From positions 1-60,990 of the forward strand of contig JAISTB010000002.1 in the NCBI GenBank assembly GCA_031272775.1: a stretch of 60,990 nt of DNA, written 5' to 3'. Source of the DNA: Fusobacteriaceae bacterium. GTDB taxonomy: Bacteria; Fusobacteriota; Fusobacteriia; Fusobacteriales; Fusobacteriaceae. Numbering within the stretch: the stretch's first letter is position 1; each line of letters opens with the position of its first letter. Under the pieces are notes generated by a model. That model did no database searches. It saw nothing but the letters and a program-made list of their open reading frames with translations, and was not told the origin of the DNA. This document shows positions 1 to 60,990 of this stretch, one piece after another. Both the position numbers and the translations under genes were made by a program.

Positions 1-213
1 GCCCATCCCTGTGTCCTCACGGGAAATACGCTGATCCTCGAAGCGAATCATGAGGATTTTCATGTCCGGGAGACCGAAAGCGTACCGGCCCGGGATGATA
101 ATCTGCCGATAGATGAGAAGACCGTGGAAAAGCTTTTTGAGAGGCATAACGCGCGCAAGGCCCTGGGATGGTGGCAGGTAATGCGCGGAGATGATATAGG
201 GAGCGCCCCATGA
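1..213 (+). CDS. C-terminal fragment of an unidentified protein
   Basis: Frame 1 is open from the first base to a TGA at 211-213, giving the last 70 residues of a protein that starts outside the window. The piece is hydrophilic with a charged stretch and ends in a short helix-like segment containing a WW pair (LGWWQV). I recognise no family motif. Its stop overlaps the ATG of the following HAD phosphatase (ATGA at 210-213), so the two are probably translationally coupled in one operon. Confidence 0.6.
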   Translation, partial: AHPCVLTGNTLILEANHEDFHVRETESVPARDDNLPIDEKTVEKLFERHNARKALGWWQVMRGDDIGSAP

Positions 214-1007
214 TCAAACTTGTCGCAAGCGACCTCGACGGCACCTTGCTGAACGAGGCGTCGGAACTCACGCCCGCCACAAAATCCACCATCGCCGCCC
301 TCAAGCGCCGCGGGATCCATTTCGCCATCGCTTCCGGCAGAAGCCGGGTTTCGGCGATAAAATTTCAAGAGGAATTGGGCGTCCCCATGTACTTGATCTG
401 CAACAACGGCGCCAATATCTATGACGAAAGCGGCGCGGCCATTTATCTCGCCCCCATGTCCCCGCGGATCGTGGGCCTCGTCACAAGATTCCTGAGCGCC
501 CGGGGCGTCAACTACAACGGCTTTGACGACAAAAATCTCTATATCGAAAGCCGGGCCCGGGGGGCCATCGTTTCCCTCGAAAAGGCGTATTTTGATTTGC
601 GGGCCATCGACGAGCTGGCCGAATTTCCGGCCATGACAAAACTCCTCGCCAAAGGGGAGGAGCACGAAATCCGGAAGGCCAAGGAGGAGCTAACGCGGGA
701 AGCCTTCGCCGGGGAACTCGACATCACGATTTCCCATCCGCGCTGCCTCGACGTCGTGGACCGCAAGGCCACCAAGGAAAATGGGATCCGCCTGATCGCC
801 GAAAACCTGGGGATCGCCATGTCGGAAGTCATGGCCTTCGGAGACGCCGATAACGATCTCGGCATGCTGCTGGCCGCGGGGCATCCGGTAGCCATGGGAG
901 GCTCCATGCTCCATCAATGCGGCCGCTTTGAGCATATCGCCGCGTCCCACCGGGAAGACGGCGTCGCGCGCTATTTACGGGAGTTTTTTCAACTTGAGGA
1001 GCGGTGA
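210..1007 (+). CDS. Cof-type HAD-superfamily phosphatase
   Basis: A 265-residue cytoplasmic hydrolase of the Cof/YidA branch of the HAD superfamily, which generally dephosphorylates sugar phosphates or cofactors; the substrate cannot be read from sequence. Motif I is DLDGT (nucleophile D8, acid D10), motif II is the serine of ASGRS near residue 42, a conserved lysine lies in KATKENG, and motif IV is GDADNDLGML near residue 212 with the metal-binding aspartates. Length and the inserted cap are normal for the family. The ATG overlaps the preceding stop by four bases and is preceded by GGGAG. The next gene overlaps its stop region, so a three-gene transcript is likely. Confidence 0.88.
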   Translation: MIKLVASDLDGTLLNEASELTPATKSTIAALKRRGIHFAIASGRSRVSAIKFQEELGVPMYLICNNGANIYDESGAAIYLAPMSPRIVGLVTRFLSARGVNYNGFDDKNLYIESRARGAIVSLEKAYFDLRAIDELAEFPAMTKLLAKGEEHEIRKAKEELTREAFAGELDITISHPRCLDVVDRKATKENGIRLIAENLGIAMSEVMAFGDADNDLGMLLAAGHPVAMGGSMLHQCGRFEHIAASHREDGVARYLREFFQLEER

Positions 1008-1012
1008 GCGCT

Positions 1013-1438
1013 ATGTACAAAAAACTGATTGCGGGCCTGATCCGGGCAATCCTCGTGACTGTGCCGGCCTTCGGCCTCAACGCGGCCCAATGCTGGTTTG
1101 AGATGATTGAATACAAAGCGTACCATTCGGCTTTTTTTACGGCCTACGGCGTGGATGTCTTCTACGCCGCGCTTTTGACGCTTGCGGCCGTGCCCGTGGT
1201 TTTCGCCGCGGGCTGGAAACTGCCCCCTTTTCTCAAACTGCCCCTACTCACCCTCGTTTTTCTCGTGACGGCGCTCTGGGCCAACTGCTTTATTTTTGAG
1301 GCCCGGGTGACTCCCGTGGCTTCCTTTACCCCGAAGGAAATCCTCGCCTATGTGCTCCTCTATCACCAGGCTTACGCGGTCCTGGCGACCTTTTTGTACT
1401 ACGGACTGCTGCGTCTGATCTACCGCTTTCTCCCTTGA
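1013..1438 (+). CDS. Small four-helix integral membrane protein, unknown function
   Basis: A 141-residue hydrophobic protein with four predicted membrane spans, roughly at residues 8-25, 42-64, 72-92 and 108-135 from the chosen start. No family signature was recognised. ATG at 1013 is preferred because GAGGAG lies 11 bases upstream; a GTG at 1004, overlapping the HAD stop, would leave almost no spacing. It is followed convergently by the sugar ABC permease (stop at 1450) with only 11 bases between the two ends. Transcription with the HAD phosphatase is likely. Confidence 0.65.
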   Translation: MYKKLIAGLIRAILVTVPAFGLNAAQCWFEMIEYKAYHSAFFTAYGVDVFYAALLTLAAVPVVFAAGWKLPPFLKLPLLTLVFLVTALWANCFIFEARVTPVASFTPKEILAYVLLYHQAYAVLATFLYYGLLRLIYRFLP

Positions 1439-1449
1439 TATTATTTTCG

Positions 1450-2409
1450 CTAATCTTTCTTGCGCTGGAAAATCACGGCCAGAATAATGATCACGCCTTT
1501 GACAAGACCCGTCAGGAAAGGCGGAATTCTTGCCGCGATCAAAATCCCCTCGATCATTTGCAGCATGATGATCCCCAAAAATGTGCCGATCAGCTTGCCG
1601 CGGCCGCCCGACATGGATGTACCGCCTATGGCGACGGCGGCGATGGCGTCCATTTCAAAGGCCGAGCCCACATTGGCGGCCGTGATGGACGTGAGGCGGG
1701 AAGCCAGCAGAAAAGACGACAGGCCGGTCAAGAAACCCGTTATCACAAAGCACAGGGTCTTCACATTGACGACGTTGACGCCGGTCAGAAAAGTCGCGGT
1801 CTCGTTGGAGCCCACGGCATAGACGTAACGGCCGAATTTGCTGTATTTGACAAAAAGGACCATGAAGGCCGTGACGGCCACAAAGATCAAGGCGAGATTG
1901 GGGATTCCCAAAATTTTCCCCGCCGCGATCATTCGGAAACTCATGACGATACTCATATCGATATTGAAGGGACCGCCTTGCCCCAGTTGCACGATGATCG
2001 AGCGAAAAGCGCTCATGGTCGCAAGCGTCACGATAAAGGGGGCGATTTTCCCGCGATTGGTCAAAAGGCCGTTGACGGCCCCAAGAAGCGTCCCGAAGGC
2101 GAGACAAAACAACAGCGTCAATGAGGCGCTGGCGCTTTTGTTGAGGACTACGACCCCCGTCCCCGCCACAAGCGCCGTCATGGAGCCAACCGATAGATCG
2201 ATCTGTCCCGAGATGATGACCAGAGCCATACCGAGGGCGATGATTCCCTTGATGGATGCCTGCAATACCAGCGTCGAGAGATTTGCCCAGGACAGAAAGG
2301 AATGGTTGATGAAGGTCGCGATGACGACCAGCACCAGAAAGGAAAACACGAAGGTATATTCCTTGTAAAATTTTTTCAAACTGAATTTACCCCGTTCAGA
2401 CGGATTCAT
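1450..2409 (-). CDS. Sugar ABC transporter permease (RbsC/MglC family)
   Basis: A 319-residue inner-membrane permease of the BPD_transp_2 family that would form the channel of a CUT2-type monosaccharide importer. Multiple membrane spans fill the chain, and the family hallmark SGQIDLSVGSM is present around residues 67-77, followed by the conserved glycine-rich ISMSGG-like segment (TSMSGGRGKLIGT) near residue 265. The start overlaps the end of the upstream ATPase gene by 14 bases, showing coupling. It is the last gene of the binding protein-ATPase-permease operon. The substrate (ribose, galactose or similar) is not certain. Confidence 0.9.
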   Translation of the reverse strand: MNPSERGKFSLKKFYKEYTFVFSFLVLVVIATFINHSFLSWANLSTLVLQASIKGIIALGMALVIISGQIDLSVGSMTALVAGTGVVVLNKSASASLTLLFCLAFGTLLGAVNGLLTNRGKIAPFIVTLATMSAFRSIIVQLGQGGPFNIDMSIVMSFRMIAAGKILGIPNLALIFVAVTAFMVLFVKYSKFGRYVYAVGSNETATFLTGVNVVNVKTLCFVITGFLTGLSSFLLASRLTSITAANVGSAFEMDAIAAVAIGGTSMSGGRGKLIGTFLGIIMLQMIEGILIAARIPPFLTGLVKGVIIILAVIFQRKKD

Positions 2410-3901
2410 GCCGCACCTCCAGATTTGCCCCGGCGGCGTACCCCATTATCCCCATATCGCTGAATTCCGAACGATCGAGGGAAGCCGCAATCCGGCCCCG
2501 GTACATGACGATACAGCGGTCGGCCGCCTTGTAGATTTCCGGGAATTCCTGGGTGAAGAGAATGATGCCTTTGCCTTCCCGGGCCAGTCGGGCGATGATT
2601 TTATAGACTTCGAACTTGGCGCCCACGTCGACGCCTTGGGTAGGGTTATCGAGAATAATGACGTCGGAGGCGAGCTCCAGACAGCGGGCGATAATGACTT
2701 TCTGCTGATTGCCCCCGGAAAGGGACGTTATGGGATCGGCCTCGCTTTCGACCTTTATGGACATGCTCTCTTTACGTTTGTGAAAAGCCTCGCGTTCCGT
2801 TTCGTCATGGACGAGGAAGCTCTTGGCGTCGGCCACGAATTTTGAGATCGAAAAGTTGTTCAATATCGTCATATCCTTGATGATCGAGCGTTCCTTGCGG
2901 TTTCTCTGGACCATGGAAACGCCGGAACGGAGCGTGTCTTTGACGCTTTTGTAGGAAAGCCGGCGGCCTTTGAGCAAAACTTCGCCCGAATCGATGGGAC
3001 AAACGCCGTAGAGGGCTTCGGCCAGATGGTCCCTGCCGTCGCCGTGAAGGCCCGTTATGGCCACGATTTCCCCGCGGCTGACCGAGAAGGAGACATCGGA
3101 AAATTTGCCGGCGGCCGAGATGGACTTGACCTCCAGCAGGATATCTTCGGGTACGGATTCCTTTCGGATGACTTCGTCGTGGATGCTTTTCCCCACAAGA
3201 AGCTCCGTGGCCCGCCTTTCGTCGATGTCGGCGAAGCGCCCGCTCTCGATGAAAGCGCCGTCCCTAAGGACCGTATAGCGGTCGCAGATCGCGAAAAGCT
3301 CGGGCATCTTGTGGGAAATATAGATCATCGCGATATTTTTCTCTCTGAGCGTCCGCATGATCGAAAAGAGGAGATCGATCTCGCGGTTGGTGAGGGCCGT
3401 CGTGGGTTCGTCCATGATGATCAGCTTCGCTTCAAAAAGAAGGGCCTTTGCGATCTCCAGCAGCTGTTTGCGGGACGTCTCCAGGTCTTTAACGTCCATA
3501 TCGGCGTCAATATCGAGCTTGAGCTCAGAGAGGACTTCACGGGTCCGCCGCGTCATTTCCTTTCTGTCGATGATACCGAAGGCGTTGGTCAGCTCCTCGC
3601 CCAGAAAGAGATTTTCCCGGACCGTCAGATCGTTGACGAGGTTCAGCTCCTGATGAATAAAGCGGATCCCGTGTTCACGGGCTTTTTTATTGCTGAGCTT
3701 TTCGGGCTTTTCACCGTCAAACCAAATTTCGCCCTCGTCGGCGGGATAGACCCCCGCGAGGACGTTCATCAACGTCGACTTGCCGGCGCCGTTTTCCCCC
3801 AAAAGGCCGTGGATCTCGCCGGCCTCCACGTCAAGAGAGACGTTTTTGACCGCCGCTACGGGCCCGAAACGCTTCGTGATGTTTTTCATTTGCAGCAACA
3901 T
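2396..3901 (-). CDS. Sugar ABC transporter ATP-binding protein (RbsA/MglA family)
   Basis: A 501-residue double-domain ATPase energising the sugar importer. Domain 1 has Walker A GENGAGKST and Walker B with MDEPTTALT; its signature is diverged (LETSRKQ). Domain 2 has a degenerate Walker A region (GLHGDGRDHL), a good LSGGNQQK signature and LDNPTQGVDVG, where the usual catalytic Glu after the Walker B Asp is Asn. Degeneration of the second site is partly typical of this family. ATG at 3901 is chosen because AGGGGG lies just upstream; earlier in-frame residues are not family-like. It sits 82 bases after the binding-protein gene, with a hairpin between them. Confidence 0.92.
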   Translation of the reverse strand: MLLQMKNITKRFGPVAAVKNVSLDVEAGEIHGLLGENGAGKSTLMNVLAGVYPADEGEIWFDGEKPEKLSNKKAREHGIRFIHQELNLVNDLTVRENLFLGEELTNAFGIIDRKEMTRRTREVLSELKLDIDADMDVKDLETSRKQLLEIAKALLFEAKLIIMDEPTTALTNREIDLLFSIMRTLREKNIAMIYISHKMPELFAICDRYTVLRDGAFIESGRFADIDERRATELLVGKSIHDEVIRKESVPEDILLEVKSISAAGKFSDVSFSVSRGEIVAITGLHGDGRDHLAEALYGVCPIDSGEVLLKGRRLSYKSVKDTLRSGVSMVQRNRKERSIIKDMTILNNFSISKFVADAKSFLVHDETEREAFHKRKESMSIKVESEADPITSLSGGNQQKVIIARCLELASDVIILDNPTQGVDVGAKFEVYKIIARLAREGKGIILFTQEFPEIYKAADRCIVMYRGRIAASLDRSEFSDMGIMGYAAGANLEVRHESV

Positions 3902-3937
3902 TTGTGTCCCCCTATTATAAAAATGAATTGATTTTTT

Positions 3938-3965
3938 GTAGAGACGCACGGCAGTGCGTCTCTAC
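3938..3965. repeat. REP-like perfect hairpin between binding-protein and ATPase genes
   Basis: Two perfectly complementary 12-base arms (3938-3949 GTAGAGACGCAC and 3954-3965) flank a GGCA tetraloop. It lies in the 82-base gap of the sugar ABC operon, just after the binding-protein stop. There is no strong U-tract after it on the minus strand, so it is more likely an mRNA-stabilising or attenuating stem-loop, or a dispersed palindromic repeat, than a full terminator. Confidence 0.85.
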
Positions 3966-3983
3966 AGCAGGGGTATCGTAAAT

Positions 3984-4970
3984 TTAATCTTCGTAGCGCA
4001 ATTTGTATTCTTCGGAATTCATATATTCTTTGTAATTTTTGGCGTCAACTTCTGTCGTCGGAAGCAGAACGAGGCCGTCATATTTTTTGCCGTTGAGGAT
4101 TTCGCCGCCGATCTTGACTGCGTCTCTGACCATGACCGGGGAGAAGGAATAAGTCATGAGATCAATCTTTCCCTTGTAGGCTTCGAGGGCCGCGAAGAAG
4201 TCCTTATTGGCCTGAACGCCGCTGATCAGCTTGATGTTGATCTTTTTGTTGCCGTCGTAGGCGGCGATGGCGTCAAGGAGACCCAGCACCACTTCGTCGT
4301 CATGGGTGAAGATGCCGCGGATGCTCTCGACGTCTTCCTTCTTGCCGTTGATCAGGAAGGATTCCATCTGTTCCCGGGCCTTTTGCCGCTGCCAGTCTGT
4401 GGAGAAGGCCTGGAAGAACACGAGGTTCTTGTCGGCGGTCTTGAGGAAACCGTCGGTCCGCTGTTGCGGCACCGTGGAATTGTCCCCCTTGAATTCGAGC
4501 AGGTTTACTTTGCCTTTTTTCAATTCCTCCGCGAAATAGGCGCTGAAGTAGGCCCCCGCTTTTTCGCCGATCGTAAAGTTGTCGCCCATGACCTCGACCG
4601 TGGGTTTGAAGTTTTCGATGAGTCTGTCATAGATCACGAGGGGGATTTTCGCCTCGGTGATCTTCATGGCTGCCGATCTCAGCTCGTTTCCGTTCAGAGG
4701 CCACAGGACGATAGCGTCCACTTTGGAGTTCAGAAGCGTGTCGATCTGATTGTTCTGCTCGGAGGATTCGTTGGCGGTCAGGAATTGATAGTCGAAATTC
4801 ATCTGCTTGGAAAAAGTCTCGGCGCCTTTCTGGGCGGCCTTGATGCTTTCGCCTGTGAAGCCGTGGGTCGCCGCGGGCATGACGATACCCAGCTTCTTTT
4901 TGCCGCTGGCAAAGGCCAGGGCGCTTACCAAAAGGATGCCTGCACATAAAGTCAATACTCTTTTCATCAT
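3984..4970 (-). CDS. Periplasmic sugar-binding protein (MglB/RbsB-like)
   Basis: A 328-residue substrate-binding protein of the periplasmic-binding protein 4 type. It starts with a typical signal peptide (MKRVLTLCAGILLVSALAFA) and is predicted to be exported to the periplasm, delivering a monosaccharide to the downstream permease. The order of conserved segments (LGIVMPA near the N-terminus, SKVDAIVLWPLN, IPLVIYDR, IFTHDDEVVLG, VQANKDFF) fits the family. Two adjacent ATG codons exist at 4970 and 4967; the second is better spaced from GGAGG. High expression relative to the transporter genes is likely, given the strong promoter and the downstream hairpin. Confidence 0.9.
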   Translation of the reverse strand: MMKRVLTLCAGILLVSALAFASGKKKLGIVMPAATHGFTGESIKAAQKGAETFSKQMNFDYQFLTANESSEQNNQIDTLLNSKVDAIVLWPLNGNELRSAAMKITEAKIPLVIYDRLIENFKPTVEVMGDNFTIGEKAGAYFSAYFAEELKKGKVNLLEFKGDNSTVPQQRTDGFLKTADKNLVFFQAFSTDWQRQKAREQMESFLINGKKEDVESIRGIFTHDDEVVLGLLDAIAAYDGNKKINIKLISGVQANKDFFAALEAYKGKIDLMTYSFSPVMVRDAVKIGGEILNGKKYDGLVLLPTTEVDAKNYKEYMNSEEYKLRYED

Positions 4971-5048
4971 TTACCTCCTGAAAAAATAGGGATTTGGATG
5001 TTGCCTTATGGAATGCGTAGGGCGCTTATGTTCTTCCTTCGCTTACTT

Positions 5049-5077
5049 TATATAGCCCATAAAAGTCAAAATGTCAA
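5049..5077 (-). promoter_or_regulatory. Sigma70-type promoter of the sugar ABC operon
   Basis: Reading the minus strand, a consensus TTGACA (5077-5072) is followed after 17 bases by TATATA (5054-5049). It lies about 80 bases upstream of the binding-protein start and faces it. Confidence 0.75.
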
Positions 5078-5081
5078 GCGC

Positions 5082-5109
5082 AAAAAAAGACCGCCTTTAA
5101 AGACGGCCT
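5082..5109 (-). terminator. Rho-independent terminator of the lipoprotein gene
   Basis: The minus strand has an 11-pair stem (with two G-U pairs) of AAGGCCGTCTTT type around a short loop, followed by seven Us (5088-5082). It starts 15 bases after the lipoprotein stop and separates that gene from the sugar ABC promoter. Confidence 0.85.
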
Positions 5110-5123
5110 TTTCTGTCAGCTGA

Positions 5124-5798
5124 TCAGTTCTTTTTTTCTTCCGTGGTTTCCGCAGGTTTTGTCTCTGTTGTGGCAGGAGGCGTAGCCGCGTTGCTTTCCT
5201 GCGGGGCGGCGGATGTTTCCGCTGCCGGCGCAGCTGTTCCGGCGCCATCGGTACCCGTAGAGGCAGGTACTTCGGTTGCCTGGGGCACATATTTTTTCAG
5301 GATATCGTTGAGATTGTACTTGGCAATCAGCCCATTGATGAGATTGACTTTTTCGGCGCCGACTTTCTGCTGAATGAGCGCCTGTTTCAACTGGGGCATT
5401 ACGACTTCGGGATCCGAATTCTCCAGCTTGTCTTTGTTGCTCTCGTAGACCTTCAGGACTTCGACGTCAAGACCCGATACGTTAATCGTTTTTTGCGCTT
5501 CCTTGTCCAGATAAAACTCGATTTCGAGGTTTTCCTTGGCGGAATCCAGTACCTTGATCTCCTCAGGCGTAAAGGGATTCGCTTTCATTTCGCTCAAAAT
5601 GGCCTTCCGGACCAAAATTTGCGCCACCGCGTTGCTGTTGCCGTTGGCGATTTTGAGTTCGTCTTCGGTCAGGGCAATCTCGACGGGTTTGGCGGGAGTT
5701 GCCGCCGCTGTCGCCGTGGACTTGCCGGCAGATCCGACGTCGCAAGCTGCCAACAGGGTAAGTGCGCCAATCAAAACCAATAACTTCTTTACTTGCAT
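5124..5798 (-). CDS. Lipoprotein with SurA/PpiC-N-like helical domain
   Basis: A 224-residue exported lipoprotein. The signal peptide ends in lipobox LAAC (cysteine at residue 19-20). Residues 40-165 are helical and charged; the pattern (two helices, then VYESNKDKLEN, then QLKQALIQQK, then LINGLIAKYNL) resembles the N-terminal chaperone part of SurA/PpiC proteins, with no PPIase domain; this resemblance is an inference. Residues 170-224 form an Ala/Thr/Pro/Glu-rich low-complexity tail. It starts 39 bases after the FadA-like gene and ends at a terminator, so the two probably form an operon; a periplasmic helper for adhesin export is possible but unproven. Confidence 0.72.
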   Translation of the reverse strand: MQVKKLLVLIGALTLLAACDVGSAGKSTATAAATPAKPVEIALTEDELKIANGNSNAVAQILVRKAILSEMKANPFTPEEIKVLDSAKENLEIEFYLDKEAQKTINVSGLDVEVLKVYESNKDKLENSDPEVVMPQLKQALIQQKVGAEKVNLINGLIAKYNLNDILKKYVPQATEVPASTGTDGAGTAAPAAETSAAPQESNAATPPATTETKPAETTEEKKN

Positions 5799-5837
5799 AA
5801 CGCTAGCCTCCTAAACAGTTGGAAATGATGACAAGAT

Positions 5838-6203
5838 TTATTTTGTAGTGAGATTCTTGATCAGTACGTCCTGCTTTCTCATTTCCCCTTCCAGTTCTTT
5901 TCTCAGACTGGTATAACGATCCTTCAAGAGTTTGTATTCCGGTTTGAAAAACTTGTAGTCCTTGAATTTCTCAATCTGCGCTTCACGTTTCTGAATCTGC
6001 GCGAGAATGGATTTCTGACCGCGAAGTCTTTCCTGGGCGGATACCGCCTCCTGCCTTCTTGCCTCCAGCATGGCCTGTTCCTGTTGCTGCAAAGCCTGCA
6101 GAGACGCCTCCAATTCGTTAATTCTTTCCCTCGATGCCTCGGCCGCCGGCAATGCCAGTGAAAAAGCAGCCAATACTACGCTTACCAATAAAAACTTTTT
6201 CAT
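5838..6203 (-). CDS. FadA-family coiled-coil adhesin
   Basis: A 121-residue secreted protein close to the FadA adhesin of Fusobacterium in length and layout. A signal peptide (residues 1-23, ending near PAAEA) is followed by an almost continuous alpha-helix with Gln/Glu/Arg-rich heptads: ELEASLQALQQQEQAMLEAR, then a second helix with the FadA-like pattern F-K-x-x-Y-x-x-L-x-x-x-Y near residues 84-97 and L-E-x-E-M-x-x-Q near 103-110. FadA forms helical-hairpin filaments that bind host cadherins; binding here is inferred only. GGAG lies about ten bases before the ATG. It is the main taxonomic clue in the window. Confidence 0.75.
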   Translation of the reverse strand: MKKFLLVSVVLAAFSLALPAAEASRERINELEASLQALQQQEQAMLEARRQEAVSAQERLRGQKSILAQIQKREAQIEKFKDYKFFKPEYKLLKDRYTSLRKELEGEMRKQDVLIKNLTTK

Positions 6204-6253
6204 GCAAAACCATCTCCTTCAAAAAATTTTTAAATCATTTTTGAGTGAAATAT

Positions 6254-6301
6254 TTCTAATTCGGAATTTGATATAAATCTTTGCACACTTTCGAATTAGA
6301 A
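6254..6301. repeat. Inverted repeat in the leader of the FadA-like gene
   Basis: Perfect 10-base arms TTCTAATTCG (6254-6263) and CGAATTAGAA (6292-6301) are separated by 28 bases, and two further bases match beyond one mismatch. It lies between the predicted promoter and the adhesin start, so it could be an operator or an RNA stem in the 5' leader. Confidence 0.7.
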
Positions 6302-6338
6302 TAGAACACAACAACCCCGAGAAAGATTCTCTCCCCTT

Positions 6339-6367
6339 AGATTACCAAATTATGGCGCAAAAGTCAA
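6339..6367 (-). promoter_or_regulatory. Promoter of the FadA-like/lipoprotein operon
   Basis: On the minus strand TTGACT (6367-6362) and TAATCT (6344-6339) are spaced by 17 bases. This predicts a leader of about 130 bases that contains the 6254-6301 inverted repeat. Confidence 0.55.
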
Positions 6368-6399
6368 TAGTTTTTTTCGCGGAAAAGCGGTAATTTTGC

Positions 6400-6428
6400 T
6401 TGTAATTTGCCCGATGATGTGTTATAAT
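6400..6428 (+). promoter_or_regulatory. Promoter of the MipA-like/queH unit
   Basis: TTGTAA (6400-6405) and a consensus TATAAT (6423-6428) are spaced by 17 bases. The leader (about 6435-6537) contains a weak stem AATAACC/GGTTATT at 6456-6481. The 6204-6537 interval holds only these divergent promoters and the inverted repeat. Confidence 0.7.
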
Positions 6429-6537
6429 ATATGAAACAGGGCAAAGGCGCGCTTCAATAACCAGCGAAATCATGGGTTATTGACTGCGGAACTGCCCATT
6501 ACATGGCGAATCGAACAGAATGAACGGGGTGGAACCA

Positions 6538-7293
6538 ATGAACACAAGAAAAAGCGGTTTTTATTTACTTACGGTATTATTTTTTGTGCTATACGGATTT
6601 TGTTACGCGGAAAACAAATTGTCGGTCGGGGTAGGCGCCCGGGCCGCCAATCTCAATGACTTTTACCGGGGCAACGCCATGGTGGCGCCGGTCCCGCTGG
6701 TCAACGCGAGGCTTGACAACTTCTTTATCGACGATCATTTCAATATCGGCGTGGATCTCTTTGATCTCGACGCCTTTACCTTTTCCCTCTTCGTGAACCC
6801 GCTGGACGGCATGAAGGTCAAGGGGAAAAATATGGATCCGGGATACAAGACCATCGAAGACAGGAATTATCAGGTGTCGGCAGGCGTTATCGTGGGCTAC
6901 GACCTGAATTTCTACAATACGCGGGCCCTTGTTTCCGTGAGCGGAAGCAAACAGGGCGCCAAGGGCAACGTCAAGATGTTGAAGCCCTTTACGGTCACGG
7001 ACCGCTTCTATCTCGTGCCCTCGATCGCGGGAAACGTGTATTCCAAGGATTACGCGGACTATTACTGGGGCGTGGACGCCAATGAGTTGGGCGGCAAAAT
7101 CGGCGGGACCTATACGCCCGACACGGTCTATTCGGCCCAGCTGGAGTTGGCTGCCGAATATTACCTGACCGAGAAACTTACGCTTCTGGCTTTTATGTCG
7201 GTGGAGAGATTCTCCTCAGACGTCGAGAAATCCCCGATTATCGACAGCAACACGCTGATGATGATGGGCGCGGGTTTCAAATTCCAATTCTGA
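6538..7293 (+). CDS. MipA/OmpV-like outer-membrane beta-barrel protein
   Basis: A 251-residue outer-membrane protein. The N-terminus is a signal peptide (MNTRKSGFYLLTVLFFVLYG, cleavage near CYAEN). The mature chain has alternating beta-strand patterns and ends in the aromatic FKFQF signature expected for barrel assembly by BamA. The segment starting LSVGVGARAANLNDFYRG, together with DRFYLVPS and LELAAEYYLTEKLTL, fits the MipA/OmpV family, whose members serve as scaffolds or porin-like barrels. ATG at 6538 is chosen because GGGGTGG lies just upstream; an earlier in-frame ATG at 6520 lacks a ribosome site. queH follows four bases after its stop. Confidence 0.72.
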   Translation: MNTRKSGFYLLTVLFFVLYGFCYAENKLSVGVGARAANLNDFYRGNAMVAPVPLVNARLDNFFIDDHFNIGVDLFDLDAFTFSLFVNPLDGMKVKGKNMDPGYKTIEDRNYQVSAGVIVGYDLNFYNTRALVSVSGSKQGAKGNVKMLKPFTVTDRFYLVPSIAGNVYSKDYADYYWGVDANELGGKIGGTYTPDTVYSAQLELAAEYYLTEKLTLLAFMSVERFSSDVEKSPIIDSNTLMMMGAGFKFQF

Positions 7294-7297
7294 CCTC

Positions 7298-7939
7298 ATG
7301 CAAAAAACGACGATAGACTACAATCGCTTAATGGAAGCGTGTATAGAAAAAACGAAGGCTTTTGAGAAAAAGCCTTCTTTGTTGTTGCATGTCTGCTGCG
7401 CGCCTTGCGCCACGGCCGTGCTCGAGTGTCTGGCGCCGCATTTTGCGCTGACGCTTTTTTTCTACAACCCCAATATTACGGGGTCCGCCGAATATGAAAA
7501 ACGGAAGGCGGAGCTTATTCGCTATATCCGGGAAAAATTCGCTCAAACGGAAATCCTCGACGGGCCCTATGAACCGGAGCGGGACTTTTTCCCACGGGTA
7601 AAAGGCCTGGAAAGCGAGCCCGAAGGCGGCGCCCGCTGCGGGCTTTGTTATGAGCTCCGGCTCCGGGAGACCGTCAAGCGCGCAAAGGCCGACGGCTTTG
7701 ATTACTTCGGAACCGTCCTCAGCATAAGCCCCCGCAAAAACGCGGCGAAGATCAATAAAATCGGCGCTGCCCTTTCCGAAGCCGCGGGCGTCCAATGGCT
7801 CCCCGCGGACTTCAAGAAAAAAGACCGCTACCTCCAAAGTATCCGGCTCTCAAAGGCCGCGGGACTCTACCGGCAGGACTTTTGCGGCTGCGTGTTCTCG
7901 CTTCAGCAAAAGCCCGTAGGAGACAAGGGCCAGGCTTAA
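7298..7939 (+). CDS. queH: Epoxyqueuosine reductase QueH
   Basis: A 213-residue QueH (formerly DUF208) that performs the last step of queuosine synthesis, reducing epoxyqueuosine in tRNA to queuosine, with an iron-sulfur cluster. The cysteine sets are clear: HVCCAPC near residue 28, RCGLCYELRL near residue 110, and FCGC near residue 197. It begins four bases after the MipA-like stop without its own strong ribosome site, suggesting coupling. Its last 90 bases overlap the 3' end of the convergent MFS gene, and that overlap includes the CGC motif. No other queuosine genes are present in the window. Confidence 0.9.
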   Translation: MQKTTIDYNRLMEACIEKTKAFEKKPSLLLHVCCAPCATAVLECLAPHFALTLFFYNPNITGSAEYEKRKAELIRYIREKFAQTEILDGPYEPERDFFPRVKGLESEPEGGARCGLCYELRLRETVKRAKADGFDYFGTVLSISPRKNAAKINKIGAALSEAAGVQWLPADFKKKDRYLQSIRLSKAAGLYRQDFCGCVFSLQQKPVGDKGQA

Positions 7940-9055
7940 AAGCGCCGCCGCGAAATAGAAGGCGTAGCGATAAGCGCCCATGCGGTGGACAAAAATCGAA
8001 GTCAGGATGGGTCCGATCATAGCCGAAAGCGTATACCCGCTGAAAAAGATCGACCAATTGCGCCCCACGCGCCCGTTGCCGAACTGCTCGGCAACGATCT
8101 TCGGAAAAAGGCACATGGCCGCGCCGAAGGAAAAGCAGATCAGGCAGAAGGAAAGCAGAAACTGCCCGATACCGCGGCAGAAGATCAGATTGATCTGGCT
8201 CGCCAAAAGGGCCCAGAGCGTTACGCCCACAAGGCGGAGCGTCCGGATCCGGTCCGAGAGAAAGCCCATAATCATGCGCCCGAGAAAGCTCACCACCGAA
8301 AGGAGCATCACGAGCATGGCGCCCTGGGCCGAGGTGAGACCCACGAGGGACTGGCCCATATTGGAAGCGTGTCCCGACATGATGAGGCCAGAGCAGGCGC
8401 AGGCAAAGAAGATAAACCAGAGAAGAAAAAATTTCGTCAGGTCCATGGGCGCGCTGTCGGAGGCGCTTATAGCCCCCGGCGCTTCCTCGCCGGCGTCGGG
8501 CCAGCGGTAGAATACGGCGGCCACAAGCGTCATGACCGCGAAGCCCGCGCCGATATCGGTAAACGCCGTAAAGACGCTCCGGGTCTCGATGAGTCGGTTC
8601 CCCACGGGGGAGACGATCATCTGGGCAAGTCCCCCGACGCCGGTCACGATCCCCAGGGCCATGCCCTTGCGGTCCGCGAACCATTGTCCGATGGAAGCGA
8701 TCACGACATTGTAGAGAATGCCGTTTCCGAGACCGCCGACAACGCCAAAGAAGAAATAAAACAAGAGCCTGTTCCGCGTAAAGCCCGCGAGGATCCAACC
8801 GAAGCTCCAGGTAAGAGCGCCTGCCCACATAAAGGCCCGGGTCGTGCGCCGGGTCTGGAATTTACCGGAAATAAAGCTCCCGATCCAGACCACAAGGGTC
8901 TGTATGGAATAAGCGAGAGAGACTTCGGGGAGCGTCCAGCCCGTGGCGGCAACCAGGGGCAGGTTGAAGATGCTCCAGACATAGACGGCGGCCGTGGTCA
9001 TATTGACCGCCGACAGCAGAACAAGGACAAACCATTTGTAACGATTGTTTTTCAT
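7850..9055 (-). CDS. MFS transporter, OFA (oxalate/formate antiporter-like) family
   Basis: A 401-residue inner-membrane carrier with 12 predicted spans. The N-terminus (YKWFVLVLLSAVNMTTAAVY) and the segment GGLGNGILYN followed by WFADRKGMALGIVTGVGG are typical of OFA-type major facilitators, which exchange small carboxylates; the substrate is unknown. A second family-like loop is LSDRIRTLRLVG. ATG at 9055 is preceded by GAGG. Its neighbour on the other side is fumC, so a dicarboxylate or related acid is a reasonable but unproven guess. The C-terminal 30 codons overlap queH on the opposite strand. Confidence 0.82.
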   Translation of the reverse strand: MKNNRYKWFVLVLLSAVNMTTAAVYVWSIFNLPLVAATGWTLPEVSLAYSIQTLVVWIGSFISGKFQTRRTTRAFMWAGALTWSFGWILAGFTRNRLLFYFFFGVVGGLGNGILYNVVIASIGQWFADRKGMALGIVTGVGGLAQMIVSPVGNRLIETRSVFTAFTDIGAGFAVMTLVAAVFYRWPDAGEEAPGAISASDSAPMDLTKFFLLWFIFFACACSGLIMSGHASNMGQSLVGLTSAQGAMLVMLLSVVSFLGRMIMGFLSDRIRTLRLVGVTLWALLASQINLIFCRGIGQFLLSFCLICFSFGAAMCLFPKIVAEQFGNGRVGRNWSIFFSGYTLSAMIGPILTSIFVHRMGAYRYAFYFAAALLSLALVSYGLLLKREHAAAKVLPVESRGL

Positions 9056-9169
9056 GACGCCTCACTTGAAAAAAATTCAGCCAACATGTACAATATATAG
9101 GAAAGCGGGATTTTTGTCAAGCGAAGAAGAAAATTGAACGCGGAAAAATTTGATCACGGAGGAGGAAGC

Positions 9170-10534
9170 ATGAAATACCGTATAGAAAAAGATTCCATGG
9201 GCGAGGTGCGGGTGCCCGAAGACGTGCTCTGGGGGCCGCAAACCCAGCGGAGTTTTGAAAATTTCCAAATCGGGAGCGAAAAAATGCCCATGGAGCTGAT
9301 CCGGGCCTTCGCGCTTTTGAAAAAGGCTGTGGCAATGGCCAATCGCGACAGGGGCAAACTGGACCGAGTGAAATGCAGGCTGATCACGTCTGTCTGCGAC
9401 GAAATCTTGGCGGGAAAACTGGACGATCAGTTTCCGCTTTCGGTCTGGCAGACAGGCTCCGGCACCCAGAGCAACATGAACGTCAACGAAGTCATCGCCA
9501 ACCGCGGCAACGAATTGGCGGGCGAAAAGCTGCTCCATCCCAACGACGACGCCAACATGTCCCAGAGCAGCAACGATTCCTTTCCGACGGCCATGCATCT
9601 GGCCGCCGTGACCGCAATCCGGGAAAAATTGTTTCCGGCGCTGGACGCGCTGGTCGCAAGCTTCGCGCGTCTTGAAGACGAAAACCGGGGGATTGTCAAG
9701 ACCGGCAGAACCCACTTGCAAGACGCCGTGCCGGTGGCTTTTTCACAGGAAATCAGCGGCTGGCGCTGCATGCTTCAGAAAAGTCGCGGAATGATCGAAG
9801 GAAGCCTTACGGGCCTCTGTGAGCTGGCTCTCGGGGGGACCGCCGTGGGAACGGGACTGAACGCCCCTCCGGGCTTCGCGGAAGCGGCCGTGGGGATTCT
9901 CGCAGACTTGAGCGGGTTTCCCTTCAAGCCGGCGGAAAATAAATTTTACGCGCTGACGGCCAAAGATCAGTTCGTTTACGCCCACGGGGCCTTGAAGGGG
10001 CTCGCGGCCGATCTCATGAAGATCGCAAACGACATCCGCTGGCTGGCCTCGGGCCCCCGCTGCGGATTGGGCGAGATAACGCTTCCCGAAAACGAACCGG
10101 GCAGCTCCATTATGCCGGGAAAAGTCAATCCGACCCAATGCGAGGCCCTGACCATGGTGGCGGTCCAGGTCATGGCCAATGACACGGCCGTGGGGATCGC
10201 GGCGTCCCAGGGGAATTTTGAACTCAATGTCTACATGCCGCTCTGCGTACACAATTTTCTCCAGAGCGTGAGACTATTGGCCGACGCCATGGTTTCCTTC
10301 GAGAAGAACTGCGTCGCGGGCATAAAGGCCAATCGGCCGAAGATGGCCGAAAATCTCGCCAAATCACTGATGACCGTGACGGCGCTTAATCCTTTGATCG
10401 GGTATGATAAAGCGGCACAGACCGCCAAACTCGCCTACGCCGAAAATATCTCGCTGCGGGAGGCCTGCCTGCGCCTGGGTTTTCTCGACGGGGAAAAATT
10501 TGACGCTGTCTTTCATCCCGAAGATATGGTATAA
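9170..10534 (+). CDS. fumC: Fumarate hydratase class II
   Basis: A 454-residue cytosolic class II fumarase interconverting fumarate and malate without an iron-sulfur cluster. It shows the superfamily signature GSSIMPGKVNP near residue 305-315, the TGRTHLQDAVP active-site region near residue 175, and the SSNDSFPTAMH segment. Length is normal. ATG at 9170 is chosen because GGAGGAGG precedes it by four bases; an in-frame ATG at 9134 lacks a site. Two malic enzymes follow, so the local pathway is fumarate to malate to pyruvate. A TATAAT hexamer overlaps its stop codon (10530-10535) and may start a downstream transcript. Confidence 0.95.
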   Translation: MKYRIEKDSMGEVRVPEDVLWGPQTQRSFENFQIGSEKMPMELIRAFALLKKAVAMANRDRGKLDRVKCRLITSVCDEILAGKLDDQFPLSVWQTGSGTQSNMNVNEVIANRGNELAGEKLLHPNDDANMSQSSNDSFPTAMHLAAVTAIREKLFPALDALVASFARLEDENRGIVKTGRTHLQDAVPVAFSQEISGWRCMLQKSRGMIEGSLTGLCELALGGTAVGTGLNAPPGFAEAAVGILADLSGFPFKPAENKFYALTAKDQFVYAHGALKGLAADLMKIANDIRWLASGPRCGLGEITLPENEPGSSIMPGKVNPTQCEALTMVAVQVMANDTAVGIAASQGNFELNVYMPLCVHNFLQSVRLLADAMVSFEKNCVAGIKANRPKMAENLAKSLMTVTALNPLIGYDKAAQTAKLAYAENISLREACLRLGFLDGEKFDAVFHPEDMV

Positions 10535-10599
10535 TTTAACGGAAAAGTGTTTTGCAAAAGAAGGCGTAATCGCTGTATATATAATCATTAGGAGGAACC

Positions 10600-11781
10600 A
10601 TGAGCAAAAGTATTTATGAAGAATCACTGGAATTGCACAAAGAAAAACACGGAAAAATTTCCGTGGTATCGAAGATCAAGGTCGAAAACCTGCATGATCT
10701 CTCGAAGGCCTATTCGCCGGGCGTGGCCCAGCCCTGCCTCGAGATAGAAAAAAATCCCGCCGAAATTTACCGCTATACGGCCAAGGGCAATATGGTTGCC
10801 GTGGTTACCGACGGAACGGCGGTATTGGGCCTCGGAGACATCGGCCCCGAGGCGGCCCTTCCGGTCATGGAGGGAAAATGTATCCTTTTCAAGGAATTCG
10901 GCGATGTGGACGCCTTTCCGATCTGTATTAAATCCAAAGATCCCGAAGAAATCATTCGGACCGTCAAGCTGATCACGCCTTCCTTTGGCGGCGTCAATCT
11001 TGAGGATATCTCCGCTCCGAGGTGTATCGAAATCGAGCGAAGACTCAAGGAAGAACTGGACATTCCGGTATTTCATGACGATCAACACGGGACATCGGTC
11101 GTGGTGGCGGCGGGACTCATCAACGCCTTTCAGCTGCTGGGGAAGAAATTTGAAGACGTAAAAGTCGTCGTGAACGGCGCGGGCGCGGCGGGGAGCTCCA
11201 TCGTAAAAATGATGCTTTCCCTCGGCGTAACGAATATCCTGGCCCTCGACAGCAAAGGAATCATTCGTAAGAGCAATTACGAACGCTATGATTTTTCCAA
11301 GCGGGAAATCTGCCAAATGACTAATCCCGAAGACCTTGACGGGAAACTGGCCGAGGCCATCGTCGGCGCCGACGTCTTTATCGGCGTATCCGTGGCCAAT
11401 GTGCTGACAAAGGATATGGTCCGGACCATGAAGCGCGATCCCATCATCTTCGCGCTGGCAAACCCGACGCCCGAAATCGACCCCGCAGAGGCCAAAGAAG
11501 CGGGCGCTCGGATTATCGGGACCGGCCGCTCCGATTATCCCAACCAGATCAATAACGTTCTCGTTTTCCCGGGACTCTTTAAGGGGGCGCTCCGGGCCAG
11601 AGCGAAAAAAATCACCGAATCCATGAAACTTGCCGCGGCCAGAGGACTTGCGGCTTTGATCCCGACTTCCGAACTAAGGGATGACTATGTGATCCCCGGG
11701 GCCTTTGACAAACGGGTCGCCGAGGCTGTGGCCGCCGAAGTCGAAAAAGTCGCCAAAGCCGAAGGCGTTTGCAGGGCGTAA
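10600..11781 (+). CDS. NAD(P)-dependent malic enzyme, copy 1
   Basis: A 393-residue short-form malic enzyme that oxidatively decarboxylates malate to pyruvate. Visible landmarks are YSPGVAQPC near residue 35, YTAKGNMVAVVTDG with the catalytic Tyr/Lys region, FHDDQHGTSVV (metal and substrate site) near residue 150, the nucleotide-binding GAGAAGSS near residue 190, and ANPTPEI near residue 288. There is no C-terminal phosphotransacetylase domain. AGGAGG precedes the ATG. It is a close paralogue of the next gene, arranged in tandem, so a local duplication is likely. Cofactor preference (NAD or NADP) is not decidable here. Confidence 0.93.
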   Translation: MSKSIYEESLELHKEKHGKISVVSKIKVENLHDLSKAYSPGVAQPCLEIEKNPAEIYRYTAKGNMVAVVTDGTAVLGLGDIGPEAALPVMEGKCILFKEFGDVDAFPICIKSKDPEEIIRTVKLITPSFGGVNLEDISAPRCIEIERRLKEELDIPVFHDDQHGTSVVVAAGLINAFQLLGKKFEDVKVVVNGAGAAGSSIVKMMLSLGVTNILALDSKGIIRKSNYERYDFSKREICQMTNPEDLDGKLAEAIVGADVFIGVSVANVLTKDMVRTMKRDPIIFALANPTPEIDPAEAKEAGARIIGTGRSDYPNQINNVLVFPGLFKGALRARAKKITESMKLAAARGLAALIPTSELRDDYVIPGAFDKRVAEAVAAEVEKVAKAEGVCRA

Positions 11782-11790
11782 AAAATTCCA

Positions 11791-11818
11791 TTGACAAAGC
11801 CGCGAAAAGTGTTATACT
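11791..11818 (+). promoter_or_regulatory. Promoter of malic enzyme copy 2
   Basis: Consensus TTGACA (11791-11796) and TATACT (11813-11818) are separated by 16 bases. A 15-base palindrome TAACGC-CAA-GCGTTA (11833-11847) lies just downstream of the expected start site and could be an operator. Confidence 0.75.
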
Positions 11819-11864
11819 AAATGTAATTTTTATAACGCCAAGCGTTAAATCCTAGAGGGAAGTG

Positions 11865-13079
11865 ATGACAATGACAGTGAAAGATCTGTACGCGATTTCT
11901 CTGGAAGCTCATGAAAAAGCCAAAGGAAAGTTTTCCGTGGAACCCAAGGTCGAGGTCAACAATATCGATGACCTTTCGATTTATTATTCGCCCGGAGTCG
12001 CAGAACCCTGCAGGAAGATCGCTGAAAATGTCAATAACGCCTACAAATATACGGCCAAGGGGAATATGCTCGCCATCATTACCGACGGCTCGGCGGTCCT
12101 GGGCCTCGGCGATATCGGGCCCGAGGCCGGGATTCCCGTCCTTGAAGGTAAGAGCATGCTGTTTAAAAAGCTCGCGGGCATAGACGCCATGCCCATTGCC
12201 CTAGGAACCAAAGACACGGAGCAGATTATTCAGACCATCAAAAATATCTCGCCCTCCTTCGGCGCCATCGACCTCGAGGATATCGGCGCGCCGCGCTGTA
12301 TCGAGATCGAGACCCGACTCAAGAAGGAACTCGATATCCCGGTATTTCATGACGACCAGCACGGGGCATCCATCGCGGCTACTGCCGGCATGATTAACGC
12401 CTTCAAGCTCGTCGGGAAAAAATTTTCCGACGTCAAGGCCGTGGTCTGCGGGGCCGGCGCGGCCGGCAGTTCCATTATCAAAATGCTGATCGCCATGGGC
12501 GTTCATAACATTCTGGCCGTAGATAAAATGGGGATTTTGCGCCGGAGCGACAAAGACTATTATGATTTCAACATGACCTTTCTCGCCGAGGTGACCAATA
12601 TCGGAGACATCAAAGGGGACCTCGGTACGGCCATCGAAGGGGCCGATATCTTTATCGGCGTCTCGGCGGCCAATATCCTGACGCGGGACATGGTCCGGAG
12701 AATGAACCGGGACCCCGTGATCTTCGCCATGGCCAACCCGACGCCGGAGATCATGCCCGCAGACGCCAAAGAAGCCGGCGCCCGGGTTGTGGGCACCGGA
12801 CGTTCCGATTTTCCCAATCAGATCAACAATATTCTCGTCTTTCCGGGGATCTTCAAAGGCGCGCTTAGCGCACGGGCCCGCAAGATAACGGATTCCATGA
12901 AAATGGCGGCCGCTTACGGCATCGCGTCCCTCGTTTCCGAAAGCGAGCTCCGGGAGGACTACGTGGTCCCGGGTCCTCTCGATCCGAGACTGGCCGACAC
13001 CGTGGCCGACGCCGTAGCCCGGAAGGCCATCGAAGAGGGCGTTTGTCGCCGCGAATTTATCGACAACAAGTATTTTTAA
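11865..13079 (+). CDS. NAD(P)-dependent malic enzyme, copy 2
   Basis: A 404-residue paralogue of the preceding malic enzyme with the same motif order: YSPGVAEPC, YTAKGNMLAIITDG, FHDDQHGASIA, GAGAAGSSI and ANPTPEI. It has its own promoter, with a palindrome between promoter and start, so the two copies may respond to different signals or differ in cofactor. ATG at 11865 is chosen because GAGGG is six bases upstream; GTG at 11862 and ATG at 11871 are alternatives. The C-terminus is slightly longer than copy 1. No clear terminator follows; an AT-rich 165-base gap leads to carA. Confidence 0.93.
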   Translation: MTMTVKDLYAISLEAHEKAKGKFSVEPKVEVNNIDDLSIYYSPGVAEPCRKIAENVNNAYKYTAKGNMLAIITDGSAVLGLGDIGPEAGIPVLEGKSMLFKKLAGIDAMPIALGTKDTEQIIQTIKNISPSFGAIDLEDIGAPRCIEIETRLKKELDIPVFHDDQHGASIAATAGMINAFKLVGKKFSDVKAVVCGAGAAGSSIIKMLIAMGVHNILAVDKMGILRRSDKDYYDFNMTFLAEVTNIGDIKGDLGTAIEGADIFIGVSAANILTRDMVRRMNRDPVIFAMANPTPEIMPADAKEAGARVVGTGRSDFPNQINNILVFPGIFKGALSARARKITDSMKMAAAYGIASLVSESELREDYVVPGPLDPRLADTVADAVARKAIEEGVCRREFIDNKYF

Positions 13080-13151
13080 CCGATAATTCTTTATTGTTGC
13101 TCTTCTCTGTAAAATTCAAAAAAAGTTTTTTCAATAAAAATAATTTTCTTG

Positions 13152-13179
13152 TTGACGAATTGTAATATTTCTGTATAAT
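13152..13179 (+). promoter_or_regulatory. Promoter of carAB
   Basis: TTGACG (13152-13157) and TATAAT (13174-13179) are separated by 16 bases, about 70 bases before carA. No leader-peptide attenuator or obvious PyrR-type stem was seen in the short leader. Confidence 0.7.
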
Positions 13180-13246
13180 ATAAGAAGTTTAGGCTTGAAT
13201 CATAATATTTCTACCCGACAGTGGATAAACGGACGGAGCGTGAGTC

Positions 13247-14308
13247 ATGAAAGGCAGACTGATTCTGGAAAACGGCATGGTTTTTGAGGGAAAACTCTTT
13301 GGCCGTCAGGAAGATACCATCGGTGAGCTCGTGTTCAATACCGGCATGACCGGGTATGAGGAGTTGCTGACCGATCCATCCTATTATGGTCAGATCGTGG
13401 TGGCCACATATCCCATGATCGGCAATTACGGCATAAACCTTGACGACATGGAGTCGGGAGGCCCCAAAGTCAAGGGTTACATCATCAAAGAAGACGCCAA
13501 ACTCCCGAACAATTTCCGTTGCGAAATGACCTTGGACGGGTTTTTGCGCCAATTCAAAATTACGGGATTTAAAGGGATCGACACGCGCCATTTGACGAAG
13601 ATCATCCGCGAGCAGGGGGCCATGAAGACCATCATCACCTCCAAGGAACTGTCGGCGGAAGAGATTCAAAGCCGCTTTGACAACTATTCCATGACCGACG
13701 TCGTGAGCCGGGTCAGCGTCAAGGAAAGCTATCATATTCCCGGAAACGGCTGCAAGGTCGGTATGATGGATTTTGGAATCAAGACAAATATTATACGCAA
13801 TTTTCAAAAGAGAGACTGTGATCTAACCGTATTTCCCTGGGACACCACGGCGGAAGAGATCTTTAGCCATAAACTGGACGGTCTCTTTTTATCTAACGGC
13901 CCGGGTGATCCGCAGGACCTGCCCAGCGTCATTGAGCAGATCGCCAAAATGGCGGGAAAAATCCCCATCGCGGGCATTTGTCTCGGCCAGCAGCTGCTGG
14001 CTTTGGCCCTGGGCGGCAATACCACGAAGCTCAAATACGGCCATCGGGGCTGCAATCATCCCGTACGGGATCTGGAACGGGACAGGGTCTATATCACGTC
14101 GCAAAATCACGGCTATGTGGTCAATCTTGTACCCGAGTCCATGGAAGTCACCCATATCAATTTGAACGATAATTCCGTCGAGGGGCTGAAGAGTGAAAGC
14201 CTCAGGATCAGGTGCGTCCAATACCATCCGGAGGGCTGTCCGGGTCCCCATGACTCGGAATACCTGTTTGACACGTTTCTGGATTTGTTTGCGGGAGGGA
14301 TCGCGTAA
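13247..14308 (+). CDS. carA: Carbamoyl-phosphate synthase small subunit
   Basis: A 353-residue glutaminase subunit that hydrolyses glutamine and passes ammonia to CarB for carbamoyl phosphate, used in pyrimidine and arginine synthesis. The N-terminal CPSase small domain opens with LENGMVFEGKLFG and has FNTGMTGYEE; the class I amidotransferase domain has the nucleophile cysteine in GICLGQQLLALALGG near residue 245 and YHPEGCPGPHDS near residue 327 with the catalytic His-Glu pair. GGAG precedes the ATG. carB starts on the base after its stop, so the two subunits are translated in tandem. Confidence 0.97.
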   Translation: MKGRLILENGMVFEGKLFGRQEDTIGELVFNTGMTGYEELLTDPSYYGQIVVATYPMIGNYGINLDDMESGGPKVKGYIIKEDAKLPNNFRCEMTLDGFLRQFKITGFKGIDTRHLTKIIREQGAMKTIITSKELSAEEIQSRFDNYSMTDVVSRVSVKESYHIPGNGCKVGMMDFGIKTNIIRNFQKRDCDLTVFPWDTTAEEIFSHKLDGLFLSNGPGDPQDLPSVIEQIAKMAGKIPIAGICLGQQLLALALGGNTTKLKYGHRGCNHPVRDLERDRVYITSQNHGYVVNLVPESMEVTHINLNDNSVEGLKSESLRIRCVQYHPEGCPGPHDSEYLFDTFLDLFAGGIA

Positions 14309-17300
14309 ATGCTGGATAAGACCATCAAAAAGGTCCTGGTCATCGGATCGGGCCCCATCATCATCGGCCAGGCCGCGGAATTTGACTATTCGGGCACCCA
14401 GGCCTGCGAGACCCTGAAGCAGGAAGGCATCGAGGTCGTCCTGATCAACTCCAATCCCGCCACGATCATGACCGACACCACCGTTGCGGACCGGATCTAT
14501 ATCGAGCCCATCAGTCTCGATTTCGTGGAAAAAGTCATCGCCAAAGAGCGACCCGACTCGATTTTGCCGGGGATGGGCGGCCAGACCGGGCTCAACATGG
14601 CCGTTGAACTCTATGAAAAAAAGATCCTTGAAAAATACGGCGTCAAAGTCATCGGCACCCCCATCGAAGGCATCAAGCGAGGAGAAGACCGGCAGTTGTT
14701 CCGGGAAGCCATGACGCGGATCGGGGAACCGGTCCTGGAGAGCAAGATAGTCACCAACCTTGAAGACGGCTATGCGGTAGCGGAGGAAATCGGCTATCCT
14801 GTTGTCGTGCGCCCCGCCTATACGCTGGGCGGCACCGGCGGCGGCTTCGCCGCAAACCCCACGGAACTTGCCGATATCTTGGAAAAAGGGCTCGCGCTGT
14901 CCCGGGTAGGCCAAGCGCTGATCGAAAAATCCATTCTCGGTTGGAAGGAAATCGAATACGAAGTCATGCGCGACTGTGACGGGAACTGCATCACGGTCTG
15001 CAACATGGAAAATATCGATCCGGTCGGGATTCACACGGGGGATTCCATCGTGGTCGCGCCGTCCCAGACCCTCACGGACCGCGAATATCAGATGCTCCGG
15101 ACATCGTCTATAAAGATCATCAACGAAATCGGCGTCGTGGGCGGATGCAACGTTCAATTCGCGCTTAACCCCAAATCTTTCGAATACGCGATTATCGAGG
15201 TCAACCCGCGGGTTTCCCGCTCTTCGGCCCTGGCGTCAAAAGCGACAGGCTATCCGATTGCCCGGGTAGCGACGAGGCTCTCGCTGGGATACCGGCTCTT
15301 TGAGATCAAAAACGAGGTCACGGAAAAAACCTTCGCCTGTTTTGAACCCTCGATTGATTATATCGTCGTAAAGATCCCCAAATGGCCCTTTGACAAGTTC
15401 AAATTCGCCAAGAAGCAGTTGGGCACAAAAATGATGGCGACCGGTGAAATTATGGCCATCGGGAACAATTTTGAGGCCGCGTTCCTCAAAGGGATCCGCT
15501 CTCTGGAAATCGGGCGCTACAGCCTCGAACACCCGGCCGTATCCAAAATGTCCATGACGGAACTCAAGGACGCCGTCCGGAAACCCGACGACATTCGGAT
15601 TTTTATTGTCGCCGAAATGCTCAAACGGGGCTATATCAAAGAAAAAATACAAAAGATGACAGGTATCGATAAATTCTATCTGGAAAAACTCGAATGGATC
15701 GTCAAGCAGGAAGAAATCCTGCGGGAACTCGAGCTGGAAACCCTCGATGACGATTACCTGAAGCAATTGAAGAAAAAAGGATTTTCCGATCATTATATCG
15801 CCGAATGCCTCGATGTGCCGGAGCAGGTGATCTATGAAAAGCGGATCAAGGCCGGAATCTCGCCGGTCTACAAGATGGTCGATACCTGCGCGGGCGAGTT
15901 CGCCGCGACCTCATCCTATTACTACTCGACTTACGACGACTACGACGAGGTGGAAGTTTCCGACAAGCGAAAGATCGTCGTGATCGGCTCGGGTCCCATC
16001 CGGATCGGTCAGGGCATCGAGTTTGACTATTGCACAGTGCACGCGGTCAAGGTCTTGAAGAAGCTCGGTATCGAGAGTATTATCATCAACAATAATCCCG
16101 AGACGGTGTCGACGGACTTTTCCACCGCCGACAAGCTCTATTTCGAACCTCTCGTGACCGAAGACATCATGTCCATTCTCGACAAAGAACGGCCCGAGGG
16201 TGTCATTCTGCAATTCGGAGGGCAGACCGCCATCAAGCTCGCCAAGGATTTGGATAAACGCGGCGTCAAGATCATCGGGACCAGCGCCGACAAGATCGAC
16301 GAGGCCGAAGACCGCGAGCGCTTCGATGAAATGATGGAGCGGCTCGATATCGCGCGGCCCCAGGGCAAAGGCGTCTGGAAGGCTGAAGACGGCGTTGCCG
16401 TCGCTGAAAGCGTCGGCTATCCGGTTTTGGTGAGACCTTCGTACGTCCTGGGCGGACAGGGCATGGAGATCTGCTATGATGAGAAAAACCTCGTCAAGTA
16501 TCTGGACGCGTCCTTCGACAGAGATCCGGAAAACCCCGTCTTGATTGATAAATACCTGAACGGTATTGAATTGGAAGTCGACGCTGTATGCGACGGGGAG
16601 GACGTTCTGATCCCTGGCGTCATGGAGCATTTGGAGCGGGCGGGCATCCATTCCGGCGACTCCATTACGATCTATCCGCCGCAAAATCTCTACGCGGGGA
16701 CAGAAGACGAAATTTTGGCCATCACGAAAAAAATCGCGGAGGCTTTGCAGGTCCGCGGGATGATCAATATTCAGTTTATCGCCTACAAGAATACGCTCTA
16801 TGTGATCGAGGTCAATCCCAGATCGTCCCGGACGGTCCCCTATATCTCCAAGGTATCGGGCGTGCCGATTATCGAGCTGGCGACCCGGGTTACGCTCGGG
16901 GAAAAACTCAAAGACCTGCCCTACGGCACGGGCATATATAAGAAGCCCGACCTCGTGGCCGTGAAAGTACCGGTATTTTCGACGGAAAAGCTCTCGAGCG
17001 TCGAAGTCTCCCTGGGTCCTGAAATGCGCTCAACCGGTGAAGTATTGGGGATCGGACACAATGTGGACGAGGCGATATTCAAAGGCCTTTTGGGGGCCCA
17101 CCGGATTTACCAGATCATGAACAAGAACATCCTCGTCACCGTGCGGGATACCGATAAGGAAGAATTTCTCCCGATCGCAGCCGATCTGATCCGGCACGGA
17201 TCCAATCTCTACGCGACGGAAGGGACCATGGAATACCTCAATATCTACGGCATTATCGCCCAGCCCGTCAACCGCATCGGCGACGTATCGCCCAATATTT

Positions 17301-17515
17301 CGGACCTGATCCGGGAACGGAAGATCGATCTCATTATCAATACGCCCACCAAGGCGGGCGATTCCCAGCGGGACGGCTTCAAGATGCGCCGCTCGGCCAT
17401 TGAGCACGGGGTCGACGTGCTGACTTGCTTCGATACGATCAAGGCCATTCTAAAAATGCAGGACAAGAAAATCGACGCGCTGAATCTCGATATTTTCGAT
17501 ATCAGCAAGATCTGA
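14309..17515 (+). CDS. carB: Carbamoyl-phosphate synthase large subunit
   Basis: A 1068-residue full-length synthetase subunit. It contains two homologous halves: the first carboxyphosphate ATP-grasp region opens with [14 protein letters not shown] and the second, near residue 556, with [13 protein letters not shown]. Both carry the EVNPR (first) and EVNPRSSRT (second) ATP-grasp motifs. The helical oligomerisation region lies between them, and the last 130 residues form the MGS-like allosteric domain ([14 protein letters not shown] near residue 1020). It directly abuts carA. The stop is two bases from the convergent MATE stop, and no terminator is visible between them. Confidence 0.97.
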
Positions 17516-17517
17516 GC

Positions 17518-18879
17518 CTACATCCCCATCAGATGTTTTCGCTTCCTGCTGAAGCGATAATAGAGGATAAACATCAGGCTCGTCAGCGCCCATGTGGTAG
17601 GATAAACGGTAATCACGCGATAAAGCGTGGGTTCGGGCGCGGCGTTGATGACGAAAATCACCCAGAAGATGCGGAATACGCAAATTCCCGTTGTCATGAT
17701 CAGCATGGGCTCGAAGGATATCCCGAGGCCGTAGAGAAAACCCGCGATGATTTCCACGGCGATATAAAAGAGATAGCAAGGCGCGCAGATCCGCAGGATG
17801 GAAACCGCGTAGGCCAAAACGCCGGGGTCGCTCGTAAAAAAGCGGCAGAAGAAGGGACCCATCAAAAGCATAATGACGCTGCACGCGGCCGTCGTAAAAA
17901 ACGACATTCGAAGCGTGACGCGAAGCCCTTCCCGGACGCGCTCATATTTTCTGGCGCCGAGGTTTTGCGCCGTAAAGACCGTAATCGATACGCCGAAGCA
18001 ATTGAGGATCATCCAGAAGACCTGCTCCACTTTGCCGTCAACGGTCCAGCCGGCGACGGCCGTGATCCCCAGGAGATTGAAGCTCGACTGCACGAGCATA
18101 TTGGCGACGGAAAACTGCACCGATTGCAGCGCTCTCGGGATCCCTACCCGCACCATTTTGTACAGCATGACCGGATGAATCCGGATTTTTTTTATCGTGA
18201 TCCGCCAGACGCCCTCGGCCCGCACAAGGGCTCGGAGCGCCAGAAGCGCGCTCAAAAATTGCGAAATCACCGTGGCGATGGCGACGCCCCTGACGTCGAG
18301 TTTCAAAATGACCACGAAGGCGAGGTCGAGCACAATATTGACGGCGCAGCTGAACATCAGAAAATAAAGCGGCCTCCGGGAGTCGCCGATCGCCCGGAAA
18401 ATAGCCGTACACATATTGTAGACCATCGTAAAGACGAAACCGAAGGAGACGATATTCATATAGTCCAGAGAAAACTTCATGGCGCCGGCGGGAACTTTGA
18501 GCGCCAGCAAAAGTGGCCTCGAAACCAACAGCATAACGATGTTGACGAATATTCCGACGCCGATGCTGAAAGCCATGGACGTATGAATCGCGTCGGAGAG
18601 ATGCTTGTGTTTGCGGGATCCGAAAAACTGCGCGATAATCACCGAAAAGCCCGAAGACAGGCCCACGGAAAAACCGATCACGATATTGATAATGTAAAAA
18701 GGACTGCCGCCCACGGCGGCCAGCGCTTCCTTCCCGACAAAATTTCCCACAATGACCGTATCGGTCGTGTTGTAGATCTGCTGAAACAGCGTCCCCAGCA
18801 GGATCGGGAAAAAGAAAATCAAAATTTGTTTCCAGATGGGGCCGTTGAGGATGTCCGCGGTCCCTTTCATTTTTATCAT
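17518..18879 (-). CDS. MATE-family multidrug/cation efflux protein, copy 1
   Basis: A 453-residue, 12-span inner-membrane exporter of the MATE (MatE) family, which expels organic cations or drugs in exchange for Na+ or H+. The N-terminus (ILNGPIWKQILIFFFPILLGTLFQQIYNTTD) is split by the usual pattern TxxQQxYNxxD, and two homologous six-helix halves follow. It begins two bases after the stop of the upstream MATE gene and has no clear ribosome site of its own, so it is probably translated by coupling. It ends tail to tail with carB. Confidence 0.9.
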   Translation of the reverse strand: MIKMKGTADILNGPIWKQILIFFFPILLGTLFQQIYNTTDTVIVGNFVGKEALAAVGGSPFYIINIVIGFSVGLSSGFSVIIAQFFGSRKHKHLSDAIHTSMAFSIGVGIFVNIVMLLVSRPLLLALKVPAGAMKFSLDYMNIVSFGFVFTMVYNMCTAIFRAIGDSRRPLYFLMFSCAVNIVLDLAFVVILKLDVRGVAIATVISQFLSALLALRALVRAEGVWRITIKKIRIHPVMLYKMVRVGIPRALQSVQFSVANMLVQSSFNLLGITAVAGWTVDGKVEQVFWMILNCFGVSITVFTAQNLGARKYERVREGLRVTLRMSFFTTAACSVIMLLMGPFFCRFFTSDPGVLAYAVSILRICAPCYLFYIAVEIIAGFLYGLGISFEPMLIMTTGICVFRIFWVIFVINAAPEPTLYRVITVYPTTWALTSLMFILYYRFSRKRKHLMGM

Positions 18880-18880
18880 G

Positions 18881-20230
18881 TCAGCCGATACGCTCCTTTT
18901 TACGTTTGCTTGTCCAATAATAACACAGGAACAGCAGCGATGTCAAGCCCCAGGAAGCGGGGTAACAGCCGATAATTTTGTAGATATCGGGCCGATTTCC
19001 GATGACGAGCCAGACCCAGATCAAGCGGAATATGCCGATTCCGAAGCCCGTCATCAGCATGGGCGCAAGGGAAATCCCGATCCCGTACAGAAAACCCGCC
19101 ATAAGTTCATAGAAGATATAACTCAGGTAAAAAGGCGACAGAAAGCGGATCATCAGCGCGGCGTTCCCGAGAACTTCGGCGTCATTTGTAAAGTAGCGGC
19201 AGAGCTTCGGTCCCACAAAATACGTGAAGAGAGAAATCAAGGTCGTCAACGCCACATTGATTTGCAGGCAGACGCGAAGGCCCTTTTTTACGCGATCGAT
19301 TTTCTTCGCGCCGTAGTTTTGCGCGGTGAATACGGTAACGGCGACGCCGAAAGAGCCCACGATCATCGGAAAGACCTGCTCGATCTTGCGGTCCACGGCC
19401 CAGCCGGCCACGGCCGGCGTTCCCAGAAGATTGAAACTCGACTGGAGGATCACATTGGCCAAAGAAAAAGAGGTCGATTGCAGGGCTCTGGGAATTGCGA
19501 TCCGAAGCAGTTTCGGGAGCATCAGCGGATGTATCCGGATTGCGGTAATTCTGACTTTCCAGACATCCCGGCTCAAGACCAGCGTACCCAGAGAAAGGAC
19601 GGCGCACACAAACTGCGATATGACCGTGGCGATGGCTACTCCCGCCACGTCGAGGCGCAGGCCGACGACAAAAAGAACATTGAGCCCCACATTGAGGATC
19701 GCGCAGACCACAAGGAAATAAAGCGGCGTTCGGGAATCGCCGATTGCCCGGAAAACGGCCGTGCACATGTTATAGATCATCGTGAACACAAAGCCCCACG
19801 ACACGATGCGCAGGTATCTGAGCGAATACGCGAAGGCGTCGTCGGGAACCCGCATCAGCGTCAGGATGGATTTTCCGAGGAAGAACATCGATACGGAAAT
19901 GATAAGCCCCAAAATCGCGCTTACGGCGAGAGACGTGTGGATGGCCTGGGAAAGGGGCTTGTGCTTGCGGGCGCCGAAGTACTGGGCGATAATTACCGAG
20001 CAGCCCGAGGAGAGCCCGATGGAAAAACTGATAAAAATATTCATCATGTAGAAGGGGCTGCCCCCGACTGCCGCTAGCGCTTCCTTCCCCACGAAATTGC
20101 CTACGATCATCGTATCGGCCGTGTTGTAAATTTGCTGTAACAGCGTACCCAGCATGATCGGGAAGAAAAAAAGCAGCAATTGACGCCAGATCGGGCCTGT
20201 CAGGATATCCACGGAATTTTTCTTTTTCAT
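18881..20230 (-). CDS. MATE-family multidrug/cation efflux protein, copy 2
   Basis: A 449-residue MATE exporter, clearly paralogous to the gene that follows it in the operon: both share the ILxGPIW(K/R)Q start, QQIYNTxDT near residue 30, VGNFVGKEALAAVGGSPFY near residue 45 and the CTAxFRAIGDSR segment near residue 135. The tandem copies with a one-base gap suggest duplication, and possibly a heterodimeric or differently specific pair; MATE proteins normally act as monomers. It has a well-formed promoter in the 136-base divergent gap shared with the MORN-repeat gene. Confidence 0.9.
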   Translation of the reverse strand: MKKKNSVDILTGPIWRQLLLFFFPIMLGTLLQQIYNTADTMIVGNFVGKEALAAVGGSPFYMMNIFISFSIGLSSGCSVIIAQYFGARKHKPLSQAIHTSLAVSAILGLIISVSMFFLGKSILTLMRVPDDAFAYSLRYLRIVSWGFVFTMIYNMCTAVFRAIGDSRTPLYFLVVCAILNVGLNVLFVVGLRLDVAGVAIATVISQFVCAVLSLGTLVLSRDVWKVRITAIRIHPLMLPKLLRIAIPRALQSTSFSLANVILQSSFNLLGTPAVAGWAVDRKIEQVFPMIVGSFGVAVTVFTAQNYGAKKIDRVKKGLRVCLQINVALTTLISLFTYFVGPKLCRYFTNDAEVLGNAALMIRFLSPFYLSYIFYELMAGFLYGIGISLAPMLMTGFGIGIFRLIWVWLVIGNRPDIYKIIGCYPASWGLTSLLFLCYYWTSKRKKERIG

Positions 20231-20259
20231 GATTTGCCTCGCGATGTGCTATAATCCAT

Positions 20260-20288
20260 ACTATAACACAATTTTTCCCCGATTGCAA
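20260..20288 (-). promoter_or_regulatory. Promoter of the tandem MATE operon
   Basis: On the minus strand TTGCAA (20288-20283) and TATAGT (20265-20260) are spaced by 17 bases, about 30 bases before the first MATE start. Confidence 0.7.
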
Positions 20289-20305
20289 CATCCGCGCAAA
20301 AAAGA

Positions 20306-20334
20306 TTGAAAAAATGTCCGTTTCATTATATAAT
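20306..20334 (+). promoter_or_regulatory. Promoter of the MORN-repeat gene
   Basis: TTGAAA (20306-20311) and TATAAT (20329-20334) are spaced by 17 bases. Its position shows that translation must start downstream, at the ATG at 20367. Confidence 0.75.
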
Positions 20335-20366
20335 TGGAGCAGAAAGAAATTCCGCGGGAGCGACAT

Positions 20367-21773
20367 ATGAGCGTATTTCTCATTACCCGAAAAAAGGTCA
20401 TGATCTCCGTAATGGCGCTTGTCATTCTTTTTGTTGCGCTCCTGAGCCGGTACGCGAACAACGGACATAAGATTGTTAAATACCCCGACGGCGCCATACA
20501 GCGGGATTACACCCTGAAAAACGGCAGACTGAACGGACCCGCCACTTGGTATTATGAAAACGGGACGCTCCGTACGGAGGGGGAATTCAAGAACGGCTTG
20601 AAACACGGCGGACGCAAGGAATATTATGAAAACGGGCGAATCAAGGAAATATCCGAATGGCGTGACAACAAACTCGAAGGTCTTTATCTCGAATACTATG
20701 AAAACGGCTGCCTCAAGACAAAAAGCAGATTTGAAAACGGGATGCAAAACGGTCTCCGGCAGGAATACGACGAAGAAGGAAAGCTCATGTCGGAAGCTTT
20801 CTGGAAAGACAATCGACAACACGGCCTTCTGCGGGTCTATTATCCCGGGGGGACAGTCAAGGTCGAAAGCAATTTCTTTATGGGAATGCAGCACGGCAAT
20901 CGGAAGGAATATTATCCGACCGGAGAATTACGTGCGGAGGGAAACTGGATCGGCGACGCCCTTGAAGGCGTGCTCAAAGAATATGCCGAAGACGGGCGCA
21001 TCCTGGCCGAAAGTCACTTTGTGAAAGGATTGCAGGACGGCATCCGTCGCGAATACTATGATACCGGCAAATTACGCTCGGAAGGGAACTGGCGCGGCGG
21101 CAGGAAAGACGGCCCCGTGACTTGGTTTTATCTGAACGGCAACAAGGAAGTTGAAAGCAATTTCGTCCTCGACAATCAGGAAGGTCTCCGTTACGACTAC
21201 TATGACGACGGTTCTCTCAAGGCCGAAAGTCTGTGGCGGGACAACAAGCAAAACGGCGAAACCCGCTGGTATTATCAAAACGGACAGCTGGCTTCGGTCA
21301 GCCATTGGAAGGACGGCATGCAGGACGGCGCCCGGCTCGAATATGACGAGCAAGGCGCGTTTCGGGCTGAGAGTTACTGGATTGCCGACCGTCAAAACGG
21401 ACCCATGAAGGTCTACGACGAGGAAGGGGTTCTCGAAAGCGAAAGCTGGTGGGCCGACAACGTTCCCGACGGCCTGACCCGGGTGTATTTTCCCGACGGC
21501 AAGCTTTATCTCGAGGAAAACTATATCAAGGGGCAACTTCACGGCGTTCGCAAAGAATATTATGAGAACGGAAACCTGAAAAGCGAGGGCCAATATAAAG
21601 AAGGACTGCCCGACGGTCTGACCCGAGAATACTACAAGAACGGAAAATTGGGCGGTGAGCTCAACTACCGCTCAGGCAAAGGCGACGGTCGCATTACCTA
21701 TTACGACGAGGCCGGTCAACGTATCCTCGAGGAGCTCTATGAGGACGGCGTTTTGATTCAAAAAATCAAATAA
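20367..21773 (+). CDS. Membrane-anchored MORN_2-repeat protein (YwqK-like)
   Basis: A 468-residue protein with one N-terminal membrane span (VMISVMALVILFVALLSRY, residues 12-30) followed almost entirely by about 18 tandem repeats of 24 residues with the pattern Y-Y-x-(N/D)-G-x-L-x-x-E-x-x-(W/F/Y)-x-x-x-x-x-x-(D/H/N)-G. This is the MORN_2/YwqK family, often labelled antitoxin-like, whose repeats form an extended beta-sheet ribbon. The topology suggests the repeats lie outside the inner membrane. ATG at 20367 is chosen because GGGAG precedes it and the promoter overlaps the earlier ATG. No toxin partner is adjacent. Function unknown. Confidence 0.82.
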   Translation: MSVFLITRKKVMISVMALVILFVALLSRYANNGHKIVKYPDGAIQRDYTLKNGRLNGPATWYYENGTLRTEGEFKNGLKHGGRKEYYENGRIKEISEWRDNKLEGLYLEYYENGCLKTKSRFENGMQNGLRQEYDEEGKLMSEAFWKDNRQHGLLRVYYPGGTVKVESNFFMGMQHGNRKEYYPTGELRAEGNWIGDALEGVLKEYAEDGRILAESHFVKGLQDGIRREYYDTGKLRSEGNWRGGRKDGPVTWFYLNGNKEVESNFVLDNQEGLRYDYYDDGSLKAESLWRDNKQNGETRWYYQNGQLASVSHWKDGMQDGARLEYDEQGAFRAESYWIADRQNGPMKVYDEEGVLESESWWADNVPDGLTRVYFPDGKLYLEENYIKGQLHGVRKEYYENGNLKSEGQYKEGLPDGLTREYYKNGKLGGELNYRSGKGDGRITYYDEAGQRILEELYEDGVLIQKIK

Positions 21774-21790
21774 GCTCCCTTTCGGGAGCT
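21773..21790. terminator. Bidirectional terminator-like hairpin
   Basis: AGCTCCC (21773-21779) and GGGAGCT (21784-21790) pair around TTTC, starting on the last base of the MORN-gene stop codon and 19 bases beyond the convergent ABC gene. The T-run on either side is weak. Confidence 0.55.
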
Positions 21791-21808
21791 CAGAATTTGG
21801 CTTTTGTT

Positions 21809-22564
21809 CTATTTGTTCAAAACTTTGAAGAGAAACTCCCGGGTTCTTTCCTGCCGGGGCCGCTCGAAAAGCTCGACTGGCGTACTGTCTTCGAGGATGC
21901 GGCCGTCGTCCATAAAGAATACCCTTGTGGCGACATTTTTCGCAAAGCCCATTTCATGCGTTACGATAAGCATAGTCATGCCGTCTTTGGCCAGTCCCCG
22001 CATGACGTCCAGCACTTCCTTGATCATTTCGGGATCGAGGGCCGAGGTCGGTTCGTCAAAGAGCATGACTTCCGGATCCATGGCCAGAGCCCGGGCAATG
22101 GCAATACGTTGTTTCTGGCCGCCCGAGAGCCGGTTCGGGTATTCGTGTACCTTATCGAGGAGCCCGACCCGCTTCAAAAGCCCCATGGCAATCTCTTCGG
22201 CCTCGGCCTCGCTCAGATTTTTCAAGCGCTGGGGCGCCAGCATCAGATTCTCGAGAACGGTCTTGTGGGGAAAGAGATTGAAGAGCTGAAACACCATGCC
22301 GACCCGCTCCCGGAGCTTGTTGATGTCCGTGGCCGGATCCATGATGTCCATATTGTCGATATAAACATGGCCGGAGGTCGGTTCCTCCAGTTTGTTGATG
22401 CAGCGCAGAAATGTAGATTTCCCCGAGCCCGACGGCCCGATGATGGCGATGATTTCGCCCCGGTGCACGTCCTTGCTGATGTCCTTCAGGACTTTGAGCT
22501 CGCCGAAATCCTTGTAGAGGTTCGTAATTTTGATCAAAGGGCTTACGCCCGCGGGTTCAGTCAC
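21809..22564 (-). CDS. Polar amino-acid ABC transporter ATP-binding protein (GlnQ-like)
   Basis: A 251-residue single-domain ATPase of the polar amino-acid uptake family. Walker A is GPSGSGKST, the Q-loop lies in [17 protein letters not shown], the signature is [15 protein letters not shown] and Walker B is [13 protein letters not shown], with the switch histidine in VTHEMGFA. All key residues are intact. Its start overlaps the permease gene end by eight bases. No binding-protein gene is attached; the operon carries only permease and ATPase, so it may share a binding protein encoded elsewhere. Substrate not determinable. Confidence 0.92.
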
Positions 22565-23267
22565 TTTCTCTCATCCTCCATTCCACGGCCCGCATGATTT
22601 TCGTAAAGATGGCGGTCATGATCAGATAAATGAGCCCGATGGCAAGCAAGGGCTCGACGCCGCGATAAGTCAAGCTTGTGATGATGTTCGCCGAGCGCAG
22701 CAGATCCACGCCGCCGATGAAGCCCACAATGGAGGTCTCTTTGAGGAGCGTGATGAATTCGCTGACGAGAGCCGGCAGAATTTTTTTGATGGCCTGGGGG
22801 ATAATGATTTCCCGCATGGAAAGCCCGTAAGGCATGCCGAGAGCGCGTGCGGCTTCCATCTGGCCTCTGTCGAGACCCTGGATCCCGGCTCGGATAATCT
22901 CGGCCACATAGGCGCCGGAATTGATCCCGAAGGAAAGACTCGCGATCAGGATGATCGGCGCGTCCCGCAGAGATCCGATAAAGATGACGTTTGCCATGAT
23001 CATCAACTGGACCACGGCAGGGGTGCCGCGGATCACGTCCACATAAAAGAAGCCGATTTTTTCAAGAGGATTGAATTTTTCCCAGCCGCGCACATGCTTC
23101 AGCGGATAGAATTGCGACAATTGAAAGAGCGCGCAAAGAACGCCCAGAATCAGCCCGATAAAGGCCGCCATCAACGTGCAACCCAGAGAAAACCCCAGTC
23201 CCCGTATAATATACAGGTATCGCTGGCCATCAATGAAGATGCCCTTCAATACTTCCAAGTATTCCAT
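22557..23267 (-). CDS. Polar amino-acid ABC transporter permease (HisM/GlnP-like)
   Basis: A 236-residue inner-membrane permease with about five spans. The BPD_transp_1 EAA-type loop is seen as [22 protein letters not shown] near residues 140-160, cut by the usual G at position 4. It pairs with the GlnQ-like ATPase by an eight-base gene overlap. The upstream promoter lies at 23302-23330. The N-terminal region ([20 protein letters not shown]) is cytoplasmic or periplasmic before the first span and is slightly long for the family. Confidence 0.9.
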
Positions 23268-23301
23268 CTATGCCTCCCTTTTTGAAGCGATTACATTATG
23301 T

Positions 23302-23330
23302 ATCCTACCATAAATCGGGCGTTCTGTCAA
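23302..23330 (-). promoter_or_regulatory. Promoter of the amino-acid ABC permease/ATPase operon
   Basis: On the minus strand TTGACA (23330-23325) and TAGGAT (23307-23302) are 17 bases apart, about 35 bases before the permease start. Confidence 0.6.
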
Positions 23331-23380
23331 CCAAAGATCTGTATTTACGGGCGATTTTTCCGAAAAAAATCTTCGGGGAC

Positions 23381-23409
23381 TTGCGTCCAAAGGAAAAACA
23401 TGCTATGAT
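23381..23409 (+). promoter_or_regulatory. Promoter of the TSCPD gene
   Basis: TTGCGT (23381-23386) and TATGAT (23404-23409) are spaced by 17 bases, about 50 bases before the TSCPD start, which has GGAGGG as ribosome site. Confidence 0.6.
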
Positions 23410-23456
23410 GATAGAGGAAAACATTTTGCACGCCCACAGGGGCATGGAGGGATAAC

Positions 23457-23711
23457 ATGAAAAAATTTTACAAGACGGAAGGCACCTGTTGCAAGGAAAT
23501 CGGCGTTGATCTGGACGCCCAGGGACGCGTGGCTGAGGTGGAATTTGTCGGAGGTTGCGACGGCAATACTCACGGGATTGAAAATCTCGTCAAGGGCATG
23601 AGCGCCGAGGAGATCATCTCCCGCTTGCGCGGCATTGAATGTGGAAAGAAGGGCACATCCTGCCCAGATCAGCTTTCGAAAATATTGGAACTGGCTGAAA
23701 AAGAAATTTAG
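23457..23711 (+). CDS. TSCPD domain-containing protein (TIGR03905 type)
   Basis: An 84-residue protein with conserved cysteines (CCKEIGVDL near residue 10, GGCDGNTHGI near residue 33, and GIECGKKGTSCPDQLS near residue 59). The TSCPDQL box defines the family, which resembles a C-terminal segment of some class II ribonucleotide reductases and may bind metal. Function is not established. Its stop overlaps the convergent cca gene by four bases. ATG is supported by GGAGGG eight bases upstream. Confidence 0.82.
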   Translation: MKKFYKTEGTCCKEIGVDLDAQGRVAEVEFVGGCDGNTHGIENLVKGMSAEEIISRLRGIECGKKGTSCPDQLSKILELAEKEI

Positions 23712-25054
23712 TCCGATAATTTTTTAAACTGTTCGATTGCGTATTCCAGCAAACTTTCCCTTTGATTTGCTTCAGGATTTTCAAGGACAAGGTCCAGACA
23801 GTTTTGTAAGACGGAACCCATTTCCGGTCCGCTTTTGAAACCGAGTCTTCTGAGATCGCGACCGTTGATCGCGAGGTCTTTGAGCGAAAAAGGTTCGGAA
23901 TCCGAAAGAACTTCCCGGATCAGCTGCGCGGCCTCTTCGATTTTCGAAAAATCATAGGGGGGAAAGCTGCCCGTGATGTCGGCCCGGGCCAGGGCGATCA
24001 ATTGAAGGCTTGTCTTAACGCCAACGCGATTGAGCAGTTTGCGCGCGGCGCTTTTGCTCCGGATATGCCAAAGCGAAAGATGTTCCCGGACAAGGTCTGT
24101 GACCGAGCGGATGACTTCCCCGGAATACCGAAGATTTTCGAGGCAGGCCTTGGCGATTTCCGCCCCTGTCCGTTCGTGACCGTAAAAGTGAGGGCCCGTT
24201 GGTCCGTTTGAATAGGCGGCGGGTTTTCCACAGTCATGAAAGAGCGCCGCCAGTCTCATGACCGGTTCCTCAGGTACTTTTTCCAAAACGAGGAGCGTAT
24301 GACCGAGAACATCTTTACGGATTTCCGGGTGCTTTTCGGCAAATCTTAGCAGTTCGAGTAATTCCGGCGCGATAAATTCAATCAGGCCGGTCTTGATCAA
24401 ATACAGGAAGCCGGTCTTCGGTTTCGATGAACACAAAATCCGGGTAAACTCGTCCCGGATTCTCTCTTTTGAAATCAGGCTTAAGCGGCCCGCGTTGGCG
24501 CAGATGGCCGCGAGGCTCCTGGGATCGATGCGGTCCATTCCTTTTTCCACAAGAATTCGGACTGCTCGCAACATTCTCAAAGGATCTTCTTCGATCCGTT
24601 TCTCAGAAGGTCCGATAAATCTTATTGTGTTTGAGGCAATATCCGCTTCGCATAGGGGATCGCCAAAGAGAAAATTTTTGCCGTCAAAGGCGATGGCGTT
24701 GACCGTGAAGTCTCTGCGTCTCAAATCCTCAAGGATATCTGAGACAAATTCCACGCCGGTGATTTTTCTATTCTCCGTGAAGGAAACATCCTTACGCATA
24801 CGGGCGATATCATAGCTTTGCCCGCCTAAGGTGATCTTCACGACCGAGTAGGCTTTTCCGACCACGGCGGGAGAGCAGTCACGAAACAGGGATACCACCT
24901 GATCGAGGGAGAGATCCGTACAAAAATCGCAGTCCCCCGGCGCTATGCCCAGTAGCTTGTCGCGGACATAGCCCCCGACGATATAGCCTTTTCCCTTAGC
25001 TTGCAGTCGTCGTAGTATGCGCTCAATATTCTCTTCCAATTCGATTGTTTTCAT
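23708..25054 (-). CDS. cca: CCA tRNA nucleotidyltransferase
   Basis: A 448-residue polymerase of the class II nucleotidyltransferase family that builds or repairs the 3' CCA of tRNAs. The head domain has GGYVRDKLLG (residues 26-35) and the catalytic DFCTDL; the RRDFTVNAIAFD motif is near residue 113, and the neck region contains EEDPLRMLRAVR near residue 155. A C-terminal HD domain (HTLLVLEK and LFHDCGKP near residues 246-273) is present, as in the long bacterial form. Both tRNA genes in the window encode CCA. The 3' end overlaps the TSCPD gene by four bases. Confidence 0.94.
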   Translation of the reverse strand: MKTIELEENIERILRRLQAKGKGYIVGGYVRDKLLGIAPGDCDFCTDLSLDQVVSLFRDCSPAVVGKAYSVVKITLGGQSYDIARMRKDVSFTENRKITGVEFVSDILEDLRRRDFTVNAIAFDGKNFLFGDPLCEADIASNTIRFIGPSEKRIEEDPLRMLRAVRILVEKGMDRIDPRSLAAICANAGRLSLISKERIRDEFTRILCSSKPKTGFLYLIKTGLIEFIAPELLELLRFAEKHPEIRKDVLGHTLLVLEKVPEEPVMRLAALFHDCGKPAAYSNGPTGPHFYGHERTGAEIAKACLENLRYSGEVIRSVTDLVREHLSLWHIRSKSAARKLLNRVGVKTSLQLIALARADITGSFPPYDFSKIEEAAQLIREVLSDSEPFSLKDLAINGRDLRRLGFKSGPEMGSVLQNCLDLVLENPEANQRESLLEYAIEQFKKLSD

Positions 25055-25118
25055 ATTTGGTCCGATAAATTTAAAAAAAAGTTTGCAATATATTATTAAG
25101 AAATGTCCGAATAAAGCA

Positions 25119-25146
25119 TCTGCATATAATAATAATTATATGCGGT
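25119..25146. other. Candidate dif-like tyrosine-recombinase core site
   Basis: Two 11-base arms, TCTGCATATAA (25119-25129) and TTATATGCGGT (25136-25146), flank a six-base centre TAATAA. The inner ATAA-N6-TTAT arrangement is the hallmark of Xer dif sites, and the inner nine bases of each arm are perfect inverted repeats (25122-25130 and 25135-25143). It lies in the 206-base AT-rich gap between cca and the recombinase gene. The role is inferred from this arrangement and the adjacent recombinase only. Confidence 0.45.
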
Positions 25147-25260
25147 AAAATAATTTGAGTAAAATTTACTTTGGATAATATTTATTAATATTCATGGATA
25201 ATTCTATCAAATTCGGCTTCACAAATAAACAGTCAAGTATAATTACGGTCTTGTAAAACC

Positions 25261-26262
25261 TCATTCAGAATTTGAATTTAACTCGGGAATCTTTTCGAGG
25301 GTCTTCTTCTCAATCAAATTCCTGGCGTTCACGTAGACTTCCGTTACTTTTGTATCGGCGTGACCGAGGAAATCCCGTATCTCAATCAGATCGGCGCCGT
25401 TCAGAGAGAGCTCGGTCGCCACGGAATGCCGGATGCTGTGGGGGCTGATGTCTTTAGCGATCGCTTGGCCCATATGGTGGATGATGTCATAGAGAGCCCG
25501 ATAAGAGAGCGGCTTCAGGTGGTCGTCGGAAGCGGAAAAGAGATATCGTTCCCGAAGTTCCTCGGCGGATATCCCGCTTAATGTCGTCACGTAATCCTGA
25601 TACTCAGTCAGCAGGCTTACCAGCTCCGGGTGCAAAGGCTTATATTGTTCCCTGCCGCTTTTCGTCTTTTCCAAAACGAGGTACAGGTTGCCGTCTCTGG
25701 ACAGGATATGTTTGCCCTTCAGTTGCAAAAGTTCCGAGCTGCGCATGCCGGTATAATAAAGCGTGACCAGAATGACCATGTTTCTATAGTCTAGATGAGT
25801 CCCCACTTTATAAAGTCCGATAATTGTTTTAATGTCATCTTTAGAAATTTTTAATATACGGGTAAGGTCTCTTTGCGTTTTAAAAAGTTTGATTCCTCGA
25901 AAAGGATTGGTATAACCGGCGTCTGTAACGCCTTCAAGATGTTCAAGCTCTTTGAAGAGACTTTTCAAGGCAGACAAAATTGTATTGACAGAGGTTTTTT
26001 TCAGTTTTCGCTTTTGCAACAAGTACACAATATACTCTTCCGCATCGGACACAGACACATTGACCATCAAGGGAACCAACTCGTTACCGGAAATTCTCGA
26101 TTCCCCTTCATAGACAAATTGCAAAAATTTCTCCAGATTGTACTGGTAATCTTTCAGTGTCTTTTCGGATTTGTATATTTCAAATAGCTGGGCGCCCTGA
26201 TCCCGGTCGCCGCGCTTTTTTCTTGTGGCGGTCAAGCCACCCCTATAATTTTGTATTTCCAT
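25261..26262 (-). CDS. Tyrosine recombinase (Xer/phage-integrase family)
   Basis: A 333-residue site-specific recombinase. An N-terminal SAM-like DNA-binding domain (residues 25-120) precedes the catalytic domain, which shows the R-K-H-R-H-Y set: Arg in GMRSSELL near residue 182, Lys in EKTKSGREQ, His and Arg in SPHSIRHSVATE near residue 284, His in DFLGHADT near 305 and the nucleophile Tyr in EVYVNA near 314. Such enzymes resolve chromosome dimers (XerC/D/H/S) or move elements; here it is a single gene without other mobile functions. AGAGG precedes the ATG. It is divergent from the gene at 26349. Confidence 0.92.
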   Translation of the reverse strand: MEIQNYRGGLTATRKKRGDRDQGAQLFEIYKSEKTLKDYQYNLEKFLQFVYEGESRISGNELVPLMVNVSVSDAEEYIVYLLQKRKLKKTSVNTILSALKSLFKELEHLEGVTDAGYTNPFRGIKLFKTQRDLTRILKISKDDIKTIIGLYKVGTHLDYRNMVILVTLYYTGMRSSELLQLKGKHILSRDGNLYLVLEKTKSGREQYKPLHPELVSLLTEYQDYVTTLSGISAEELRERYLFSASDDHLKPLSYRALYDIIHHMGQAIAKDISPHSIRHSVATELSLNGADLIEIRDFLGHADTKVTEVYVNARNLIEKKTLEKIPELNSNSE

Positions 26263-26302
26263 TTTAACCTCTAATAAATTATCGGACTTTTTAGGAAAAC
26301 AC

Positions 26303-26331
26303 TTGAAATAAACCGTATTTTATGATATTCT
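26303..26331 (+). promoter_or_regulatory. Promoter of the unknown gene at 26349
   Basis: TTGAAA (26303-26308) and TATTCT (26326-26331), with an upstream TG forming an extended -10, are spaced by 17 bases. GAGGTGA lies seven bases before the ATG at 26349. The recombinase start is 86 bases away on the other strand. Confidence 0.65.
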
Positions 26332-26348
26332 GAATCTGAGGTGAAAAG

Positions 26349-26939
26349 ATGTCCGATACGAAATTGGATTTGCCGGTGATCAATAAAATGCTGGATCATA
26401 TTGAAGCGGGTACGATCCCTGAAGGTCATACCTTCAATACCTATGCCATGGAGTTTTACGGCGCGGTCAGACTGTTGCCGCTCTCTAAATACCTGCATTC
26501 CCTACATCGGAACAAACGACTGCCCAAAATCATGTACTTCCGTAAAGCGGGCGAACTGCTGAAGGATACGGAAAGCGATCCCGAAGCAAAGGCCTTACTG
26601 CGCAGAAACGGCTATGAAAAAACGCCTGAGCTGGATTTCAAATCCATCCTTCTCTTAAGAAAAACCGATGTCCTGAGCAATTGGAAGAAAATCATCAGCT
26701 ATTTTGACGGAAAAGGAACCATCGAAGAACTGAACCGGGCCGGCCGGCCTGTGCTGCTCCCCCAGGAGATTCGCCTACTGTCCGATTTTACGAAGAAAGC
26801 CCTCGATATCAATGACAACGAATTGAACTGGCTCATCGGGCTCTATCGCAAAATCCTCGATGAGAAGGAACTTTCCAAAGCTCTGCAGAAACTGTGTCGT
26901 CAACAAATCTCAATAACTCCAGAAGAACCCCTGAAATAA
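26349..26939 (+). CDS. Conserved-looking hypothetical protein, 196 aa
   Basis: A 196-residue soluble, probably helical protein rich in Lys, Leu and Glu, with no signal peptide or membrane span. I recognise no family. Features seen include an N-terminal helix (LPVINKMLDHIEAGTIPEGH), a basic middle (LHRNKRLPKIMYFRKAGE) and a C-terminal helix pair from DINDNELNWLIGLYRKIL onwards. A strong promoter and ribosome site argue that it is a real gene. It is divergent from the tyrosine recombinase and points into the AT-rich region next to dnaN; a role in DNA maintenance is possible on position alone. Confidence 0.72.
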   Translation: MSDTKLDLPVINKMLDHIEAGTIPEGHTFNTYAMEFYGAVRLLPLSKYLHSLHRNKRLPKIMYFRKAGELLKDTESDPEAKALLRRNGYEKTPELDFKSILLLRKTDVLSNWKKIISYFDGKGTIEELNRAGRPVLLPQEIRLLSDFTKKALDINDNELNWLIGLYRKILDEKELSKALQKLCRQQISITPEEPLK

Positions 26940-26941
26940 AA

Positions 26942-26970
26942 GACCGACAGCCAAGCCGGTTTTTTATTTT
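26942..26970 (+). terminator. Possible weak terminator after the 26349 gene
   Basis: A short imperfect stem (ACCG/CGGT with inner pairs) is followed by a run of T at 26960-26970, starting three bases after the stop codon. The stem is weak, so the call is tentative. Confidence 0.35.
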
Positions 26971-26974
26971 TATT

Positions 26975-27436
26975 GATGTACCAATAACGAAGAAATCAGG
27001 AAAGTCCTTTCCGCATAGAACATTTTTTTATAATCTGTTTAGATCCGAATAGAAATCTTATTATTGTGTCTATACATATGTGTACAATAATTGTTTTTGC
27101 CAAGATTTGATTTTTGAGCATAGTACAATAAGTTTTTGTTGCCTTCAGTCGACATGTTCTTCTCAACATTAAACGTGAAAATTTATTCGTATTTGTACAC
27201 ATATGCAAGCTTGTATAAATAATTATCGGTCTTTACATGCAGAAATTATTATACAACTACATCTTTGTAATAGTTATAAATTCTGAATCAGCTTCTTTTT
27301 GGGCGAATAATAGTTTTATGTTGTTATTGTTATTGCGAATTTTTCAAAATTAGACGTAAAATCATGTACATAAATGTTAATAATATGTTGTTGTGGTCAG
27401 GATATGTACACAGACAAAAATACTATTGTACTTCGA
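26975..27436. other. AT-rich intergenic region with clustered GTAC-core motifs
   Basis: About 460 bases between two converging genes carry no convincing coding sequence. They contain at least six GTAC-centred words: CATATGTGTACAA (27075-27087) and its exact 13-base inverse (27193-27205), AGTACAATA (27122-27130) and its inverse (27424-27432), TGTACAT (27364-27370) and ATGTACACA (27404-27412). TTGTACACA is one base from the DnaA-box form TTATACACA. The region adjoins dnaN. It may be a replication or protein-binding region; this is inference. Confidence 0.5.
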
Positions 27437-28540
27437 CTAATCCTCTTTCCCTCTGGGCATTTGCAATGGCATCAAGATATAGCGGTAATCCTGACTGCCG
27501 TTTTCGGAGATTTCAAACATCGACGATTGATTCTTACCGTTTACTATAGGATTGTCCGTGATGTTGTCGAGATATTCCGAAAAGAACTTGCAATTGAGGG
27601 AAGCCTTGAAATCCTCGCCGGTCTTCATCATGTTGACTTTCTGGTTGATCCGGGCGCGTCCGGAAAAGGCGTTGATCATAGCCATCTTGCCCCGGAAATC
27701 AAAGACCGCGCCGAATTTGGCGTCGATGCTGGTCCGGGCAATGGTGATGACGCGTCTGAGGGCGCTCTTCAGCTCATCCCGGTTAAACTCCATCTTCTTG
27801 TCGTGCTGGGCGTTTTCCAGAATAAACTTATAATCGGGAAAAGGCATGGCAATGGTCCGGCTGATAAAACAGGCGTCCTGCCAGAGCACCAGCAACAATT
27901 CGCCAAGAAAGCCGAATTCTACTTCTTCATCGGAGTCCTTCAGCATCTTGCAGAGGATATTGACGGAATCCATGGGGATCGAGATTTCCTTTTCGAGGAC
28001 GGAGCTCACAGGGGCGCGCAAATAAAGCAGACGATAGGAGTCCGTCGACACAAGATTCAGTTCGTCAGCCCGCAATACGAGCCTAAGACAGTTAATCGCG
28101 GGATTCTCAGTCGACTGGGAGGCCGCGAACTTCGTTTTTTCAAAATAGCGGGCCAAGTCTCGACCCTTGATCCGAAAGGCGATGTTTCCTTTAGGTTCGC
28201 TGATGATCGGGAAATTCTCGTCATAAAGAGTGGAAAATACGGCGTTTTGTACATGGAGATTGGAATCGCTCAGGGCGAACTCCACGTCCTCTTCTTCGAG
28301 GAGTTTGACATATTCCAGGAGCATGGCGGGTTTGATGACGATACTGCCCTCCTGTTCCACAAAGCCGGGGGCCTTACGAATCAAATCCACCTCGAGGTTT
28401 GTCCCGATAAATGTGATGGTATTTTTCTCCGCCTTGATCTGTACGCCGGCCACAATGGGCTTTACGGGCGTCTCCCGCAGAATGTTGGAGAATTCGCCCA
28501 ATATGGTGATCAGGCTCTCTCTTTTGATGGAAAACTTCAT
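27437..28540 (-). CDS. dnaN: DNA polymerase III beta subunit (sliding clamp)
   Basis: A 367-residue beta clamp that encircles DNA as a homodimer and tethers the replicative polymerase. The start (MKFSIKRESLITILGEFSN) and the three repeated clamp folds fit DnaN; the C-terminus ends in the usual YILMPLQMPR, which forms part of the partner-binding cleft. ATG at 28540 is chosen because AAGGAGGG lies four bases upstream and the family begins there; the frame is open further upstream. It is not next to dnaA or recF in this window. It sits 40 bases after a polyamine-binding lipoprotein gene, and its 3' end borders the AT-rich region. Confidence 0.95.
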   Translation of the reverse strand: MKFSIKRESLITILGEFSNILRETPVKPIVAGVQIKAEKNTITFIGTNLEVDLIRKAPGFVEQEGSIVIKPAMLLEYVKLLEEEDVEFALSDSNLHVQNAVFSTLYDENFPIISEPKGNIAFRIKGRDLARYFEKTKFAASQSTENPAINCLRLVLRADELNLVSTDSYRLLYLRAPVSSVLEKEISIPMDSVNILCKMLKDSDEEVEFGFLGELLLVLWQDACFISRTIAMPFPDYKFILENAQHDKKMEFNRDELKSALRRVITIARTSIDAKFGAVFDFRGKMAMINAFSGRARINQKVNMMKTGEDFKASLNCKFFSEYLDNITDNPIVNGKNQSSMFEISENGSQDYRYILMPLQMPRGKED

Positions 28541-28580
28541 GTTCCCTCCTTCAGCATTGAAGGCAGCGCGCTGCCTTTGA

Positions 28581-29609
28581 TTACAACATGATCTGTTGCC
28601 AGTATTTGTTCTGCAATTCCAGGGTTTCGTTGATGTCTCGCAAAATTTGCGCCTTTTGAATCTCCTCAATGGTGAATACCGGCGTCGTTTCCATTTTTTC
28701 ACGGGCCGGGACATTGAGCGACGGACAGCTGAGATAGTCGGCGATCTGCGCGTAAATCTCCGGTCGGTGGATGAATTCGATAAACTTGTGGGCAGCGTCC
28801 TTATGGGGCGCTTTTTTCAGGATCACAAAGGAATCGATATAGGCGACGCCGCCTTTTGAGGGCAACAGGTATTTGGTATTGGCCGCTGTCTCCTCGTCCA
28901 GCTCCCGCGTGATGTTGTCGATATAGCCCTGTACAACCCAAAATTCCCCGGTAGCATAGCCCTTTCCGAAGGATTCCGAGTCAAACTTGGCGATATTTTT
29001 CTTCCAGAGCTTCACGCGCTCGGCGGCTTTTGCGATTGCAGCCTCGTCACTGACGGTCTGGGGATAGCCCTCCATGGCCAAAGCCGAGGTCATAACCTCC
29101 CGCATGTCATCGAGGAGCGTCATTTTTCCGCGCAAATCCTCCCGCTCAAAGATCGAGTAGTCATCGGGCCAGTCTTTAACGTATTTGGTATTGATGGCAA
29201 TCACGGTGGGGCCGATCACATAGGGCACGCCGTAATCGTTCCCAGGATCAAAATCCTGCATTTTGGCCATGATGCCGGGATCTATATTCTTAATCGTGGA
29301 AATTTTGGACTTATCCAGTTTTTCCAGCATATTTTCCTTGATCATAATTTCGTAATAATCGGCCGAAGGAACCACGATATCGTATCCGTCGCCGCCGGCC
29401 TTCAGTTTCGTGAAAAGCTCCTCATTGGTCGAATAGGTATCTTCGACGATCTTGATTCCGGTCTCTTTTTCAAAGGCCGCGTAGACTTCCGTCGGAATAT
29501 ACTCCGCCCAGTTGTAAATAAAGAGCTTTTTTTCCTCAAGAGCCTTCTTTTCGCCGCATGAAGCCAATGTCAGAACCAATAAAAAAAGATAAACAAGTTT
29601 TTTTGCCAT
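28581..29609 (-). CDS. PotD/PotF-like spermidine/putrescine-binding lipoprotein
   Basis: A 342-residue extracytoplasmic binding protein anchored by a lipobox (TLASC, Cys at residue 18). The mature chain shows PotD-type segments: FIYNWAEYIP near residue 30, YDIVVPSADYY near residue 75, GVPYVIGPTVIAIN near residue 126 and a C-terminal LNVPAREK region. It would bind a polyamine or similar cation, but potA, potB and potC are not nearby, so it is an orphan in this window. The promoter lies at 29689-29717, and dnaN follows 40 bases downstream, so the two may share a transcript. Confidence 0.88.
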   Translation of the reverse strand: MAKKLVYLFLLVLTLASCGEKKALEEKKLFIYNWAEYIPTEVYAAFEKETGIKIVEDTYSTNEELFTKLKAGGDGYDIVVPSADYYEIMIKENMLEKLDKSKISTIKNIDPGIMAKMQDFDPGNDYGVPYVIGPTVIAINTKYVKDWPDDYSIFEREDLRGKMTLLDDMREVMTSALAMEGYPQTVSDEAAIAKAAERVKLWKKNIAKFDSESFGKGYATGEFWVVQGYIDNITRELDEETAANTKYLLPSKGGVAYIDSFVILKKAPHKDAAHKFIEFIHRPEIYAQIADYLSCPSLNVPAREKMETTPVFTIEEIQKAQILRDINETLELQNKYWQQIML

Positions 29610-29688
29610 TCCCGCCTCCTTTTATAAATCACATTTCCAAAGAAATGAAATCCAGTCTGGACATACGTGATCCACGTCATCCAGCTAT

Positions 29689-29717
29689 ATTATAAACTAT
29701 TTGGACCCGAAAGTAAA
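29689..29717 (-). promoter_or_regulatory. Promoter of the PotD-like gene and dnaN
   Basis: On the minus strand TTTACT (29717-29712) and TATAAT (29694-29689) are 17 bases apart. The leader carries two short palindromes, ACGTG-ATC-CACGT (29665-29677) and TCCAG-T-CTGGA (29651-29661), which could be regulatory sites. Confidence 0.65.
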
Positions 29718-29805
29718 CGGAATTTTCATAAAAGTTCGAGGGATCTGATTTTCCGTAAATCTTGGCGCATAAAAAAAAAAAAAATTGAAAAAATGAAAAT
29801 AGTTT

Positions 29806-29834
29806 TTGCTTTTTTTTGAATTTTGCGATATACT
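29806..29834 (+). promoter_or_regulatory. Promoter of the trmH-type/M15/amidase/tRNA-Leu run
   Basis: TTGCTT (29806-29811) and TATACT (29829-29834) are spaced by 17 bases, 30 bases before the methyltransferase start. An upstream run of 14 A (29771-29784) resembles an UP element. Confidence 0.6.
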
Positions 29835-29863
29835 ACTTGTGGACATAAGAACGCGGAGAGAAC

Positions 29864-30658
29864 ATGGAACAGATCGCAAGTCGTCAAAACGCGTGGATCA
29901 AGCTCGTAAACCGCCTGAAACTGAAGAAATACCGCGACCAAGAACGTTTGTTTCTCGCGGAAGGCGCAAAGTTTCTGGACTTTGGGCACAGGATCAGGGC
30001 GGCCTTTTGCGGCGAAAGCCTGTGTTTGAGCGACGCGCGGACGAAGCGTCTGGAATCCCTTGCGGACCGAATCTTCACGGTTCCGGACGCGATATACGCC
30101 CGGATCAGTTCCCTCGAAAACGCCTACGGACCCCTCTTGGTCTATCCTTATCTGGATATACCCGAGGAAAATAGCCCGCTGTCGGACTTCTGTGTCGTTC
30201 TGGACGGCGTCGGTGATCCCGGAAATCTCGGGACCATCCTCCGGACATTGGACGCGACGGGATTCGAGGACGTTCTGCTCAGCGAAGACTGTGTGGACAT
30301 TTACAACGAAAAGGTCATCAGAAGCACCATGGGATCCATCTTCCGGATTCGCTTCCGCCGGATGGACCGGGCTTCGATTGCTGAAACACTGAAATCAAAG
30401 GGATACAAACTCATGGCTACCGCCATTTCCCCGGAGGCCGTCGACTATGATGAAGTCGATTACTCCGGCAAAGTCGCGCTTATCCTCGGAAACGAGGGAT
30501 CGGGCGTATCGGAGGAGCTTCTTCAAAGCGCCGACATTCGCGTGAAAATTCCGATGTACGGTCAGGCCGAATCGCTCAACGTGGCGGTTGCCTGCGGCGT
30601 CCTGCTCTATCGGGCGCGGGCTTGTATCAATGGGAAATTGCGGAATGCCGACCGTTAA
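29864..30658 (+). CDS. TrmH/SpoU-family RNA 2'-O-methyltransferase
   Basis: A 264-residue SPOUT methyltransferase that methylates ribose 2'-OH of rRNA or tRNA. The N-terminal substrate-binding domain covers residues 1-105. The knotted catalytic domain carries motif 1 (DGVGDPGNLGTILRT near residue 112), motif 2 (LGNEGSGVS near residue 206) and motif 3 (IPMYGQAESLNVAVACGV near residue 228). The RNA target cannot be assigned. GGAGAG precedes the ATG. Two cell-wall enzymes and tRNA-Leu follow on the same strand with short gaps. Confidence 0.9.
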   Translation: MEQIASRQNAWIKLVNRLKLKKYRDQERLFLAEGAKFLDFGHRIRAAFCGESLCLSDARTKRLESLADRIFTVPDAIYARISSLENAYGPLLVYPYLDIPEENSPLSDFCVVLDGVGDPGNLGTILRTLDATGFEDVLLSEDCVDIYNEKVIRSTMGSIFRIRFRRMDRASIAETLKSKGYKLMATAISPEAVDYDEVDYSGKVALILGNEGSGVSEELLQSADIRVKIPMYGQAESLNVAVACGVLLYRARACINGKLRNADR

Positions 30659-30676
30659 AGAGCAAAAGGAGAACCA

Positions 30677-31186
30677 TTGCCGAAACTTCAAAAGCAAATC
30701 TGTCTGGCCTGTTGCCTTGTACTCCTGACCGCCTGCACGGCTTTCAGGGGCGGTAAGGCGCCGGATCAGCGGATTTCCAAATACTTCACCTTTGCGGAAG
30801 CCGTTCACAGCGACTACGCGAAGAAACACAACCTGATCAATTACCCGAAAAAGAGAAGCGTCCGGAAAAATATCGAACGCACCGCAAAGCGGATGGACGA
30901 TGTCCGGGATCTCCTGGGCAGACCGATCGTCGTCACGAGCTGGTATCGCTCGCGCAGAGTCAATGACGCCGTCGGCGGATCGGATACTTCGGCCCATGGG
31001 GACGGATTGGCTGTGGATTTCTATCTCGATCCGGAAAACCCGCAGCGGGAATTCAACAAAATCGCGAATTCAAGGCTTTCCTTTGATCAGTTGATCTATT
31101 ACCCGAGGGGACACCGAGCCCACATCGGATTCCGGAAAAAGAAATCCGATGAACGGCGGGAAATCAGACGAAGCGGCAGAAGATGA
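30677..31186 (+). CDS. M15-type peptidase lipoprotein (peptidoglycan hydrolase)
   Basis: A 169-residue exported lipoprotein (lipobox LLTAC, Cys near 20) with an M15A/VanY-like zinc peptidase fold. The zinc-binding SAHGDGLAVDF motif (His and Asp ligands) is near residue 105, and the third ligand His is in HRAHIGF near residue 150. It likely cleaves peptide stems of peptidoglycan in the periplasm. The start is TTG at 30677, five bases after AAAGGAG; no ATG is suitably placed. The stop overlaps the ATG of the amidase gene (ATGA), so the two are coupled. The C-terminal tail is highly basic. Confidence 0.84.
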   Translation: MPKLQKQICLACCLVLLTACTAFRGGKAPDQRISKYFTFAEAVHSDYAKKHNLINYPKKRSVRKNIERTAKRMDDVRDLLGRPIVVTSWYRSRRVNDAVGGSDTSAHGDGLAVDFYLDPENPQREFNKIANSRLSFDQLIYYPRGHRAHIGFRKKKSDERREIRRSGRR

Positions 31187-32109
31187 AAAAATCGAAATCC
31201 CTAAAATTGATGTTTCCCCTGATCTGTCTCTTATGGCTCAGCGGCTATAGTTGCGTAAGTATCGCCAAAACCGCTGACAATCTGCTGGATCTCTACGGCA
31301 ATCCGTCGGTATTTGAAGGGTACCTGCCGATTTGGGACGGGGAAGCGGCTCTTGCCATCGACAGCGAAAGCTGGCGCGCCCGGGCAAAGGACGAGAGGAT
31401 TAAATTCCTGATCATTCACTACACGGCGGCGGGAAACGAGACGAGCAAGCGGGCCCTGACCAGAGCCCAGGTCAGTTCGCACTATCTCGTGTCCGATGTG
31501 GCCGACGAAGCGGTCTTCAAGCTGGCCGACGAGTCCGAGAGGGCCTGGCATGCTGGGCAAAGCGCCTTTTACGGGAGGACGAACCTCAACGACACCTCGC
31601 TGGGCATAGAGATCGTCAACCGGGGCATGAGCGGCAGGACCTATCTGCCCTATGCGGGACATCAGATCAAAAAAACGGCCTGGTTGCTGTTGGCCCTCGT
31701 CAAGAGGCATCAGATCAACCCGAAATTCATCCTCGGCCATTCGGATATCTCTCCGGGTCGCAAGATGGACCCCGGGCCCACATTTCCCTGGGAAGCTCTT
31801 TACCGGGAATACGGTCTCGGCGCCTGGTACGATGAAAAAGACAAAAATGAATTTTTGAACGCATATACCGAAGAACAATTTGCCAAGGTAACGGCTCTGC
31901 AATACAAGCGGGAGCTGTATCGATACGGCTACGCGGTCGATTTGACCGACAAGGCCGATGAGCGGACCAAAAGCGTGATTTACGCCTTCCAGAGTCATTT
32001 TTATCCCGATGGCCTGTCGGGAATCATGGACAGGGAGACTTACGCGAGGTTGCTCGCCCTCAATAAGAAATATCCGGGACGGGATGTTCCGGGCGAAAAA
32101 AAAGAATAA
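31183..32109 (+). CDS. N-acetylmuramoyl-L-alanine amidase (AmiD-like, Amidase_2)
   Basis: A 308-residue exported zinc amidase that cuts between MurNAc and L-Ala in peptidoglycan or recycled anhydro-muropeptides. A hydrophobic leader (residues 8-24) is present; the C at residue 24 has a poor lipobox (GYSC), so lipid attachment is uncertain. Zinc ligands are His in FLIIHYTA near residue 78 and His in LGHSDISPGRK near residue 180; WHAG and NDTSLGIEI match the family. The C-terminal third has a peptidoglycan-binding-like helical repeat, including VIYAFQSHFYPDGLSGIMD. It is coupled to the M15 peptidase gene. Confidence 0.9.
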   Translation: MKKSKSLKLMFPLICLLWLSGYSCVSIAKTADNLLDLYGNPSVFEGYLPIWDGEAALAIDSESWRARAKDERIKFLIIHYTAAGNETSKRALTRAQVSSHYLVSDVADEAVFKLADESERAWHAGQSAFYGRTNLNDTSLGIEIVNRGMSGRTYLPYAGHQIKKTAWLLLALVKRHQINPKFILGHSDISPGRKMDPGPTFPWEALYREYGLGAWYDEKDKNEFLNAYTEEQFAKVTALQYKRELYRYGYAVDLTDKADERTKSVIYAFQSHFYPDGLSGIMDRETYARLLALNKKYPGRDVPGEKKE

Positions 32110-32127
32110 GCAAAACACCACGAAAAT

Positions 32128-32212
32128 GCAGGGGTGGCGGAATGGTAGACGCGCAAGGTTGAGGGTCTTGTTGACGAAGTCAGTGAGAGTTCGAGTCTCT
32201 TCCCCTGCACCA
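32128..32212 (+). tRNA. tRNA-Leu (anticodon GAG)
   Basis: An 85-base class II tRNA. Acceptor arms are GCAGGGG and CCCCTGC, with discriminator A and an encoded CCA at 32210-32212. The anticodon stem CAAGG/TCTTG encloses loop TTGAGGG with anticodon GAG (32161-32163), reading CUC and CUU. A long variable arm and a TTCGAGT T-loop are present. It lies 18 bases after the amidase stop and before a strong terminator, so it is probably processed from the same transcript. Confidence 0.95.
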
Positions 32213-32235
32213 ACTGAAAACAACGATTTTTTATA

Positions 32236-32263
32236 AAAAGGACGGCCAAGAGACCGTCCTTTT
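32236..32263. terminator. Strong bidirectional terminator
   Basis: AAAAGGACGG (32236-32245) and CCGTCCTTTT (32254-32263) form a 10-pair stem with an eight-base loop. It serves the tRNA-Leu transcript on the plus strand (TTTGCTTTATTT follows) and the amino-acid binding-protein gene on the minus strand. Confidence 0.9.
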
Positions 32264-32293
32264 GCTTTATTTCATATTTTACTACTTATCAGC

Positions 32294-33055
32294 TTATTCG
32301 CCGAGCCACTTGGCCTCAATGGCTTTAAAGGTCCCGTCGGCCTTCATGGCGTCCATGTGCTTGTCGACCTCTTCCCGCAGGGAGACGTCTTCGTTCCGGA
32401 AGGCGATGCCGTCTTCCTCATTGGCGAAGGACTCCGCCGAGTACACGAGGAGGTTCTTCTTCGCGTTGTGGAAGCGTCCGGCGCTCTCGTCCATGACGAC
32501 GGCGTCGAGCCGCCCGGCCTCAAGATCCAGCAAAGCCTCGGCGTTTGTGCCGTATTTGCGCAATTCTTTGAATTCCTTGACAATGGGATGGGACTCCACG
32601 GCCGTGGCGCTGGAACTCCCCAGCTGCACGCCCACGACTTTGCCCTTCAGTTCGCCGCTGGTCAGGTATTGTTTCTCTTTCCGGGAAAAAATCACCTGTC
32701 CGTCGTTGTGGTAAGCCTTGCTGAAGCTGACCTGCGCGGCCCTGGCGGGGGTAATCGTCATGCCGTTCCAGACCATGTCGATCTTGCCGGCCTTGAGTTC
32801 AAGAATGATGCCGTCCCAGTCACAGGACTTGAATTCCGCCTTGACGCCCATGCGTTTGGCCACTTCATTGGCAAGGTCGATGTCAAATCCCACAATGACG
32901 CCCTTTTCGTCTTTGAAACCGAAGGGGGCGAACGTGTCGTCAATCCCGACGATAAACTTCCCGTCCTTCTTTACCTTCTCCAGGGAACCGTCGGCCGCCC
33001 ACAGGCTTGCCGCCAGCGTCAGGAGCAGCGTCAGTAACAGTAAAAATTTTTTCAT
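32294..33055 (-). CDS. Polar amino-acid-binding periplasmic protein (SBP family 3)
   Basis: A 253-residue periplasmic binding protein. The signal peptide (MKKFLLLLTLLLTLAASLWA) is followed by family-3 segments: FIVGIDDTFAPFGF, the signature GFDIDLANEVAKRMG near residue 54, and WNGMTITPARAAQVSFS near residue 92, with the carboxylate-binding Arg. ATG at 33055 is chosen because AAGGAGG lies five bases upstream. It is the third gene of a permease-ATPase-binding protein operon, an order that places the most-needed subunit last. Substrate is probably a polar or acidic amino acid. Confidence 0.92.
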   Translation of the reverse strand: MKKFLLLLTLLLTLAASLWAADGSLEKVKKDGKFIVGIDDTFAPFGFKDEKGVIVGFDIDLANEVAKRMGVKAEFKSCDWDGIILELKAGKIDMVWNGMTITPARAAQVSFSKAYHNDGQVIFSRKEKQYLTSGELKGKVVGVQLGSSSATAVESHPIVKEFKELRKYGTNAEALLDLEAGRLDAVVMDESAGRFHNAKKNLLVYSAESFANEEDGIAFRNEDVSLREEVDKHMDAMKADGTFKAIEAKWLGE

Positions 33056-33077
33056 GTTTCCTCCTTTATCAATTGAT

Positions 33078-33719
33078 TTAACTATCGATTTGGGTAACAA
33101 TATCTTTGATAGCGCCGTTTTCCATGACCACGATGCGGTCGGAAATCTGGTTGATAAACTTCATCTCGTGGCTCACAATGAGCATCGTGAGCTTCTGGCT
33201 GTTGCGGATTTCCTCGATGACCGATAGGACTTCCTGGACCATATCGGGATCAAGGGCCGAAGTGGGCTCGTCAAAGAGCAGCACTTGCGGATTTCGGGCG
33301 AGCGCCCTGGCGATGGCCACCCGTTGTTGCTGTCCGCCCGAAAGGGCCTTCGGATGGTAATCACAGCGATCAGCCAGACCGACTTTGTTCAAGAGATCCA
33401 TGGCCACTTCGCGCGCTTCCTTTTTCGCGGTTTTATCGACGACAATCAGGGATTCCATCACATTCTGAAGCGCCGTCTTGTGCGGAAAAAGGTTGAAACT
33501 CTGGAAAACCATGCCCATTTTCCCCTTGGGGGGCGTCTCGATGACGCCGGAAGTCACGGTCTCAAGACCGATGATGCAGCGCAGCAGCGTGGATTTCCCG
33601 CCGCCTGATTTTCCGACAATACCGATGGCCTCGCCTTCACCAATGTCGAGATTGATGTTCTTCAGGATGAACTCGGCGTCAAAGCGCTTGTATAAGTCCA
33701 GTATGCGGATGATGTCCAT
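33078..33719 (-). CDS. Polar amino-acid ABC transporter ATP-binding protein
   Basis: A 213-residue ATPase, shorter than the usual 240 residues because the C-terminal helical tail is reduced. Walker A is GKSGGGKST, the Q-loop is [14 protein letters not shown], the signature is LSGGQQQRVAIARAL, Walker B is [13 protein letters not shown], and the switch histidine is in VSHEMKFI. All catalytic residues are present. It starts on the base next to the permease stop. It forms a full importer with the permease and binding protein, and is a second system distinct from the pair at 21809-23267. Confidence 0.92.
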   Translation of the reverse strand: MDIIRILDLYKRFDAEFILKNINLDIGEGEAIGIVGKSGGGKSTLLRCIIGLETVTSGVIETPPKGKMGMVFQSFNLFPHKTALQNVMESLIVVDKTAKKEAREVAMDLLNKVGLADRCDYHPKALSGGQQQRVAIARALARNPQVLLFDEPTSALDPDMVQEVLSVIEEIRNSQKLTMLIVSHEMKFINQISDRIVVMENGAIKDIVTQIDS

Positions 33720-34346
33720 TTAAAAATTCACCTTTTTTTCCAATTTTTTGAACAGCAGGACGACGATCGTCGAAAGGGCGAGATAAATGATCCCGCAGAT
33801 GATGAAGGGCGTGATCGTAAATTCCCGGGCAAAGACCTCCCGTGCGTTTCGCAGGATGTCGTGCATGCTGATGACCGATACGAGGGACACGTCCTTGATC
33901 AGGCTGATCCCCTCGTTGGAAAGAGGCGGAAGGGCAGTTATCATGGCCTGGGGCAGGACAATGCGCCACATGGTCTGGGCATAGGACATGCCGAGCACCT
34001 TGGCGGCCTCATATTGGCCGGGGCCTATGCCCAGGATGCTGCCCCGGAAGATCTCGCAGAAATAGGCCGCGTAATTGATCACAAAGGTGATGCAGGCCGC
34101 GGCGAAGGGCGAAAGGACAATGCCAAAAACCGGCAGTCCGTAGTAGGCGAAAAACAGTTGCAGCAGCAGCGGCGTGCCTCGAAAGATCCAGGTATAGGTC
34201 TGAATCAGTTTCGATAAGGTCCGGCGTCTTGAAATCTCGCCGAGGGCGAAAAGAATTCCGAGGGGTACAGAAAAAATGATCGTTATCGCGTAGAGCGCGC
34301 CGATCAATTTCAGTCCCCCGAGGATGAAAATTACGTTATTCAGCAT
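33720..34346 (-). CDS. Polar amino-acid ABC transporter permease
   Basis: A 208-residue inner-membrane permease with four to five spans. The EAA-type cytoplasmic loop is seen as YEAAKVLGMSYAQTMWRIVL with PQAM following, near residues 118-142. It is the first gene of the operon. The ATPase begins directly at its end. The promoter with a consensus -35 lies at 34393-34421. Confidence 0.92.
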   Translation of the reverse strand: MLNNVIFILGGLKLIGALYAITIIFSVPLGILFALGEISRRRTLSKLIQTYTWIFRGTPLLLQLFFAYYGLPVFGIVLSPFAAACITFVINYAAYFCEIFRGSILGIGPGQYEAAKVLGMSYAQTMWRIVLPQAMITALPPLSNEGISLIKDVSLVSVISMHDILRNAREVFAREFTITPFIICGIIYLALSTIVVLLFKKLEKKVNF

Positions 34347-34392
34347 AGCAGTTTCTCCGTTCCAGTAATTTTGTACTTTATTTGACTAAACC

Positions 34393-34421
34393 AGTATACC
34401 GCATTTTCGGAAAAAAGTCAA
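34393..34421 (-). promoter_or_regulatory. Promoter of the amino-acid ABC operon
   Basis: On the minus strand TTGACT (34421-34416) and TATACT (34398-34393) are 17 bases apart, about 45 bases before the permease start. Confidence 0.75.
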
Positions 34422-34577
34422 GCAAATTCTCGATGGCGTTTTGATCATCAAGCCGCTTTACTTTAAAATCTTTGCGGGAATCAAAATTGTGAGGGGCGTA
34501 AAATGGCTTTTACAGAAGAAAAAGCAACAGATTGGGCGATTATCCACTTCAGTTGTTGAAATTTCAACAGGAGAAAT

Positions 34578-34694
34578 ATGATTTACATTTATATCGCAAA
34601 ACCAATATTTTCGATACAAAATCTCCGGCGTTCAAGATATGTCAACCAGGTGTTCATTTGCGGACAAAATAATAAAGACCTTCAAGTGGAATGA
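34578..34694 (+). CDS. Possible small protein of 38 residues
   Basis: A short frame begins with ATG preceded by AGGAGA at good distance and encodes a peptide with a hydrophobic start (MIYIYIAKPIF) and a basic middle (LRRSRY). Its stop codon lies inside a perfect 11-pair hairpin that would terminate the transcript. No homologue is known to me. It could equally be chance, because the hairpin also serves the HU gene. Confidence 0.3.
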   Translation: MIYIYIAKPIFSIQNLRRSRYVNQVFICGQNNKDLQVE

Positions 34695-34702
34695 AGGTCT
34701 TT
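34674..34702. terminator. Bidirectional terminator near the HU gene
   Basis: AAAGACCTTCA (34674-34684) pairs perfectly with TGAAGGTCTTT (34692-34702) around a seven-base loop. T-rich runs follow on both strands (ATTTTTA on plus, ATTATTTTG on minus). It lies 100 bases beyond the HU stop. Confidence 0.85.
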
Positions 34703-34803
34703 ATTTTTACATTCATTGATTTCCAGCTTCGCTTACGAAGCCCCAGATGTTCTTCTGCTCGATATTATCGGTTAATGTTGTCCGTAGAATGGTGGTGAAG
34801 TAC

Positions 34804-35082
34804 TCAGGCTTTCTTGACTTTCTCGGCCAATGTCTTTCCGATCTTGAATTTGACGGCTTTCTTGGCCTTGATCTTCATCCGTTTCTTTGTTTGAGGATTA
34901 ACTACTTCCCTGGCTGCCCGCTTTACAACTTCCCATTTGCCCCAGCCGACAAAAGTTACGGAATTACCTTTGACCAAAACGCTTTCAACGGAGTCCAGGA
35001 AGATGTTAATAGCTTTTTCAGCGTCCTTTTTTGTGTATCCGCCCTTTTCGGCGAACAAACTCACAAATTCTTTTTTCGTCAT
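34804..35082 (-). CDS. HU-family DNA-binding protein
   Basis: A 92-residue histone-like nucleoid protein. The start MTKKEFVSLFAEKGGYTKKD and the dimer helix with FLDSVESVLVKG fit HU; the DNA-binding arm has VTFVGWGKWEV then a tip with NPQTKKRMKIKAKKAVKFK, where the usual RNPQTG is altered to VNPQTK. It bends and compacts DNA as a dimer. The gene stands alone with its own promoter and terminator. GGAGG precedes the ATG. Confidence 0.92.
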   Translation of the reverse strand: MTKKEFVSLFAEKGGYTKKDAEKAINIFLDSVESVLVKGNSVTFVGWGKWEVVKRAAREVVNPQTKKRMKIKAKKAVKFKIGKTLAEKVKKA

Positions 35083-35135
35083 TTCTCCTCCTTAAAAAAC
35101 TTGAACTTCTATGAATAGGTTTCCCTATTACTGAA

Positions 35136-35164
35136 TTTGTACCACTTTTTGAGCGTTTTGTAAA
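35136..35164 (-). promoter_or_regulatory. Possible HU promoter
   Basis: On the minus strand TTTACA (35164-35159) and TACAAA (35141-35136) are 17 bases apart. The -10 is weak. Confidence 0.45.
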
Positions 35165-35357
35165 GGAAAAAATTTGACATAATTTTTTGCAAAGGCATTT
35201 TTACGGGAGTCGCTGATCAGATACAGATTTTGTAGCTTATACTCAAATATGCATGAATTCAAGTCACAATTGAGATAGTGTCAAAAGCATGAACTTGTGT
35301 TCCATATATTTCATATATGGTAATCATATAATATTTCTATGATTAAACGCAAGGTAT

Positions 35358-35381
35358 GAAAAAAGGCGGGGTTACCGCCTT
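35358..35381 (-). terminator. Terminator of the NlpC/P60 gene
   Basis: On the minus strand AAGGCGG (35381-35375) pairs with CCGCCTT (35369-35363) around a five-base loop and is followed by TTTTTT. It begins 18 bases beyond the stop codon. Confidence 0.88.
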
Positions 35382-35398
35382 ACGTTTTCGTGAAAAAA

Positions 35399-36325
35399 TC
35401 AGTTGAAATAGCTAACCGCCTTGTAAGGTTTCCGGTAGTCGAATTTCGATACCCGGATTCCGGTCTTTTTGGTGCTCGCGTGCACCACTTTGCCGTCGCC
35501 GATATAGACGGCCACATGACCGATGCTCTTGCCGCGGGTGTAGAAAAGCAGGTCGCCGGGCTTCATGTTGGAGAATGAAACCTCACGGCCGCCCAAGGCC
35601 TGGTCGCGGGATGTCCGGGGCAGGCTGATGCCGAATTTTTTGAATACGGACATCGTGAATCCCGAGCAGTCGGTCCCGTTGGTCAGGCTCGTTCCGCCGT
35701 ATACATAGGGGTTGCCGACAAATTTCATCGCGTAGTTGACGAGCTCCTGACGCGTCCTCAGAGCCGTCAGCGATGGTGAGGCGTCCTTGGGGGAATAGAG
35801 AAAGCGGTTTGTAAAATCCATATCGATCTCTTCGCGCTCGCTGCGGGCCACGAGATCGAGGGATTCCTCAAAGCCTTCACGGATCCAGTTTTTGATCTCG
35901 GACTTCCGTTTGTCGAGTTCGGCCTTTTTGGCCAATTCTTCTTTGGTCTCGCCGGTATTGTTTCGTTTAATTTTTGGATCGTCAGCGGCCGCCGTGGTCT
36001 GTTGCGCGGTCGCAATGGCTTTGGCCGCGGCTGTTTCTGTTTTGGCCGCTTCCATCAGGGCTTTCTTGACCTTATCGCTTTCCTTCAATACTTCCTGTTG
36101 CAGGACGAGCGGCGTAAATCCGGCGACTTCCAGGTCGACCCGGGCGATCTCAATCGGGGATTCTTCTTTTACGGGCGCTTGCGCTTTGGGTGCCGAACGG
36201 TAAAAACTGAAAAAGGACTTGAACGCGGGTTCTCTCGCCTGGGCGAGCAACGGCAAAAGAACGCAAAAAAGCAGGCAAAAGCCTTTTCTTTCGCGTATCC
36301 GAATCCTGGAAAATTTTCCGGACAT
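35399..36325 (-). CDS. NlpC/P60 cysteine endopeptidase, exported
   Basis: A 308-residue peptidoglycan peptidase. A basic N-terminus and signal segment (FCLLFCVLLPLLAQA) are followed by a helical, Ala/Lys-rich region (residues 70-175) and a C-terminal NlpC/P60 domain of about 115 residues. The catalytic Cys is in GTDCSGF, the His in IGHVAVYIG, and the third polar residue is His in VVHAST. It would cut D-Glu-to-diamino-acid bonds in wall peptides. ATG at 36325 is chosen because GGAGGG lies six bases upstream; the frame is open further. It is transcribed alone from 36363-36391 to a strong terminator. Confidence 0.9.
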   Translation of the reverse strand: MSGKFSRIRIRERKGFCLLFCVLLPLLAQAREPAFKSFFSFYRSAPKAQAPVKEESPIEIARVDLEVAGFTPLVLQQEVLKESDKVKKALMEAAKTETAAAKAIATAQQTTAAADDPKIKRNNTGETKEELAKKAELDKRKSEIKNWIREGFEESLDLVARSEREEIDMDFTNRFLYSPKDASPSLTALRTRQELVNYAMKFVGNPYVYGGTSLTNGTDCSGFTMSVFKKFGISLPRTSRDQALGGREVSFSNMKPGDLLFYTRGKSIGHVAVYIGDGKVVHASTKKTGIRVSKFDYRKPYKAVSYFN

Positions 36326-36362
36326 CCTGTTCCCTCCGCGTACATCTTTGTTTCTTAAGGAT

Positions 36363-36391
36363 ATTTTATCACGGAAATCAGCGGCCGTCAA
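36363..36391 (-). promoter_or_regulatory. Promoter of the NlpC/P60 gene
   Basis: On the minus strand TTGACG (36391-36386) and TAAAAT (36368-36363), with TG forming an extended -10, are 17 bases apart. Confidence 0.7.
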
Positions 36392-36474
36392 GAAAATAAT
36401 GCACCTGTTGTAATTTTGTTTTCACTATAGAGCTGTACTTTGGCCGGAATTATCCGATAAAGTGAAAAAAACAG

Positions 36475-36503
36475 TGGAAATATGCGTGAAAACTTGGTAT
36501 AAT
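36475..36503 (+). promoter_or_regulatory. Promoter of the GH25 gene
   Basis: TATAAT (36498-36503) is clear; the -35 TGGAAA (36475-36480) is weak and 17 bases upstream. The ATG follows 26 bases after the -10. Confidence 0.55.
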
Positions 36504-36529
36504 CAAGTCATGATCATCAGGGAGGACCC

Positions 36530-37294
36530 ATGCGCTTGAAAAAAATCCTCAGCCTCGTGTTCCTCGCGGGAATTCTGGCGTCGCTGCTGTTTACGCTGGC
36601 CATCAAAGGCGGCAAATTGTGGATTACTTCCCCCTTTGCCTTCTTTTATCCTGTGCGAGGCGTCGACGTCTCGTCCCATCAGGGTCTCATCGACTGGGAA
36701 GTCCTCGCTTCGGCCGATATTGACTTTGCCTTTATCAAGGCCACGGAAGGCAGTACCTTCAGAGACAGACAATTTTCCAACAACTGGCAAAATGCCGCCA
36801 AGGCCGGGCTCCGGATCGGCGCCTATCATTTTTTCAGCTTTGAGAGCTCCGGCGAAAAGCAAGCCGAAAACTTCATCGCCACCGTCGAAAAAATCGAACA
36901 CATGCTCCCGCCGGCCATCGATCTCGAATTTTACGGCGAATACGGGAAAAACCAACCCGAAGCAGACCCGGTCAGGAAAAACCTCCGAGCTCTCTCGGAC
37001 CGATTGGAGGCCCATTACGGCATGAAGCCCGTCATCTATGCCACGAAATCCTCCTATGACAAATACGTCGCGGGCTTTTTCCCCGACCACGATATCTGGA
37101 TCCGGAACATCCGCTTCCTGCCGAGACTCAGCGACGGCAGGCCCTGGACATTCTGGCAGTATTCCAACCGGACGAAGCTCAAAGGCTACGAGGGGCAGGA
37201 AGATCATATCGACCTCAATTTTTTCCGGGGCGACGCCGTAAGTTTTCGGCGCTATCCCGAGGGCGCAGCCAGATCCAAGACCGCTCAGCGCTGA
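36530..37294 (+). CDS. GH25-family muramidase (lysozyme)
   Basis: A 254-residue glycosidase that cuts MurNAc-GlcNAc bonds. One N-terminal hydrophobic helix (residues 7-25) acts as signal or anchor. The GH25 domain opens with GVDVSSHQGLIDW, continues with FAFIKATEGSTFRD and has the catalytic pair in AIDLEFYGEYG near residue 128; FWQYSNR near residue 207 and DLNFFRG near the end complete the fold. Its 3' end overlaps the convergent dGTPase gene by ten bases. It adds to the set of four wall hydrolases in this region. Confidence 0.92.
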   Translation: MRLKKILSLVFLAGILASLLFTLAIKGGKLWITSPFAFFYPVRGVDVSSHQGLIDWEVLASADIDFAFIKATEGSTFRDRQFSNNWQNAAKAGLRIGAYHFFSFESSGEKQAENFIATVEKIEHMLPPAIDLEFYGEYGKNQPEADPVRKNLRALSDRLEAHYGMKPVIYATKSSYDKYVAGFFPDHDIWIRNIRFLPRLSDGRPWTFWQYSNRTKLKGYEGQEDHIDLNFFRGDAVSFRRYPEGAARSKTAQR

Positions 37295-38490
37295 AAATAC
37301 GAGACATAGTCCACGTGATGGGGGCCTTCCGGGAAGAGATGACGGTAGAGGGCGATAAAATAGTCGTCGGTCATGCTGGAAATAAAATCCGTAACGATCC
37401 GGTTGGGCTCCTCCCCGCTGTAATCGGGGGCGTCCTTGTCCATCCGGTTCTTCATCACAAAGTCCACGTGGTGATCAAAGATAACTGATTTTTGCCGCTT
37501 GAGCCGCACATCATCGAGCAGGCGTTCATAGAGAGCCTCAAACATGGGCTTTACGGTTTCGTCGTATTTTTCGAGAATAGAAGCGTTTTTATAGATCACT
37601 TCGTTGTTTTCTTTCTTCATTCTGATCAACTGACTGAGCATTTCCTCCCCGATCCCGATGTAATCTCTGCCGTAGCTGTGTATGACAATGTCGACGGCCA
37701 CGTTCTGTAAAAACGTCGCGTGGTCCCGCACGTCATCGGTAAATTCCGACAGCCTTTCCACGGGAATAATATGCGCCTTTACAGCGTCTTCTCGGTCTTT
37801 TCCGACGTAGGCCAGCATATCGCAGATCCGGACCAGGGCCCCCTCGAGGGTCGAGGGCGCAAGGGACCCGATTTTCAGCTTCCCCAGCATGGCGCATTCG
37901 TCAAGGGTCTCGTCAAATGTAGCAAAATCCTTGATTTGGCTCCGATTTTCGTAACGGGAAAGCAAGGCCCCGTTGTGACAGAGGACGCCGTCCAGGGTCT
38001 GGAGCGTCAGATTCGCGCCGAATATGGTATCGAGGACCCGCACGCTTTGCACGTTGTGGTTGAACCATCTGCCGGTCTCCCGATGATAGAGCTCGTTCAG
38101 TATGGCTTCCCCCGCGTGACCGAAGGGCGTATGCCCGATATCGTGGCCGAGGGCGATCGCTTCGATCAGATCGAGATTCAAACCGAGGAGACGCCCCATA
38201 TCCCGGGCGATACGGGAAACGAGCTGCACATGCAGAGCCCGGCGCGTAATGTCGTCGTTATGAAAAAAGGAAAAAACCTGTGTCTTGTCGGCATAGCGGT
38301 TGTAATGGGGCAGGTGCATGATCTTTTCCACATCGAGGGAAAAGGCCGGTTTCAGTATGTTTCCGGACAGATCGCCGTTTTCCTTCCGGCGTATGGCCGA
38401 TTCGTTTCCCGTGCTGTAATCGAGCACCCGGAGATGCTCGTCCCGCCGGATTTTTTCCAGCAGCGCCCGGCTCAATTTCTTTTCCCGCAT
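37285..38490 (-). CDS. dgt: Deoxyguanosinetriphosphate triphosphohydrolase-like protein
   Basis: A 401-residue HD-domain dNTP triphosphohydrolase that converts dGTP (or other dNTPs) to nucleoside and tripolyphosphate. The HD-site residues are in RALHVQLVSRIAR near residue 81 and LGHDIGHTPFGHAGE near residue 113; the substrate-facing RYADKTQVFS segment precedes them. The C-terminal part follows the dGTPase type 2/3 layout. ATG at 38490 is chosen because GGAGG precedes it by four bases; the open frame extends upstream without family similarity. A small hairpin CGCTTGC/GCAAGCG lies at 38581-38599, upstream of this gene and before the opposite promoter. Confidence 0.9.
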   Translation of the reverse strand: MREKKLSRALLEKIRRDEHLRVLDYSTGNESAIRRKENGDLSGNILKPAFSLDVEKIMHLPHYNRYADKTQVFSFFHNDDITRRALHVQLVSRIARDMGRLLGLNLDLIEAIALGHDIGHTPFGHAGEAILNELYHRETGRWFNHNVQSVRVLDTIFGANLTLQTLDGVLCHNGALLSRYENRSQIKDFATFDETLDECAMLGKLKIGSLAPSTLEGALVRICDMLAYVGKDREDAVKAHIIPVERLSEFTDDVRDHATFLQNVAVDIVIHSYGRDYIGIGEEMLSQLIRMKKENNEVIYKNASILEKYDETVKPMFEALYERLLDDVRLKRQKSVIFDHHVDFVMKNRMDKDAPDYSGEEPNRIVTDFISSMTDDYFIALYRHLFPEGPHHVDYVSYFQR

Positions 38491-38621
38491 GTTTCCTCCA
38501 CTCCCCCGGCGGCTGTGGCCCGTTTCCGTAAAAACGGCCGCCTGCAGATCCGCCATTTTGATTATAGCACAGTTTTTCGCCGCTTGCAAGAGGCAAGCGT
38601 CCTGTGTCCGCCCGATTTTAC

Positions 38622-38650
38622 TTGAAATTTTCCGGATTTTGTGTTATAAT
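38622..38650 (+). promoter_or_regulatory. Promoter of the degenerate-ABC/flavoprotein operon
   Basis: TTGAAA (38622-38627) and consensus TATAAT (38645-38650) are spaced by 17 bases. The leader is about 70 bases. Confidence 0.78.
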
Positions 38651-38727
38651 AAGCTATAGCGGTTTTTTGAAAATGCCTTAAAATGTGCGAAAAACGTCCA
38701 CAAAATCAGTAGAAGGATCGTGAAATC

Positions 38728-39432
38728 ATGAGTGAAATGATATTAAGCGTAAAAGACCTCAATCTGACGGTGAAGGGAAAACGTCTACTCGAAAATATCA
38801 ATTTTTCCCTGAGCAAAGGCGAGTATCTGGCCATCGGCGGGATCTGCGGCTCGGGAAAAAGCGTACTGATCAAATCCCTTCTGGGACTCATCACCTCGGG
38901 ACTCACCGGGGAAATCCTGTATCACAATATCCGAAAGGACGAAGTAACCTATATCCCGCAAAACACGCTGGACGCCAGGGAAGACTTCATCGGCTCGGCC
39001 AAGGAAGTCATCGCCATCGGACTTTTGACCAAGCTCAAATGCGCCTGTATGACAGACGAACATTGGCAAAAAGTCGACGATGTGTTGGAAAAGCTCCATC
39101 TGACCGATGTAAAGGACAAAAAAATCAACAAGCTCTCCCAGTGGCAGCAGTTTAAAGTCAAGATCGCGCGCCATTTGATCTGCGATCCCAAGCTGCTTTT
39201 CATCGACTGCCCCTCTTCAACCTCAAACACGAAGCTGAAAAACGAGCTCTATAAGATTCTCAAGACCCTGTGCAGCGAAAAAAATATCACGATTGTCCAC
39301 ATTACGCCGGAAATCAAAGGAATCTCAACCTTCGCGGACAAGCTCCTCTTTCTGAACAAAGGGGACAATTCCTTCTGGTTCGGCGATTCCAAGCAGTATA
39401 CGCCGGAAAAGCCCGTCGAAAAAGAGGCGTAA
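38728..39432 (+). CDS. ABC-type ATPase with degenerate catalytic motifs
   Basis: A 234-residue ABC ATPase fold. Walker A is intact (GGICGSGKS, Lys44), but the signature is LSQWQQ instead of LSGGQ and the Walker B segment is LLFIDCPSS, with Cys in place of the catalytic Glu. The overall layout resembles metal-type importer ATPases. It may bind but hardly hydrolyse ATP, or have another role. No permease or binding protein is adjacent; two flavodoxin-fold proteins follow in the same apparent operon. GGAT-type ribosome site is weak (AAGGATCG). Confidence 0.8.
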   Translation: MSEMILSVKDLNLTVKGKRLLENINFSLSKGEYLAIGGICGSGKSVLIKSLLGLITSGLTGEILYHNIRKDEVTYIPQNTLDAREDFIGSAKEVIAIGLLTKLKCACMTDEHWQKVDDVLEKLHLTDVKDKKINKLSQWQQFKVKIARHLICDPKLLFIDCPSSTSNTKLKNELYKILKTLCSEKNITIVHITPEIKGISTFADKLLFLNKGDNSFWFGDSKQYTPEKPVEKEA

Positions 39433-39473
39433 CCGGTAGCCCATCAGAAAATACCCGCAGCGGGAGGCATACC

Positions 39474-39974
39474 ATGAATTTAGTGATCCATGATCTGGAC
39501 GCGAGGTCCCTCAAGGCCATGGTTCCGGATCTCAAGGCAGACCGGGTGATCGGCCCCGACAAAAATATCCGGCATTGTGTGGGCTGTTACGGCTGTTGGA
39601 TCAAAACGCCGGGAAAATGCGTCCTAAGCGACGCCCATAACGACATGGCCCAATTGCTCGGCCAATCGGAGCGCGTAACGATCGTCAGCCGTTGCGTTTA
39701 CGGCAGTTACAGTCCCTTCGTCAAGACAATTCTCGAGCGCTCCATCCCCTATCTGCATCCCTGTTTTACGGTCAAAAACGGTCTTATGCGACACAAGGAC
39801 CGCTATGAAAAGAAATTTATCCTCGATGTGGTCTTCTACGGAGAAGGGATCAGCGCCGAAGAAGAGGAGACCGCCCGGGAACTGGTCGCCGCCAACGCGT
39901 CCAATATGGGGGCAACCCTCGGCGAATTGCGATTTACCGGCAATTCTCCGGCAAAGGAGCGTGAGGCCCAATGA
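39474..39974 (+). CDS. Flavodoxin-fold protein (NADPH-dependent FMN reductase-like)
   Basis: A 166-residue protein of the flavodoxin-like/FMN reductase group, with the cysteine cluster CVGCYGCWIKTPGKC at residues 38-52 and VYGSYSPFVKTILERSIP near residue 80. The usual N-terminal beta-strand with the FMN phosphate loop (GSPR-type) is missing; the chain opens with MNLVIHDLDARSL. ATG at 39474 is chosen because GGGAGG lies upstream. The stop overlaps the next flavoprotein gene (ATGA), so the two may form a heteromeric oxidoreductase. Substrate unknown. Confidence 0.78.
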   Translation: MNLVIHDLDARSLKAMVPDLKADRVIGPDKNIRHCVGCYGCWIKTPGKCVLSDAHNDMAQLLGQSERVTIVSRCVYGSYSPFVKTILERSIPYLHPCFTVKNGLMRHKDRYEKKFILDVVFYGEGISAEEEETARELVAANASNMGATLGELRFTGNSPAKEREAQ

Positions 39975-40606
39975 AAATCGCGATGATCAACGGCAGTTCC
40001 AAGAGTCGTTCGGGAATTTCCGACATCCTGCTGGCCTATCTGAAGGCCATGCTCGAGTCGGCGGATTCTTTGGCCGCGTCAGCTATCCAGGTAAGTAAAC
40101 TCAAAGACGGCAAGCTCAGCGCCGAAGAAACAAAGGCGATCGCCGCCGCCGATAGTATCGTCTTCGCTTTTCCGCTCTATGTGGACGGGCTCCCCGCGCC
40201 TATGCTCTCATGGCTCATGTCCATGGAGAACGCGTTTCCGGAAAAAAGGCCTCTGATCTATGCCGTGGCCAATTGCGGCTACTATGAAGGCATACAGAGC
40301 CAAACGGCCATATCGATACTCAAAAACTGGGCAGTTCGCGCCGGAGTCCCCTGGGGAGCGGCCCTGGCCGTAGGCGGAGGACCGATGTATTTCAGCGCGA
40401 AAATCGCCGCAACAGGGCCAGGAAAAGCCACTTTCGCGGGATTGGAGGCCCTCGCCCGGCATATACTTCTCCAAGAGACCGCCGACGATCGCTATACGTC
40501 CCCGAGCCTCCCGCGCTTTCTCTACAGCTTTACGGCGAACCAGCAATGGAAGCGGGCCATTCGCGCAAGGGGCCTCAAGGTCAGCGACTTGGGGAAAAAG
40601 GCTTAA
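39971..40606 (+). CDS. Flavodoxin-fold NAD(P)H reductase-like protein
   Basis: A 211-residue flavoprotein with the phosphate-binding start MKIAMINGSSKSRSGISD and FAFPLYVDGLPAPMLSWL near residue 66, typical of the NADPH-dependent FMN reductase/flavodoxin-like fold. It complements its neighbour, which lacks this N-terminal loop, and is translated by overlap with it. The C-terminus (after residue 165) is helical and basic. It is convergent with rqcH, overlapping by four bases. Confidence 0.8.
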   Translation: MKIAMINGSSKSRSGISDILLAYLKAMLESADSLAASAIQVSKLKDGKLSAEETKAIAAADSIVFAFPLYVDGLPAPMLSWLMSMENAFPEKRPLIYAVANCGYYEGIQSQTAISILKNWAVRAGVPWGAALAVGGGPMYFSAKIAATGPGKATFAGLEALARHILLQETADDRYTSPSLPRFLYSFTANQQWKRAIRARGLKVSDLGKKA

Positions 40607-42264
40607 TCGAGGGCTTTCTTTTCGACAAGGACGCCCTTTTCATGCGTATAGGTCACAAATCCGGGTTTTCCGCCCTTGGGCTTGCGGATATATTTCTTTT
40701 TCGTATAGTCCACCAAAACCCTGCCGCCGGGGGGAACCGCCGTAAACCAGGCGGCCACTTGGCAACCGGCCGCGATATCGTCTTCGGTGAAGGGGAGACC
40801 CTGCGTCTCCGGCAGGATCACATGGGCGCCGGGCACGTTTTTTCCGTGAAACCACAGGTCCTCGCGACCCGCCGTTTGCAGCGTCAGACGGTCGTTTTCC
40901 AGATTGTTCCGCCCGTAGAGAAACTTTCTGTTTTTGTAAATCACCTCGCCGTATCCCACAGCCTTCGACTTTCCGGAGGCTTTTTTGTTTTTCCGGTTGA
41001 AAACGTTTTCCTTGTCGCGCACGACGCCCTGCCGCAGGGCTTCTTCATAGATCAGCCGCAGGTTTTCAATGTCTCCCCCGCCGTCGATAAAAAAGAGCAG
41101 GCTGTCCAGCCAGTCCAGATCGGCGCGGATCTCCTCCAAACGTTTCATGTTTGCCTCAAGACCGCGTTTGGCGCGGTTATATTGCTTATAAAATTTATCT
41201 AAATTTTCCTTGGGCGTGAGTCTGATGTCGAGCGGGATGGCAATTTCTTCGTTCCGATAAAAATCCGCGGCTTTAAGATTAGCGTCTCCTTTATTGACCC
41301 GGTAGAGATTTGCCGCGAGGATGTCGCCCATTTCCCGAAAACGCTCATAATCTTGCCGCTCCGCTTTTTCCGCGTTCAGAATATCGAGAATTTTCCTGTC
41401 TTTTTTGATCTTTTTTTCGACCTGCCCGCGGAGATACTTTTTCATGACGTCATAGGCCCGCGAAAGCTGGAGGCGGGCCATATAGGCGGCGATCATGTCC
41501 TTGTAGCTCCCGAAGGTAAGTATTTCCTCGCCTGGAGCGGGCGCAAGGGGCAGCACCGTCGCCAATACAACCGTTCCCTTTCGCGTAAAAATCCTTGGAT
41601 CGGGCGGCGCGTCCAAAAAACGGCGCAAATCCTCATAACTTCCGATCTGCTCGGAGCTTCTTTTCCCTATACCTTCCAATTTTTCCCGAAGAAGGGCGGG
41701 GAGACGGTCTCCGGCCTCATTGCGCCACGCCGCGAAATCTTCGGGCGTCACGTCATAGGGTGAATTTTTCCCCGCCAGGGCGGGCTTTTCATAAAGCGCC
41801 CCGGGAAAAAGCGGGCGTCCCTTTTCTTCGTCCAGATAGCGCCGTTTCATAAGATCGATGATCTGATCGACGTTGTCCGTAAAGATAAAATTGGAACGAC
41901 CGCCCATCCATTCGAAATAAATCCGGTATTCGCGGCTTTCTCCGAGCTCGGTCAGTCGTCTGAAACGAAAGCGGTAGACGCGGTCAAGGCCCAATTGCTC
42001 GAGAGAGATAAGCTCGGCCCCGGGCAAATGCTTGCGCAGCGTGTCGGTCAAACCTCCCGAAGGATCCAGTACGGTCTCCTTTTCAGAGGCCTCGTAGAGA
42101 ACGGGAAAAGCGCCGTCGCACGAAAAAACCAGTTCCCTCCTGCCGAAAAACAGCGAGAGAGAACTGTTGGTATTCCGCGTTATTCTGTGTATCCGGGTCC
42201 CCAAGAGCGATTGTTCCAGCTCATTTCGGATTTTTCGCAGGGACAAGCCGTCAAGATAGAGCAT
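40603..42264 (-). CDS. rqcH: Ribosome quality control protein RqcH (NFACT family)
   Basis: A 553-residue NFACT protein. RqcH binds stalled 50S-peptidyl-tRNA complexes and recruits tRNA-Ala to add C-terminal alanine tails. The NFACT-N domain includes the conserved Asp94-Arg95 pair (LGLDRVYRF), a long coiled coil spans about residues 270-395, and the NFACT-R domain has DLWFHGKNVPGAHVIL near residue 467 and the basic YIRKPKGGKPG near residue 520. It is also known as FbpA-like for a fibronectin-binding label. It starts 18 bases after the MarR-FeoA stop and closes the PASTA operon. Confidence 0.92.
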   Translation of the reverse strand: MLYLDGLSLRKIRNELEQSLLGTRIHRITRNTNSSLSLFFGRRELVFSCDGAFPVLYEASEKETVLDPSGGLTDTLRKHLPGAELISLEQLGLDRVYRFRFRRLTELGESREYRIYFEWMGGRSNFIFTDNVDQIIDLMKRRYLDEEKGRPLFPGALYEKPALAGKNSPYDVTPEDFAAWRNEAGDRLPALLREKLEGIGKRSSEQIGSYEDLRRFLDAPPDPRIFTRKGTVVLATVLPLAPAPGEEILTFGSYKDMIAAYMARLQLSRAYDVMKKYLRGQVEKKIKKDRKILDILNAEKAERQDYERFREMGDILAANLYRVNKGDANLKAADFYRNEEIAIPLDIRLTPKENLDKFYKQYNRAKRGLEANMKRLEEIRADLDWLDSLLFFIDGGGDIENLRLIYEEALRQGVVRDKENVFNRKNKKASGKSKAVGYGEVIYKNRKFLYGRNNLENDRLTLQTAGREDLWFHGKNVPGAHVILPETQGLPFTEDDIAAGCQVAAWFTAVPPGGRVLVDYTKKKYIRKPKGGKPGFVTYTHEKGVLVEKKALD

Positions 42265-42282
42265 ACTTCATCATTTTCCTCA

Positions 42283-42954
42283 TTATTCCGTTTCGATACC
42301 GATCAAATTTCTGGCGTCGAGCACGTTGAGCTGCAGGACCGCGCCGTCGCCTTTTTCCAGCGTAAACATTTCCTTGTCCTTGGAGGGAAGCACCTTTAAA
42401 ATCGCGAAATTCTCGATGCCGTGTTCGGCGAAATAATTCTGGACAATGGGCGTCCCCTTGATCTCCACAACGGAAACCTTGGTCCCGGCGGGAAAATCAC
42501 TGACCGCCATGGGCTTGAAATGAGCGGTCTTGTTTCTCAAAGATTTGAGAATAATCTCAAAGACATGCTCGAAGACTTCAAGTTCCTCTTTAGGGATATT
42601 TTCGGTGATGCTGGCCATAATCATCTTGTGGTAATTGTTGTGATAGGAAAGGGCCCCGAGACCGGTCTTGGTCAGGGATACATAGACCTTCCGCCGGTCG
42701 ATGTCCGAGCGACTTCTGTCGACGTAGCCTTTCTCCGTCAACTTGGAAATCGCCACCGTCGCCGTGCCCATGGTAATCCCGAGGCGGTCGGCCAATTCGT
42801 TCATCATAACGGACTCGTTGCCGATGGCGTCAATAATATGCAATTCCGTATGGGTCAAAGACTTGATCCCCCGTTTGAGGGCCATATCCTCGGTCCGGTA
42901 AAATACTTTGTAAAAACTTTCGAGTAATTCATTGATCCGATTGATATCCACCAT
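42283..42954 (-). CDS. MarR-type regulator fused to a FeoA-like domain
   Basis: A 223-residue transcription factor. Residues 1-145 form a MarR winged helix: LTHTELHIIDAIG, recognition region ELADRLGITMGTATVAISKL and wing DRSRSDIDRRKVYVSLT. Residues 149-223 resemble a FeoA/SH3-like domain (SDFPAGTKVSVVEIKG, VLPSKDKEMFTLEKGDGAV, DARNLIGIE), as found at the end of DtxR-type metal regulators. The pairing suggests sensing of a metal or a lipid-like ligand; the target genes are unknown. The ATG shares a base with the rpe stop (TAATG), so it is coupled to rpe. Confidence 0.82.
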   Translation of the reverse strand: MVDINRINELLESFYKVFYRTEDMALKRGIKSLTHTELHIIDAIGNESVMMNELADRLGITMGTATVAISKLTEKGYVDRSRSDIDRRKVYVSLTKTGLGALSYHNNYHKMIMASITENIPKEELEVFEHVFEIILKSLRNKTAHFKPMAVSDFPAGTKVSVVEIKGTPIVQNYFAEHGIENFAILKVLPSKDKEMFTLEKGDGAVLQLNVLDARNLIGIETE

Positions 42955-43631
42955 TATCCATCACTCCCCGGGGCCGCAGCCGTTCGCTCCGCGACCTCCC
43001 GTAATTTTTTGATTCTTTCCGCGTAGTCCCCGCCAAAGATATAGGTCCCGGCCACAAAGACATTTGCTCCCGCTTTTGCGCACTGAGCGGCCTCCGTTTC
43101 GGCGATCCCGCCGTCCACTTCAATATCGATTCCCGGGGCAGCTGCCCTCAGGTCGCGGATTTTTTTCAACGTCAGCGGGAGAAAGGATTGCCCGCCAAAG
43201 CCTGGATTCACGCTCATCAAGAGGACAAGATCCACATCGGGCAGCAGGTAATCGAGGACGGAAAGGGACGTCGCCGGATTCAGAGATACTCCCGCTTTTC
43301 TCCCGTTTTTTTTGATCTCCTGAACGACTTTATGCAGATGATCCGTAGCTTCCACGTGGACGGTTATGGTATCGGCCCCCGCTTCAGCAAAGGCGCCGAT
43401 GTAACGTTCGGGCCGGACAATCATCAAATGGACGTCCAGGGGGAGGTTCGTACACGTCCGGAACATCCGGACCGCGGAAACGCCGAAAGTGATATTGGGT
43501 ACAAAGCAGCCGTCCATAATGTCCACATGGATTTCGTCGGCGCCGGCGGCGTCAAGGGCCCGAATCTCGTCGCCGAATCGCAGAATATCGGCCGCCAGTA
43601 TGGAAGGCGCGACGCGAATTTTATTTTTCAT
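42954..43631 (-). CDS. rpe: Ribulose-phosphate 3-epimerase
   Basis: A 225-residue TIM-barrel enzyme interconverting ribulose 5-phosphate and xylulose 5-phosphate in the pentose phosphate pathway. It shows APSILAADILRFGDE, the metal and acid site in HVDIMDGCFVPNITFG near residue 35, DVHLMIVRPERYI near residue 66, VNPGFGGQSFLP near residue 141 and EVDGGI near residue 175. ATG at 43631 is chosen from family alignment; its ribosome site is modest (GGTGG). The gene overlaps rsgA by 11 bases, preserving the rsgA-rpe order found in Firmicutes. Confidence 0.95.
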   Translation of the reverse strand: MKNKIRVAPSILAADILRFGDEIRALDAAGADEIHVDIMDGCFVPNITFGVSAVRMFRTCTNLPLDVHLMIVRPERYIGAFAEAGADTITVHVEATDHLHKVVQEIKKNGRKAGVSLNPATSLSVLDYLLPDVDLVLLMSVNPGFGGQSFLPLTLKKIRDLRAAAPGIDIEVDGGIAETEAAQCAKAGANVFVAGTYIFGGDYAERIKKLREVAERTAAAPGSDG

Positions 43632-44505
43632 GTTTGTTCCACCTCGTCCGGGAGAGCTTTTGAAAGACCTTCCGGTAAAATTCATAACGCATATCGGAAA
43701 TCTTTCCCGCTTCGACGAGCTTTTTGACCGCGCAGCCGGGCTCGTCCATATGCCGGCAATTGAGGAAGCGGCAGGATTGTTCGGTCCGCAGGAATTCCGG
43801 GAACAGCGAGATCAGGACATCGGAATTTTCAATATCGGGAATGTCCACGGAGGAAAATCCAGGCGTATCGATGATAAAGCCGTTGACATCAAAGGGAATC
43901 AGGCGCGTCTCTTTGGTGGTATGACGGCCGGTCAGCTTCCGGCTCGTTTCGCCGGTCTCCATATGCACATGGCTCTGGAGCACGTTGACTACGCTGGATT
44001 TCCCGACGCCGCTGGGACCGCCGAAGGCGCTGGTGGCCCCTTTGATATACTGTCGTACGTCTTCTATGCCGATATTCCAGTCTCTCGAGATATAAAATAC
44101 TTGAATTTTGAGATCTTCCAAAAATTGTAATTTTTTTTGAATTGTCTGCAATTCATTTTTGGACAAAAGATCAATTTTGTTGATCAGGATAATCGGGGAA
44201 ATCCCGTAATAAAAGCTGTTGAGCAGCAGAATGTTCAGTTTTTCAAAATCAAGATCGGGATTTTTGACCGCGAACTGGATCAGGATATAGTCGATGTTGG
44301 CCACAAGGGGTCGTCCCAAAAAGTTCCGGCGTTCTTCGATGGCGTCGATGGTCCCCTCGGGGGAAAACTCCACGATATCCCCAACAACGCAGTTATCGCG
44401 TTTTTCGCTGCGTTTCAAAATCCCCCGGAGTCGGCACTCATAAAGCCTGCCCTCCGATTGGACATAATAGAACCCCTGCACTTTGTTTGTGACAACGCCT
44501 TTAAT
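43621..44505 (-). CDS. rsgA: Ribosome small-subunit GTPase RsgA, apparent ATT start
   Basis: A 294-residue circularly permuted GTPase that checks 30S subunit maturation. OB-fold region first; G4 is LINKIDLL, G1 is GPSGVGKSS, G3 is DTPGFSS, and the C-terminal zinc knuckle has C-x4-C-x-H-x5-C (CRFLNCRH, then CAVKK). The usual start MKGxV-xxK-xxGFYYV aligns with ATT at 44505, followed by KGVVTNKVQGFYYV. GGTGATC, complementary to the 16S tail, is correctly placed for it. A GTG at 44481 would remove the first beta-strand and lacks a ribosome site. It follows the PASTA gene by 32 bases. Confidence 0.88.
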   Translation of the reverse strand: MKGVVTNKVQGFYYVQSEGRLYECRLRGILKRSEKRDNCVVGDIVEFSPEGTIDAIEERRNFLGRPLVANIDYILIQFAVKNPDLDFEKLNILLLNSFYYGISPIILINKIDLLSKNELQTIQKKLQFLEDLKIQVFYISRDWNIGIEDVRQYIKGATSAFGGPSGVGKSSVVNVLQSHVHMETGETSRKLTGRHTTKETRLIPFDVNGFIIDTPGFSSVDIPDIENSDVLISLFPEFLRTEQSCRFLNCRHMDEPGCAVKKLVEAGKISDMRYEFYRKVFQKLSRTRWNKHEK

Positions 44506-44507
44506 AA

Positions 44508-44514
44508 GATCACC
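44508..44514 (-). promoter_or_regulatory. Shine-Dalgarno site that supports the ATT start of rsgA
   Basis: GGTGATC on the minus strand matches seven bases of the 16S anti-SD complement (AGGAGGTGATC). Its aligned spacing is seven bases from the GG to ATT at 44505, the expected distance. No other start codon is suitably placed. Confidence 0.6.
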
Positions 44515-44537
44515 GTCCGATTAACGTTTGCCGTGGA

Positions 44538-45353
44538 TCAATTGCCCGTGGCGTCGGGGATATCCGCGCCGATTTCGTTTACGGTCGTCGTACCGTCGGC
44601 GTCCCCGGCGTCATCGCCGAGCCGCTCCACAGGCCGCTCCAGATCGCTTTTATTGACCGTAAGGCTGATGGCCGTTCCGGCCCGCACCGTCACACCCGGC
44701 AGCACGCCGGCTTCCGTGACGACGTTATTGTATTTGTCCTTGATCTTTGTCATTGTGATCTTGCCGACCACGAGGGAGCTGTTTTGCAGGGCGGCGGTCG
44801 CCTCATCGAGCGTCAGGCCCACCAGCGTCGGCGCTTTGACTTCCGTAAAATTGGAATTTCCACTAATAAGAAAGGAGATCTTGTCGCCCCGACGCAGCAG
44901 CGTATCGGTGGCCGGGTCAGTGGAAAGCACCTCGTTTACGGCTTTATTGGTCATGGTGCTAACGACCCGCTCGACCTGGAGACCTCTCTGCAAGGCAATG
45001 GATCTGGCTTCGAGAAAATTCATGCCCACAAAATCAGGCACTTCCACGAGGGCGCTGCCTTTGCTGACCCAGACGCGGATGTTCCGGTGGATCTTGACGA
45101 CCTGTCCCGGTTCCGGTTCCTGCAAAAAAATCTCGCCGACCGGAAGCTTCGAATATTCTTCACCCACGAGCTTGACGTTGACGTTCTGACCGGCCATGGC
45201 CTTTTGCACATCGTCGTACATCAGGCCCAGAAAATCCGGCGTATAATAATAGGTCTCGTTGAAATATACCCGCTCGGCGATCTTTACGACAAAAAACAGC
45301 GTCCCGAAGACGCAGAGCCAGGCCGAAAGCGAAAGCAACAGGGATTTTTTCAC
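44538..45353 (-). CDS. Membrane-anchored PASTA-repeat protein without kinase domain
   Basis: A 271-residue protein with one membrane span (residues 3-25) and three extracytoplasmic PASTA domains (about 37-105, 106-175 and 177-245), each with the V-P-D-x-x-G or A-P-x-L-V-G-L start and Thr/Ser-rich ends. PASTA repeats bind wall precursors or fragments. The downstream genes rsgA and rpe match the Firmicute prkC locus, so this looks like the sensor part of a PrkC/StkP kinase with the cytoplasmic kinase lost. GTG at 45353 is chosen because GGAGG lies five bases upstream; an ATG at 45416 lacks a site. Confidence 0.85.
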   Translation of the reverse strand: MKKSLLLSLSAWLCVFGTLFFVVKIAERVYFNETYYYTPDFLGLMYDDVQKAMAGQNVNVKLVGEEYSKLPVGEIFLQEPEPGQVVKIHRNIRVWVSKGSALVEVPDFVGMNFLEARSIALQRGLQVERVVSTMTNKAVNEVLSTDPATDTLLRRGDKISFLISGNSNFTEVKAPTLVGLTLDEATAALQNSSLVVGKITMTKIKDKYNNVVTEAGVLPGVTVRAGTAISLTVNKSDLERPVERLGDDAGDADGTTTVNEIGADIPDATGN

Positions 45354-45463
45354 GCTGACCTCCGAAATCCCTCCGTTATCCCGCTCACGGAGGAATTCAT
45401 GTTTGATTTGTCTCATAAAAAATTTATTTTGCGAAATATCGAAATCATTATTTGATCTATCTA

Positions 45464-45492
45464 ATCATATCACAAATACCGAAAATTTTCAA
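45464..45492 (-). promoter_or_regulatory. Promoter of the PASTA-rsgA-rpe-marR-rqcH operon
   Basis: On the minus strand TTGAAA (45492-45487) and TATGAT (45469-45464), with TG for an extended -10, are spaced by 17 bases. Confidence 0.7.
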
Positions 45493-45570
45493 GCCTACCG
45501 GATAAATTTTCGAATCTTTTCCCGCCACGGAAAAATCCCCGAAAATAAGAACGAAAAACTGTAAAAAATC

Positions 45571-45599
45571 TTGCCTTTTGTTGATTTTTGAGGTATAAT
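45571..45599 (+). promoter_or_regulatory. Promoter of the DUF4143-type ATPase gene
   Basis: TTGCCT (45571-45576) and TATAAT (45594-45599) are spaced by 17 bases, 20 bases before the ATG. Confidence 0.7.
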
Positions 45600-45618
45600 C
45601 AGGTACTGGAGGGAAATC

Positions 45619-46911
45619 ATGGAACGAGCCCGCATGAAAAATCTGATGACCTGGAAGAAGGGAAAACGCAGGAACCCGCTGATTTTGTATGGTCCGGCCC
45701 ATACGGGCAAGACCCGTCTTGTGACGGACTTCGGGGAAAAACAATATGGATCAACTTTTTTATGGAATTTTTTCAACAATAAAAAATTATCAGACATTTT
45801 TAGAAAAAACCGGGACCCCGAGTCGATCATTCAAGGACTCGAAAAGCTCTCAGGCCGGGAAATTGCCGCCGAAGACACGCTTCTAATCTTCGACGAGATC
45901 GAAAACTGCCCCGAGGCTGTGAACAGTCTGGACGCCTTTGCCGAGAGCACGCCCCAGTACGATATTATCGCGACTTCCTCGCTTTTGCCGCTGGCCATCG
46001 GCGGCGAGCGCTTCAATTTTCCCGAAAACGCCCTGACGCTGAAGCTCTTTCCAATGAGTTTCAAGGAATTCCTCTGGGCGGCCGGACAGAAAAAACTCGT
46101 CGACGAGATCGAAAATTCCTGGCGCTTTCATTACCCGATGTTTGGACAACTCCATGAGACGGCCCTATCCCTGTGCCGCGCCTACATGAGCTGCGGCGGC
46201 ATGCCCGCTTGCGTGGAGGCCTGCCTTCAAAAGGAAGCGCCGGAAACCCTGAAGGCGCTGCAAAAGGATATCCTGGCGTCCTGGGAAGACGACATGGCCC
46301 GCTACGCCACACCCTACAAGACTTTCCGGACCATGGCGGTCTTTGAGAGTATGCCGGGGCAATTAAAAAAAGAAAACAAGAAATTTATGTATACGCTGCT
46401 CCAGGAGGGCGGTCGCTCCAAATCCTATGAGTTTTCCATGAACTGGCTCAAAAAAGCCGGTTTCGTCATCCAGAGCGGCAAAGTCAAAGAAGGAACGCAA
46501 CCGCTGACGGCCCACCGGGATCCGCAGTCCCTCAAACTCTACAACGCCGACGTCGGTCTCTTGACGGCCGCCGGGAACTGGGACGCCGACGCGCTCCTGG
46601 CCGACAGCCTCGAGAACGGCGAAACGAAAAAGGCCATCCTCGAGAACTACGTGGCCCAGGAACTGACCTGCAACGGCTATACGCCCTGGTATTGGGAATC
46701 GGAAGGGAAAGCGGACATCGACTTCGTGATCCAGCGCGCCGACGCCGTGATCCCCATCGAGATCCGGGCCGGAAAAAGCGCCAAGGGAAAGAGTTTCTCG
46801 GTATTCCTTAATAAATATCGTCTCAATTACGGGATCGAGATCTCCGAGCGGAATTTTTCGCTGGAGGGCAATATCCGCCATATTCCGGTATACGCGGTTT
46901 TCTGCATTTGA
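45619..46911 (+). CDS. AAA-type ATPase with DUF4143-like C-terminus
   Basis: A 430-residue STAND/AAA-like ATPase. Walker A is GPAHTGKT near residue 25 and Walker B is LLIFDEIENCP near residue 88; a sensor segment TSSLLPLAIGG follows. The C-terminal third has the DUF4143 pattern, including LKLYNADVGLL near residue 302, ENYVAQEL near residue 341 and WYWESEGKADIDFVI near residue 355, an endonuclease-like tail. Members are common in anaerobes; their role is unclear (possibly mobile or defence-associated). GGAGGG precedes the ATG. It is monocistronic with a stem at its stop. Confidence 0.85.
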   Translation: MERARMKNLMTWKKGKRRNPLILYGPAHTGKTRLVTDFGEKQYGSTFLWNFFNNKKLSDIFRKNRDPESIIQGLEKLSGREIAAEDTLLIFDEIENCPEAVNSLDAFAESTPQYDIIATSSLLPLAIGGERFNFPENALTLKLFPMSFKEFLWAAGQKKLVDEIENSWRFHYPMFGQLHETALSLCRAYMSCGGMPACVEACLQKEAPETLKALQKDILASWEDDMARYATPYKTFRTMAVFESMPGQLKKENKKFMYTLLQEGGRSKSYEFSMNWLKKAGFVIQSGKVKEGTQPLTAHRDPQSLKLYNADVGLLTAAGNWDADALLADSLENGETKKAILENYVAQELTCNGYTPWYWESEGKADIDFVIQRADAVIPIEIRAGKSAKGKSFSVFLNKYRLNYGIEISERNFSLEGNIRHIPVYAVFCI

Positions 46912-46927
46912 CGCGCCTTAGCGCGTC
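46910..46927 (+). terminator. Hairpin at the ATPase stop codon
   Basis: GACGCGC (46910-46916) pairs with GCGCGTC (46921-46927) around CTTA. The stem includes two bases of the stop. No U-tract follows, so it may be an inefficient terminator. Confidence 0.4.
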
Positions 46928-46950
46928 TTCAAAAAAAAACAGAAAAATCC

Positions 46951-46979
46951 TTGCGAAATTCCCCCGCGGGTGATAAAAT
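46951..46979 (+). promoter_or_regulatory. Promoter of the hpt-rsmA operon
   Basis: TTGCGA (46951-46956) and TAAAAT (46974-46979) are 17 bases apart, about 55 bases before hpt. Confidence 0.6.
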
Positions 46980-47035
46980 AACTTGTATTTTCATTGCTTA
47001 ACGCGCCATGACAAACTGTTAGGAGGAAGAACGAA

Positions 47036-47587
47036 TTGGAGTACACAATCGAAGTGATGATATCCCGGGACAGGATCGAAAAGAAAATCAAAGAACTGGC
47101 CGAGCGGATCGAGCGGGACCACAAGGGAAAAGAGCTGATTTTTATCGGCCTGCTCAAAGGCTCCGTGATCTTTATGAGCGATTTGATCAAGGAGATCAAG
47201 CTCCCGATCATGATTGATTTCATGAGCGTTTCCAGCTACGGCAGCGGCACAAAAACCACAGGAATCGTCAAAATTTTGAAAGACATAGACTTTGAGGTCA
47301 AGGACAAAGAGCTCTTTATCATCGAGGACATCATCGACAGCGGCCTCACGCTCAAATACGTCAAGGAGTTTCTCCTGGCCAAAGGGGCCCGGAAGGTCCA
47401 TATCTGCACGCTCCTCGACAAGCCCCAGCGCCGCAAGGTCGATATCCGAAGCGACTATGTGGGCTTTGAGATCCCCGACGAATTCGTCGTGGGCTACGGA
47501 CTCGACTATGCCCAGAAGCACCGCAATCTCCCCTATGTCGGCAAGATCGTCGTGAGAAACGGCGCCGCCGGCGGACAGGGCAAATAA
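47036..47587 (+). CDS. hpt: Hypoxanthine phosphoribosyltransferase
   Basis: A 183-residue purine salvage enzyme converting hypoxanthine or guanine plus PRPP to IMP or GMP. The PRPP-binding loop is IIEDIIDSGLTL near residue 103, and the catalytic region includes GLLKGSVIFMSDL near residue 42 and the base-site YVGFEIPDEFVVGYGLDY near residue 142. The start is TTG at 47036, nine bases after AGGAGG; an ATG at 47057 would cut into the family's conserved N-terminus. The TAATG overlap couples it to rsmA. Confidence 0.93.
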   Translation: MEYTIEVMISRDRIEKKIKELAERIERDHKGKELIFIGLLKGSVIFMSDLIKEIKLPIMIDFMSVSSYGSGTKTTGIVKILKDIDFEVKDKELFIIEDIIDSGLTLKYVKEFLLAKGARKVHICTLLDKPQRRKVDIRSDYVGFEIPDEFVVGYGLDYAQKHRNLPYVGKIVVRNGAAGGQGK

Positions 47588-48408
47588 TGGCCTTCAGGGC
47601 GAAAAAAAAATACGGCCAGAATTTTCTCGCGGAAAAAAGCGACATCCTCGGGAAAATCATCGATACGGCGGAAATCGGCAAAGATGACTGCGTATTGGAG
47701 ATCGGTCCGGGACAGGGCGCGCTGACGGCATTACTTCTCGATCACGCCTGGGCCCTTACGGCCGTGGAGATTGATCCGGATCTGGAAGAGCGACTACGCA
47801 GGAAATTTGCCGGCTACGAACGCTTTGAGCTCATTATGGCGGATTTTCTCACGCTGGACTTGCGAGCCGGACTCGAATCCTGGCGGGATCAGGGAAAGCG
47901 CGTCAAGCTCGTCGCCAATATCCCCTACTACATCACGTCGCCGATCCTCCGAAAGCTCATGGAATACCGGGACTTGCTGGACGGGATCTTCATCATGGTC
48001 CAAAAGGAAGTAGGGAAGCGGATTTGCGCAAGCTCGGGCAAGGCCCGGGGCGTGCTCACGCTGGCCGTCGAATATTACGGCGAGGCAAGCTACGGTTTTA
48101 CCATCGACCGGAGCGCATTTACGCCCGCGCCCAACGTGGATTCGGCTTTTATCACGATCCGGCCGTGGAAGGACAGGCGTTGGGAACAACAGATCGCCGG
48201 AGAACTGTTTTTCCGCTATATCCGAACCGCCTTCGCCGGCAAGCGAAAGACACTTTTGAACAATCTGGCCGTCCTGGGAATCTCCAAGGCGGAATTGAGC
48301 GCCATATTGACTGAATTGGGCATCGACGCCGCCGAGCGGGCGGAAAACGTCTCCATAGCGCAATTTACGCGGCTGATCCCGAGACTCGAAGCCGCTCTCG
48401 GAAAGTGA
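47587..48408 (+). CDS. rsmA: 16S rRNA dimethyladenosine transferase
   Basis: A 273-residue KsgA/RsmA enzyme that dimethylates two adjacent adenosines in helix 45 of 16S rRNA. It opens with KKKYGQNFLAEK, has the SAM site VLEIGPGQGALT near residue 36 and the catalytic NIPYYITSPIL near residue 112. The C-terminal helical domain is normal in length. The start overlaps the hpt stop by one base and the following DUF4911 gene overlaps its end by four, giving a tight three-gene unit. Confidence 0.95.
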   Translation: MAFRAKKKYGQNFLAEKSDILGKIIDTAEIGKDDCVLEIGPGQGALTALLLDHAWALTAVEIDPDLEERLRRKFAGYERFELIMADFLTLDLRAGLESWRDQGKRVKLVANIPYYITSPILRKLMEYRDLLDGIFIMVQKEVGKRICASSGKARGVLTLAVEYYGEASYGFTIDRSAFTPAPNVDSAFITIRPWKDRRWEQQIAGELFFRYIRTAFAGKRKTLLNNLAVLGISKAELSAILTELGIDAAERAENVSIAQFTRLIPRLEAALGK

Positions 48409-48653
48409 AGGCCATGGAAAGCTACGAATTCAAGATCCAAAGCAGAAAAAACGATATTGATTTCATCAATAAAATCGTCGAATCCTACGAAGGCGTCGGT
48501 TTTATCAAGACCGTAGACGCGGCGCAAGGGCTGATCAGCTTTATTGTGACGCCGGACTTTATCGAAACGGCCCGGGAGATCGTGGCCGACCTGAACCGCC
48601 ATCACGTGGAGACCCGCATCGCCTCCGAAGGGAAATGGGACGGCGTCCTCTGA
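48405..48653 (+). CDS. DUF4911-family small protein
   Basis: An 82-residue soluble alpha/beta protein matching the DUF4911 pattern (YEFKIQSRKNDIDFINKIVES, then a VDAAQGLISFIVTP strand). The family occurs in Fusobacteria and Firmicutes and has no assigned function; its beta-alpha-beta layout resembles small ligand-binding or RNA-associated folds. GTG at 48405 overlaps the rsmA stop; ATG at 48414 is an alternative. It is the last gene of the hpt-rsmA operon, so a link to RNA or purine metabolism is possible on context only. Confidence 0.75.
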   Translation: MKAMESYEFKIQSRKNDIDFINKIVESYEGVGFIKTVDAAQGLISFIVTPDFIETAREIVADLNRHHVETRIASEGKWDGVL

Positions 48654-48671
48654 AAGCGCGTATTTTCAGAG
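48648..48671 (+). terminator. Terminator of the hpt-rsmA-DUF4911 operon
   Basis: CTCTGAAA (48648-48655, containing the stop) pairs with TTTCAGAG (48664-48671) and is followed by ATTTTGG. The U-tract is short. Confidence 0.5.
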
Positions 48672-48742
48672 ATTTTGGCTTCACCGGAAAATATTTTGAG
48701 AAATTTTTTCAAAAAAGGGTTCTCAGAACACCCGAATTATGA

Positions 48743-48748
48743 TATAAT
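48743..48748 (+). promoter_or_regulatory. Extended -10 promoter of tRNA-Gln
   Basis: TATAAT at 48743-48748 is preceded by TGA, giving an extended -10; the -35 is weak (TTCTCA, 48720-48725). Confidence 0.55.
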
Positions 48749-48811
48749 AATTATTGCGGATTTCCGTGAAAAAAACAGAACGGACGATCCGACATCGCGA
48801 AAAAAGCTTCT

Positions 48812-48886
48812 TGGGTGATAGAAAAGCGGTAATTCACCAGGCTCTGACCCTGGCATGCGTAGGTTCGAATCCTACTCACCCAGCCA
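48812..48886 (+). tRNA. tRNA-Gln (anticodon CTG)
   Basis: A 75-base tRNA with acceptor arms TGGGTGA and TCACCCA, discriminator G and encoded CCA (48884-48886). The anticodon stem CCAGG/CCTGG holds loop CTCTGAC with CTG at 48844-48846, reading CAG. The T-arm TAGG-TTCGAAT-CCTA is standard. The U1-A72 closing pair is typical of tRNA-Gln. It ends before a strong hairpin terminator. Confidence 0.95.
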
Positions 48887-48910
48887 GAAACCAAGGCCTT
48901 TGGGCCATAA

Positions 48911-48937
48911 AAAATCCTTCCGGCGCGGAAGGATTTT
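48911..48937. terminator. Terminator shared by tRNA-Gln and the ftsB gene
   Basis: AAAATCCTTCC (48911-48921) and GGAAGGATTTT (48927-48937) form an 11-pair stem with a five-base loop. ATTTTT follows on the plus strand. On the minus strand it begins at the last bases of the ftsB-like stop. Confidence 0.9.
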
Positions 48938-49244
48938 ATTTTTCGGGATTTTCCACGAGTTTGTAGACAATCTCGCCTTTTTTGATCATTTGCAACTTAT
49001 CCCGGGCCAGCTTTTCCCGGTAATAGGCTTCATTGAGCCGCGAGACCTCCGTCTGGCGGGCCGCCAGTTTCTTTCGTTCCTCGCCGATCCGGGCGTTCAG
49101 CTCGTTTCTGGTCTCGGTCAGCTTCCGGATCCGGAGAATGCCCTTGTAGATTTGCGGCCATTGCAAATAGAGCGCGACCGCCACGACCGCGAAGCAGAGG
49201 GCATTTTTGATAAATTTGCCGTTGCCGGGGGGATTATTTGCCAT
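48936..49244 (-). CDS. FtsB/DivIC-family septum formation protein
   Basis: A 102-residue bitopic cell-division protein. One span (residues 14-30) is followed by a coiled coil (about 38-75) and the family end-motif YYREKLARDKLQMIKKGEIVYKL. Such proteins form the FtsQ-FtsL-FtsB scaffold that activates septal peptidoglycan synthesis by FtsW-FtsI. The same operon encodes an FtsI-type transpeptidase, which supports a division role. It starts 14 bases after the def stop. Its stop lies within the terminator stem. Confidence 0.85.
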   Translation of the reverse strand: MANNPPGNGKFIKNALCFAVVAVALYLQWPQIYKGILRIRKLTETRNELNARIGEERKKLAARQTEVSRLNEAYYREKLARDKLQMIKKGEIVYKLVENPEK

Positions 49245-49258
49245 GACGCGCTCCTGGT

Positions 49259-49759
49259 TCAGGTCTCAGAGGCAGCTTTTTTGATCTGCGAAAGCTTTTT
49301 TCTGATCATGCGTTTGGCGACCGGAGAAATCTTGTCCACAAAGAGGACGCCCTCAAGGTGGTCGTATTCATGCTGGGCGATAACGGCCCGGAAGCCTTCG
49401 AGCACCATGGACTGGGGCCGGCCTTTTTCATCAAGGAACTCCAGCCGGATTTTTCCCGGGCGCTTGACATTTTTGTAGACGCCGGGGACGCTGAGACAGC
49501 CTTCCACAAATTCCATAAGTTCTGTAGTAAGCGGTGTGATCACGGGATTAACGACCATTTTGACGACGTCTTCCTCCGTATAGCACACGAACATCCGCAG
49601 CGGAAAACCGACCTGTGGCGCCGCAAGACCCACGCCGTTTGAGGCTTTCATGGTCTCCGCCATCTCTTTCAGGATCGTTCTCATCTCCTCATTGACCTCG
49701 GGCACGTCCTTCGCCCTTGCCCGCAGGGCCTCATTGCCATATTTCAAAATCGTATACAC
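49259..49759 (-). CDS. def: Peptide deformylase
   Basis: A 166-residue metalloenzyme that removes the formyl group from nascent proteins. All three motifs are present: GVGLAAPQVG near residue 42, EGCLSVPG near residue 85 with the metal Cys, and QHEYDHLEGVLF near residue 126 with two His ligands and the catalytic Glu. GTG at 49759 is chosen because AAGGAG lies eight bases upstream and the family begins VYTILKYG; a TTG at 49777 would contain the ribosome site. Between priA and this gene there are 38 bases. Confidence 0.94.
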   Translation of the reverse strand: MYTILKYGNEALRARAKDVPEVNEEMRTILKEMAETMKASNGVGLAAPQVGFPLRMFVCYTEEDVVKMVVNPVITPLTTELMEFVEGCLSVPGVYKNVKRPGKIRLEFLDEKGRPQSMVLEGFRAVIAQHEYDHLEGVLFVDKISPVAKRMIRKKLSQIKKAASET

Positions 49760-49797
49760 GACTTCAGCTCCTTTCAATCTTCGCTCCGCGATTTCTA

Positions 49798-51792
49798 TTA
49801 TATCAGATTTACGGGGTCAATATCAACGGAAATCCGGATATTTTTTTTCGGCCCCGTTTTTTCCGTCCCCGTCTCCTCGAGTATAGCGCCCAATTTGCGC
49901 TTATAGGCCGCGATTTCTTTCTTTTCCCCCTTGATAAAGATATTGTAGCGGTAGCGGTCCTTGACCCGGTAGACCAGGGACTGCATGGGACCCAGGATCG
50001 TGACGGCGTCGTCCGCGATCCGCGTCCGGAATTCCTTCACGAAGGCCTGCAAATCTCCTTCGGAGGGGGAGGAAAGGCCGATATTGATCGTCCGGGAAAA
50101 GGGGGGGTAGGAAAGCAGTTTCCGCGTCGCCATTTCCTGCCGGTAAAATTTGTCGTAGTTTCCGTCAAGGATCGCGGTAAACGTATGGTTTTCGGGCTGA
50201 TAGGTCTGTACGACGACCTTGCCTTTGCGCTCGCCGCGCCCTGCCCGGCCCGCCACCTGGGTCACGATCTGGTAAGTCTTTTCCCCCGAACGGAAATCGG
50301 GAAAATTGAGAATCGTATCGGCGTTGATGACGCCCACCAGGGTCACGTTGGGGAAATGGAGTCCCTTGGCGACGACCTGGGTGCCGATGAGGATTTTGTA
50401 TTTGCCGGCCGCGAAATCCCCGTAGACTTCGGCGTAAAAATCCCGCTCCCTGGCTTTTTCCGAATCCACGGAGACCACGGGGACGTCAAAATATTTGCGG
50501 ATTTCCTCTTCGACGCGCTCGATGCCCTTGCCGCTGTGAACGAGGTTCGTCCCGCCGCAGACCGGACAACGACCCGTATAGGGCTTTGTCTCGCCGCAGT
50601 AGTTGCACTTGAATACGCGTCTGCCGGCGTAATAAGAGAGCTTGATGGAACAATGGGGGCATTCCTCCACGGCCCCGCAATCCGTGCACTGGATATAAGT
50701 CGAATAGCCCTTGCGGTTCAAAAACAGGATGACTTGCTCCCCGCGCCGCAGCGTGTCCCGGATCTCCGTCAGGAGTTTTTTGCTGAAATAAATATCTTTT
50801 TCCCCGCGCATATCGACGATCTCCATGGTCGGAAGCAAGGCGTCGTTGTAGCGTCTGTCGAGGGAAATGAGATTGAAGAGACCGGATTTGGCCCAGGCGT
50901 AGCTTTCCACCGAGGGCGTGGCGCTTCCGAAGACGACGGTCAAGTCTTCGAGCTGGGCCCGTCTGAGAGCCACGAGCCTCGCGTGATATCTGGGGTTCGA
51001 ATCCTGTTTATACGTCGTCTCATGCTCCTCGTCGAGGATAATGTACTTGAGGTCCCGCACCGGGGCAAAAACGGCCGATCGTACGCCCAGAACGATTCTT
51101 TTCGCGCCCGTATAGAGGGCGTACCATTCCTTCCCCCGTTCCGCCGGCGTGAGCTTGCTGTGAAGTACGGCCACGGCGTCCCCGAAGGTCTCCCGGAAGC
51201 GCGTGACCAGCTGGGGCGTCAGAGAAATTTCCGGTACGAGAAAAATGCTGCCCCGGCCTTCGTCAAAGGCGTGACGTATCACTTCAATATAGATCTCGGT
51301 TTTTCCGGATCCCGTGATCCCCCGCAGCAGATGATAGGGCTTTTCTTCTTTCAATATGGCGTCCCGGGCCGCTTCCTGTTCGGGGGTCAACGTAACGGCG
51401 CGGGGCTCGCCGGGATATTCCGGCTCGCCTTGCGCGCCTGAGGGCTTTCGTTTTCGGGTTTTTCCCTGCATGATCCTGTCGATCCGGACTTTGAGATTTT
51501 TCGGCAACACGGCCCGGATGATTCCCGGAAGGCTGCACAGATAATAGTCCGAGATCCAGCAGAGTAACGAAATATAAGCGGGCGTTAGGCGTATTTCCCC
51601 CGGAAGGGGCGCCGTTATCGGCAGGATTTTGTATTCATGATGTTCGGCGGTATCGGGGCCGATGACGAGGCCCGAGGCCGTCTTTCCCCGGAAAGGGATC
51701 TCGACCCGCTCCCCGGGCTCATAGCGGTCCTCAGGATCGGCATAAGTAAAAAGCCCGTTGGTGTTATCGGGAAATATCTTGTAGTATCTCAT
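49798..51792 (-). CDS. priA: Primosomal protein N' (replication restart helicase PriA)
   Basis: A 664-residue superfamily 2 helicase that reloads the replisome at stalled forks, slightly shorter than usual in the N-terminal region. It has Walker A GITGSGKTE near residue 156, ILDEEHETTYKQ near residue 245, eight zinc-binding cysteines in four pairs (CTDCGAVEECPHC and CNYCGETKPYTGRCPVC) near residue 375-410 and motif VI QVAGRAGRGE near residue 510. ATG at 51792 overlaps the ftsI stop by four bases. The strand opposite holds a long open frame that is only a shadow. Confidence 0.95.
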   Translation of the reverse strand: MRYYKIFPDNTNGLFTYADPEDRYEPGERVEIPFRGKTASGLVIGPDTAEHHEYKILPITAPLPGEIRLTPAYISLLCWISDYYLCSLPGIIRAVLPKNLKVRIDRIMQGKTRKRKPSGAQGEPEYPGEPRAVTLTPEQEAARDAILKEEKPYHLLRGITGSGKTEIYIEVIRHAFDEGRGSIFLVPEISLTPQLVTRFRETFGDAVAVLHSKLTPAERGKEWYALYTGAKRIVLGVRSAVFAPVRDLKYIILDEEHETTYKQDSNPRYHARLVALRRAQLEDLTVVFGSATPSVESYAWAKSGLFNLISLDRRYNDALLPTMEIVDMRGEKDIYFSKKLLTEIRDTLRRGEQVILFLNRKGYSTYIQCTDCGAVEECPHCSIKLSYYAGRRVFKCNYCGETKPYTGRCPVCGGTNLVHSGKGIERVEEEIRKYFDVPVVSVDSEKARERDFYAEVYGDFAAGKYKILIGTQVVAKGLHFPNVTLVGVINADTILNFPDFRSGEKTYQIVTQVAGRAGRGERKGKVVVQTYQPENHTFTAILDGNYDKFYRQEMATRKLLSYPPFSRTINIGLSSPSEGDLQAFVKEFRTRIADDAVTILGPMQSLVYRVKDRYRYNIFIKGEKKEIAAYKRKLGAILEETGTEKTGPKKNIRISVDIDPVNLI

Positions 51793-54035
51793 GGATTCCT
51801 CTCTTGCGCGCTGATTTCCTTCAACAGGAACGAGGATTCGGCGGGAATATCGATTTTGATCTCGTGGGTCAGGACCACTTTGACGGCCTCGACGCCGAAG
51901 AGGGCCGCTCCCGGCGCGGGAGACTGACTCTCCACAAGGCCGGTCCCCTCGATTTCCGGGGCAATGCCCGTATCAAAGAAAACATTGATGACTTCCCGGG
52001 CTGAAAGTCCCGTGAGATCCGGCATACGGTTGCCTTCAACGCGCCGGCGGTTAGGTTTAATGATGCCGTTGATCTCAGCGGTCGTTTGACCTATGCTCTT
52101 GATTTCCATGGCTTCGGCGCTTCCCGCCGGCAAAATGCCCTTGATTTTGATGATCCGCTTGCCGATTTCCGCAAAGACAGGGGCCGCTACGGCGCCGCCG
52201 TATTTTTCCTCGATCTTTTTGCCGCGGTTGGGCTTCACAAACATGACCAGAACGACGTAAGCCGGTTTATCAACCGGGAAAAAGCCCACAAAGGACGCGA
52301 GGTAATCGTCGGGGAGATAGCCTCCCTTAGGCGAGGCGATCTGCCCGGTGCCGGTTTTCCCGCCGATCCGATATCCCTTGATCTGGGCCCGGGTTCCGGT
52401 CCCTTTCTGGACAGCCTGTTCCAGCATGGATTTCATGAGTTCCGAAGTTTCGGGCTTGATGACCGTATCGACGGCCGCGGGTACGTTTCGCCGGATCACG
52501 ACGCCGTTTTCGTCCTCGATCCGCTCCACGAGGTAAGGCCGGTATCGTACGCCTCCGTTGATGACCGCCGCGAAGGCGACCGCCATCTGGATCGGCGTCA
52601 TGACGATCCCCTGTCCGAAGGAGCGGTTCACCTTCGTCAGGAGATTCCAGCTCTTCATGGGGAGATTGCGGGGGCGCAACTCATTGGGAAAATCGACGCC
52701 GGTCCGCTCATAAAAGCCGAATTTTTGCAAATAATCCTCAAAGGTCTTATTGGAAAATTTCTCTCCGACCTGGACCATGCCGGTGTTGCTGGAGCGGGTA
52801 AGGATTTCTTCCGCGGTGATGACGCCCTTGAGGGTCTTCGTGGTCTCGCGGATCGTGTGCCCGACCCGGGTCAGGGTCCCGTCGCCGATATTGAACGTAT
52901 CGCCGGGCTTGACGAGATCTTCGTTGAGCGCGGCCGACATGACGACGGATTTGAAAATGGAGCCCGGTTCGATCTGGTCCTGGAACGTCCCGTTACGCAG
53001 GGCTTTCCCGGCGCTGTAGAGCGAAACGGAGGCAAGGACCCTGCCGTCCCGGGGGTCCAGCACAAGGCCGTAGGCCGCCTCCGCCTTTGTGGCCGCGAAT
53101 TGCTTCTCGATCTCCTCGGTCAGGACGATTTGCACGTCGCTGTCTATGGTCAGGTAAATGTTCTTGCCGTTGATTTGTTTCTGCATGACGGGTTCCGTGG
53201 TGGGGATGCTCTTGCTGCGGTCCCGGACGACCTGCCGGTCCTGTCGGGCCGTCTTTTCCCGCAAATAAGCGTCATAGGCCTTTTCAATTCCGAAAATGCC
53301 GGTTTTTTCGTCTTCCGCCCCGTCCGTATAGCCCACGTAGCCCACAATATTGCGGTAGCGTTCGTTGATCCGCTCCACGGACTCCCCGAAGTAAATCTCG
53401 TTTTTCCGGAGGCCGTTTTTTTCGATCAGGTCGCTCACCGTATCCCGCTGCCCTTCCGTGAGGTTTTTTTCGATCCGTTTATATTTGCGATTGATTTTGG
53501 CGAGCTCCACGAGGGACGCGATAAATTCGTCCTTGTCGCCGCTGATGAAGGGCAGGTCAAAGATTTCGCCCAGTGCCTTGGCGATTTCGGGTTTCGTGTG
53601 GATCCGGCTCGGGTCCACGGCCGCCTCGTATGTCGTGCTGTTCCAGGCCAGAGGCCGCCCGGCGCTGTCAAAGATTTCCCCTCTGCGCCCTCTTCTCAGA
53701 CTGAAGGCGCCGCTTTGCCTGCGTATGGCCTCGCTGTAGGCGTCGCTGTTTTTGAGCTGAATATGGATCAGTCGGCAGACCGCCAGCAGGAAGAAAAAGA
53801 GGGCGATCCGCGACGACAGCAGGGCTCTCGTCCCGAAATAGCCGTATTTACGCTCTGATGGGCTCTTGTGGAACACGTAGGCGAAGTAAAGGAAGAAAAG
53901 GAGGGCGTAGATCAAGGGAAAATAGCTTTTTTTCACCAAACAAAAACAGATTATGACGACATTTGCGACGATAACCGCTAGTTTTATGGTATTTTTCAAG
54001 ATCTCTCCCCAATTGAGGGATCCTCTCTGTTCCAA
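51789..54035 (-). CDS. FtsI/PBP2-type class B penicillin-binding protein with PASTA domain
   Basis: A 748-residue transpeptidase for septal or elongation peptidoglycan. Active-site motifs are SIFK (EPGSIFKSV near residue 359), SSN (RSSNTGM near 415) and KTG (GGKTGTGQ near 561). A dimerisation domain precedes them, and one PASTA domain (from MPDLTGLSAREV near residue 670) follows. Unusually, three membrane spans appear before the catalytic part (about residues 15-35, 38-56 and 72-92), while class B enzymes normally have one. TTG at 54035 is ten bases after GGGAGG. priA follows by a four-base overlap. Confidence 0.9.
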   Translation of the reverse strand: MEQRGSLNWGEILKNTIKLAVIVANVVIICFCLVKKSYFPLIYALLFFLYFAYVFHKSPSERKYGYFGTRALLSSRIALFFFLLAVCRLIHIQLKNSDAYSEAIRRQSGAFSLRRGRRGEIFDSAGRPLAWNSTTYEAAVDPSRIHTKPEIAKALGEIFDLPFISGDKDEFIASLVELAKINRKYKRIEKNLTEGQRDTVSDLIEKNGLRKNEIYFGESVERINERYRNIVGYVGYTDGAEDEKTGIFGIEKAYDAYLREKTARQDRQVVRDRSKSIPTTEPVMQKQINGKNIYLTIDSDVQIVLTEEIEKQFAATKAEAAYGLVLDPRDGRVLASVSLYSAGKALRNGTFQDQIEPGSIFKSVVMSAALNEDLVKPGDTFNIGDGTLTRVGHTIRETTKTLKGVITAEEILTRSSNTGMVQVGEKFSNKTFEDYLQKFGFYERTGVDFPNELRPRNLPMKSWNLLTKVNRSFGQGIVMTPIQMAVAFAAVINGGVRYRPYLVERIEDENGVVIRRNVPAAVDTVIKPETSELMKSMLEQAVQKGTGTRAQIKGYRIGGKTGTGQIASPKGGYLPDDYLASFVGFFPVDKPAYVVLVMFVKPNRGKKIEEKYGGAVAAPVFAEIGKRIIKIKGILPAGSAEAMEIKSIGQTTAEINGIIKPNRRRVEGNRMPDLTGLSAREVINVFFDTGIAPEIEGTGLVESQSPAPGAALFGVEAVKVVLTHEIKIDIPAESSFLLKEISAQERNP

Positions 54036-54074
54036 GACGTTCTTTCCTCCCTGACAGTCATGCTTTATACCAAT

Positions 54075-54103
54075 AGTATAGCATTTTTCGGGGAGAATGA
54101 GAA
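54075..54103 (-). promoter_or_regulatory. Promoter of the ftsI-priA-def-ftsB operon
   Basis: On the minus strand TTCTCA (54103-54098) and TATACT (54080-54075) are 17 bases apart. The -35 is weak. Confidence 0.5.
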
Positions 54104-54117
54104 GGGGTTTATTGATC

Positions 54118-54143
54118 CGGGCGGGAGTTGCTTCCCCCGCCCG
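54118..54143. terminator. GC-rich hairpin after the cyclase gene
   Basis: CGGGCGGG (54118-54125) pairs with CCCGCCCG (54136-54143). It lies 32 bases beyond the cyclase stop on the minus strand; no strong U-run follows, so termination is likely but not certain. Confidence 0.5.
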
Positions 54144-54174
54144 TATTTTGGCTGAAAAAATTCAATCGCTTATT

Positions 54175-54984
54175 CTACTTGGGGATTACCGCGAAGACCC
54201 GGCTCGTAAAGCCTGTGCCGCCCTTGATTTTCGGGAAGGTCACAAAGATCACGCCGCCCACCGGAGGCAATTTGTCCAGGTTTTTCAAGAGCTCCACATT
54301 GAGTTTGCCGCTGTCCAGCACGTAATCTTCGCCGATGAAGCCGACGGTGGAACCGGTCACCGCGGAATCGGTATCGGCCGTCTCATGTCCGACCGCGGCC
54401 ACATTGCGCTCGCCCACTAAAAACTTCAGCGCTTCGAGATCCCAGCCGGGATAATGGGACTGTCCCTTCTTGTCTTTATTTTCGTAGGTCTTGATATCCC
54501 GTTTGGACCAGTCGCTGCGGAAAGCCACAAAGGCCCCCTCGGGGATCTTCCCGTATTTCTTCTCGAAATCGAGAATATCCTGTTTTGTCAGCACATAGTC
54601 GTTGTTCTTGGCGACCTCGGCCGATTTGTCAATGACAACCAGCTTGTAGGCCAGTTCTTTGGGGCCGTAATCGTCGGTCTGGCGACCCTTGGGGTCAAAA
54701 TGCGCCGGAAAATCCGTGTGGGTGCCGTATTGACCGGGCAGCGTGTACTCGTAGGTCAGGAAGGTGTTGCCCGTCGTTTCAAAGGTGTAGATGGCCTTGA
54801 CCTTCAGGTCCTTGAAACCATGCCAATGAGGGGTCTGGGGGCTCACGTCGAGGCTCAGGTCCACCCACTCATACTTGTCCTTGACTTTGTCCAGCTTTTT
54901 CCAGAGCGCCTTGCTCTCTTTGGCCGATGTCAGCGTAAAGGCAAGCACAAACAGCGTTAAAACCAGCAATAACTTTCTTTTCAT
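54175..54984 (-). CDS. Exported cyclase-family (kynurenine formamidase-like) hydrolase
   Basis: A 269-residue metal-dependent hydrolase of the cyclase family (PF04199). A signal peptide (KLLLVLTLFVLAFTLTSA) indicates export to the periplasm. The zinc motif is YGTHTDFPAHF near residue 85, and GHETADTDSAV near residue 199 supports the fold. Known members hydrolyse N-formylkynurenine, isatin or other amides and lactones; the substrate here is unknown. AGGAGGAG precedes the ATG by seven bases. It is transcribed alone, divergently from the haemagglutinin gene. Confidence 0.85.
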   Translation of the reverse strand: MKRKLLLVLTLFVLAFTLTSAKESKALWKKLDKVKDKYEWVDLSLDVSPQTPHWHGFKDLKVKAIYTFETTGNTFLTYEYTLPGQYGTHTDFPAHFDPKGRQTDDYGPKELAYKLVVIDKSAEVAKNNDYVLTKQDILDFEKKYGKIPEGAFVAFRSDWSKRDIKTYENKDKKGQSHYPGWDLEALKFLVGERNVAAVGHETADTDSAVTGSTVGFIGEDYVLDSGKLNVELLKNLDKLPPVGGVIFVTFPKIKGGTGFTSRVFAVIPK

Positions 54985-55412
54985 TCGTTCACTCCTCCTG
55001 TGTCATACTGTATTTTCAGTCTGCTTATACAATAAATTCAGACCTCATCGGTATCATAACACGGAACGGGGAGGGACGCAAGGAGATTTATTTTTTGTGA
55101 ACTTTGGGGTGGGATTTCTCAAAAATGGAGACAGAATTGATGGGAAACATACATTTTGTTCTGGGTCAGAACGATGAATCTTGACTTCGAAGTTAAAAAA
55201 ATCTTTTTTGCCCGATTGCCCATAAATTCAGGCCAGTTTTTGTATACACTTCATTTTGACATTTTATTGCTTGACATGATTGCCATAATGGGATAATATG
55301 TAAGTTAATAAAAACGAAAAGAAAAATCGCATCATGTTCTACCTCATTCGTTTTGGAATTTTTGAGACGAATATTTTTATAATCACGGCGAAATTGCCGG
55401 AGGGAGGATCCC
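54985..55412. other. Divergent intergenic region before the haemagglutinin gene
   Basis: A 428-base region without convincing coding frames. It holds the cyclase ribosome site, the haemagglutinin promoter and a leader of about 107 bases. No repeat or riboswitch was recognised. Confidence 0.6.
55271..55299 (+). promoter_or_regulatory. Promoter of the haemagglutinin gene
   Basis: Consensus TTGACA (55271-55276) and TAATAT (55294-55299) are 17 bases apart. GGAGGGAGG stands five bases before the ATG at 55413. Confidence 0.72.
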
Positions 55413-58400
55413 ATGAGAAAGAAAAAGAACGCCAAAAAACGAGTGACGGAGGAGATCAAAATCGTTGTCCGGAGCCTAAAACAAAGGTTAATGGCTGTTT
55501 TTTTGCTTTTTCTCATGCAGGTTCAGCTCTTTGCGGGCATTGTACCTGATCCCATCACCATAGGAACACGGGTCACAACGACATCAACCGGAATAGATCA
55601 GGTCGATATTGCAAGACCCAACGCCAACGGCACATCCTATAACGCTTACAAAGAATTTGATGTTGACGAGAAGGGGCTTATTCTCAATAACAACATTTAT
55701 ATCGTGGTGAATACAGAACTTGCGGGCCTGATCGCCCGAAACCGAAACCTTGACGGCCCTGTCGAGGCAAAACTCATCATCAATGACGTTACAGGAAACA
55801 AAGGCTCGACCATCAAAGGAATCATTGAAATTGGCGGCGCCAAGGCTGATGTCGTGATCGCCAACCGAAACGGCATCAATATCAACGGCGGCGGGTTTAT
55901 CAATGTGGGATACGCCACGCTGACAACGGGCCGTTTGACCATGAAAGACGGCGATTTAGCAGAAATCCAAGTAGATCAAGGGCATCTTGGGATAGGATCC
56001 AAAGGACTTGACGCCACACGTCTTGAATCTTTGGATATAAGCGGAAAAACCATAGGAATTGACGGTCCCATCAAGGGATCGGACCAGACAAAGCTCAGGG
56101 TATCTGCCGGATCCCAGAACATCAATTACCGGACAAAGAAAGTCACCAGCAAAGGAAAGACCTATGAAGGCGTTGCCATTGACGGCAAAGCCTTAGGGTC
56201 CATGTACGCCGGTAAGATTGATGTCATAGCGAATGACAAAGGCGCGGGCGTCAACCTCAAAGGAGATTTGATCAGCCTTGACGATATGACCTTGACCTCA
56301 GGCGGGAAACTCACCACATCGGGCAAGGTGAAAAGCGCCAAGAAAGTACGCTACAAGGCTGAAAAAGCAGTACGTGTTGAAAATGAACTCTATGCCGGAG
56401 AAAAAGCGGAAATCAAGGGCGCTGAGGTAGAGCTTGCGGCAAAAGTTGTGGCGGGCTATGAAAATAGCGGCACAGGCGTATTGGCTCTGGAGATTACCGG
56501 AACCGATATATCGAGTACCGGAGAAATCGAAGTATTTGGCACAGCCAAAGTCACAGGCGAAACAATAACCAATTCCGGGACCTTCGTTGCCGATGAAGAA
56601 ATCGCCCTTGCGGCAGGGAACACAACCAACAGCGGCGAGATTGCCAGCGGAAAAGTAGGGATTACAGGAAAGACTCTGGACAACAGCGGCGTCATCCAGA
56701 CCACGGACTTGAAAGTGGTTTTGGCCGGAATAACCAATAGCGGCCTGATCCAAACAACCGAAATTGGACTAACCGCAGATGAAATCACGAATTCTGGTAT
56801 TATTTCCGTTGAAAAAGGCATCAGCGCCAAAGGCTCAAAACTTTATAATGCAGGTGTCATCACAACGCCTGGAGCGCTTCATTTTGCCTATGATGAAATG
56901 GGGAATATCGGGGGTCTTCTCTATGGTGAAAAGGAAATCGTCCTTGAAGGTCTGACGCTTGATAATACCGACGGCGTCATTTCAACCTTGGGCAATATGA
57001 CCCTGACCATAAAGGATATCACCGGAAAACGCGGGACGCTATCTGCGGAAAACCTTGCGATTACTTCAGATAATCTGAGTAATGAAGAAGGGACAATTCA
57101 TGTAGCGAACTTCGCGGCCGATCTTGTGGGGACGCTTAATAACAATGGCGGCGCCATCGTAAGTGAGAAGAGCATCCGGATCACCGCAAGGGATCTTTTG
57201 AGCCAATATGGAGTAATTTATACCGACGGAGAACTGGTTATCACCACCTCAAATCTTCTGGATAATAAAGGCGGAACCATCGTAGGTATGCTTGATACTC
57301 TGGGCGGGAATACGCTCATCAACGAAGAAGGCCAGATTCTAACCAATAAAGAGTTGACGCTCGCAAGCCTCTACACGAATAATACTGGCGGGGAGATTTT
57401 CACTCCCGAAAGAATAATCATCACCGGAGACACATTCGTCAATGACGGCGGATACCTCCATACCAACAAAGGAATCACAATCACCGTAACCCGGGCAAGC
57501 AACAGGGACGGATTTATCTTGTCCGACGGTCTCACCAAAGAAATGCTTGCCGCCATGGAAGAAGCGGCAGCCGCAGAAGACGAACCCGCAATTGAAACTC
57601 CGACAGAAGAAGAGCTTCTTGCCGAAGTTGAGGAAGAAACCCCCCCCGAACTGGCGCTTGAAGAAGAAGCCGAAGTCATTCTTTATGACGGAATAGCGCT
57701 TATCGCCAATACATTGGATAACACCAAGGGCATAATCCGAAGTCTGGGCGATCTTGTTATTACAGCGGATACCACAAACGACGGCGGCGCATTGATCGGG
57801 GCCAATATTGATTATACCGGAAATTTACTGAATAAAGACGGGACTGTTTCGGCAAGCGCCATATCCATAACAGGGAACATCACTGGAAACAGCGGCGGGA
57901 GCATCGCAGGCACAACCATTGCCATTGTGGGCGCGACAAACAACAACGGCGGAATCCTATCGGCTGGCACAATTGACGTAACCGGAAATGTAACAGGAAA
58001 TGCCAATGGCATAATTACAGGCCAGACGCTTACTATTGCGGGGGCGGTCAATAACAACAGCGGCACAATTCAAGCCAGCACGATTGACATTACCGGAAAC
58101 GTGACAGGCAATGCCGATGGTACGATTCTTGGTCAGTCCGTGGCCTTAACGGGATCCGTCAATAACAACAGCGGAGACATCACAGGCGAAACCGTAACCA
58201 TAACCGGATCAACCAGTAACAACAGCGGAACCATTCAGGCGGGAATCTTTGAAGAAACAGGGAATCTCACCGCAAACGCCAAGGGAACCATCGCGGCAGA
58301 CACCATCGAAATCACAGGAAACGTCAATAATACCAGCGGAACCATTGAAGGAAACGAAGTCGCACTTGCGGGAACAGTCACCAACAACAGCGGAACTTTG

Positions 58401-60990
58401 CGGGCAAACGAACTTGAAATCACAAAAGGCCCCCTCACAAACGCCTACGGCCTCATTGAGACCGGAAACCTCACGGCCAAAATCGGGAACTTCAACAATA
58501 ATTACGGGACAGTTACGGGTTTAGGCAGCATCATCTTAACCAATGTATCGAATGACCACGGAAAAATCATTTCCGACAATTATATTGAAATCACGAACTC
58601 CGGAAACCTCAATAACAATTACGGCGCGATTGAAAGTAAAAGCGCCGAATCAGGTGTAATAGTCAATATCGGCGGGACACTTCTTTATACAGGCGGCCAT
58701 ATCACCTCATTGGGGACCGTATCCGTCACCACAGGCGGGGACATTGTTCTTGATTCGAGACTTGAAGGAAAAGTCGCGACCATCATAGACGCCAATACGA
58801 TACGTGTCACAAGTCAAGTTGACCGGACAGGGATTCTGGAGTTGACCGGACGAAACGGCTTTGACCTCCAAGCCAATGTTGCGGCAAAGACATTGAGTCT
58901 CACCACCAATGTAGGACTTACCGTAAACCATACGTTAAACGGCAAAGAAGGCCTTTATATCAACGCCCATTCGCTTGAAAACAGCGGCCTTTTGACATCG
59001 AACGCCAATACGGCCGTAAGACTTGGGAAAATTGACGCCGACGGAAACGTCCAGTATACGGACGCAAACCAGCTCAAAAACTATGGCACAATCACCTCCG
59101 GCGGGGATACCATTATTATAGGCGGCCGCCTCTACAATTTGAACGGGGCCACCATAACCGCCAAAACGAATACGATCCTTATGGGAAACCATCTGGATAA
59201 TATCACCACAGCCACAAGAGATGGAAACGCCGTTACAGTAGGGACAGGAAGCAAAATCACGGGAACGAACGTCCAAATCCAAGTATCGGGGACTGTCATA
59301 AATGGATTCTATGACGTCGGCGGCACAAGTACCAGAGCAGACGGAACCATCAAAGACAACCGGACAGTCACAGGCGGCGCATTTGGCACAATTGCGGGAA
59401 CAACCGCAACCCAGATCGAAGCCGGAAACCTCCAAAATCGGGGCAATATCGGATATTCCGGAAAAGGCGCGACTTATATAGAAGTAACAGGCCAACTCAA
59501 AAACGAACGAACCGGGAACTACGGCAACGCCAACATATTGGGCGCAACCGTTGTCGCCATAGGAAAAGCCGGAGTCATCAACACAGGGGCATTAATCAAA
59601 GGAACGACCTCAACCTATGTAGCGGCACCCAACGGAACCATAGTCAACCAGTCCACCGTCAAAGACGGCGCGGTCATCTATACCCATCAAGAAGAAAAGA
59701 GCATCGAAAATAGCCGCGTATATGACGATTACCGTCTTGATGAAGAAATCCCCGGCTTGAAAGGGCTTACCATAAGCCGGAATTCTCAAACGACCATAAC
59801 AAACCTGACCGGCTTACCGGCAGATATCGTAGCGGCCTATAACAGCGCCAAAGCGGCCGGAAAGCCCGTACGAGTAGCGGTATCTTACAGAGCGGGCTAT
59901 TCAGGCGGCGGTGATAACGGCAGCGAAGAACCCGGGGTATATACGTTCGAAGTTCTGGAAGCCTACACGGTAGTTGATATCAGAGGCGAAGGACTCAACA
60001 ACATCGGGACCATAGAATCCGATGGAATTGTAGTCCTTGAAGGGAAAAACATCACCAATATCGGGGCCAAGATCGCAGGTATTGGCGGCACATCCATCAA
60101 AGCCACGGAAGACATCAAAGACACCTCAATTGTCGTAAGCTATTCCTACAAGGGCAGCGACAAATATATTGAAGACAACAGTTATTACGGCAACAAAGAC
60201 TGGGATGAAGCCTCGGGAACCTTCAATATCTCAGGCCAAATCGGCCAAGGCGGCACAACCCAACTCACGGCAGGCCGTGACATCAACCTCATCAATAGCT
60301 ACGTGCAAGCGGCCGCAGACGTTGTGCTTTATGCCGATCGGTATATCAACAGCCTTGCGGTCAATGATACCCTGTACCGATACGACTATGACAAGAGCAA
60401 GAGCGGCAGTATAGTAAAAACGACCAGAATAAAGACATGGACCATAGACGATAAGTACGCCAACGGGACGGAAATTTACGCAGGCGGCAATATCCTCATG
60501 AACTATGGGGCGAAAGACGCTGACGGCAAAGATCTTGCTTTGAAAAACCGAGGCGTTTTCCTGCAAGGAACCGACATGTACGCCGAAGGCGGGATTGCCG
60601 TAAAATCTTTGGGCAATATCTATACCCAAGGGACCAAAGACGACCTTTACCACTATGACTACAGCAAAAAGTCCCGCAGCCTCATCGGAATCAAGATCAG
60701 CTCATCCAGTCATTCACGGACAGCCGACTACGAAAGCTACAACCTCACAAATTTCTACGGCAGTACCGGGTTTATGATGGATTCCAATGATAAGCTCACC
60801 ATAGAAGGGGCGTCCATCTACACGAACGGGAACCTGTATCTCAGAGGGCGTAATGGCGTAGAGCTCCGGCCAGGCATGGCGTCAAGCTATTATCTTGAAG
60901 TCTACAAGAAAAGCGGCCTATCCGCGAATCTTTCCATTGGGAAAGGCGGGCTTTCCGCAGGTATCGGCTACGGAAAGATGAAAAGCGTCT
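55413..60990 (+). CDS. Filamentous haemagglutinin/CdiA-like TpsA exoprotein, 3' truncated by the window
   Basis: The frame is open for 1859 codons from ATG 55413 to the window end. A long basic n-region (residues 1-25) and hydrophobic core (27-41) form an extended signal peptide. Residues 45-290 are the TPS domain recognised by an outer-membrane TpsB; its hallmark NPNL and NPNGI motifs read NRNL (110-113) and NRNGI (151-155). A parallel beta-helix with repeated N-x-G-x-I rungs follows, with an acidic insert at about 709-760. The visible end (KKSGLSANLSIGKGGLSAGIGYGK) resembles the region before the C-terminal effector in FHA/CdiA proteins. No tpsB lies in the window. Confidence 0.92.
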   Translation, partial: MRKKKNAKKRVTEEIKIVVRSLKQRLMAVFLLFLMQVQLFAGIVPDPITIGTRVTTTSTGIDQVDIARPNANGTSYNAYKEFDVDEKGLILNNNIYIVVNTELAGLIARNRNLDGPVEAKLIINDVTGNKGSTIKGIIEIGGAKADVVIANRNGININGGGFINVGYATLTTGRLTMKDGDLAEIQVDQGHLGIGSKGLDATRLESLDISGKTIGIDGPIKGSDQTKLRVSAGSQNINYRTKKVTSKGKTYEGVAIDGKALGSMYAGKIDVIANDKGAGVNLKGDLISLDDMTLTSGGKLTTSGKVKSAKKVRYKAEKAVRVENELYAGEKAEIKGAEVELAAKVVAGYENSGTGVLALEITGTDISSTGEIEVFGTAKVTGETITNSGTFVADEEIALAAGNTTNSGEIASGKVGITGKTLDNSGVIQTTDLKVVLAGITNSGLIQTTEIGLTADEITNSGIISVEKGISAKGSKLYNAGVITTPGALHFAYDEMGNIGGLLYGEKEIVLEGLTLDNTDGVISTLGNMTLTIKDITGKRGTLSAENLAITSDNLSNEEGTIHVANFAADLVGTLNNNGGAIVSEKSIRITARDLLSQYGVIYTDGELVITTSNLLDNKGGTIVGMLDTLGGNTLINEEGQILTNKELTLASLYTNNTGGEIFTPERIIITGDTFVNDGGYLHTNKGITITVTRASNRDGFILSDGLTKEMLAAMEEAAAAEDEPAIETPTEEELLAEVEEETPPELALEEEAEVILYDGIALIANTLDNTKGIIRSLGDLVITADTTNDGGALIGANIDYTGNLLNKDGTVSASAISITGNITGNSGGSIAGTTIAIVGATNNNGGILSAGTIDVTGNVTGNANGIITGQTLTIAGAVNNNSGTIQASTIDITGNVTGNADGTILGQSVALTGSVNNNSGDITGETVTITGSTSNNSGTIQAGIFEETGNLTANAKGTIAADTIEITGNVNNTSGTIEGNEVALAGTVTNNSGTLRANELEITKGPLTNAYGLIETGNLTAKIGNFNNNYGTVTGLGSIILTNVSNDHGKIISDNYIEITNSGNLNNNYGAIESKSAESGVIVNIGGTLLYTGGHITSLGTVSVTTGGDIVLDSRLEGKVATIIDANTIRVTSQVDRTGILELTGRNGFDLQANVAAKTLSLTTNVGLTVNHTLNGKEGLYINAHSLENSGLLTSNANTAVRLGKIDADGNVQYTDANQLKNYGTITSGGDTIIIGGRLYNLNGATITAKTNTILMGNHLDNITTATRDGNAVTVGTGSKITGTNVQIQVSGTVINGFYDVGGTSTRADGTIKDNRTVTGGAFGTIAGTTATQIEAGNLQNRGNIGYSGKGATYIEVTGQLKNERTGNYGNANILGATVVAIGKAGVINTGALIKGTTSTYVAAPNGTIVNQSTVKDGAVIYTHQEEKSIENSRVYDDYRLDEEIPGLKGLTISRNSQTTITNLTGLPADIVAAYNSAKAAGKPVRVAVSYRAGYSGGGDNGSEEPGVYTFEVLEAYTVVDIRGEGLNNIGTIESDGIVVLEGKNITNIGAKIAGIGGTSIKATEDIKDTSIVVSYSYKGSDKYIEDNSYYGNKDWDEASGTFNISGQIGQGGTTQLTAGRDINLINSYVQAAADVVLYADRYINSLAVNDTLYRYDYDKSKSGSIVKTTRIKTWTIDDKYANGTEIYAGGNILMNYGAKDADGKDLALKNRGVFLQGTDMYAEGGIAVKSLGNIYTQGTKDDLYHYDYSKKSRSLIGIKISSSSHSRTADYESYNLTNFYGSTGFMMDSNDKLTIEGASIYTNGNLYLRGRNGVELRPGMASSYYLEVYKKSGLSANLSIGKGGLSAGIGYGKMKSV
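57830..58450 (+). repeat. Tandem beta-helix rungs in the haemagglutinin
   Basis: About ten imperfect coding repeats of 19-21 codons carry the alternation NNNSGTIQAxxxxITG and NVTGNAxGTIxGQxxxxxG. The DNA is also repetitive (AACAACAGCGG-type words recur), so recombination could change copy number. Confidence 0.75.

Follow-up and report, generated by a model that had tools for sequence, protein, structure and literature searches.

We analysed a 60,990-nucleotide stretch of DNA from a Fusobacteriaceae bacterium (GCA_031272775.1, contig JAISTB010000002.1), which we call the window. Its minus strand carries a gene for a small membrane-anchored PASTA protein, hereafter the sensor (44538..45353; 271 aa). 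The reading frame extends upstream to an ATG at 45416 that has no ribosome-binding site, whereas a GTG at 45353 has a Shine-Dalgarno GGAGG five bases upstream (45359..45363, minus strand). The GTG is therefore likely to be the true start. Pfam found three PASTA domains in the product (PF03793, E = 1.7e-29) and no other domain. On the minus strand, the profile matches place PASTA domain 1 at 45060..45242, domain 2 at 44862..45047 and domain 3 at 44649..44840. Hydropathy analysis indicated one membrane span of the signal-anchor type at about residues 5-24 (45282..45341, minus strand), with approximately three residues (MKK) ahead of it on the cytosolic side. AlphaFold2 run on the single sequence gave a mean pLDDT of 37 and was confident only for the anchor helix (residues 3-31). 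The coordinates, the single span, the three PASTA domains and the few residues ahead of the span were given exactly in an earlier note on this DNA, and its claim that there is no kinase domain was borne out by the same Pfam search and by the length of the tail. The sensor is not a membrane kinase, and the name PrkC is unsuitable for it.

Downstream on the same strand lie rsgA, encoding the ribosome small subunit GTPase (43621..44481; TIGR00157, 4.6e-59), and rpe, encoding ribulose-phosphate 3-epimerase (42954..43685; TIGR01163, 3.9e-83), so that the sensor gene has the place upstream of both that the earlier note had assigned to it. The same note had the operon continue with a MarR-FeoA regulator and rqcH. 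We recovered the MarR-type regulator (42283..42954, minus strand; PF12802, 1.1e-9) and a gene of the rqcH type at the end of the conserved operon (40603..42264, minus strand), the latter from matches to NF038240 and NF041120 and from the conserved gene order. The FeoA label did not stand as firmly, the FeoA-like C-terminus of the regulator being a weak, sub-threshold match (0.0015; 19 bits, with the cut-off at 23). On the opposite strand upstream of the sensor are an AAA_14/DUF4143 ATPase gene (45619-46911, plus strand) and then the genes for HGPRT and KsgA; an ATPase match occupies the same spot in G052, one of the two further genomes that represent the genus. A kinase encoded upstream in another frame had been named as evidence that would count against a kinase-less sensor, and none was found when all frames upstream of the gene were checked. 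No match to rsmB was found anywhere in the window.

Conservation in the phylum and kinases elsewhere

The earlier note had suggested comparing the locus with other Fusobacteriota, and this comparison revealed a phylum-wide state that the note had not seen. Among the 98 phylum genomes compared, 95 encode the sensor, in open frames of up to 370 aa and never fused to a kinase. An operon with the order sensor-rsgA-rpe-marR-rqcH was found in 32 sampled regions, mostly with a divergent HGPRT-KsgA pair upstream. Next to the sensor gene come rsgA and rpe, apart from a few loci, some of which lie at contig ends, and then in most cases marR and rqcH. The recurrence of one operon throughout the phylum shows that the arrangement is not due to chance. 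Neither a kinase gene nor a PrpC-type gene was recognised upstream of the sensor in the 32 regions. The likely starts in these regions, mostly preceded by a Shine-Dalgarno sequence, leave about 3-15 residues ahead of the span in nearly all cases. In the open-access literature we found no publication on PASTA proteins that lack a kinase. The arrangement is thus real and conserved, and undescribed as far as that literature shows.

The best named match came from a record labelled Fusobacterium vincentii, with 42% identity and the same operon, and this record favours assigning the phylum to Fusobacteriota. Its sensor (L160:5833-6435) extends into the cytosol with an acidic tail of 39 residues and carries two PASTA domains, a number also seen in the genus represented by G016-G018. 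In one genome (G046, contig C36, L151) the HGPRT gene and rsgA are adjacent and leave no room for a sensor gene between them, so the sensor is not always needed. Another (G044) has neither sensor nor rsgA, through loss or an assembly gap, and a 0.8 Mb genome (G001) gave zero PASTA matches. The absence from G046 and the reduction to two PASTA domains are what might be expected of a functionless relic of PrkC, but we give this explanation very little credence: the sensor is retained almost throughout the phylum with residues that are invariant in the alignment, among them Pro39, Gln78, Pro80, Pro147, Leu162, Pro175 and Gly179, and with others that are specific to the phylum, namely Phe31-Asn32, where the span ends, and Trp95 of PASTA domain 1.

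We then asked whether a kinase encoded elsewhere could serve the sensor, as the earlier note had allowed. A search of the source genome (2.09 Mb, 99% complete) for a separate Hanks-type kinase and a PP2C phosphatase, which the note had proposed, returned only unsuitable candidates. Just one Hanks kinase was clear; its gene is surrounded by phage genes for baseplate, tail, endolysin, methyltransferase and reverse transcriptase, and its product matches a kinase family of phages. In this prophage (L008:1-10396; G000:C9:36000-46395) the Ser/Thr kinase gene corresponds to phrog_2361, and the reverse transcriptase is of the type found in diversity-generating elements. The only PP2C protein comes from a cluster in which genes for a VWA protein, a kinase-like protein that scored below threshold and the PP2C_2 phosphatase stand in a row (L007:4381-7202; G000:C3:38380-41201), an arrangement that resembles TerY-type clusters. 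The genome gave no match to the PrpC/Stp1 family. We therefore rejected a kinase acting in trans in this genome.

The phylum as a whole gave a similar picture. Across the 98 genomes, the family cut-off for PrpC-type phosphatases was never exceeded. Hanks kinases are patchy, exceeding the cut-off in 48 of the 98, and of the matches listed not one comes within 50 kb of a sensor gene. These results bear on a further explanation, in which the span or the short tail of the sensor relays a signal through the membrane to another protein in the cytosol, perhaps a kinase acting in trans. Other Hanks kinases and PP2C proteins are indeed encoded in part of the phylum's genomes, and the acidic tail of the F. 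vincentii protein also speaks for such a partner. The patchy distribution of the kinases, their distance from the sensor gene and the very short tail here and in most members nevertheless make this explanation quite improbable.

Relation to PrkC and origin of the kinase-less form

The family model for Stk1/PrkC (NF033483) matched the sensor with E = 1.4e-25. The match was restricted to positions 334-562 of the 563 in the model, that is, to the half with the span and the PASTA repeats, and its score of 90.4 bits was below the cut-off of 450. The span and PASTA ectodomain of the sensor thus align end to end with the C-terminal half of the model. In a library of solved structures, the best relatives of the sensor were the PASTA regions of kinases. 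A joint alignment of proteins from the phylum, PrkC proteins from Bacillota and the rsmB-PASTA-rpe proteins described below showed that Gln78, Pro80, Lys87 and Arg90 of PASTA domain 1 are common to all three groups. Arg90 is kept in 30 of 31 phylum rows, 18 of 27 Bacillota PrkC rows and 9 of 10 rsmB-PASTA-rpe rows; the pair Lys87 and Arg90 occurs in 30/31 phylum alignment rows and also in most of the PrkC and rsmB-PASTA-rpe proteins. The sensor shares with PrkC, StkP and Stk1 this Lys/Arg pair and a gene position upstream of rsgA and rpe, but differs from them in having no kinase domain, no juxtamembrane segment and no adjoining PrpC gene. Because of the NF033483 match, the shared residues of PASTA domain 1 and the rsgA-rpe synteny, membership of an unrelated PASTA family, which the earlier note had named as the finding that would sever the link to PrkC, is disfavoured. 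Judged by its sequence, the sensor is the ectodomain and span of PrkC, at the position of prkC, without the kinase.

The gene order prpC-prkC-rsgA-rpe that the earlier note had ascribed to Firmicutes was observed in the sampled Bacillota, with a full kinase at the syntenic site. A scan of genome contigs with Thermotoga RsgA returned no Thermotoga; besides some distant loci it gave three from Lachnospiraceae and Eubacterium that were useful as controls. These named loci have the order rsmB-rlmN-prpC-prkC-rsgA-rpe and a kinase of 779-781 aa. Of 199 Bacillota genomes, 192 had a match to the sensor, and among the matches listed the best frame was at least 551 aa long in all but two. Both short frames were rejected as kinase-less cases, one being cut by an N-run (G177) and the other broken (G197). 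The Bacillota loci that were fetched encode a full kinase, mostly beside a PrpC or PBP-like gene and rsgA or rpe. The gene directly upstream of prkC matches a PBP at seven of these loci (L096, L098, L104, L127, L131, L135 and L143); this identity was checked with Pfam for one locus of the same gene order (L124).

The rpe locus also harbours genes for kinase-less PASTA proteins in lineages outside the Gram-positives. In one of these, entered through two contigs met by chance in the scan, a kinase-less one-span PASTA protein is present in 12 of 12 sampled genomes, and in both loci read its gene is flanked by rsmB and rpe. A match was also obtained in 18 of 99 genomes of a Desulfobacterota-like group, whose source contig bears the title Syntrophobacterales; about 10 of the 18 show the rsmB-PASTA-rpe arrangement or most of it. 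The lineages with rsmB-PASTA-rpe proteins are presumably two-membrane bacteria. Like the sensor, these proteins (L088, L091, L106-L108, L110-L112 and L114) have one signal-anchor span, PASTA repeats, no kinase and rpe beside them. Unlike at the sensor locus, there is no rsgA between the PASTA gene and rpe, and rsmB, which is missing upstream of the sensor, is directly upstream in most. Five of these loci (L106-L108, L110 and L111) encode proteins of about 237 to 326 aa, and some members have an extra C-terminal extension past the PASTA repeats that the sensor does not have.

An unrooted tree built from the span and the PASTA repeats grouped the phylum proteins on a branch with support 92 and the rsmB-PASTA-rpe proteins on a separate one with support 96. 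A single PrkC clade was neither required nor rejected (p-AU 0.67), and the three groups form a star that carries no polarity. Loss and gain of the kinase are both possible because the tree is unrooted. A single event is enough to account for the phylum, in which no sampled member has regained a kinase on its sensor.

In a different history, possible if doubtful, the ancestral state is a one-span PASTA protein without a kinase, encoded upstream of rpe, and PrkC arose in the Bacillota lineage by fusion of a kinase gene, accompanied by its phosphatase, to that protein; the phylum studied here would then have lost nothing. The kinase-less proteins at rpe in the two lineages just described are consistent with this history, as is the fact that Bacillota prkC sits in the same rsmB-to-rpe neighbourhood; Thermotoga maritima, moreover, gave a PASTA match and no Pkinase match. 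The star-like tree does not single it out, however, and two independent losses fit the data equally well. PASTA kinases are also present in Actinobacteria, which favours an old kinase. It seems to us rather unlikely that kinase-less PASTA rods beside rpe are an old and widespread component of the bacterial envelope from which the Gram-positive PASTA kinase derived by gaining its kinase domain. If they were, the ectodomain would have served a purpose of its own in the periplasm before it was recruited as the sensor of a kinase. The kinase-less sensor of a whole phylum bears on how PrkC arose.

Proposed function of the sensor

The reading we prefer, with a probability of roughly 0.6, is that the sensor is a periplasmic PASTA rod, anchored in the inner membrane, that acts on septal wall enzymes, its kinase having been lost once or never having been present. 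The signal-anchor helix would hold the protein in the inner membrane with the PASTA rod in the periplasm, where the rod may bind peptidoglycan or lipid II as putative ligands. It could then recruit or regulate a septal synthase or hydrolase, and Phe31-Asn32 and Trp95 may mark where a partner binds. The absence of kinase and phosphatase from the locus throughout the phylum would reflect a single loss before the radiation or an original lack. In this genome, the few residues ahead of the span leave no space for an output domain in the cytosol, and the periplasm is the likely place of action. In pneumococcus, StkP directs the hydrolase LytB, and PBP2x relies on the StkP extracellular domain for its localisation (PMC12077195); the role proposed for the sensor would correspond to the kinase-independent share of the work of the StkP ectodomain. 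Conservation of the sensor across the phylum and of similar proteins in some unrelated bacteria suggests that it does useful work in the envelope without a kinase. PASTA ectodomains have been studied almost only as kinase sensors, and the share of their effect that needs phosphorylation is debated. A phylum that keeps the ectodomain in the place of the kinase is a natural experiment on kinase-independent function.

One candidate for a periplasmic partner is a class B PBP encoded in the window (51789..54035, minus strand; Transpeptidase 3.2e-67, PASTA 1.5e-6). It is a wall protein, and the only other protein with PASTA in the genome; it has a transpeptidase domain, which the sensor does not, and a single C-terminal PASTA domain. 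Its gene is 6 kb from that of the sensor, a distance that is weak evidence of partnership. The PBP gene also belongs to a cluster near the sensor operon (48936-54035, minus strand) with genes for a DivIC-like protein, def and priA.

RsgA is unlikely to be a direct partner of the sensor, as only about three residues of the sensor are cytosolic here. In Bacillus subtilis, PrkC phosphorylates CpgA (RsgA) at Thr166, and CpgA works without this phosphorylation (PMC6449344), so the operon can be kept for other reasons. The RsgA site that matches Thr166 is a threonine in 7 of 43 phylum sequences and in 0 of 11 sampled Bacillota, and is thus uninformative.

A tail of three residues offers neither a folded cytosolic output domain nor a docking site, and by this reading of the sequence it argues against direct signalling to the cytosol in this genome. 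Some members of the family could have a cytosolic partner, given the longer tail and two PASTA domains of the F. vincentii protein. The F. vincentii record is filed as a plasmid, yet at 2.1 Mb and with the conserved operon it looks like a chromosome.
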